From positions 1 through 29,230 of IMG/VR virus record IMGVR_UViG_3300030098_000165: a stretch of 29,230 bases of DNA. One strand, written 5' to 3'. The translations under genes were made by a program, and so were the position numbers. The notes under the pieces are model-generated. The model worked only from the letters and a program-made list of their open reading frames with translations, made no database searches and was not told where the DNA came from. This document shows positions 1 through 29,230 of this stretch, in pieces (the first letter of the stretch is position 1; each line of letters opens with the position of its first letter). The DNA is from a virus.

Positions 1-73
1 TTTTAAAATGTTCAGAACCTTTAAGCTCTATAAATTCCCAATCATTTAAAATCCACCATTTGGCTTCATTGTA
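1..73. repeat. Terminal direct repeat, left copy (contig overlap)
   Basis: Bases 1-73 are repeated at 29158-29230 with one mismatch (g at 71, a at 29228). The mismatch is silent (TAC/TAT, Tyr) in the gene that crosses the join. The simplest reading is an assembly overlap of a circular or circularly permuted genome of about 29,157 bp, with the mismatch a population variant. A true short terminal redundancy is the alternative. Confidence 0.9.
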
Positions 74-94
74 TGTCATTTCTTCTATTTTCAT
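1..94 (-). CDS. N-terminal part of a 95-residue hypothetical protein that crosses the contig join
   Basis: The ATG at 94-92 opens a frame that runs off base 1 and continues at 29157 on the other end of the contig, finishing at 28964. Joined, the protein has 95 residues and begins MKIEEMTYNEAKWWILNDWE. The continuous frame is direct evidence that the contig closes into a circle. The product is small, mixed alpha/beta in look and Lys-rich at its C-terminus; I do not recognise a family. It overlaps the end of the HNH gene by 29 bases and precedes the ParB-methyltransferase gene, so it is part of the HNH-to-terminase transcript. An ATG further in (residue 35) could start a 61-residue form, but coupling to the HNH gene favours the longer start. 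Confidence 0.8.
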   Translation of the reverse strand, partial: MKIEEMTYNEAKWWILNDWEFIELKGSEHFK

Positions 95-407
95 ATCGTT
101 TCTTATATTCTATTTGGTGATAAATTTGCTGACAGACTAGTTCTAAATGTTTTATTCTGCAGAACATGTTGAATGAAGAATCATTCTCGGCTGAATTATG
201 GCAATCTCTACATAGTCCCATTAGGTTTTCAATATAGTCTTTATTTTTTGAGCCACCCATTCCTCTAGCATCTAAATGATGAATGTCTACTGCTCTATCT
301 TGCTGACACATTTCACACATCACAAAGTCCTGTTCTCCGTAATCGAAGAAATCCATATATAGCTTAGTGTGTTTTTTCAACTCTCTTAGGTAATTTATGT
401 AAATCAT
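66..407 (-). CDS. HNH endonuclease
   Basis: This is a small zinc-dependent HNH nuclease of 113 residues when started at ATG 407. A first CxxC pair (CEMC) is followed by the core DIHHLDARGMGG, then an Asn in ENLMGLC, and a second CxxCH pair (CRDCHN). Those are the two zinc pairs and the His-His-Asn-His catalytic set of the family. A GTG at 440 gives a 124-residue version, but its extra residues look unlike the family and ATG 407 is the better start. The gene lies just upstream, around the circle, of the methyltransferase and terminase genes. HNH proteins in that position assist terminase cleavage in several siphophages, so a packaging role is likely by inference; a homing role cannot be excluded. 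Confidence 0.85.
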   Translation of the reverse strand: MIYINYLRELKKHTKLYMDFFDYGEQDFVMCEMCQQDRAVDIHHLDARGMGGSKNKDYIENLMGLCRDCHNSAENDSSFNMFCRIKHLELVCQQIYHQIEYKKRYENRRNDIQ

Positions 408-477
408 CAGAAGGGAGGGACAATATAAAATCCCCCCCACAAAAAAAACATCTGCCTTTTTGTATCAAACTAACCAT
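364..477 (-). CDS. Small CxxC protein, possible short gene
   Basis: A 37-codon frame begins at ATG 477, fills the gap between the upstream gene (ending at 509) and the HNH gene, and overlaps the HNH start by 44 bases in another frame. It reads MVSLIQKGRCFFCGGDFI near its start, a plausible zinc-knuckle half (CxxCGG), and ends in a basic tail. It crosses a run of eight T followed by GTGGGGGGG, so a sequencing or real indel there could join it to the HNH frame. It may be a true micro-gene, the broken front of a longer HNH protein, or chance. No function is assigned. Confidence 0.35.
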   Translation of the reverse strand: MVSLIQKGRCFFCGGDFILSLPSDDLHKLPKRVEKTH

Positions 478-508
478 TGTACAACTTATACAGAATCTAA
501 ATATCTGA

Positions 509-871
509 CTATCCTTCTTTTTTGCAACTGTTTTCATATACTGTTTCTAATTTTTGTAATGTTCCCCTAACACAGCTACCACAGCTGCTAGGTTTTTTAT
601 TTGCATTAAATACTTTGTTATATATTCTTACTAATATAGCTTGGTCATCTCCTTTTAATGTTCCTTTTGTTCTATTCATAACTTCCTCATAAATAGAAAT
701 CTCATCTTCTGTCATTTGTCTAGTATAAGGATATAGCTTGTTTAAGGCTTCTTTACGTTCTTCACAGCCACAATCATCACCTAGTATTTTTTTAGCAACC
801 TTGTCAATGCCTGTTGCTTTTAAAACCTTCTCAACCGAATCACCTAAACCTTTACTTTGCTTTGTCATCAT
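509..871 (-). CDS. Hypothetical protein with CGC and CGSC cysteine pairs
   Basis: The product has 120 residues. It begins with a Lys-rich helix (KGLGDSVEKVLKATGIDKVA), then a CGCEERKEALNKLYPY motif near residue 34 and a second cysteine pair (SCGSC) near residue 96. The spacing would suit a metal or disulfide site. I recall proteins with the same GLGD...CGC-ER-LN-LFPY layout in other flavobacterial phages, but know no function. The start is one of two adjacent ATGs and overlaps the preceding gene by about 20 bases, so the two are probably translationally coupled. It belongs to the leftward early transcript between the sigma-like factor and the HNH nuclease. Confidence 0.75.
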   Translation of the reverse strand: MMTKQSKGLGDSVEKVLKATGIDKVAKKILGDDCGCEERKEALNKLYPYTRQMTEDEISIYEEVMNRTKGTLKGDDQAILVRIYNKVFNANKKPSSCGSCVRGTLQKLETVYENSCKKEG

Positions 872-1094
872 TTAAGCCTTTTATAATTTTGTCTTTTAAT
901 TTAACGTCATCAATTATATCAAAAGTCCTTTTTAATATAACATTTATTGAATTGGTTATAATGTTCATATAGTGTGGCTGTTCTGCCAAAAAATACTCTT
1001 TACCCTTTTCATCTTTAAAAGATAAAACACTATCTGCTTTAAAATCATTTGTGTTGCAGTTCTTTAATGCTCTTATTACTCTAGTTTTTTTCAT
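852..1094 (-). CDS. Hypothetical protein, 80 residues
   Basis: A small Lys- and Asp-rich protein with no motif I recognise. Its middle (SVLSFKDEKGKEYFLAEQPHY) looks like a short beta hairpin, followed by a helix. The ATG at 1094 overlaps the TGA of the 29-residue membrane peptide upstream in an ATGA junction, and its end overlaps the next gene by 20 bases. This tight packing supports it as a real gene in the early leftward operon. Confidence 0.65.
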   Translation of the reverse strand: MKKTRVIRALKNCNTNDFKADSVLSFKDEKGKEYFLAEQPHYMNIITNSINVILKRTFDIIDDVKLKDKIIKGLNDDKAK

Positions 1095-1180
1095 ATTAAT
1101 GCTATTAAAAATAATGATAATACTATTACTGTTACTGTTGCTACTATAAAATTAGCTATTATATCTTCTTTATCGTTCAT
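1091..1180 (-). CDS. Single-span membrane micro-protein, 29 residues
   Basis: The ATG at 1180 opens a 29-codon frame: MNDKEDIIANF, then about 18 strongly hydrophobic residues (IVATVTVIVLSLFLIALI), then stop. It overlaps the end of the sigma-like gene by 11 bases and shares an ATGA junction with the next gene, which exactly closes an otherwise empty gap. The charged N-terminus followed by one membrane span predicts a small inner-membrane peptide with its N-terminus in the cytoplasm. Function unknown. The overlap geometry and membrane pattern, not homology, are the support. Confidence 0.6.
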   Translation of the reverse strand: MNDKEDIIANFIVATVTVIVLSLFLIALI

Positions 1181-1676
1181 TTTTTAAATAGTTTTTAACG
1201 TTATTAATTGCTTTGTAAATAGTTGCTCTTGATATTCTTGTTGCTTTACTTAAAGAATTTAAACTATGTGAATCACGATAATATATTCTAAATAGTTCTG
1301 CGTCAAACCAATATAAGTCTTTTAGTTTTTCTTCTATCCATTCTAACTTTTGTTCTACTAATTCTTTATCTTCTGTATTCTTTTCTGTATTGTCAGGAGA
1401 TATTGCTTCTATGATCCCTGTAACGTGATATTCATAGTATTTGTTATACTTGTAATAAAATCTGCTTGTCTTTGAATGATATTGATTTAGCATTACTCTA
1501 GCGATGTAGAATGTTAATTGTTTTTTTTCTATAATCTCATTAATCCTGTCTTGGTCACATTTATATAGTTCCTCAATAACAAAACTAAATAAATCATCTT
1601 TACCTTTTTTACCTGCGATATTATGAGCCATGTCTTTCAACTTGTCATAATTCTCTATCAGGTATTTATTTAACAT
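1170..1676 (-). CDS. Sigma-factor-like helix-turn-helix protein
   Basis: The product has 168 residues and is mostly helical. The N-terminal half (about residues 8-80, with HNIAGKKGKDDLFSFVIEEL and FYIARVMLNQYHSKTSRFYY) resembles the region-2 bundle of short sigma-70-like proteins. The C-terminal part (about 125-165) carries a helix-turn-helix, SLSKATRISRATIYKAINNV, in the place of region 4. It overlaps its upstream and downstream neighbours. Proteins of this type are often annotated in Bacteroidota phages as sigma-like transcription factors. I infer that it redirects host RNA polymerase to middle or late phage genes; the conserved motif before four structural genes is a candidate target. A plain DNA-binding regulator is the alternative. 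Confidence 0.6.
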   Translation of the reverse strand: MLNKYLIENYDKLKDMAHNIAGKKGKDDLFSFVIEELYKCDQDRINEIIEKKQLTFYIARVMLNQYHSKTSRFYYKYNKYYEYHVTGIIEAISPDNTEKNTEDKELVEQKLEWIEEKLKDLYWFDAELFRIYYRDSHSLNSLSKATRISRATIYKAINNVKNYLKNER

Positions 1677-1951
1677 ATTTTGATTACTGAGGGTATATTT
1701 TTCAGCTTCATTAAATTATATTCTTCACTACTTATTTTAGATATATCAATTTCAATTATATTGCTAAAACGATTATGCAATTTCTTATAAATATAATTTT
1801 CTATATTATCGTTTTTTTTCAAATCTCGTAAAATAAAAGATAGTTCAGCTCCAGACTTAAACAAAATTGTGAACAAACGATTGTTAGTATCTGTGTAATC
1901 CCAGAACAATCTTTCGTTCCTGCTATTAAAAAATGTTCTCTTAGCTTTCAT
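1670..1951 (-). CDS. Hypothetical protein, 93 residues
   Basis: No family recognised. The N-terminal portion alternates hydrophobic and polar residues (RLFTILFKSGAELSFILRDL), suggesting beta strands, and the remainder is Ile/Asn/Lys-rich. The ATG overlaps the end of the VRR-NUC gene by 4 bases and its own end overlaps the sigma-like gene by 7 bases, so it is translated as part of the same chain of coupled genes. Confidence 0.65.
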   Translation of the reverse strand: MKAKRTFFNSRNERLFWDYTDTNNRLFTILFKSGAELSFILRDLKKNDNIENYIYKKLHNRFSNIIEIDISKISSEEYNLMKLKNIPSVIKIC

Positions 1952-2292
1952 TCTATAAATCCTCCTAAATATGTTTCTATAACACTAATTGCATTATCTA
2001 AGCCATGACATATTTCAGCAACGTAACCACGCTTATTTAGCTCGTCACGCCATTTTAATTGTTCTTTAGTGGCTCTATTCTTTCCAACCTTTAATTCTAT
2101 TGCTAAGCCATGAAATTTACCAACTGGCTCATAAATAAATAAATCTGGAAAACCACGCTTGTAGCCAGATTTCTTGGCTCTCATTCTAACAGAAACGTGT
2201 GGCTGATAATTACCTCCCATGCTTCCGCAATATAAATAACCTTGCAAATCTAAATATTTACATACTGCTTTTTGTAAATGATATTCTTTCAT
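1948..2292 (-). CDS. VRR-NUC domain nuclease
   Basis: A 114-residue stand-alone VRR-NUC protein of the PD-(D/E)xK nuclease superfamily. The catalytic layout is visible: GFPD at residues 47-50, then the AIELKVGKN strand with Glu66 and Lys68, then Gln78 in TKEQLKWRDEL, followed by the usual Gly-Tyr turn. Stand-alone phage VRR-NUC proteins are thought to act on branched DNA as junction-resolving or flap nucleases, which suits its place beside replication and recombination genes. Its ATG forms an ATGA junction with the small membrane peptide upstream. Function in packaging or recombination is inference; the fold call is secure. Confidence 0.85.
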   Translation of the reverse strand: MKEYHLQKAVCKYLDLQGYLYCGSMGGNYQPHVSVRMRAKKSGYKRGFPDLFIYEPVGKFHGLAIELKVGKNRATKEQLKWRDELNKRGYVAEICHGLDNAISVIETYLGGFIE

Positions 2293-2405
2293 TTGTAAAA
2301 TTTAAAAATTAAATAACTAATAATTGGTGTAGTCATAATTAATGTAAATATGTTTAAATGAGGTTCACCACAAAATCCAAATAAATGTTTTATTATCTCT
2401 ATCAT
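2289..2405 (-). CDS. Small membrane protein, 38 residues
   Basis: The frame starts at ATG 2405 and reads MIEIIKHLFGFCGEPHLNIF followed by a hydrophobic stretch (TLIMTTPIISYLIF) and a basic end. It overlaps the methyltransferase gene by 4 bases on one side and the VRR-NUC ATG by 4 on the other, filling a 110-base gap. I recall short proteins with the same HLFGFCGE-H-N-F pattern and one membrane span in other Bacteroidota phages, which supports a conserved gene, though its role is unknown to me. Confidence 0.7.
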   Translation of the reverse strand: MIEIIKHLFGFCGEPHLNIFTLIMTTPIISYLIFKFYK

Positions 2406-3034
2406 ATACAACTTTCTAAAATTTCTTTGCATAATTCATAAGGTACTATACTTCTTAAATAGTTTCCTTTTAAACCTTGTGTTCCTGTTTGTGAACCTCG
2501 TGGTGCAGATTGGTGGTGACAATTCTTGTTTCCATTAAAACACATTTCTCTTGGTTTCCAACCTTTTTCATTAAACCAATCTGATAAATGATTAGTCCAA
2601 ATGTCGGTGGGTTTCATTCTATCCTCGCCATATTTACAATAGCAAACTGTTGCTCTAGGCATTTCTTTTACAACATCTAATTTTCTTAATTTACCTCTTG
2701 GGTTTTCTATAAAAAAATATCTAGGCTGACACATATCAATTATATCTAATGTCTTTTGCACAATCTTAACACCTAATATAGCTTGTTCAGTTTTTGGTGT
2801 ATGGTCTTTATTCCAATGATGACCAATACTAGCAACACTAAAATAGGTACAAGGTGGTGATGCCCAAATTATATCAGGTCTAAATGGTATTTTGTTTATA
2901 TCAAAATCTAATATATCAACTACATAATCAATTTTATCAAATGGTTTATTATCTGTTGTAAATGTTTCCATTCCCATTTCTTCAGATACTTTACTAAATG
3001 ACCTTGATCCTGCAAATAATTCTAATACTTTCAT
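2402..3034 (-). CDS. DNA (cytosine-5) methyltransferase-like protein
   Basis: This 210-residue protein transfers a methyl group from S-adenosylmethionine to cytosine, judging by its motifs. Motif I is VLELFAGSRSFS at the N-terminus, motif IV is SPPCTYFS with the catalytic Cys62, and motif VI is FFIENPRG at 108-114. A late basic segment, APRGSQTGTQGLKGN, precedes the C-terminal helix. It is shorter than typical Dcm enzymes (above 300 residues) and has a reduced target-recognition region, as in the small orphan methylases of phages. Motif VI reads ENP instead of the usual ENV. No restriction enzyme is next to it, so self-protection against host restriction, or regulation, is likelier than a restriction-modification system. 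Confidence 0.8.
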   Translation of the reverse strand: MKVLELFAGSRSFSKVSEEMGMETFTTDNKPFDKIDYVVDILDFDINKIPFRPDIIWASPPCTYFSVASIGHHWNKDHTPKTEQAILGVKIVQKTLDIIDMCQPRYFFIENPRGKLRKLDVVKEMPRATVCYCKYGEDRMKPTDIWTNHLSDWFNEKGWKPREMCFNGNKNCHHQSAPRGSQTGTQGLKGNYLRSIVPYELCKEILESCI

Positions 3035-3780
3035 TTCTTAACCCATTTAGCTCCTGCATTTGGATTGTATTCTGTTACATATCCTAGATTCTTTAAGTGC
3101 TGTTCATATTCTTTCTGTGCTGACACATCTAGTCTTTTCATAAGCAAACTATCATAATGGTCAGGAAAACGGCTCTTTTGTTTATTAAAACCATTATTAG
3201 CCCATCTCTTTAATCTTCTACTTACGTCAAATGTTTTCTCCATCTCTGCCCTAAATTTAGTTCCTGACTTATTCATTTCAGTCCAATATAAAAAGAAATC
3301 GTTTTTATCTTCTTTACTAATATCCCCTATAGCGTGAACGGATTTTTTAAAATCCTCTATTCTTTTATTTAATTTACTTTTATCTACTTTACTATACTCT
3401 TCTTTACTAGTAGAACTACCGTTATACGTTCGTATTACGTTCGTATTATTCCATCTTTTATTTACACTTTCTTTTGCCTTTTTGCTTTTATTATTTATTT
3501 CATCTATGTGATTATTTAATCTTTTAGAATAAAAACAACCATCTTCAATAACAAATAAATCAAAATCTTCTATTACTTGTTTTAATATAATAGGATCACA
3601 TTGTAAACCATAAGCCAATATATCATACTGACTTGTGCATATTTTATTTTCTTCTGTGAATAGCAATTCTAATACCGCCCAAAAAACACCATAACCTTCA
3701 TAGCCTAGTGTAGCTCTTAGTTTTATAATTCGATAATCGTTTCTTGCAGCTGAGTCGTGGTTAAAGTAAGTTTTTTTCAT
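3031..3780 (-). CDS. DUF4373 (Lin1244/Lin1753-type) replication protein
   Basis: The N-terminal ~105 residues match the DUF4373 domain: YFNHDSAARNDYRIIKLRA, then LGYEGYGVFWAVLELLF, then a winged-helix-like part. This domain is found in phage replisome organisers and primosome-type initiators. The middle is polar and low in complexity (about residues 108-140), and the C-terminal third is a helical domain with FLYWTEMNKSG and RLKRWANNGFNKQ, like the helicase-loading parts of such proteins. The total of 249 residues is usual. It sits directly after the DUF3127 and candidate annealing genes, so it is probably the phage replication initiator or helicase loader. The inverted repeat just upstream (3795-3852) could be its binding site. 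Confidence 0.75.
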   Translation of the reverse strand: MKKTYFNHDSAARNDYRIIKLRATLGYEGYGVFWAVLELLFTEENKICTSQYDILAYGLQCDPIILKQVIEDFDLFVIEDGCFYSKRLNNHIDEINNKSKKAKESVNKRWNNTNVIRTYNGSSTSKEEYSKVDKSKLNKRIEDFKKSVHAIGDISKEDKNDFFLYWTEMNKSGTKFRAEMEKTFDVSRRLKRWANNGFNKQKSRFPDHYDSLLMKRLDVSAQKEYEQHLKNLGYVTEYNPNAGAKWVKK

Positions 3781-3848
3781 AGTATAGAGTTTAAGATAAT
3801 GCCTGTGCTAATATAGAAAAAGAATAAAACAAGTAAAAACACAGGCAC
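3777..3848 (-). CDS. Possible membrane micro-peptide, 23 residues, GTG start
   Basis: A GTG at 3848 opens 23 codons encoding an almost wholly hydrophobic peptide (PVFLLVLFFFYISTGIIL) that ends in an ATGA overlap with the DUF4373 start. It begins 12 bases after the upstream gene stops. The overlap and membrane-span composition resemble the other micro-genes of this operon. Against it, the start is not ATG and the same bases form an inverted repeat, so the hydrophobicity could be a by-product of T-rich sequence. Confidence 0.35.
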   Translation of the reverse strand: MPVFLLVLFFFYISTGIILNSIL

Positions 3849-3852
3849 TATC
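3795..3852. repeat. Inverted repeat, 15-base arms, before the DUF4373 gene
   Basis: Arm GATAATGCCTGTGCT (3795-3809) pairs with AACACAGGCACTATC (3838-3852) at 13 of 15 positions around a 28-base A-rich loop. The repeat fills most of the only gap in the replication block. It could be a binding site for the replication protein, an origin feature, or an RNA hairpin controlling the gene downstream. It lacks a T-run, so it is not a normal terminator. Confidence 0.6.
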
Positions 3853-3860
3853 AGGATTAA

Positions 3861-4169
3861 TTAAAATGGAGCATTATCATTTACAGTTTGTTCTTCTAAA
3901 TTAATGTGCTTTACATTTAGAGTATTAAAGAACTTACCTTTCCACTCATTTGTTTTAATATAAAACTCTATTGTAGCAAATCCATCTAGTTTTAATTTGT
4001 CTTGATGCAATGCTATTGACTCTTTACCAAATATCTCAAATTGATGTATATGATCAAAACCTGTTTCAGTTTCTTGTATTGTAAATAACATCTTTTCAAA
4101 AGTTTCTCCTTTTTTAGTTGTTATTTCTTCTGTTTTTTTGTCTAGTATTTTACCTCTTATTTTATACAT
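3861..4169 (-). CDS. DUF3127 single-stranded DNA-binding-like protein
   Basis: This 102-residue protein has the DUF3127 pattern, a predicted OB fold found in Bacteroidota and their phages: KIRGKILDKK..., then GETFEKMLFTIQE, then HIHQFEIFGKES, and FATIEFYIKTNEWKGKFFNTL with the characteristic EWKG turn. It ends in a short acidic/aromatic tail (DNAPF), much like the DDxPF tip by which bacterial SSB recruits partners. It lies between the candidate annealing protein and the replication protein, as an SSB would. Binding of ssDNA is inferred from fold and context. Confidence 0.75.
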   Translation of the reverse strand: MYKIRGKILDKKTEEITTKKGETFEKMLFTIQETETGFDHIHQFEIFGKESIALHQDKLKLDGFATIEFYIKTNEWKGKFFNTLNVKHINLEEQTVNDNAPF

Positions 4170-4181
4170 TTTATTTATTTA

Positions 4182-4571
4182 TTAATTATTATTTCTGTTA
4201 AACACATCTGCTTCAGATTCTCCAAACACATTATTCTCATAGAATCCTGTCAATTTTAAACAAGCCCTGCTCATAGCCCTTTTTTCTGCCATAGCAACAG
4301 GATATGAATTTTGATTGTTATTAGGAGCAGCTTCTCCAAAAGTTTCAATTACTTTATCACCCATTCTAGCAGTTGCTTTTATTATTATACATTTAGTATC
4401 AGGTGAATTAAAAATTAATTCATATTTGATTTGTATATCATTTATAGCTTGTATTTTATCAATACCACTTCTTGTGATAATAGTATAAAATTTATGCTTA
4501 AAATAATCCTCATCAGTTAAATTATTTTCTACAAATAATCTATTTAAGATTTCCTGTTTTGTTTCTTTCAT
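4182..4571 (-). CDS. Candidate single-strand annealing protein (Rad52/Sak-like)
   Basis: The protein has 129 residues. After a helical N-terminus it carries FYTIITRSGIDKIQA, a strand-rich middle, then TFGEAAPNNN and a conserved-looking helix at residues 93-111, AMAEKRAMSRACLKLTGFY, and ends GESEADVF. A GEA...N...YP-AEKRA-R-L-K layout is reminiscent of annealing proteins of the Rad52/Sak superfamily, where this helix lines the DNA groove. Its neighbours, an SSB-like protein and a replication protein, are the expected partners. I place it in this class by pattern and context with moderate confidence; a dedicated DNA-binding replication accessory is the alternative. Confidence 0.5.
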   Translation of the reverse strand: MKETKQEILNRLFVENNLTDEDYFKHKFYTIITRSGIDKIQAINDIQIKYELIFNSPDTKCIIIKATARMGDKVIETFGEAAPNNNQNSYPVAMAEKRAMSRACLKLTGFYENNVFGESEADVFNRNNN

Positions 4572-4573
4572 AA

Positions 4574-4783
4574 TTAAAATGGTCTTATAAATTTAACAAT
4601 ATCCAAGTCAATAAGTTCACAAAGCCTTTCAGCATCATCTACACTTAGTTTGCTTGGGTTTTTTATCTTCTTTAATGTTGTAGGATAAGACCAATCTAAT
4701 GCCTTAGCAATATCCATTTTATTCATTTCCTTTAAAGACATAGCTATTCTAATAACTTGCCTACGCATCTGTCTTGAATTCAT
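4574..4783 (-). CDS. Small helix-turn-helix regulator
   Basis: A 69-residue protein starting at ATG 4783 (a TTG at 4810 would add nine unconvincing residues). It is basic at the N-terminus (MNSRQMRRQVIRIAMSL), then has a helix-turn-helix, KMDIAKALDWSYPTTLKKIK, followed by a helix typical of Cro/XRE-like domains (SVDDAERLCELIDLD). It is the first gene of the long leftward transcript and faces a rightward operon across a control region with inverted repeats, the usual layout of a phage switch repressor or Cro. No integrase is present, so it more likely times early expression than maintains lysogeny. Confidence 0.7.
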   Translation of the reverse strand: MNSRQMRRQVIRIAMSLKEMNKMDIAKALDWSYPTTLKKIKNPSKLSVDDAERLCELIDLDIVKFIRPF

Positions 4784-4807
4784 ATATTTATTTTTATAGT
4801 TAAAGCA

Positions 4808-4839
4808 CAATAATAGTAAATATATTTAACAAAACAAAA
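4808..4839 (-). promoter_or_regulatory. Candidate leftward early promoter
   Basis: On the minus strand TTTTG (4839-4835) is followed after 19 bases by TATTATTG (4815-4808). This is one base off the Bacteroidota -7 consensus TAnnTTTG, and the spacing is normal. Transcription would start near 4801, about 20 bases before the regulator ATG at 4783. Confidence 0.4.
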
Positions 4840-4843
4840 AGAT

Positions 4844-4878
4844 TGTTTAATACTTATTAACAATCACAATGTTAATAA
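4844..4878. promoter_or_regulatory. Candidate operator: inverted repeat and a third half-site
   Basis: TTATTAACA (4854-4862) and TGTTAATAA (4870-4878) are perfect 9-base inverted repeats around 7 bases. A related half-site, TGTTTAATA, lies at 4844-4852. They sit between the two divergent promoters, where a dimeric regulator such as the product of 4574-4783 could repress either side. Confidence 0.5.
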
Positions 4879-4901
4879 CTTATAAAGTTTTTTTAATATA
4901 A

Positions 4902-4934
4902 TTTGCTTTGTATATAAAAAAATGTTTATATTTG
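4902..4934 (+). promoter_or_regulatory. Rightward promoter of the Bacteroidota type
   Basis: TTTG at 4902-4905 (with a second TTTG at 4907-4910) precedes TATATTTG at 4927-4934, a perfect TAnnTTTG -7 element, with 21 or 16 bases between. Transcription would begin near 4941, leaving a leader of about 36 bases before ATG 4977. This rules out the longer frame that starts at 4908. Confidence 0.75.
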
Positions 4935-4976
4935 TATCATACAATTAAAACAAGTATTAAATTAAAATTAGAAATT

Positions 4977-5231
4977 ATGACAACAGTATTTAAAAATATA
5001 GAATGTAGTGTAACACAACTAGCTACTATAACAACTTTAATAGATAATTATATTGAAGAACAAAACGAAATGATAGAAATATATACTAACAAATTAAATG
5101 CGGCTTATAGCACTGATGATGTTAGATTCTGTCAAGAAGTTATTAAAGACAAAAAGCATAACATAAAAAGAATGATTGCTTTACAAGAGCAAATGTCAGC
5201 TAAGGAATTAATAACTAAACACACTTTATAA
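4977..5231 (+). CDS. Hypothetical helical protein, first gene of the rightward operon
   Basis: The 84-residue protein starts at ATG 4977, after an A-rich leader and downstream of the promoter; the longer frame from 4908 would include the -7 element and is rejected. It is predicted almost wholly alpha-helical, with heptad-like stretches (LATITTLIDNYIEEQNEMIE and KDKKHNIKRMIALQEQM) that could form a coiled coil. I do not recognise the family. As the first gene opposite the regulator it may be an early host-takeover or regulatory protein, which is inference from position only. Confidence 0.7.
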   Translation: MTTVFKNIECSVTQLATITTLIDNYIEEQNEMIEIYTNKLNAAYSTDDVRFCQEVIKDKKHNIKRMIALQEQMSAKELITKHTL

Positions 5232-5470
5232 TGATACAAGAATATATAATAACAGGCGATGGATATTACAACACGCAAGTTGCAAGTCCTGTATCTTTAA
5301 AAGAAATTGGAGATATTAAATGGTCAAGAGGTGCTATTCGTTTTAAAGGCACACCAGAGCAGCTAGATGCTTTTATAGATACGTTAATACAAGACGAAAC
5401 CTATTTTAAATATAGAAATTGTTTTACAATAGAAGAATATAATAACCTAGAAAGAATACCAATACTATGA
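5231..5470 (+). CDS. Hypothetical protein, 79 residues
   Basis: Its ATG overlaps the stop of the first rightward gene (TAATG), so the two are coupled. The protein is acidic and mixed alpha/beta: MIQEYIITGDGYYNTQVASP, a WSRGAIRFKG strand pair, then a helix (TPEQLDAFIDTLIQD). No family recognised. It is probably a small early protein. Confidence 0.7.
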   Translation: MIQEYIITGDGYYNTQVASPVSLKEIGDIKWSRGAIRFKGTPEQLDAFIDTLIQDETYFKYRNCFTIEEYNNLERIPIL

Positions 5471-5700
5471 GATCAACACACTTAACTAGAACATTAGACT
5501 ATTTACATAAATTTGGAAGCATAACAACACTAGATGCCTTTAGAGATTTAGGCAATAGTAGACTATCTTCAACCATCTTTTTACTTAGAAAGAAAGGACA
5601 TAAAATAAAATCTGATTTTACTGACGTGCCAACAAGATGGTTTCATGATAATGGAGATAGGAAATTCACGCAAGTAGTTCGTTACCGACTAATTGCATAG
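5467..5700 (+). CDS. Winged-helix HTH_39-like DNA-binding protein
   Basis: The 77-residue protein has the compact winged-helix layout of the HTH_39 type: TRTLDYLHKFGSITTLDAFR, DLGNSRLSSTIFLLRKKGHK, then strands ending KFTQVVRYRLIA. The GSITTLDAFRDLG-RLSSTIFLLRKKGH stretch is the helix-turn-helix and start of the wing. It ends the three-gene rightward operon and overlaps the gene before it by ATGA. It is probably a transcription regulator of early genes or a DNA-bound accessory. It stops 26 bases before the end of the convergent leftward transcript; I see no hairpin terminator in that gap. Confidence 0.75.
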   Translation: MRSTHLTRTLDYLHKFGSITTLDAFRDLGNSRLSSTIFLLRKKGHKIKSDFTDVPTRWFHDNGDRKFTQVVRYRLIA

Positions 5701-5725
5701 TCAATAGAGATATTTATACCCCCAT

Positions 5726-5863
5726 CTATTTAAGGTTTTTAATCAACTCATTCATACGTCTTTTTATACCTTTAGTGTCATAAACTTTATTAAAGTTTTT
5801 GTCATAAGTATAATAAGCATTGAGTTTGATTTCCTCACTATATATGTTATTATCTTTGCTCAT
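5726..5863 (-). CDS. Small Lys-rich protein, 45 residues, last gene of the leftward transcript
   Basis: ATG 5863 overlaps the stop of the phosphoesterase gene (ATGA), and the frame runs 45 codons: MSKDNNIYSEEIKLNAYYTY near the start and a basic helix at the end (IKRRMNELIKNLK). It occupies the 160-base gap before the convergent rightward operon. The overlap and protein-like composition support it; function is unknown. Confidence 0.6.
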   Translation of the reverse strand: MSKDNNIYSEEIKLNAYYTYDKNFNKVYDTKGIKRRMNELIKNLK

Positions 5864-6663
5864 AATTCCATTAACAAATTTATAGGTAATTTTCCGTTAT
5901 TCAAAACGACTGCACACCCTATTGCAGGTTTCTTTCCGTATTTAGCATAAGCCATTGCATAACTTTCGTGGTCAATTCCACAACCCACTTGCATACCAAA
6001 TACTCTAAACTTTTGACCAACATAATGCTCACAATAAGCCTGTGTATGCAAATGACCTTGAACAGTATTCATCATATCTGCCTTGCACTTGCTCCTCGCT
6101 GTACCACCCTCTCCATGCAAGAATTGTACACCATCTTTCACATACCTTTCTACAAAATTCCAATTTTGGACTTCTAAGACTTCTTTATAGCTTTTAATCC
6201 ATTTACTAGGGATAGCTGATGTTTGTGCCTTTCGCATTACCATTCTATCGTGATTGCCTATAATTACAGTAGCTTTAGGAAATGCTTTATACCAACGTGA
6301 TATTCTTTTTATTGCATATTCTAATTCTTGTTTACCTGAATACTCTGCATCAATGTTTACTTCGTGAAATGAACTGTAATGATTATCTATGACATCACCA
6401 ATAAAGACAACTTCTGTGCAGTCAAATTCATCATATTTAGATATACAAAATTGTAAGTATTTATCAAGTGAAAAGGGTTCGTGAAGGTCACCAATAACTA
6501 AAACATTATTATATCCCTCACCATTATTTTTTCGATTAGCTTTTATTAAGTCATATTCTGACTCAGTAAGTCTAGGTCGGTATGGTCTTAAATTATCTAT
6601 TTCTTTTTTATTTTTTCTAAACCTCTGCTTCCGAAATATGCTCCAATCGTTGTAATCAAACAT
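5860..6663 (-). CDS. Calcineurin-like metallophosphoesterase
   Basis: Starting at ATG 6663 the protein has 267 residues (a GTG at 6684 is possible but unlikely). All five metal-binding motifs are present: GDLH (58-61), GDVID (89-93), GNHD (136-139), His183 in FLHGEGG, and GHLH (203-206). Such two-metal enzymes hydrolyse phosphomono- or diesters. In phages they are proposed to act in DNA end processing or nucleotide signal removal; the substrate here is not evident. The gene starts inside the holin gene with 67 bases of overlap, so it is expressed late with the lysis genes, an unusual place for a DNA metabolism enzyme. Confidence 0.85.
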   Translation of the reverse strand: MFDYNDWSIFRKQRFRKNKKEIDNLRPYRPRLTESEYDLIKANRKNNGEGYNNVLVIGDLHEPFSLDKYLQFCISKYDEFDCTEVVFIGDVIDNHYSSFHEVNIDAEYSGKQELEYAIKRISRWYKAFPKATVIIGNHDRMVMRKAQTSAIPSKWIKSYKEVLEVQNWNFVERYVKDGVQFLHGEGGTARSKCKADMMNTVQGHLHTQAYCEHYVGQKFRVFGMQVGCGIDHESYAMAYAKYGKKPAIGCAVVLNNGKLPINLLMEL

Positions 6664-6971
6664 ATTTCTAACAAGGCAACCCACCGTTCCTCTACATTAA
6701 AATTAATTGCACCACTATCAATAAACACTAATAATACTGTTGATACTATTAGAAATGCTAATGTAAGCGGTCTGATATTTGCAGGTAACCAACCTGCTTT
6801 TGCGTCAGCTTCCCATCTTCTAGTAATCTGTTCTTGTGCATTAGCTTCAGCGTTAGCTAAGATTTCTTGCATCTTATTTTTTAAAGCTAGTTTTTCTTCT
6901 TTAGTTGTTACTACTTCATCAATGATTTCTGAAGCGTTTCCGATTATTGATTTAAAAATTCCTCCTAACAT
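6597..6971 (-). CDS. Holin of the GTA 3TM type
   Basis: The protein has 124 residues with an amphipathic N-terminal helix (MLGGIFKSIIGNASEIIDEV), a charged linker rich in Glu and Lys, then WLPANIRPLTLAFLIVSTVL, a first clear membrane span (about 67-83), and a second span ending in GAYFGSRGLEKIKKK. The RPLTLAF and YFGSRGLEK motifs are typical of the GTA_holin_3TM family. It would form inner-membrane holes that time lysis. It directly follows the endolysin gene (overlap of one base), as expected for a lysis cassette. Confidence 0.8.
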   Translation of the reverse strand: MLGGIFKSIIGNASEIIDEVVTTKEEKLALKNKMQEILANAEANAQEQITRRWEADAKAGWLPANIRPLTLAFLIVSTVLLVFIDSGAINFNVEERWVALLEICLITTIGAYFGSRGLEKIKKK

Positions 6972-7465
6972 TATAACGAGTTATATTCTATTAATGGTCT
7001 GTATTTAGTTTTGTTGTTTTCATCTTTATAAGCCACTAAAACCTGCCTTCTGTTGTCGCTAACCTTCCAACTAAGATGAATCCATGCAGGTCGCATGGGG
7101 TCATTATATTCTGTGCTGTCACCAAACTCAAGTATTATTTGGTCAAAGTCTAAGTCTAAATCCACAATAGTTTGATATATTTTGAGGTTATCCATTTTAC
7201 CCCTTTTTACATATTGTAAATCTACTGCTTCATATCTACAATGTTGTGAGTTTGCTGATGATCCTATTGCTTGTGATAATGCAGGACTTCTATAGCCGCT
7301 TGTAATTCTCAAAGCACCTAATCGGTCACGAATGGTTTGGAGAAAAGCGGCTAGAAGCCTTAATTTTATAATGCCCTCTTTTGTAGGTTTGTTACTTAAT
7401 CCAAGTCGTAATGCTGTATTACTTCTTGTAAATTCTTGTAATGTAAAATTTTTTGTAAGTCTCAT
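6971..7465 (-). CDS. Peptidase M15 family endolysin
   Basis: This 164-residue enzyme is a zinc carboxypeptidase/endopeptidase of the M15A (M15_3) group that cuts peptidoglycan stem peptides. The signature is complete: ITSGYRSPALSQAIG (54-68), His75 and Asp82 in SQHCRYEAVDL as zinc ligands, Glu113 in IILEFG as the probable general base, and His130 in AWIHLSW as the third ligand. The N-terminus NFTLQEFTRSNTA is the usual start for phage members. There is no signal peptide, so release to the periplasm depends on the neighbouring holin. Confidence 0.9.
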   Translation of the reverse strand: MRLTKNFTLQEFTRSNTALRLGLSNKPTKEGIIKLRLLAAFLQTIRDRLGALRITSGYRSPALSQAIGSSANSQHCRYEAVDLQYVKRGKMDNLKIYQTIVDLDLDFDQIILEFGDSTEYNDPMRPAWIHLSWKVSDNRRQVLVAYKDENNKTKYRPLIEYNSL

Positions 7466-7797
7466 TCAAATTTTGCTAAATAAACCTTGTCTATTGCATC
7501 TTGTAAATCATCAATAGATATATCTAGTTCCATCATTATATTTGCTTCATACCTTGCAACTTCTACATTGTTATCAAATACAATTAATGTAGGCACAGCC
7601 AATATGTTGTACTTTTCTTGTTCTTCTGGATTGTGGCATATCACAACATTTGCTTTTTCACAATCTTTTAAATCAGAAATATTATAATTATTTTCTGAGT
7701 TCCAATCACTATTGTAATGCACTACCTTTACTTGACCATTACAAGAACCAACACAAAAAAAGAATAGTCCTAGTATTATGTATGGTAAATTATTCAT
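7462..7797 (-). CDS. Thioredoxin-fold lipoprotein or secreted protein lacking CxxC
   Basis: The first ~20 residues form a signal peptide (MNNLPYIILGLFFFCVGSC) with VGSC as a possible lipobox, so the mature protein may be a lipoprotein beginning at Cys19. The body, 111 residues in total, follows thioredoxin: KVVHYNSDW at the first strand, then the cis-Pro loop VPTLIVFDNNVEVARYEA. Where the redox CxxC should follow the Trp there is NSEN, so it cannot be a normal disulfide oxidoreductase. It overlaps the endolysin start by 4 bases. As a late periplasmic lipoprotein next to a small membrane protein with a coiled coil (7797-8066), it could serve an outer-membrane lysis step; that is inference. Confidence 0.65.
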   Translation of the reverse strand: MNNLPYIILGLFFFCVGSCNGQVKVVHYNSDWNSENNYNISDLKDCEKANVVICHNPEEQEKYNILAVPTLIVFDNNVEVARYEANIMMELDISIDDLQDAIDKVYLAKFE

Positions 7798-8066
7798 TAG
7801 TTAATCTCATCTATTTTTCCCCTCAAATACTTCATATCTTCTTTAATTTCTTGCACATCTTCCTGTGTTGATAATATAGATGCACGTATCAACTTGTCTT
7901 TCAGTTCAAATTCCTTTTCACTAATAGGCATTTCAGGTAATGTCTTTGCTATCTCAACTTCTGCCATCAGCGTAAAATATGTTGCAGACAATGATATTAC
8001 AAAACCAATTATCATTATAATCGTTTTTAAATCAAGCGTAAATTCTGAGGATTCGTTTATTTTCAT
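7797..8066 (-). CDS. Small membrane protein with C-terminal coiled coil
   Basis: The 89-residue protein has one membrane span at about residues 14-35 (LKTIIMIIGFVISLSATYFT) followed by a charged helix with coiled-coil character (EDVQEIKEDMKYLRGKIDEI). That layout fits an inner-membrane spanin subunit or a XhlA-like lysis accessory. It lies between a two-span membrane protein and a predicted lipoprotein, both overlapping. No sequence family is recognised; the lysis role comes from context. Confidence 0.6.
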   Translation of the reverse strand: MKINESSEFTLDLKTIIMIIGFVISLSATYFTLMAEVEIAKTLPEMPISEKEFELKDKLIRASILSTQEDVQEIKEDMKYLRGKIDEIN

Positions 8067-8299
8067 TTGTTACAAGAGTTATCACATTTTTTACCTGAAA
8101 ACTTTTCTACACCACTAATACCAAAACAACCAAGCACAACCCATACAAAAGAATCGTAAACAAATTCATTTATAACTAGGTCTTTTCCAACCCACCCTGT
8201 AAGTAAATCAGCAATCATTATTAAACACATTATTATAAAAGCTACAAATCCTATTATAGCTTTTTCATTCCAAGCATTATTATCTTTAAATATATCCAT
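8063..8299 (-). CDS. Two-span membrane protein, second holin candidate
   Basis: The 78-residue protein has two hydrophobic segments, IIGFVAFIIMCLIMIADLLT and FVWVVLGCFGISGVEKF, with short polar ends and a Lys/Cys-rich tail (KKCDNSCNK). It is the first gene of the lysis group and overlaps both neighbours. The size and topology suit a holin or antiholin, and pairing with the GTA-type holin further on would be a two-holin arrangement. The assignment rests on topology and place. Confidence 0.6.
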   Translation of the reverse strand: MDIFKDNNAWNEKAIIGFVAFIIMCLIMIADLLTGWVGKDLVINEFVYDSFVWVVLGCFGISGVEKFSGKKCDNSCNK

Positions 8300-8850
8300 T
8301 ATAATTTATATTTTATTAAACCATTTTCTATGTAAATTCCTTCAGGTTTTATTATAGTTCTACCATTAAGGTCATATAATAATCCTGTATTTTTTGACTT
8401 GTTTAACACTTCTTGCATACCACTATTACAAGGTAATCCTGTTGTACAATCAACATATTCAGTAATAATGATTTCTTGAAATTCTACAATAGTGTCTGTT
8501 ATATATTCTGTTTCTATTATTGTTTCAACAATAGTATCTGTTTGTGTTATTATTTCAATAACAGGTATTTCCACAAATACTGTATCGCAACTTTCAACAT
8601 ATAATCCACAATCTGCTAGTGTTGTTGGAACGGCATTTGCTTCATCTGAACCGTCGACACAATCTTCCCAACCATCATTAAGATAAAATATGCCACCAAG
8701 ACCATTAGGAACGCAACCAAGAGGGCTATACTGAGTCCAATTTGATTCATCATCTCCACAATAGAAGCCGTTTTGTTCCACACATAATTCACAATTTGTT
8801 TGACTAAAAGCATAACTACATATTAAAAATAAAAACAATAATTTTCTCAT
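8299..8850 (-). CDS. Secreted Cys-rich protein with LDL-receptor-A-like motif and type IX sorting-like tail
   Basis: A 183-residue exported protein. Residues 1-16 are a Sec signal peptide with a FSQ cleavage site. Residues 20-88 hold seven cysteines and the stretch DGWEDCVDGSDEA (59-71), which matches the calcium-binding end of LDL-receptor class A repeats (DxxxDCxDGSDE). Residues 89-133 are a Thr/Ile/Glu repeat (TDTIVET, TEYITDTIVE). The end (156-183) reads LLYDLNGRTIIKPEGIYIEN and finishes Lys-Tyr-Lys-Leu, resembling a shortened type A sorting signal of the type IX secretion system. I infer export through the outer membrane and display on the host surface or release. It lies between a beta-barrel-like protein and the lysis genes. 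Function unknown; a virion decoration is the alternative. Confidence 0.7.
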   Translation of the reverse strand: MRKLLFLFLICSYAFSQTNCELCVEQNGFYCGDDESNWTQYSPLGCVPNGLGGIFYLNDGWEDCVDGSDEANAVPTTLADCGLYVESCDTVFVEIPVIEIITQTDTIVETIIETEYITDTIVEFQEIIITEYVDCTTGLPCNSGMQEVLNKSKNTGLLYDLNGRTIIKPEGIYIENGLIKYKL

Positions 8851-8852
8851 AA

Positions 8853-9872
8853 CTAAAAGATTAAATAATTAAACCCAAATTTGCACTCATAGACAGGCTT
8901 ATCCCAATACCTTAAATGTGTGCCTTCTACAAATAACCCTAAGTGCTTTGTAACTCTAACGCCTAATATAGCTCCAGAATCCCAATCTAAGCCTTCTAAG
9001 GCACTTTCTCCATACTCATAAGAGAATTCATCTATTCCATAGTGAAAAGGCATTAGATTCGCCCAAATGTGAACCCAATAATTTGGATTGTATTTATAGT
9101 ATGCCAAACCTAGCACTAAGCTAAGTTCTTTTTGCATACCTAATTTGTCTAATTCTTGCTCATTATAATCAGCTATAGCTTGACCAAAATAGTGTTTGTA
9201 GAACTCATCATTAGATGTTGCAAGTAATTCATCATTCTTAAACCAATGCCATCTACCATTTACAAACTCATTTGAATAGCCAAATTCTTCTGCTAATTGT
9301 CTAAAGGATTGTTCACCAGGAATCCAAAGGTCATCAATAGGTGTAATGCCATAAGGATTATGTTGTCTAAAAACACCCCCTAAAGTAAAGTCGAAACCAC
9401 CTTTTGTTAATCTTAATCTAGCATCTAATGAATTATATCTAAGATCAACACGTTGTCTGTCCGTATATTGTGCTTTTACTACAAATCTTTTTCCTAAGTA
9501 TCGTAGCCAATAATTCTGCTCATTAAGTGTGTCACCACGACTGCGTATATATGAATAATTAACAAGATACTCAAAACCAACAGCGTTGGAAATAGTAACA
9601 TTTTCTGCAACATTGTCCTCTGTTCCATAATACCAACTTTTAATCTTTTGTTCATAACCAAAACGAGCCACCTTTCTGATTCCTACAGTCAGGTTAAAAT
9701 CGTATGGATTAACTTGTGTAACATCTTCGTAGCCTTTATCAACAGAAATATAATCTTGATTTTCAACCATACTAGTATTCATATTCATTGATGTATAAAT
9801 AGTAGAATACTTGAAAAAGTCTATTTGTCCAAAAGACAAAAACGGAATTAATAATAATAAATACTTCATCAT
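8853..9872 (-). CDS. Outer-membrane beta-barrel-like protein with signal peptide
   Basis: Starting at ATG 9872, which forms an ATGA junction with the gene upstream, the product has 339 residues (a longer frame from 9917 adds 15 residues before the signal). It opens with a signal peptide, MMKYLLLLIPFLSFGQ, and then alternating aromatic strands (LVNYSYIRSRGD, YWLRYLGKRFVVKAQYTDR, FDFTLGGVFRQHNPYG, LGVRVTKHLGLFVEGTHLRY). It ends in Phe (FGFNYLIF) as outer-membrane barrels do. I recall similar proteins near virion genes in marine Bacteroidota phages, with no known function. It may be inserted in the host outer membrane late in infection, for example to block superinfection or help release. Confidence 0.65.
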   Translation of the reverse strand: MMKYLLLLIPFLSFGQIDFFKYSTIYTSMNMNTSMVENQDYISVDKGYEDVTQVNPYDFNLTVGIRKVARFGYEQKIKSWYYGTEDNVAENVTISNAVGFEYLVNYSYIRSRGDTLNEQNYWLRYLGKRFVVKAQYTDRQRVDLRYNSLDARLRLTKGGFDFTLGGVFRQHNPYGITPIDDLWIPGEQSFRQLAEEFGYSNEFVNGRWHWFKNDELLATSNDEFYKHYFGQAIADYNEQELDKLGMQKELSLVLGLAYYKYNPNYWVHIWANLMPFHYGIDEFSYEYGESALEGLDWDSGAILGVRVTKHLGLFVEGTHLRYWDKPVYECKFGFNYLIF

Positions 9873-10399
9873 AATACTTTTGTATAACAATAAGTTACAT
9901 AAACGTCCATTGACCAACCACCATTAAATGCTGCACTAGACCAAATAACAAATGGTTTGTTAATAATAGAACCATCATAAGCACCTGAAGCACTTACATC
10001 ACCACTAAAATTATACGTTCTATTTGTACTAGCTGCGTGCATCATTCTACCCATACCATCCCAATACTTATTATCATCAGAATCATCATAGCCAAAATAC
10101 AAAGAAGCATTAGAGCTTTCTGCAGCAGAAGCATAAGTAACTAAACAAGTTACGTTAAATACTGTTACCATATAACCACTCAATGCCCCAACTAAAACTT
10201 TTTCGTTACTGCTCAAGTCTTGAACTTCTGCATTTGATACAGATATTTTATCTGTTTGCATTAAGAATTTTGCGTCATATTTTTTGCTTGTTCCTTCTGC
10301 TGAAGATGTTGTGTCGTTTACATCTACTACCATTAACAAATCACCTGAGCCTAATTGTTCTTCAAGTGCTGTTTTATCGGTTAACCTTTGTCCTGCCAT
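9869..10399 (-). CDS. Virion structural protein, fibre- or receptor-binding-like
   Basis: The 176-residue protein starts AGQRLTDKTALEEQLGSGDL then VVDVNDTTSSAEGTSKKYDA, a start I associate with small structural proteins of flavobacterial phages. The C-terminal half is rich in Ser, Tyr, Gly and aromatic strands (LYFGYDDSDDNKYW, YNFSGDVSASGAYDG, MDVYVTYCYTKVL), like a trimeric fibre head. It follows the connector-like genes and precedes the outer-membrane protein gene. A head fibre or tail-tip fibre is the best guess. Confidence 0.6.
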   Translation of the reverse strand: MAGQRLTDKTALEEQLGSGDLLMVVDVNDTTSSAEGTSKKYDAKFLMQTDKISVSNAEVQDLSSNEKVLVGALSGYMVTVFNVTCLVTYASAAESSNASLYFGYDDSDDNKYWDGMGRMMHAASTNRTYNFSGDVSASGAYDGSIINKPFVIWSSAAFNGGWSMDVYVTYCYTKVL

Positions 10400-10493
10400 T
10401 GTTATTAGTTTTAGTTAATTTCTTAATATAATTTTTTAACTTCTTAAAGTTCTCCAAACTGCTTGGATATTTCCTATGTATTTTAGCACCCAT
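10374..10493 (-). CDS. Small basic protein, 39 residues
   Basis: ATG 10493 lies inside the end of the upstream gene and the frame ends inside the next gene, bridging an otherwise empty 83 bases. It encodes MGAKIHRKYPSSLENFKKLK followed by another basic helix and an Asn/Arg tail. The composition is strongly basic, as in a nucleic-acid-binding peptide. There is overlap on both sides but no recognised family, so it is a plausible but unproven gene. Confidence 0.45.
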   Translation of the reverse strand: MGAKIHRKYPSSLENFKKLKNYIKKLTKTNNNGRTKVNR

Positions 10494-11064
10494 ATATTGT
10501 AATATCTGCTCCTTGTAAAAAACTTTTCATTCTATTACTTCTAGGTGCTGTAGGTTCAAGATTTATTCCTGCAAAATAATTGTTTACTGTAGGGTCTAAA
10601 TCAGAACCACTATTGCTAGAGTATTCAGGAAATGAACTCTCATTATTTCTTAAATAATCTATGCAACGCTGACGATAAAATTCAGCAGCATCTGTAGCGG
10701 TGTTCATTACAGGCTCTAAGTCCTCATAAGTAGCACTAGATGATTGATCTGTTGCACCCATTACCACTACCGCATTATTAACAAATCTTAGCCTTAAATA
10801 AGGCACTAAAGAAACAAAACTAAATTGCACTAATGCAGGTTGTATATAAGTTTCAACTAGCGTTTTGTAAGCACCTGTTAATGAACCACCCTGTATATCT
10901 GCTTTTAATTTAGCATCTAAATCAGTTCCAAGTATGGGTAAAATGTGCATATCTTGTGCTAATAAAATATAAGGCATTATTAAATTATCATCTACTGAAC
11001 CACCAATAGCTGAATCCTTTTTTAATCTCGTTGCTGATATGTATAATGTGTGTTGTATTGCCAT
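10483..11064 (-). CDS. Head-tail connector-like structural protein (DUF6712-like)
   Basis: The 193-residue protein starts AIQHTLYISATRLKKDSAIG and continues MPYILLAQDMHILPILGTDL, then a helical region (YIQPALVQFSFVSLVPYLRL) and a C-terminal helix, EFYRQRCIDYLRNNESSFPE. The pattern of an N-terminal L-DMHI-P-LGTDL segment with helices matches the connector proteins of Bacteroidota phages (DUF6712-like) that sit below the portal. Its place shortly after the portal gene agrees. Confidence 0.6.
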   Translation of the reverse strand: MAIQHTLYISATRLKKDSAIGGSVDDNLIMPYILLAQDMHILPILGTDLDAKLKADIQGGSLTGAYKTLVETYIQPALVQFSFVSLVPYLRLRFVNNAVVVMGATDQSSSATYEDLEPVMNTATDAAEFYRQRCIDYLRNNESSFPEYSSNSGSDLDPTVNNYFAGINLEPTAPRSNRMKSFLQGADITIYGC

Positions 11065-11067
11065 AGT

Positions 11068-11388
11068 TTAAACGTCTTGTACATTTCTATTTGTATAATC
11101 TATACTTATTGTTTTTCCCCTTTTATCTCTAACAGATGTTTTTGTTTTTATTGCTGTATAAGCCTGTTTTAAAGGGTTGTCATCTGTATTACCAACTGCC
11201 ATTGTAAACTCAAACTCTACAACATCAATAGGAACTTTATTATTAGTTCTTGCTGAAGCATCGTGATAAACCTCTGCATAAGCTGTAGCCGTTGCTTTTT
11301 TAGTGTTGTATTCTATTTTGTATATCTTGTGATAGGCACTACTAGATGTAATACCTGTTGCACTTGTAAATGTATATTGTAAAGCCAT
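11068..11388 (-). CDS. Small virion protein, 106 residues
   Basis: Predicted mostly beta (YTFTSATGITSSSAYHKIYK, ATAYAEVYHDASART, VVEFEFTMAVGNTDD), with a conserved-looking DNPLKQAYTAIKT helix and a closing strand. No family recognised. It lies between the portal and connector-like genes in the same transcript, so it is likely a virion or assembly protein. Confidence 0.6.
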   Translation of the reverse strand: MALQYTFTSATGITSSSAYHKIYKIEYNTKKATATAYAEVYHDASARTNNKVPIDVVEFEFTMAVGNTDDNPLKQAYTAIKTKTSVRDKRGKTISIDYTNRNVQDV

Positions 11389-11401
11389 ATTTTAATTTAT
11401 T

Positions 11402-13294
11402 TTAAACTGGTGTTGATCTACTTCTTTCTTTTTCTACTCTTGGTTTTAAAAAGCCATGATTAGGCATTTTCCATGTTGTTTTTCTCATTTCTGCATCATC
11501 AGGCATAGGCATCTTACCATTAGCAAATTGCTGTGATACAAGTCTAAAATTATTTAAAGTTCCATTAGGTAAGTATTCTCCCTCTGTGTATTCTTTACCA
11601 TCAACATCTACAAAAGTCTGTCCTTTAGGTACTTGCCTTCTAAAATAGAACACTCGTTCCCAGCGATGCTTGCAGTTGCTACCGCCTTTCCAAAGTGCTA
11701 TATTATATCTGTTAGAACCGTTTGGTCCAAAGCCCTTATTAACAGCTTTTTGTGATGCTTTCTTTAAATCTTCCATTCTATATAATGTTCCTTGTTTAGA
11801 TTTAGCAACCATCTTTTCGCAAAACTTTCTACTTGTTACTTTGCCTGTTTTTTTATCAATAGATAATGTTTGTGAATATCTATATAAAACCCTAAACATA
11901 CCTATATCACTAGAACTATCAGCAACATTTGGCGTTCCTGCAGGAGCATAAGCAAATTCGTGGTATCTACTATCTATATTATGTTCACTTAATTCTTCCA
12001 TATGTGCTTCAAACCATTCATTTTCATCTAGTGTAATTCCTATTTCATCAAAATAATCTAAACACACATCATCATCTTCAACTTCTAAAGCCTTCATTTC
12101 CACTAATTCTTCTGTATTTATATCTTCTTTGGTAACACCTTCTTTTTCTTGATCTTCTTCGCTTTGTGTCTTAGTAACTTCTAAATCAATGAAATCAGCA
12201 GGTTTAAGCGATTTAAAGTACAAATCAAGGTTTATATCATTAACTCTAAATATCTTCTCTAAACCCTTTAAAAGTGTGTTTTGGAAGGGAATGACCACAG
12301 TATTGTTAAATAAACTGTAGGCATCACGTAATTCATCAGCATTATTTCCTAAACCACCACCCTCTGAACGAATACCGAATAATATCGGTGATGTAACTCT
12401 ATGACCCGCCAAAATCTGATTTACTGACTGCTTAGACATTTCCACCCACGCATTCTGAGCATCATTCATTTGGATAGGTTCTATTGTAGGTGTTGTTTCT
12501 TTTCCATCATTAAATGTGATTAAGATTTTACCTGCATTGCCAGTCCCTGCAAATTTTTGATTTAATTGTCTTTCAATAGTTCTTCGTTCCTCTTCTGTCG
12601 GTACACCGTTAGAGAATCCAACGTGCATACTAGGTGTCATGCCTGATGTAATGTTAGCTAAATGAAATTGCGATATCTCTAGCTCACATTGAATCCAATT
12701 CGTAGCGGCTATGTAATCAGGAGCAAATCCGTAGAATAAAGCAGGGTTTTTATCTCTAATCATTAAGATTTGACTAGCTTGAGTTCTATCTTCTGTGTTA
12801 AAAGCAGCATAAGCTCTTGGTCTGTATTCTCCTTTTTTAGCTTTAGACCAGTCAGCAGAATAGTAATAATGTTGTATTTCTCCATCAATCATTTTTCCTG
12901 ATCTTATATATTGAGCAGGAACGTGAATCATCTTAGCAATCTTGCTTCTATCTCTCGACCATATTACGTTGACATAACACCCACCAAATAGCTTTAAATC
13001 TAATGCTAAATCTTTTAATACATCATCATCAGAATTATGTAAAAGTTCTGTTAATCTTAAATATGATTCTTTTGTGTCTATAGATTCATCAACATTAGTA
13101 GCTGCTAAGCCTTCACCATAAATCATAGCTCCTATTGACTTTACTAATGCACCATTGATAGCACTTCCTAAGAATAGGTCTAGTAAATAATTAGGGTAAA
13201 GGTTATCCTCACCAAAAGAAACCCAATCATTTTTAGAATCTTCTACTAAGTGAGGTATGTTGTAATGTGATAATTTTATTAAATCTAAATTCAT
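11402..13294 (-). CDS. Portal protein with long C-terminal extension
   Basis: This 630-residue protein forms the dodecameric portal through which DNA enters the head. The first ~390 residues look like a portal: WVSFGEDNLYPNYLLDLFLG, AINGALVKSIGAMIYGEGL, a stem region with GYVN-like strands, LEISQFHLANITSGM, and HRVTSPILFGIRSEGGGLGN. Beyond about residue 395 comes an acidic linker, then a distinct domain (about 480-630) with SRKFCEKMV, a Tyr-Asn-x3-Trp-Lys-Gly-Gly-x2-Cys-x-His-x-Trp cluster near residues 530-545, and a Lys/Arg-rich end. Portals of this class are usually 400-500 residues, so the last 150 are an add-on. The domain may bind metal or serve head maturation; unknown. Confidence 0.8.
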   Translation of the reverse strand: MNLDLIKLSHYNIPHLVEDSKNDWVSFGEDNLYPNYLLDLFLGSAINGALVKSIGAMIYGEGLAATNVDESIDTKESYLRLTELLHNSDDDVLKDLALDLKLFGGCYVNVIWSRDRSKIAKMIHVPAQYIRSGKMIDGEIQHYYYSADWSKAKKGEYRPRAYAAFNTEDRTQASQILMIRDKNPALFYGFAPDYIAATNWIQCELEISQFHLANITSGMTPSMHVGFSNGVPTEEERRTIERQLNQKFAGTGNAGKILITFNDGKETTPTIEPIQMNDAQNAWVEMSKQSVNQILAGHRVTSPILFGIRSEGGGLGNNADELRDAYSLFNNTVVIPFQNTLLKGLEKIFRVNDINLDLYFKSLKPADFIDLEVTKTQSEEDQEKEGVTKEDINTEELVEMKALEVEDDDVCLDYFDEIGITLDENEWFEAHMEELSEHNIDSRYHEFAYAPAGTPNVADSSSDIGMFRVLYRYSQTLSIDKKTGKVTSRKFCEKMVAKSKQGTLYRMEDLKKASQKAVNKGFGPNGSNRYNIALWKGGSNCKHRWERVFYFRRQVPKGQTFVDVDGKEYTEGEYLPNGTLNNFRLVSQQFANGKMPMPDDAEMRKTTWKMPNHGFLKPRVEKERSRSTPV

Positions 13295-13296
13295 AG

Positions 13297-13761
13297 TTAA
13301 AATGTTAAATAGACGCTATTATTTTCTGTGTCCGCATTGTTTTCTGTGTATTCTACAGGTGGTGCATCTTTACCTGTTGAAGCATTTTTACATATTAAGT
13401 TCATTATTCCTGTATATACCAAGTTTAACCCTGTAGGGTCTAAATTACCCTGAACAACATTCTCGTAAATACTAACATCATAAAAACCTAAAGGAAAATC
13501 TGTAGTACCTAGTTTTATATTTCCTGCAGGTAAATTTTCACTTATATTTTTTATTGTTCTTGTACTCATTTGTACAAATCTTTCTTTATTCGTATAATCT
13601 ACTGCAGGTGTATAGTATTTTTCTTTTTTAGTAAATTGACTTTTAAGACCCCACAAAGGTCTTACAAAAGCAGTTGATGTAAATTTATCATATATATTCA
13701 AACGAACTATATTGTTTATTAAAAAAAAACCTTCTGCTGATGGTGTACTAAATTGAAACAT
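13297..13761 (-). CDS. Structural protein, first of two tandem paralogues in gene order (right is 13763-14209)
   Basis: The 154-residue beta-rich protein shares clear blocks with its neighbour at 13763-14209: YTNKERFV, ENLPAGNIKLGTTDFPLGFY, DVSIYEN, NLDPTGL-VYTG and a C-terminal EYTENNADTENNSVYLTF. The two arose by tandem duplication. The gene ends 3 bases before the portal gene, so the pair is co-translated with it. No function recognised; a small virion surface or neck protein is likely. Confidence 0.65.
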   Translation of the reverse strand: MFQFSTPSAEGFFLINNIVRLNIYDKFTSTAFVRPLWGLKSQFTKKEKYYTPAVDYTNKERFVQMSTRTIKNISENLPAGNIKLGTTDFPLGFYDVSIYENVVQGNLDPTGLNLVYTGIMNLICKNASTGKDAPPVEYTENNADTENNSVYLTF

Positions 13762-13762
13762 A

Positions 13763-14209
13763 TTAATCCAATGTTATATAAACACTATCCGTGTCAGCGT
13801 CATTAGTTGTATATTCACTATATACTACAGAGTTAACATCACTTGTAGGGGCTAAATTTGCTAAACCATTGTAAATGACTGTAAGCCCTGAAGGGTCTAA
13901 ATTAGCATTAGATGTGTTTTGATATATAGTAACATCATAAAACCCTAAAGGGTAATCAGTAGAACCTAAAAATATAACGCCATTAGATAAATTTTCTCCT
14001 AAACTACTAGCTGTTACTGAAATTGATAAAATTACATATCTATTTTTATTAGTGTAAGTCGTTGGAGATATAAATGTTTTTGAATTACCTGTAAGCTGAT
14101 TAGTTACAGTAATTAAAACCTTATAATCTGAATTTGTCATTTCATCATACAAATTGAGATAATTAGTGTTTACTGTTGTTGATATGTCATCTCTAAATAA
14201 TTTAATCAT
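13763..14209 (-). CDS. Structural protein, paralogue of the next gene
   Basis: The 148-residue protein is beta-rich, with TYTNKNRYVILSISV, ENLSNGVIFLGSTDYPLGFY, DVTIYQN, NLDPSGL-VIYNG and EYTTNDADTDSVYITLD, matching the gene at 13297-13761 block by block across about 70 residues. The N-terminal ~50 residues differ. The ATG lies inside the end of the small gene upstream (8 bases of overlap). Virion or assembly protein, by location. Confidence 0.65.
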   Translation of the reverse strand: MIKLFRDDISTTVNTNYLNLYDEMTNSDYKVLITVTNQLTGNSKTFISPTTYTNKNRYVILSISVTASSLGENLSNGVIFLGSTDYPLGFYDVTIYQNTSNANLDPSGLTVIYNGLANLAPTSDVNSVVYSEYTTNDADTDSVYITLD

Positions 14210-14372
14210 TTTCTTTAAAATACTTATTCTTTTTAGGTTTGTTTTCTATAAATAAATTGTTTCTAACATCTTCTCTAAGTTTTGCAATTTGTGGTTGTGT
14301 TAAATCATCTAAAGGCAAATTGATAGAATCAATGCTTTTACCTTCCCACTCTTTTTTTAGTTTCCAAGCCAT
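14202..14372 (-). CDS. Small conserved-looking protein, 56 residues
   Basis: ATG 14372 opens 56 codons: MAWKLKKEWEGKSIDSINLP, then LDDLTQPQIAKLREDVRNNL and a Lys-rich end (KPKKNKYFKEND). It overlaps the next gene by 8 bases and is preceded by the conserved CTTTTATATTTAT motif and a terminator. The W-KLKKEWEGK...P-LT--QI--L-E start is one I recall from small genes near portals in flavobacterial phages. It is probably a head-tail or assembly accessory. Confidence 0.65.
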   Translation of the reverse strand: MAWKLKKEWEGKSIDSINLPLDDLTQPQIAKLREDVRNNLFIENKPKKNKYFKEND

Positions 14373-14381
14373 AGTAGTTTA

Positions 14382-14400
14382 CTATAAATATAAAAGTTAA
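14382..14400 (-). promoter_or_regulatory. Conserved leader motif, copy 4 (portal sub-operon)
   Basis: On the minus strand it reads TTAACTTTTATATTTATAG, ending 9 bases before ATG 14372. It shares the CTTTTATATTTAT core with three other gene starts. It follows an intrinsic terminator (14423-14449), so restarting transcription here would be expected. The TATATTTA resembles the Bacteroidota -7 box TAnnTTTG with the last base changed. Confidence 0.55.
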
Positions 14401-14422
14401 GTTATTGTTTTTTAGTGTACAA

Positions 14423-14449
14423 AAAAAGGGGTAATAAAACCCCCTTTTT
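14423..14449 (-). terminator. Intrinsic terminator after the tube-like gene
   Basis: AAAAAGGGG pairs with CCCCTTTTT around a 9-base loop, and on the minus strand the stem is followed by a T-run. It lies 20 bases after the stop of the gene ending at 14470, and would stop leftward transcription before the next sub-operon. Confidence 0.8.
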
Positions 14450-14469
14450 CTTTGTTTATAGAGTAACGA

Positions 14470-15063
14470 TTAAGTGCCTACTGTAATAGTTAAGTTAGCT
14501 TCATCAGTCAATCCATCAAATGGATATTTAGCTGTAGCAGCTCCTGCACTAGCAGGTAACTGAATTAAAGCGTTCTTTTCTTCTGCTCCCCACTCAATAG
14601 TGTAACCATTCATGTCACCTTTTGCAGTTCCTGTAACTACTGTTCCACCTGTAATGTAGCAACCACCATCTATACCTAATAAGTATACATTGTCATTTGC
14701 ATCTTGAACAAAGATTTGACTTCTTGAATAAGCCATTAATCTTAATTCATTAGTCATATCATGATCAATCTTTTGTAGTGTTACAGATAATGCTTGTGTG
14801 AAAAATGTTGTTCCATTAGCATTGTCTGAGTTTATAGTAACAGTTAAGCTAGATAAATTTTGAACTAAGTCATACTTAAAAACCTCTACTGTACCACCAC
14901 AGCAAGACCATGTCGCAAAACCTGCAGTAGTCATTTCTGTAGCGTTAATAGTAGCAACAGCAGAAACATTATTACTGTATGATTTAGCAATATAGATAGC
15001 TTTCAGTCCACCAATACTGTCTTTACAGTCAATTAAACGTCCTCTTGTAATATCACAAGCCAT
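14470..15063 (-). CDS. Structural protein, tail-tube-like
   Basis: The 197-residue protein begins ACDITRGRLIDCKDSIGGLK then AIYIAK, continues with VFKYDLVQNLSSLTVTINSD, NGTTFFTQALSVTLQKIDHD, ELRLMAYSRSQIFVQDANDN and GGCYITGGTVVTGTAKGDMN-GYTIEW. The order is that of an abundant small structural protein of flavobacterial phages, with a two-sheet fold like tail-tube proteins. It follows the capsid gene and is framed by terminators, consistent with high and separately tuned expression. Tube protein is my inference; a head decoration protein is the alternative. Confidence 0.6.
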   Translation of the reverse strand: MACDITRGRLIDCKDSIGGLKAIYIAKSYSNNVSAVATINATEMTTAGFATWSCCGGTVEVFKYDLVQNLSSLTVTINSDNANGTTFFTQALSVTLQKIDHDMTNELRLMAYSRSQIFVQDANDNVYLLGIDGGCYITGGTVVTGTAKGDMNGYTIEWGAEEKNALIQLPASAGAATAKYPFDGLTDEANLTITVGT

Positions 15064-15092
15064 ATTATTTTATTATTTAAAGGTTAATAAAA

Positions 15093-15112
15093 GGGGCTAT
15101 ATTTCAAGCCCC
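15093..15112 (-). terminator. Hairpin after the major capsid gene
   Basis: GGGGCT (15093-15098) and AGCCCC (15107-15112) form a 6-bp GC-rich stem with an 8-base loop, followed on the minus strand by TTTTATTAA. It lies just after the capsid stop (15127) and only 30 bases before the next ATG, so it probably gives partial termination or stabilises the 3' end. Confidence 0.65.
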
Positions 15113-15126
15113 ATTTAAAGTATCTA

Positions 15127-16113
15127 TTAAGTCCAAACAGTTGAACCATATACACCATCAGTCGCAACAGCAGTCTGTACACCGATTGCAAAGTTCATTA
15201 CAACTCTTACGTTGTCAGAACCATCATATTCATACGTTGGAATTAAACGTGCTTCAGTCCAATCTGTAGCTAGGTTAGTTCCAAATACTAAGTTTTCAGG
15301 GTAAGTGAAAAGGATAGTATCGTTGAACATTCCAGGACATCTGTAAATTGGGTAACCAAAGTAAGTAGCAGTATCAGCTTTTGCATCAAATCCTAATCCT
15401 GAAATTTGTCCTTGATTAGAACCTGCAGCAGCTAATGCTTGAATGTAAAAACCATAAGTCTTGTTATTCATGTAGAAACCAACACCAGGCTTAGTTAGCA
15501 TTCCTGAATGATTAGCAGCAGCCGAATCATAAACAGCAGCCATATCAGTAAGAATGTCTGAGGCTGCTAAAGCATCAGCAAAATCTACTTCTGAGAAATC
15601 TTTACACGCTGAAGCGTCTGCACCTGCTTCGTCTTGCGTTCCATCATCAGATAAAAAGCCTGTTCCGAAAGGAGCAGTACCTTGCCATATTCCTATTTCT
15701 AATTGAGCAGCAGCTTTTCCTGCAACTACTTGTAATAAGAAATCAGAAAAAGACTGTGGTAAGTTACCATTTCTGTCCATTCCTTGCCCCATCCATGTTG
15801 GGAAAATTGTTCCTCGACAAATTTCTTCGTTAACTTTAAGATCAGTTAAGCTAAGAACTTGTTCACTTGTTGATGTGTCATTTCCACTAGAGAAAGAACA
15901 AGCAGCAGCAACAATAGGATTAGCACAAGCTATATTGTTAATTACTGCACTTTTTGTTAAGCCATCTAAGACTCTTACATAACCTTTAGCAACTGTGTCA
16001 GGACTTCTCAAGGCAGCAGTCACATAAGGCATTGCGTGGACACCTGCGTATGTATCACCATTTACAGTAATGTCAAATTCACGTCTTTTTGATAATTGAA
16101 TTTTATTCGCCAT
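15127..16113 (-). CDS. Major capsid protein
   Basis: This 328-residue protein has the size, composition and place of the HK97-fold shell protein: directly after protease and scaffold genes. N-terminal KRREFDITVNGDTYAGVHAM is followed by long Ala/Gly-rich segments (LQVVAGKAAAQLEIGIWQGT) like the spine helix, and GYPIYRCPGMFNDTILFTYP as the P-domain strand before the C-terminal RVVMNFAIGVQTAV. The start follows a strong A-rich leader (AAATTTAAAAAA), as found before highly expressed Bacteroidota genes. It has three cysteines near residues 63, 72 and 99. Confidence 0.85.
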   Translation of the reverse strand: MANKIQLSKRREFDITVNGDTYAGVHAMPYVTAALRSPDTVAKGYVRVLDGLTKSAVINNIACANPIVAAACSFSSGNDTSTSEQVLSLTDLKVNEEICRGTIFPTWMGQGMDRNGNLPQSFSDFLLQVVAGKAAAQLEIGIWQGTAPFGTGFLSDDGTQDEAGADASACKDFSEVDFADALAASDILTDMAAVYDSAAANHSGMLTKPGVGFYMNNKTYGFYIQALAAAGSNQGQISGLGFDAKADTATYFGYPIYRCPGMFNDTILFTYPENLVFGTNLATDWTEARLIPTYEYDGSDNVRVVMNFAIGVQTAVATDGVYGSTVWT

Positions 16114-16123
16114 TTTTTTAAAT

Positions 16124-16822
16124 TTATTTGTTATTAATGTAATATGCTGTCCTCTCCATTGGTGACAGTTTCGCTAAATCAACAGTTGCACTAAATTGCT
16201 CCCCTTCAGGATTGTAATTAATACCTTCCGTAGCAGGTTCGCCACTTAATTCAACTATTTTGCTTTTTAATTCTTCGATTTGTGTCATAAGTTCCCCTAT
16301 AACTTCATTAGACATTTCTGTCTTATCTTCTTCAGAATCTTCTGTTTTTTCTTCGGAAACTTCTTCAGACAATTCAGCAGATGCTTCTACTTTGTCTGCT
16401 TTTAAGTCAGCAACTGCATCTTCTAAATTTTTAATTCTTTTTTCCATTCCTTCCCAATCAGCAACATCAGCTTCTTCAGCTAATTCTTCTTCTTTAGATT
16501 CCTCAGCTACTTCTTCAGAAAGTTCTTCTTCAGATGCTTCAACATCTTCAGCTTCTTTTTCTTCTCCTAAGTCTAGGATTTCAGATGAATCACCGATTGT
16601 CATTTTATTTCCGTTTTCCATTGTGTACGACCCCGCAGATAATGCTTCTGCTTCGCCATCATCACCAATAGCAAACACTTTAGACCCAATCATAAATTGC
16701 TCATCTTCTGTAGCAATAATACGACCATCATCTAATTTCATTTCAGCGTAGAATTTTACGCTATAAGATTTTGGTTCATTTTTCATTTTTAAGAGATTTA
16801 AAATTTTTTCTATAGTTCCCAT
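16124..16822 (-). CDS. Capsid scaffolding protein
   Basis: The 232-residue protein is very rich in Glu (about residues 85-180: VEASEEELSEEVAEESKEEE and repeats of SEE/AEE) with a coiled-coil stretch, MEKRIKNLEDAVADLKADKV. A short N-terminal beta domain (KFYAEMKLDDGRIIATEDEQ) precedes this. The C-terminal GINYNPEGEQFSA and SPMERTAYYINN helix is the likely capsid-binding end. Place between the prohead protease and capsid genes fits a scaffold that is cleaved and lost on maturation. Confidence 0.8.
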   Translation of the reverse strand: MGTIEKILNLLKMKNEPKSYSVKFYAEMKLDDGRIIATEDEQFMIGSKVFAIGDDGEAEALSAGSYTMENGNKMTIGDSSEILDLGEEKEAEDVEASEEELSEEVAEESKEEELAEEADVADWEGMEKRIKNLEDAVADLKADKVEASAELSEEVSEEKTEDSEEDKTEMSNEVIGELMTQIEELKSKIVELSGEPATEGINYNPEGEQFSATVDLAKLSPMERTAYYINNK

Positions 16823-16825
16823 AAC

Positions 16826-16843
16826 ATTAATAAATATAAAAGG
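16826..16843 (-). promoter_or_regulatory. Conserved leader motif, copy 3 (scaffold-capsid sub-operon)
   Basis: On the minus strand it reads CCTTTTATATTTATTAAT, ending 3 bases before ATG 16822. The core is identical to copies 1 and 4, and a GTAAACA lies about 12 bases upstream of it as in copy 2. Confidence 0.55.
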
Positions 16844-16862
16844 ATTAAAACTGTTTACTTCT

Positions 16863-17858
16863 TTATCGTTTTACTGTTCTATTTTTGATAGCTGAACAGA
16901 CTTTAGCAGCTACTTCTTTATTACCATATTGCTTGATTTGATCTCGCATACATTCGTCCCAAGAATACTTTAACATAGCTTTTCTTTTAGCATAAGCAAC
17001 ATATTCTAGCATTTTGTATTTTTTCTTTCTTTTCTTTTTACCTGTATCAGCATATTCTTCTCTAGCTGTAGCAGTAGAATGGTCAGCACAAGGCATAAAC
17101 AACTTAACACCATCAACAGTATGAGGATGAGAACCCGAACAACCTTTAAACATTTCTGCATAGATTTCAGCTTCTTCTTTAGTTCTAAATAATGGCTCAC
17201 CATCTAAAGCACCAACAGGATTTAATTCATTGTCTAAGATTAGATTTTTAATTTTACCCATCATTACCTCATCAGGACAATCTTCACACACTTCATCTAA
17301 TATATCTACTTGTTTAGATGCTTCAATTAGTTTATCCGTAAAATATCCCTCAATACTAAAACCTCTAACTTCTTTATTTTTAATTGCTTCCCAAATTTCA
17401 GGATTGTTTTCTGCTGATACTTGCACAAACCACGTGCCAATAGGTAAGTTGTTAAAGCCATACATATTAGACTTGTCATATTTCTTGTCTTCCTTAATCC
17501 ACGATTCTACGACAGTTAATCCCTGAATTGGCTCTTTGTGTTCAAAGGTATGATTATTATTGTTTAAACTATTCATAAATAGCTTCTGTGCTTGTTTAAT
17601 AGTTTCCTTAGTAAAGAATACGTCATATTCTTCATTTGTTTCTTTATCTAGTCTAGGTATTTTTTTGTCAGGGACAAGAATTGCACCTACTAGCTGTTTT
17701 TTTTCTTCATCTACTTTTGCAAGAGATAAAAAGTCATTATTAAAGAAAACAAAATTTTCTTCTATTGCAGGAAACTTGACAATGCTGATTGCATCAACGC
17801 CAAACATATCTGCTGTTTCGTCTATAATTAGTTCTATAAGTTTTTTCTTTTTTGCCAT
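16863..17858 (-). CDS. XkdF-like prohead protease
   Basis: The 331-residue protein has the XkdF-type serine protease core at residues 55-173: LVGAILVPDKKIPRLD, VFFTKETI, then NNHTFEHKEPIQGLTVVESW with the likely His (103 or 107), and VRGFSIEGYF with the likely Ser168. This protease trims scaffold and capsid proteins inside the procapsid. Two extra modules follow: a Cys/His cluster (residues 240-260: GC, HPH, PCADH) and a helical end, WDECMRDQIKQYG...CSAIKN. The first lysine cluster and the Lys-rich 274-281 stretch are low in complexity. It sits right before the scaffold, as is usual for prohead proteases. Confidence 0.8.
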   Translation of the reverse strand: MAKKKKLIELIIDETADMFGVDAISIVKFPAIEENFVFFNNDFLSLAKVDEEKKQLVGAILVPDKKIPRLDKETNEEYDVFFTKETIKQAQKLFMNSLNNNNHTFEHKEPIQGLTVVESWIKEDKKYDKSNMYGFNNLPIGTWFVQVSAENNPEIWEAIKNKEVRGFSIEGYFTDKLIEASKQVDILDEVCEDCPDEVMMGKIKNLILDNELNPVGALDGEPLFRTKEEAEIYAEMFKGCSGSHPHTVDGVKLFMPCADHSTATAREEYADTGKKKRKKKYKMLEYVAYAKRKAMLKYSWDECMRDQIKQYGNKEVAAKVCSAIKNRTVKR

Positions 17859-17863
17859 AACAT

Positions 17864-17880
17864 CTATAAATATAAAGTTC
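17864..17880 (-). promoter_or_regulatory. Conserved leader motif, copy 2 (protease gene)
   Basis: On the minus strand it reads GAACTTTATATTTATAG, ending 5 bases before ATG 17858. It is one T shorter in the T-run than the other three copies and, like copy 3, is preceded by GTAAACA. Confidence 0.5.
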
Positions 17881-17890
17881 TTAATTTTGT

Positions 17891-19504
17891 TTACAACGTA
17901 GCTTGTACTTCTAATTCTTCTTGTAGTGCTTGTGAGCTGCTAATATCATTTTCAACTACATAGGCTTGTATAGGTTGGGCTGCTGTAGTTATAGCTTCAA
18001 TGTTAGGAACAAGAGGACCTAAGCCTGTTGGACCAACTTCTTCAGGTTCTACATCAGGCACACTGACTGCACCACCTGCAGATGGTGCTGCACTATCAAT
18101 ACCACTTAATTCACCTGCTCCCCCACCATCTTTTACTTTTCCTAATATAGCTTTTGCTTGACCTATTCCTGTTAAAACTGTTCCTACTAATTGTGCAATT
18201 AATAAAGGTGTTGTAACAGGTGCTGCAGGACCTGATGCTGCTCCTGCTGCTGATGCTCCTGCTATTGCACTTGAAATACCTGATGCTGTATCTATTAAAA
18301 TTTGTGCTATTGCTGCTGCTTTACCTACCCTAGTTCCTTCACCTGCTAATTGACCTATACCTGATAATATAGATTTACCTGCATCTATAGTAGCTGCTTT
18401 TTTAGCTGCATTAATTGCTTGTTGTGTTTTTAGTCTATCTTTTCCTGTTTTCTTGTCTACTTTTAATACTTCTTTACCTGTTTTCTTTGTTTCTTTTATT
18501 AAACTGTCGTTATATTCTTTCTCTAACGATTTTAATTGGGTTAATTGTTCAGACCTTTGGCTTGTAATACGTTCATCAATTTCCGCCATGTTGTTTTTGG
18601 CTTCTTGTAATGCAACTTGTAACCCTACATTAGTTTCATTTGCTTCCAGTTCTAACTGAGCTAAATCCAACCTCTTTTGAGCTAATTCTCTTTCTTGTAT
18701 AAATTGTTCATCTAATATAGCAGCTAATTCTTGTGCTGCTCCAATTCTTTCTTGTAAGGTTAAATTAATATCATCTCTACGTTGTCTTTCTATTTCTGCT
18801 TCTCTTTGAAATTCCAACCTTAATCCTTCTTGTTTAGCAGTGGCTAGTTCTACCTCTTTTCTTAAATTACTAACAGCTTTACCATAATCATTTGCTGCCC
18901 TTATACTATTTCTTAATTGTTTAGATTGTTCTTTAAGATTTTCTACAAAAGTGTTCTGTTGAACTTCTGTCATTCCTGTCGCTAATTGAACAAATCCTGT
19001 TTTAGCATCCGCCAAACCTTCTTTCAAACCTTCTAAGTCCCTACTAAAAGCGGATTTAATTACATTCCCTAAAGCCCCAAAAGTATCAATTAAACCTTCT
19101 ATCCTATTAGCGATATTTGCTTTAATAGCAGCCCATAAATCTATTACAGCTTGTTTAGGATCAGAAAATGCTTTAAACATTTTTTGCCCTAATTCAATAG
19201 CTGTATTTATTAAAGCATTAAAAACAAAACCAACGCTTTCAGAAGCCCTTGTTACTGCGTCCATTACAACTTGGTTTTCACCAAGCATATCTTTTAGTTT
19301 AACAAAAGCAGCAACAATTAATCCAACACCCATAGCTTTAAATGCTGTTCCTGTTGCAGTTATTCCTGTGGTTAAATTTTTAAAACCTAACTCAGCGGTT
19401 ACAGTGGCTTCATCAACCCCTTCAATCCCTTGTTGTAATTCATCTATTTGTGAAATTGCATCTTGTGCTTTTACATCTATTTCTATTGTTTTTTTTACCG
19501 CCAT
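17891..19504 (-). CDS. Tail tape-measure-like protein
   Basis: The 537-residue protein starts with a short beta element (KKTIEIDVKAQDAISQIDEL) and is then helical. Hydrophobic segments lie at about 47-70 and 385-460 (rich in Ala, Gly, Ile), and a long coiled coil with LQERIGAAQELAAILDEQFI spans about 190-345. The C-terminal tail QPIQAYVVENDISSSQALQE is typical of tape-measure proteins in Bacteroidota phages. If it sets tail length at about 0.15 nm per residue the tail would be near 80 nm, a short siphovirus tail. It lies apart from the chaperone genes, with five tail genes between. Confidence 0.7.
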   Translation of the reverse strand: MAVKKTIEIDVKAQDAISQIDELQQGIEGVDEATVTAELGFKNLTTGITATGTAFKAMGVGLIVAAFVKLKDMLGENQVVMDAVTRASESVGFVFNALINTAIELGQKMFKAFSDPKQAVIDLWAAIKANIANRIEGLIDTFGALGNVIKSAFSRDLEGLKEGLADAKTGFVQLATGMTEVQQNTFVENLKEQSKQLRNSIRAANDYGKAVSNLRKEVELATAKQEGLRLEFQREAEIERQRRDDINLTLQERIGAAQELAAILDEQFIQERELAQKRLDLAQLELEANETNVGLQVALQEAKNNMAEIDERITSQRSEQLTQLKSLEKEYNDSLIKETKKTGKEVLKVDKKTGKDRLKTQQAINAAKKAATIDAGKSILSGIGQLAGEGTRVGKAAAIAQILIDTASGISSAIAGASAAGAASGPAAPVTTPLLIAQLVGTVLTGIGQAKAILGKVKDGGGAGELSGIDSAAPSAGGAVSVPDVEPEEVGPTGLGPLVPNIEAITTAAQPIQAYVVENDISSSQALQEELEVQATL

Positions 19505-19668
19505 ACTATTCTCATTATTTGTTTAAACATTCTTTTAAAACTTGTATGATATTCTTCTATCCCATAAACAAAGTCTAGTTCTTTATTTTTATATTCTACT
19601 AATTGTATATTATCAATAGCAGGTATAATTATCTTTGTAGTATTTTTTATATATTTTTTTAATTCCAT
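19495..19668 (-). CDS. Small tail-region protein, 57 residues
   Basis: ATG 19668 lies inside the end of the large tail gene and the frame ends inside the tape-measure gene. A TTG at 19677 is the only upstream alternative. The product, MELKKYIKNTTKIIIPAIDN then a Tyr/Phe-rich stretch and basic end (FKRMFKQIMRIVWR), is not recognised. Overlap on both sides supports it as a real coupled gene in the tail module. Confidence 0.6.
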   Translation of the reverse strand: MELKKYIKNTTKIIIPAIDNIQLVEYKNKELDFVYGIEEYHTSFKRMFKQIMRIVWR

Positions 19669-22600
19669 ATTAACCAATCATTATTTTGTAAATATATTCC
19701 GTCTCCATCTTGATATAAAGCCATATTATCGCCATACCCTAAACTCATGTTATCCAATGTTTGTACAGTTAAATCTACTGTCAAAGACCAAACCCTTTTA
19801 GTGTCTTCTTCTAAATCGTCTAAACCAAAAGAAATAACCCCGCTACTATGACTTATATATAAAGATGTTCTAGAACCAACTTCTGCTATATTAAATTCTT
19901 GAACCCCACCTGCTGTTCCTATTTGCGTTATATTTCCTGATATATTTTTAAATGATGTATAATAAGAAAATGCTTCTAAATAACCTGTAGTATAAGTAGA
20001 GTTTGTTCCACCCACCACTACTACTGTGCCATTTATTCTTATAATCATATTAGAATTGTTTGGAATAATAGGGTTTTTAGTTCCTGTCACCCCTTGAGGA
20101 TACGCATACCCTCTTGTAGTTCCTGTTGTATATCCAATCAAAACCATTCTGTGTGCTTCACCATTTACAGAAGGAATAGATAAATTTTTATTTCTAAATT
20201 TAATTACTAAATCATCACCATTATAAGGAATCATGGCAGTAGCTGTTTTGGTGTTATTAGTACCTACTATAAATGGTTTGTTTAATTTTGCTAGTTTACC
20301 TTGAAAAATAGTTTTTAATTGACTGCCACTAAAAATTGCTCTTGCATTTCTTTGGTTTTGAATCCAAGCAGGTAAGCTGTTAGTGTTAACTTGACATGCT
20401 CTTAGCGATAAATCAATACCTAAAGATGCAGGTGGCAAAAGAGCATCAATAATTGTTCCACCTAAACAGTCACAACATGCAGGGTCTGCATAAAGTCCTG
20501 TTTGGTCAGTATTAGTAACTGTAGGGGTACAATCAGGGGTTTCATTAGGACACCATGTGTGAACACCTAATACAGGCATCGGACCTACAACATAATTACA
20601 CGCATAACAAGAACCATCATAAGTGTCGTTAATTTTAAGTAAAGTAGCTTTTGTTGAAACTTCACTTCCAACTTGATAATTTTGTATTTTTAAAATTCTC
20701 CAATATGAATCTCTAATAAAAATTTCATCATTAAATTTAAAATTAAAAATATCTACTTCGTTTAAGTTTAAATTACATTCCATTATTCTAGCATCTTCAC
20801 CATATATGTTATTTAGATAATTGCTCCAATATAAATAGTGCAAACTATTTTGTGAAATTGCAGTATCGCCATCAGAATTAAAAACGTCTAATTCTCCACA
20901 GATAGGTGGAGCAGGTGACCAATACAAAGACTTAGTAGAGGTTGTTATTGTTGATACACCTGATGATGGTGTTAAATCATAAGGACTGCATAATGGATAT
21001 GTTTGAAAAGAATAAGATGTAATTACAGAACTATTTTTATCTTGATGATGAAAGTATATAGTAATAGCATTACCTGATTCATCTTGGATATTAGTCGCAG
21101 AACCATTATAAAAAAATAATTTGGGTTTTGTTTCATTTAAAATGTTTTCATAGCCACCTTCAACTTCGTTATAAGTAAATTCATAATGAACTGCCATATT
21201 AGGCAAATTTGTAGGTGCTTGTGTATCTTCTCCATTTATAAATACCTTCTGATTTATGTAAGGTGAAAATATAGGGTTATTTTTTAATGTTCCCGTAGCA
21301 AAATCATTATTGTTTTCTGTGCTAGTAAATTTACCATAAACATTTAACGTAGGTGCTTCTAATTTTATAGACTTATTAGAAATATCTACATCTTCTAAAT
21401 CTGTAAAAATTGTTTCTTTTTTTTGTAATTGAGTAGTGTCTTTTACTATAATTTCTTTTGATGTGTCTAATTTATCAGTCCAATTTTTAATGCTTCCTGC
21501 TGCTAAATAATCATTATAAGGCTCAATAATTAGATTACTAGGATTATCAGGGTCAGTTAAAAAGACTAAATTAAATCTTTCTATAATGTCTTTTAAAAAT
21601 GCTTTTTGTGTTATAGAAGGATCAATACCTGCAGGAACTAGTACTTGTCTATCATATACATCAGGTGTAGGACCATTCCATTGAAATCTAACTAAATTTT
21701 TGCAACCCACAAACAAAGTGCCTGTTGACCCGAATGTAGCATAAATTAAAAGCCCAACTAGTCCTGTAATTCTTTGCCAACCATCAAAAGTAACAAGAAT
21801 CCTGCCTGACTTACCTACAGGCATAGCATCTAAAGGAATCCAGACAGTTTTATCAAAATCAACTGCACCATCTTGCGCAGCTGTAGGGACAGTATATGAA
21901 GATTCAACATAGCCATAAACTGTGTCTAAATCCATTTCAGAGGTTGTTGGGTTATAATCTACTATTTTAGCTCTAACAACTTTGCCAGTAGAACCTGCAG
22001 TAATGTTTGAAGCTCGTAGTGTAAAAGAACATTGAACATAGCCTGTTTGTGCTACACTATTTTTAGTAAAATAATGATCATCAGTATTCCAAAGTCCTGT
22101 TGAGTCTTGGGGAGAGGTATAACCTAAACCAGGAATGGGTTGGTTAGTGTCAGCTTGAACTATAGACCAATTATCATATTGTGTTGTTCCACTTAAATCA
22201 TACCAAGCTCCCCAAGACTCGCTATTTCCGACCTTAGTCCATCCATATATATTTCCTACAGGCTCGGTTTCTGGTTTAGGCAGTGCAGTATGATTACAAG
22301 TAGTCATAAAAATTTTACCAAAATAATTGCCATCTATAAAGCTAGATGTATAGCTAAACCCTGCTTTTGCTATTATCCTTTTAAATAATTCTTTTATTTG
22401 AATAGCAGGTTTAAATTGTGTAATAGGCACTTGTAAATTAGATTGATCTGCACTAAGTGATGAAGCCTTTAAGTATTCTGCTGCATCTATGTTATAATAA
22501 GCATTACCTATAGTAAAAGACATAGGGTACATAACTTTCTGAACATTTACATCAGTATCTCTTAAAGAAACATTGTTTACATTTTCAAAACCACCATCAG

Positions 22601-23090
22601 AGCCGTCCCAAGAAGCAGCTACATTAGCAGCAGTAAATGTGTGGTCTAGGTCTTCACTGTAAGTTCCATTATCATTTAAAAAAACATCTTGTAATTTATT
22701 GCTACCTATTACAGTAAATAAATCGGCAGTATTAGATAATAATACTACTTGATAAAACTGTGCTTTTTGATATACTGCTTTTAATTGAAGAATACCCTCA
22801 AATTGACTAACACCACCTGCAAACAAAACAGCATCAAATGATTTTCTAGTATCAAAAACTAAAGTACTTGCATTTACATTATACCAATCTTGAAAAAATT
22901 TATTATTATTATTAGTAAATGGCAGTTTAAAAGTTTGACTAAAACTTGCTTTTCTTTTCTCAGGTTCTTTAACGTCAGAAAATTGAAAGTTAAGACTTAT
23001 ATTAGGTGATTCTTTTAAATCTAATTCATAAGTACTGTCAGTAGTTGAGCTAGTAGTAGCTTTTCTATATGCAACTAATCTAATTTTCAT
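19659..23090 (-). CDS. Large tail protein, probably tail-tip or baseplate hub
   Basis: At 1143 residues it is the largest product. It begins with a beta domain (LDLKESPNISLNFQFSDVKE, KASFSQTFKLPFTNNNNKFF) that I associate with the large tail proteins of flavobacterial phages. It continues with a hub-like part (IQIKELFKRIIAKAGFSYTS, KAFLKDIIERFNLVFLTDPD, LIIEPYNDYLAAG), and a C-terminal beta region resembling carbohydrate-binding jelly rolls. Between them, near residues 825-880, lies a Cys-rich segment (CYACN, CPNETPDC, CCDCLGG). It is expected at the tip of the tail, with the C-terminal part a candidate receptor-binding module. Function by size, order and pattern only. Confidence 0.65.
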   Translation of the reverse strand: MKIRLVAYRKATTSSTTDSTYELDLKESPNISLNFQFSDVKEPEKRKASFSQTFKLPFTNNNNKFFQDWYNVNASTLVFDTRKSFDAVLFAGGVSQFEGILQLKAVYQKAQFYQVVLLSNTADLFTVIGSNKLQDVFLNDNGTYSEDLDHTFTAANVAASWDGSDGGFENVNNVSLRDTDVNVQKVMYPMSFTIGNAYYNIDAAEYLKASSLSADQSNLQVPITQFKPAIQIKELFKRIIAKAGFSYTSSFIDGNYFGKIFMTTCNHTALPKPETEPVGNIYGWTKVGNSESWGAWYDLSGTTQYDNWSIVQADTNQPIPGLGYTSPQDSTGLWNTDDHYFTKNSVAQTGYVQCSFTLRASNITAGSTGKVVRAKIVDYNPTTSEMDLDTVYGYVESSYTVPTAAQDGAVDFDKTVWIPLDAMPVGKSGRILVTFDGWQRITGLVGLLIYATFGSTGTLFVGCKNLVRFQWNGPTPDVYDRQVLVPAGIDPSITQKAFLKDIIERFNLVFLTDPDNPSNLIIEPYNDYLAAGSIKNWTDKLDTSKEIIVKDTTQLQKKETIFTDLEDVDISNKSIKLEAPTLNVYGKFTSTENNNDFATGTLKNNPIFSPYINQKVFINGEDTQAPTNLPNMAVHYEFTYNEVEGGYENILNETKPKLFFYNGSATNIQDESGNAITIYFHHQDKNSSVITSYSFQTYPLCSPYDLTPSSGVSTITTSTKSLYWSPAPPICGELDVFNSDGDTAISQNSLHYLYWSNYLNNIYGEDARIMECNLNLNEVDIFNFKFNDEIFIRDSYWRILKIQNYQVGSEVSTKATLLKINDTYDGSCYACNYVVGPMPVLGVHTWCPNETPDCTPTVTNTDQTGLYADPACCDCLGGTIIDALLPPASLGIDLSLRACQVNTNSLPAWIQNQRNARAIFSGSQLKTIFQGKLAKLNKPFIVGTNNTKTATAMIPYNGDDLVIKFRNKNLSIPSVNGEAHRMVLIGYTTGTTRGYAYPQGVTGTKNPIIPNNSNMIIRINGTVVVVGGTNSTYTTGYLEAFSYYTSFKNISGNITQIGTAGGVQEFNIAEVGSRTSLYISHSSGVISFGLDDLEEDTKRVWSLTVDLTVQTLDNMSLGYGDNMALYQDGDGIYLQNNDWLIWN

Positions 23091-24559
23091 TAGTTATTTG
23101 TATTTAAAGGATTAGAGTATTCTATATTAATAGTGTATTTAATTTTTATACCATCATTGGCATTAGTTTTTCTTATTATGCTTGTATTAGTAACTAAAAC
23201 AGGCACAGTATAATCTGTGTCTGCATTTTCTATAATAAATACATCTGTAGACATTACACATTTTTCTAGTAATTCAGCATCTTCTTCTGAAATCCAATCT
23301 GTGTTTAAAGTTTCTTTTAATATAGCATCTGTTTTTCTTACCTTACGTGTACTGTCAAAATTATTATATGAATATGCTGTAGAATTATATTCTCCTAGTA
23401 ATTTTCCGTAAGTATCTCTTTTTACATTTACAGTTTGTTTTGATTTCATTTTAAAATTAAAATAATCCCAACAACCTAAACTATTTAACCAACCCAATCT
23501 TCTTACTTTAAAACCTTTACAACTTGCATCTTGTTTTACAAAATAATATATAGCTGTAGATGCAGCAGGTGTTCCTGTATCATCTTTACCTTGTATTGTG
23601 TAGTAAGCCCAATTAGAAAAATTAGATGGTCTAGCGTCTCCAGAACTTCCACCAACAGGCGTTACAGTTGATGCTTGTAAGTTTCCAGGACCACAACCAA
23701 AATAAATTAACCTTTCAGCATTAGTATTAACTTCTCCTCCACTAGTAGCAGGATTTGCTCCACCTGTTGCATTTTCATTAGTTATTTTTTGAGGAGAACC
23801 TATTGCAACACCTGCTGATGTATAATAATTAATTTCTATTATATCAATATCAGAATCAAAATTATCTTCATCATTTAAAAACGCTACAGTATGAAAATCA
23901 CCTGTGTTTGTAGAATCATCCCATTGAACATAGTTTCTGTAAACTGAAGAACTAACAACATTACCAGAGCTTTGTTGCACATCACTTAAAAATCTTCCAT
24001 TAGCATCTTTGGTTTGAAAAACTTGAAATGCAGTACCTTGAAAATATGTTGTCCCTCTTGCTGTTTCTAAAGGTAATGATGCAGCAATATAGTATTTTTG
24101 ATTTGTAGCATTTACGGTTGCATTTTCTTGAGGACTTATAGATGCTCCTGCAGAGTATTCTTGATATACTTTGACATAAATATATTTAACCTGATTATAA
24201 TTATGACTAAATGGTTTGGATGCTACATTAGAACCTAATGTGTGAATTGACTTAGTAGTATCATTTTGATCTGCATAAGTATTTTCTAATTGTGTATTAA
24301 TAATATCGCTTATATCAAAAACAGTATAAACATTAGTTGTTCCTGTAGTATATCCGTTTGGTCTTTGTTTTATTTTGCCTAATAATTCTCCTGAAGAATC
24401 ATCTATTTTAATTTCCAGAATAAATTTAAAATAATATAAATCTGTTATGTCTGTTTGCTTTGCTGTATAAGGTAATGCAGGTGTCCAATTTGTTATTGCA
24501 GGAATTTTTGCAGAACCCTCCACAGGACTTTGCGGTAATGATATTGTTCCTATTGCCAT
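23090..24559 (-). CDS. Tail structural protein, 489 residues
   Basis: This beta-rich protein has AIGTISLPQSPVEGSAKIPA at the N-terminus, then segments rich in Thr, Ser and Asn, and a C-terminal module with RLGWLNSLGCWDYFNFKMKS, then YGKLLGEYNSTAYSYNNF and EEDAELLEKCVMSTDVFIIE. That last module (GWLN-G-WDYFNF...LE-L--S--V) recurs in proteins of Bacteroidota phage tails, in my recollection. It starts 2 bases after the preceding gene and overlaps the next by TAATG. Likely part of the tail tip or distal tail. Confidence 0.6.
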   Translation of the reverse strand: MAIGTISLPQSPVEGSAKIPAITNWTPALPYTAKQTDITDLYYFKFILEIKIDDSSGELLGKIKQRPNGYTTGTTNVYTVFDISDIINTQLENTYADQNDTTKSIHTLGSNVASKPFSHNYNQVKYIYVKVYQEYSAGASISPQENATVNATNQKYYIAASLPLETARGTTYFQGTAFQVFQTKDANGRFLSDVQQSSGNVVSSSVYRNYVQWDDSTNTGDFHTVAFLNDEDNFDSDIDIIEINYYTSAGVAIGSPQKITNENATGGANPATSGGEVNTNAERLIYFGCGPGNLQASTVTPVGGSSGDARPSNFSNWAYYTIQGKDDTGTPAASTAIYYFVKQDASCKGFKVRRLGWLNSLGCWDYFNFKMKSKQTVNVKRDTYGKLLGEYNSTAYSYNNFDSTRKVRKTDAILKETLNTDWISEEDAELLEKCVMSTDVFIIENADTDYTVPVLVTNTSIIRKTNANDGIKIKYTINIEYSNPLNTNN

Positions 24560-24560
24560 A

Positions 24561-25097
24561 TTATGTTATTATTGTTTCTAATTGTTTTTCTAAATCTTCT
24601 CCAAATGCTTTTACAATAGCATCTGTTTGTTTTTTTAATTGTTGTGTAAATGGTTTGCTAAAAAACTGTGTTCTTGTTAAACCTCTTTGATATATTGCTC
24701 TTTGTATTAAAAACGCTAAACTTTTTCTAGGTATAAACTTACCATCTTTTCTAGCTGCTTTTAGTGGCTTACTTACTATCCATCTATCAATAACACCTCT
24801 TGGTGGCATTTTAGTAGAAAATTTAAAAGGACTGCCCTTACCTCTCATTTTTCCTTTACCTTTATATCCACCTGCACCTTTTACACCTTCATCTACAAAT
24901 GCCCAATAATCCTCAGCACCACCAAATTCAAACTCTAATGTTACACTATCTTTTTTTGCAGTTACTAAATAATCATAATCATTATATAATGTGTTTTGAC
25001 TAGTTGTTTTCTTTTTCTTTTTTAATATACCCTTACCTTCCTTGACAACTTTGCTGCCAAGTTTTTGCATAGCTTGTATAGTGTTTTTTAATTCCAT
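24561..25097 (-). CDS. Tail completion-like protein (HK97 gp10-like)
   Basis: The 178-residue protein is basic, with KKKKKTTSQNTLYNDYDY, then strands and EFGGAEDYWAFVDEGVKGAG. That motif, with a later MPPRGVIDRWIVSKPLKAAR and SLAFLIQRAIYQRGLTRTQF, has the EYA-FVE-G and P-RPFL pattern of HK97 gp10-like neck/tail-completion proteins. It overlaps the gene before by one base. Role in joining tail and head by inference. Confidence 0.55.
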   Translation of the reverse strand: MELKNTIQAMQKLGSKVVKEGKGILKKKKKTTSQNTLYNDYDYLVTAKKDSVTLEFEFGGAEDYWAFVDEGVKGAGGYKGKGKMRGKGSPFKFSTKMPPRGVIDRWIVSKPLKAARKDGKFIPRKSLAFLIQRAIYQRGLTRTQFFSKPFTQQLKKQTDAIVKAFGEDLEKQLETIIT

Positions 25098-25588
25098 TAA
25101 CTATTAGGTGCTATTGGCACAATACAAAGATTGTTAGTATTATTTACTTGCATACTTATAGTGGCTGACCAACCTGTAAGTAGATTGTCAAATTTAGCTG
25201 TAAAAGGTTCACAAGATATTGGCAATTCCAAAACAACCTCATCATCAACCCAACTTGTAGAATATAAACTTCTATGAAACTCATTAATTACATCTTGCAA
25301 AACTTGTAGGTTTTCACTTAATACATCTAATCTGCCTAATCTTTCTTTGTTTGGTCCATCACCTATTGCATCACTAATCATATCTAAAACATAGATTGTA
25401 AAAGAATAAGTCATTACACCTTTGTCTACTGTTGCTGTTCCAGGCTCTGCGTACAATATAATATAATCAGTTGCCCCTAGTTTATTAATATCAACCTCGT
25501 CCATAAAACCACTGTGAAAGCTATTAATCATATAATGCTTATCAGCAATTGTTTCTAAAAATCCTACAGCGTTTCTAAAAGTTATCAT
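25097..25588 (-). CDS. Tail terminator-like protein
   Basis: The 163-residue protein begins ITFRNAVGFLETIADKHYMI then NSFHSGFMDEVDINKLGATD, followed by strands (YIILYAEPGTATVDKGVMTY, SFTIYVLDM), a helix with LSENLQVLQDVINEFHRSLY, and a final strand pair. The alpha/beta layout and order after the chaperones match tail terminators, which cap the tail tube; I have no direct homology. The start lies 13 bases inside the end of the G-T fusion. Confidence 0.55.
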   Translation of the reverse strand: MITFRNAVGFLETIADKHYMINSFHSGFMDEVDINKLGATDYIILYAEPGTATVDKGVMTYSFTIYVLDMISDAIGDGPNKERLGRLDVLSENLQVLQDVINEFHRSLYSTSWVDDEVVLELPISCEPFTAKFDNLLTGWSATISMQVNNTNNLCIVPIAPNS

Positions 25589-26323
25589 AGTTACTTCTTT
25601 GTTTATTATTATAATCTTGAGAATACGCTAAATATGTTAGCACTTCTAAAATTGGCAATCTTGTTATTTTATTAATGTTTAATATATTGTTATTAGAAAG
25701 AGAATATAAGGTATTGTACCAACCCCATTTAGACTGCATACTTACCCCTGTTGTACTTTCACCTTCTGAGCTTGTAAATAGCTGTGCGAAATCCTTGCCA
25801 AGTTTTCCCCTAAAGTCAAAAAAAAACCTAGCGAACCTAATGCTATATCCATTGGGCAATCTTTAAATAGTTCTTCTTTAAATTCATCAGGATTGTATTC
25901 CTCAATCGCATATCTTTCGTTTCTTTTAAAAGTAATTTTCCTATAAAGTATTGACATAATAGTATGCAAGTTTTCTATTGGCTCTTTACAATAGCTTTCT
26001 AAATCAATATATTCACCTGTGCTAATGTTACTAAGATTAGGACAGAATCCATATTCTTCATCTTTAAATTCAAATACCTTTCTAAATTTTTCTTTGTCAG
26101 GCTCAGTATCAATCATCTTTTTAATTATAGCCATAATCTCTAATAAGTCCTTGTAAGCCATTTTCTTTACTACAAATGGGCTAGTGCCGCATAATAAAGC
26201 CAAGCTCTTTACAATCTTATTTTTCTCACTTCCTTTGCCCTCTTGTATTTTTACATACTTTTGATAAATGCCTATTGTTATATCAGACCAATTATCAGGT
26301 ATTGTTAATTTAACCTCTTTCAT
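25575..26323 (-). CDS. Tail assembly chaperone fusion GT, made by -1 frameshift
   Basis: Ribosomes slipping back one base on the T-run at 25818-25826 would pass from frame G to a second frame that stays open to a stop at 25575. The fusion would contain the first 168 residues of G and 81 more, 249 in all. The extension reads FDFRGKLGKDFAQLFTSSEG, then WGWYNTLYSLSNNN-LPILEVLTYLAYSQDYNN, the compact T-type domain that binds tape-measure and tube proteins. The extension has no ATG of its own upstream (its first possible start is TTG), so it can only be made by frameshift. G:GT pairs of this design are near-universal in siphophages. Note the tape-measure gene is more than 6 kb away. Confidence 0.8.
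25742..26323 (-). CDS. Tail assembly chaperone G
   Basis: The 193-residue unshifted product opens KEVKLTIPDNWSDITIGIYQ and KYVKIQEG, then helical repeats (KSLALLCGTSPFVVKKMAYK), EEYGFCPNLSNISTGEYIDL, HTIMSILYRKITFKRNERYA and IEEYNPDEFKEELF, ending in SLGFFLTLGENLARISHSYL. The order W-I---Q-Y, then GF-PNL--I--GEYIDL, then -VLYR-I is shared by the small chaperone of many Bacteroidota siphophages. It keeps tape-measure and tube proteins soluble during tail assembly. It is the first gene after the large terminase and is preceded by copy 1 of the leader motif. Confidence 0.75.
   Translation of the reverse strand: MKEVKLTIPDNWSDITIGIYQKYVKIQEGKGSEKNKIVKSLALLCGTSPFVVKKMAYKDLLEIMAIIKKMIDTEPDKEKFRKVFEFKDEEYGFCPNLSNISTGEYIDLESYCKEPIENLHTIMSILYRKITFKRNERYAIEEYNPDEFKEELFKDCPMDIALGSLGFFLTLGENLARISHSYLQAQKVKVQQG
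25818..25826 (-). promoter_or_regulatory. Slippery site for -1 ribosomal frameshift
   Basis: On the minus strand GG is followed by nine T and GAC. In the G frame the codons read GGT TTT TTT TTG, so T TTT TTT is a standard X-XXY-YYZ slippery heptamer. The two frames on either side are open for a combined 249 codons. Confidence 0.8.
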
Positions 26324-26325
26324 TA

Positions 26326-26344
26326 CTAATAAATATAAAAGTTC
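26326..26344 (-). promoter_or_regulatory. Conserved leader motif, copy 1 (tail chaperone gene)
   Basis: On the minus strand it reads GAACTTTTATATTTATTAG, ending 2 bases before ATG 26323, in the short gap after the large terminase. Upstream lies AAAACAAATTATG. It could be a promoter with a leaderless transcript or a translation leader. Confidence 0.55.
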
Positions 26345-26358
26345 ATAATTTGTTTTTT

Positions 26359-27516
26359 CTAAAGTATATAGTATTTACCACTATGATTAATACTTAGCTT
26401 ATTTAAACACAGATAACGTGTTGCATCAATTAAATGGTCATTGACTTTTACAGGTGTATTAAGCACATCACCATTCTTGTCTGTTGCCCATTTATAACCT
26501 CTAAACTCTTTGATGGCATTTAGACTATCTTTAGTAATATGCAACTTATACCTTCTCATTATATCTATGCCTAAGTGTATTCCTGCTCCTTTCTTAGCAG
26601 GTTTTATGTTAAAGCCTTGTCTATATATTTCTTCAATAGATTTAGGTTCTGCTGAATCGCCTATTATTTCTGATTGCCTATCTATTCTAAATTCTTTCAT
26701 CTTATTAGCAAGGTCAGTATTTGTCAATCTTTTTTCATACAGCATTTCTTTAATGTATAAATTATCATCTGATTGATATACTGCTACTAATGCTGTTGGT
26801 GAATTAGTAAATCCAAAGTCTAATCCGTAGCCAACTAGATTTCCTTGTACTTCATCTACTAATTGAAAGTTCCTAAATATCATTGTTTGTATAGAACCTA
26901 TTTCACCCATTCCATAAACACGCCAATAGTCAGGGTCTAAATCTTTTAATCTTTCAATCTCTGCAATAGTATCTTTATCTAAAAATGGATTTGCCTTATA
27001 TGTTGATTTAATAAATGTGCAATCATCTCTGGTAATTACTTTATCATATATCCAAGAATAAGGATCAGAAGGGTTATAATCTAAATAAACTTTGTCTGTT
27101 GTTCTAAGAATTAATTGTTGGTAATCTTCATATGTAAACTCATTAGCTTCATTTAACCATAAATAGTTACGTTTACGCCCTCTAATTTTTTGTGGTTGGT
27201 CAACACTAATAAACTCAATTAGATTGCCGTTAAGAGTATATGATAATTCTGACTTGTTGTGATTTTCTTCTGTATATAATCCTAGTTCTTTTAGCAATTC
27301 TAACACATCTCGATATGCAGTTCCTTTAAGTGCAGGTAATGTTTTCCTACATATAGTAAATACTTTGCCTGTTTCTTTTAATGCTTTGACTATAAATAAT
27401 TGACAAAGCGAATAAGTCTTTGAAGAACGTGTCCCCCCCTGAAGACAAGTAATTCGTGTGCTAGACTTATACGCCTTGTGAAATACATTTGTGGTATCAA
27501 TCGTTACCTGTGTCAA
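26359..27516 (-). CDS. terL: Terminase large subunit
   Basis: The 385-residue motor cuts and packages the DNA. The ATPase half has Walker A at residues 27-34 (GGTRSSKT), an adenine-contact Lys/Arg stretch and Walker B with NYLWLNEANEF at 117-127. The nuclease half has Asp233 in GLDFGFTNSPTA, Asp287 in IIGDSAEP and the final HLID with Asp364, the three-acid RNase-H-like centre. The type is PBSX-like (Terminase_3), often seen in phages that use cohesive or pac ends. It overlaps the small subunit gene by 20 bases. Confidence 0.9.
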   Translation of the reverse strand: MTQVTIDTTNVFHKAYKSSTRITCLQGGTRSSKTYSLCQLFIVKALKETGKVFTICRKTLPALKGTAYRDVLELLKELGLYTEENHNKSELSYTLNGNLIEFISVDQPQKIRGRKRNYLWLNEANEFTYEDYQQLILRTTDKVYLDYNPSDPYSWIYDKVITRDDCTFIKSTYKANPFLDKDTIAEIERLKDLDPDYWRVYGMGEIGSIQTMIFRNFQLVDEVQGNLVGYGLDFGFTNSPTALVAVYQSDDNLYIKEMLYEKRLTNTDLANKMKEFRIDRQSEIIGDSAEPKSIEEIYRQGFNIKPAKKGAGIHLGIDIMRRYKLHITKDSLNAIKEFRGYKWATDKNGDVLNTPVKVNDHLIDATRYLCLNKLSINHSGKYYIL

Positions 27517-27856
27517 TTACTTTTATATTTATATCGGTTATAGATTTGCCATCAGTAGTAATATCCAATTCAGACTTTTCAGTATATCCTCTGCTCTTGC
27601 CTTTAGTCTTTAAAAAGAATATAGTAGCTGCTGTTGAGTTATCTTGAATCTGTTGATGTAATTGGCTTTCTGCAAAGTCTAATGCAACATTCTCAATCTC
27701 TTGAACTTGTTGTCTAAATTCATCATCATCTTTAAGCCATTTATAATATGTGCTTCTAGGAATATCAGCTTTCTTACAAGCTATTGTTACAACCCCCAAA
27801 CTCTTTTCTAATGCCTTTAATAAAGTTTCTTTTTTAATGTGTCTACTTTTGTTCAT
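27497..27856 (-). CDS. terS: Terminase small subunit
   Basis: The 119-residue DNA-binding subunit recognises the packaging site. An N-terminal helix-turn-helix (about residues 20-45: SLGVVTIACKKADIPRSTYY, KWLKDDDEFRQQ) is followed by an oligomerisation helix with LDFAESQLHQQIQDNSTAAT and the IFFLKTKGKSRGYTEK motif, as in phBC6A51-type small terminases. It starts in an ATGA overlap with the methyltransferase gene and overlaps the large subunit. Confidence 0.85.
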   Translation of the reverse strand: MNKSRHIKKETLLKALEKSLGVVTIACKKADIPRSTYYKWLKDDDEFRQQVQEIENVALDFAESQLHQQIQDNSTAATIFFLKTKGKSRGYTEKSELDITTDGKSITDINIKVIDTGND

Positions 27857-28992
27857 AGTTTTTTAGCTTTTTGTCCTGTAAATTGTTCCCATCTTTCTAT
27901 AATTACATCACAGTATTTAGTATCTAATTCCATACCATAACATATTCTATTTGTTTTTTCACAAGCTATTAATGTTGTTCCACTTCCTAAATAAGTGTCT
28001 AATATATATTTTGGTTTTTTCTTGCTATGTCTATCAGCGTATTCAATACACCAATTTATTATGTCTACAGGTTTTTGTGTAGGATGTTTTTTATTTTCTT
28101 TATTTGCTTTTGCTCTTGAATACTCTTTAATTCTTAAAGCATTATTAAAAGATGTCCACGCCATTTCTCCATCTGCTAAACTGAAACCTCTTTGTCCTTT
28201 ATCCCATATTAACCAACCCATTGATGGTTTTAAAATATCCGTAAAATAATTACCACCCCATATAATTTGATTGTCTGTCATATTAATTAATCTAACAAAA
28301 ATATGTGCTTCAGGTTTTTTTTTATCCCATTCAGGATTTCCAAAATTTCGCCATCCGTGATTATTTGTTTTATCTTTAAATTTTTCACCTTTAATTAATT
28401 GATTTCCATAGTTTATTCCATAAGGTGGGTCTGTTAATAATAGGTCTGCTTTCTCACCATTCATTAGCTTTTTAACATCACTTTCTTTTGTGCTATCACC
28501 ACACATTAATCTGTGATTTCCTAATTGCCATACATCACCAAGTTTAACTCTGCTTTCTTTTACTTCTGGAATATGGTCATCTTCTGTATTGCCCTCTGTG
28601 ATTTTATCTATATTAAAACCAAACTCAATATCTTTAAATCCCCAATCTTTTAATTCTTCTATATCAAACTCATTTGCTAGTATATCCATATCCCATTCAC
28701 CACCTGACTTGTTTAGTCTTATATTTAATTCTCTTTCTTGTTCTTTGTTAAGGTCTAACACTACACAAGGTATTGTAATATCATCAACATTACTTTGCTC
28801 TGCATTTTCCTTCCATATTTTATATCGTTGATGACCACCAATAATAGTCATATCTTTATTTACTACTATTGGTTCTACAAGTGAGAACTTATCTAATGAG
28901 TCTTTAAGATCATTATACTGCTTTTTAGTAATCTGTCTAGGATTATATGTTGCAGGTTTTAATTTATTTATTAGTATTTTTTCTATTCTCAT
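27853..28992 (-). CDS. ParB-like domain fused to DNA N6-adenine/N4-cytosine methyltransferase
   Basis: The 379-residue protein has a ParB/sulfiredoxin-type N-terminal domain (residues 1-95: LINKLKPATYNPRQ, VEPIVVNKDM, IIGGHQRYKIW). A linker leads to a beta-class amino-methyltransferase with LLLTDPPYG at 184-192 (motif IV DPPY), IIWGGNYF at 243-250, KHPTQKP at 302-308 and LDTYLGSGTT at 331-340 (motif I for AdoMet). Motif IV before motif I defines the beta order. It is coupled to the small terminase (ATGA). Such fusions near terminase genes are common in phages and methylate the phage DNA, probably against restriction or to mark DNA for packaging; the site is unknown. Confidence 0.85.
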   Translation of the reverse strand: MRIEKILINKLKPATYNPRQITKKQYNDLKDSLDKFSLVEPIVVNKDMTIIGGHQRYKIWKENAEQSNVDDITIPCVVLDLNKEQERELNIRLNKSGGEWDMDILANEFDIEELKDWGFKDIEFGFNIDKITEGNTEDDHIPEVKESRVKLGDVWQLGNHRLMCGDSTKESDVKKLMNGEKADLLLTDPPYGINYGNQLIKGEKFKDKTNNHGWRNFGNPEWDKKKPEAHIFVRLINMTDNQIIWGGNYFTDILKPSMGWLIWDKGQRGFSLADGEMAWTSFNNALRIKEYSRAKANKENKKHPTQKPVDIINWCIEYADRHSKKKPKYILDTYLGSGTTLIACEKTNRICYGMELDTKYCDVIIERWEQFTGQKAKKL

Positions 28993-29230
28993 ATCTTTTA
29001 TCCATTGCTGATTTAAATGCGTTTAAAGTTTGTTGCCTTGTTCTTGTTATTTTTTTATTTCTTTCGGTATATAAATATGTGTGTATTGGTTCTCCTGTTT
29101 TTTTGTCTGCAAAGAATATGTTTTTATTTCCTTCACAAAATAATAGCATTACATTTCTTTTAAAATGTTCAGAACCTTTAAGCTCTATAAATTCCCAATC
29201 ATTTAAAATCCACCATTTGGCTTCATTATA
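28964..29230 (-). CDS. C-terminal part of the 95-residue hypothetical protein crossing the contig join
   Basis: This part holds residues 8-95 of the protein that begins at 94 on the other end. It reads YNEAKWWILNDWEFIELKGS, then MLLFCEGNKNIFFADKKTGE, PIHTYLYTERNKKITRTRQQ and a basic end. It overlaps the ParB-methyltransferase start by 29 bases. An ATG at 29149 could start a shorter form of 61 residues. No known family. Its place between HNH and methyltransferase suggests a role near packaging, without direct evidence. Confidence 0.75.
   Translation of the reverse strand, partial: YNEAKWWILNDWEFIELKGSEHFKRNVMLLFCEGNKNIFFADKKTGEPIHTYLYTERNKKITRTRQQTLNAFKSAMDKRYENRKNTNK
29158..29230. repeat. 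Terminal direct repeat, right copy (contig overlap)
   Basis: This repeats bases 1-73 with one mismatch at 29228. Joining the two copies gives an intact reading frame, so the true unit length is about 29,157 bp. Confidence 0.9.

Follow-up and report, generated by a model that had tools for sequence, protein, structure and literature searches.

Here, we show that a 183-residue exported protein encoded by a viral genome fragment represents a real and widespread marine viral family, and that it forms a conserved, obligate cassette with a predicted outer-membrane β-barrel. The gene occupies positions 8299–8850 on the minus strand of a 29,230-base IMG/VR record (IMGVR_UViG_3300030098_000165, the whole of which was analysed and is called the window), where it is single-copy. 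We propose a late cassette for display on the host surface, probably via the type IX secretion system (T9SS) or a T9SS-like route, with alteration or shielding of that surface as its role; we put the probability of this reading at roughly 0.45. The T9SS is an export machine that occurs only in Bacteroidota.

Results

A marine viral family without a catalogue entry

A scan of viral contigs with the whole protein gave 134 confirmed stretches and a scan with the tail alone gave 158; as the tail-only scan recovered the same family, it provides no test of tail modularity in phages. Homologues with the same tail, which the first-pass annotation of this DNA had named as desirable support, were found in this way in marine viral contigs. 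PHROGs and NCBIfam hold no family for the 183-residue protein. The comparisons below use 130 distinct sequences for gene neighbourhood, 155 for stalk length, 81 for alignment and 53 for HMM matches. Eight cysteines (20, 23, 31, 46, 64, 81, 135 and 141) are invariant in the 81 aligned members, together with D59, D63, D69, E70, Y159, G163, I174 and G177, and the conservation of the window open reading frame is far above chance.

Architecture of the exported protein

The first-pass annotation had proposed, at these coordinates, a secreted protein with a Sec signal peptide, a seven-cysteine LDL-A-like region, a Thr/Ile repeat spacer and a type IX sorting-like C-terminus. The open reading frame and the named features are real, but the strand, absent from that annotation, is the minus strand (start at 8850, stop codon ending at 8299); the plus strand of the same coordinates is rich in stop codons. 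The annotation likewise made no mention of the barrel partner, of the cassette or of the register of the stalk. All window features given below are likewise on the minus strand. The protein starts with a signal peptide, MRKLLFLFLICSYAFSQ (residues 1–17; 8800–8850), and by a pattern test a signal-peptide-like start is found in all 129 members with a visible N-terminus, which upholds the Sec assignment. It is followed by a Cys-rich, LDL-A-like head (residues 20–88; 8587–8793), a stalk in alternating beta register (residues 89–133; 8452–8586), a DCxTGxPC motif (residues 134–141, DCTTGLPC in the window protein; 8428–8451) and a C-terminal tail (residues 143–183; 8302–8424), which contains LLYDLNGRTIIKPEGIYIENGLIKYKL at residues 157–183. 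The seven cysteines expected within residues 20–88 are all there in the window protein, although C88 is not conserved among relatives, being a cysteine in 59 of 81 members.

LDL-A modules bind calcium through the side chains of four acidic residues at the relative positions D, +4 D, +10 D and +11 E. The invariant D59, D63, D69 and E70 have exactly this spacing and form the ligands of a predicted calcium site, YLNDGWEDCVDGSDE (residues 56–70; 8641–8685), which overlaps DGWEDCVDGSDEA (residues 60–72, from D59), and the adjacent D66, G67 and S68 vary among the 81 members. The head also shares with the LDL-receptor class A module (PF00057) its CxDGSDE end, but differs in its longer loops and in the fourth cysteine of the fold, which is Asn 58 in 81 of 81 members; we therefore call the head LDL-A-like and do not treat it as an LDL-A member. 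The Pfam model Ldl_recept_a matches the window protein at 14.9 bits (E 0.033), short of its gathering score of 24.1, and gives sub-threshold matches in 39 of 53 members, so that the HMM comparison of the head suggested earlier does return the expected family, but below the Pfam cut-off. What survives of the LDL-A assignment is the calcium-site spacing, without Cys 4. A sequence search of the PDB pairs YLNDGWEDCVDGSDE with WKCDGDEDCVDGSDE, the corresponding VLDL receptor site (E about 0.001). Nearly all natural PDB matches of the head are LDL-A proteins; in the single-sequence search, a designed repeat protein ranks first. The head is modelled with a pLDDT of about 75, and a fold search of the window protein returned a single weak match, a giant haemoglobin chain (Z 2.0). 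NDGxxDCxDGSDE repeats, similar to the phage calcium site, also occur in proteins of marine Poseidoniia-group archaea (L166–L170) and are numerous in L166, L168 and L169.

The spacer is present as annotated, but instead of a plain Thr/Ile repeat it is a segment of D, T, I, V and E that keeps an almost strict two-residue register across the family, with V, I, E or D in one register and T, Y, I or F in the other. Measured from the first DT after the head up to DCxTG, stalk length is odd in 144 of 155 distinct members (40 different lengths, 9 to 177). The 11 even stalks have five lengths only, and all of them carry DTLW(M/L)(E/D)GALDT or a close variant (DTLYLEGALDT or DTLYMEGALDT), a motif that contains a glycine and is one residue longer than the usual DTVYAEVLDT. 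From the excess of odd lengths it follows that stalks gain and lose residues in two-residue steps, as expected for a beta strand whose faces have to be kept in register; selection against register shifts and recombination between even-length repeats would both explain the parity. Three MAG relatives, L163, L164 and L165, have stalks of 27, 33 and 157 residues, of the same parity. The stalk of the window protein was not predicted confidently (the whole model is poor, pLDDT 59), and for this reason no claim is based on its model.

The barrel partner and the surrounding genes

Immediately upstream of the gene, at 8853–9872, lies the gene of a 339-residue protein with a signal peptide and a predicted 12-stranded outer-membrane β-barrel. 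A homologous barrel gene is upstream in 128 of 130 distinct members, and the remaining two start at contig ends; in 107 the two genes are within 60 nt of each other, and in the others within 1 kb. The AlphaFold2 model of the barrel (pLDDT 76.8, 12 strands) has Tsx as its best structural neighbour (Z 15.0), followed by many generic barrels and including KdgM and NanC, and because so many of the matches are generic we claim only a fold class for this partner. Pairs in which a secreted protein and a barrel are encoded side by side, as here, are known for type B CTD adhesins with a PorP/SprF shuttle (PMC12618676, PMC9143113), but the phage barrel is unrelated to these shuttles beyond the signal peptide and the phage tail is unrelated to type B. 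Identity of the barrel with the PorP/SprF shuttle (TIGR03519) was rejected, since the 20 aligned columns are all signal peptide (probability 5.7%), as was a type B sorting tail (TIGR04131), whose score of 14.5 is within the shuffle range (maximum 14.65).

Downstream, 51 of the 130 distinct loci encode a small membrane protein (78 residues; 8063–8299). An 89-residue protein with an N-terminal membrane segment and a probable coiled coil (7797–8066) is encoded in 107 of 130, and an exported 111-residue thioredoxin-like protein without CXXC (7462–7797; weak thioredoxin matches) in 115 of 130. The coiled-coil protein has a weak holin/anti-holin match (phrog_10340, E 6.4e-5). Among 116 thioredoxin-like partners CXXC is missing in 113 and present in three. 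A spanin-type module would combine an inner-membrane coiled-coil protein with an outer-membrane lipoprotein beside the endolysin; here the coiled-coil gene is present, and a lipobox-like start is found in only 16 of the 116 thioredoxin-like partners. The coiled-coil and thioredoxin-like genes overlap one another and the gene of the peptidase M15 endolysin (6971–7465), after which comes the holin (6597–6971; phrog_3427, E 1.4e-21). On the other side, the gene before the barrel (9869–10399) probably encodes a tail-fibre or adsorption protein, judging by its position and by a gene annotated as tail-fibre-like in this region of the related phage P12024S. The cassette thus lies between adsorption and lysis genes and for that reason probably acts late.

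The window portal is 31% identical to the portal of the Nonlabens phages P12024S/L, whose portal, fibre region, endolysin, holin and phosphoesterase are arranged as in the window but which, unlike the window, have no barrel or LDL-A gene at that place. This similarity, together with the MAG relatives, points to marine Flavobacteriia as candidate hosts. Rfam and tRNA scans gave no matches and a promoter scan stayed at chance level. Between 5700 and 11500 the window has six terminator-like sites, against 1.6 expected.

The tail and its relation to sorting domains

The HMMs that the first-pass annotation had named for the C-terminus do not recognize it: even at E 10, TIGR04183 (cut-off 23 bits) matched neither the window protein nor any of the 53 members nor the record as a whole, and Por_Secre_tail and the other Pfam HMMs gave none to the tail at any threshold. 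In profile–profile comparisons, the likeness of the tail to the last part of type A sorting domains is weak. Compared with a type A CTD profile, the phage tail scores 19.1 over 11 aligned columns only, against a null of 9.4 ± 2.0 with a maximum of 15.7 in 150 shuffles. The phage protein is like a type A protein in its Sec signal peptide, the C-terminal position of the tail and the strand order YDxxGR...GIYI...K, but its tail corresponds to about the last third of the type A domain, lacks the YPNP start and most of the strands, and has a predicted helix in place of the first strands. The structure prediction that had been suggested for the tail yielded a small fold of a helix and strands with a pLDDT of about 80.

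By the same kind of comparison, there appears to be a clear relationship between the tail and the short tails that end some host proteins with signal peptides. We ran the tail profile on 396 genomes from the order to which the L163 MAG belongs. Four strong matches (E below 1e-20), proteins of Flavobacteriales MAGs, have the same stalk, DCxTGxPC motif and tail on different ectodomains, namely GCMDPxACNYDP repeats (L163, L164), leucine-rich repeats (L165) and another ectodomain (L228), and the weaker matches (E about 1e-5 to 1e-2) are mostly short C-terminal tails of other exported proteins, with a signal peptide wherever the N-terminus is visible. These host tails are likewise missed by TIGR04183 and Pfam. 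The score of 61 between the phage tail and the host short tails is not independent, because the phage profile had served to find the host tails; the host short tails score 32.7 against the type A profile, with a shuffle maximum of 15.6. A combined profile of phage and host tails against type A was dropped, as one shuffle gave an aberrant score of 130.6. SprA is encoded in 19 of the 21 genomes with matching proteins, and four of these genomes each have 25–54 TIGR04183 proteins. The genomes behind the MAG proteins with the shared stalk and tail are among those with SprA, and the three of them that were searched have 25–40 TIGR04183 proteins. A Crocinitomicaceae protein of 1138 residues (L162:7956–11372) has the phage head twice and ends in a TIGR04183 domain above cut-off.

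Phage signal-peptide proteins with other heads and short tails resembling the window tail were seen at L266:10790–11386, L288:2284–2802 and L292:16–468; the first of these is similar to host proteins L175, L184 and L177.

Full type A cargo beside related barrels

A 43-kb phage contig in a Flavobacteriales bin (L227; the same contig is L230 in IMG/VR) encodes a homologous barrel together with coiled-coil and thioredoxin-like proteins; immediately ahead of the barrel gene lies that of a 994-residue exported protein, which matches TIGR04183 with 53.6 bits (cut-off 23). The window protein, the window barrel and the barrel and thioredoxin-like protein of L227 have no match in 50,697 phage records, and an L227-type C-terminus finds only two matches among catalogued phages, both weak and unannotated. 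Of at least 541 related viral stretches recovered with the L227 barrel as query, 80 were kept. TIGR04183 was run on the L227 cargo, and the other cargo was called by sequence motif. By this rule, which missed some cargo (L260, L280), a gene for exported cargo bearing the type A CTD motif lies directly upstream of the barrel in 50 of the 80 loci and elsewhere in the locus in 10 more; half of the adjacent cargo genes (25 of 50) have a 4-nt stop/start overlap with the barrel gene, as in translational coupling. Among the listed loci with a window-type barrel the LDL-A gene is present in 76 of 79 new ones, and in the remaining three the sequence stops at the barrel or shortly behind it. In L255, L256, L259 and L267, type A cargo adjoins the barrel and the LDL-A gene lies further downstream. 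Large exported proteins with the type A motif adjoin the barrel gene at L227:7121–11186 and in loci L230–L309, in phages of up to 245 kb, and adhesin-like GCTDPxxFNYDP repeats are found in the large cargo of this sister clade.

Discussion

How could the parts of this cassette work together? The protein would be exported by Sec, in keeping with the signal peptide in all members with a visible N-terminus, and its Cys-rich head, with the invariant ligands, would fold around a calcium ion in the periplasm. The tail may then act as a short sorting or anchor signal across the outer membrane, most likely for the host T9SS or a variant of it. At the surface, the protein would be held at or near the phage barrel, and the stiff beta-register stalk would project the LDL-A-like head. 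The likeliest consequence is that the surface of the infected cell would be altered or shielded, such that the cell and its debris no longer bind further phages. In these comparisons the T9SS link is suggested by the sister-clade cargo and the hosts; that the window tail itself directs export and that the barrel helps or anchors it is what we infer, as is our preference for shielding over lysis or adhesion. The original proposal of a type IX tail is thus not borne out by the named HMMs, but it gains indirect support from the profile–profile score, the host tails and the type A cargo beside the barrel. Against display of the LDL-A-like protein speaks that, in phages with both, the immediate neighbour of the barrel is the type A cargo and not the LDL-A protein. 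A more specific proposal, which is possible but which we regard as doubtful, is that marine Bacteroidota phages have a portable system for surface display, in which the phage barrel is dedicated to T9SS cargo, as its shuttle or its anchor, and the tail of the LDL-A protein belongs to a new short T9SS-type class, common to phages and hosts and missed by the standard models.

Could the tail instead fold into a cap that closes an oligomeric beta-stalk? The protein would then be periplasmic or docked on the inner face of the barrel, and would possibly bridge it to the coiled-coil and thioredoxin-like proteins. The predicted small fold of the tail and its lack of T9SS HMM matches agree with a cap, the two-residue register suggests a stiff beta fibre, and four neighbouring proteins could bridge the envelope. 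However, the same tail is found on otherwise unrelated, surface-type ectodomains of MAG proteins, and neighbouring barrels are paired with full T9SS cargo; we consider a cap somewhat unlikely. The position of the cassette directly before the M15 endolysin and holin, the overlaps that tie two of its genes to one another and to the endolysin gene, and the weak holin/anti-holin match of the coiled-coil protein would all fit an outer-membrane lysis step, in which the barrel, stalk, coiled-coil and thioredoxin-like proteins take the place of spanins in rupturing or perforating the outer membrane. Yet in L227 the barrel and T9SS cargo sit between ribonucleotide reductase/helicase genes and a different lysin, a lipobox is rare in the thioredoxin-like protein, and P12024S, with neither barrel nor LDL-A gene, shows the same order of endolysin, holin and phosphoesterase, which makes a lysis function unlikely.

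Improbable, in our estimation, is a host-derived adhesin or nutrient module, by which infected cells would adhere to one another, to algae or to particles, or would admit substrates through the barrel. The adhesin-like repeats of the sister-clade cargo and the nucleoside and sugar channels (Tsx, KdgM, NanC) among the best structural neighbours of the barrel are consistent with it, but barrel folds are generic and such matches show no function, and the late position of the genes leaves little time for a benefit to growth. That the product decorates the virion would agree with the proximity of its gene to the presumed tail-fibre gene; the signal peptides across the whole family and the obligate barrel partner, itself with a signal peptide, make this very hard to believe. 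Surface display with a shielding role stays our preferred reading.

Phage-encoded proteins with T9SS sorting domains have already been reported, as cargo genes of cryophages (PMC7468147) and in crAss-like phages with BACON domains (PMC6949934), so that the principle of T9SS cargo in phages is known. As far as the accessible parts of these reports go, they concern other cargo, encoded by individual genes, and describe no barrel partner or conserved cassette, whereas in our comparison the barrel and the exported cargo are kept together as one conserved cassette. Our literature search found no earlier description of the barrel partner, the short tail or the register rule.

In conclusion, hundreds of marine viral contigs, from records as long as 245 kb, carry a cassette of barrel and cargo. 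If its cargo reaches the surface, these phages would remodel infected cells via a machine that only Bacteroidota have, and with an outer-membrane partner of their own. Marine Flavobacteriales would furthermore gain candidate T9SS substrates in the proteins with short tails, which TIGR04183 misses.
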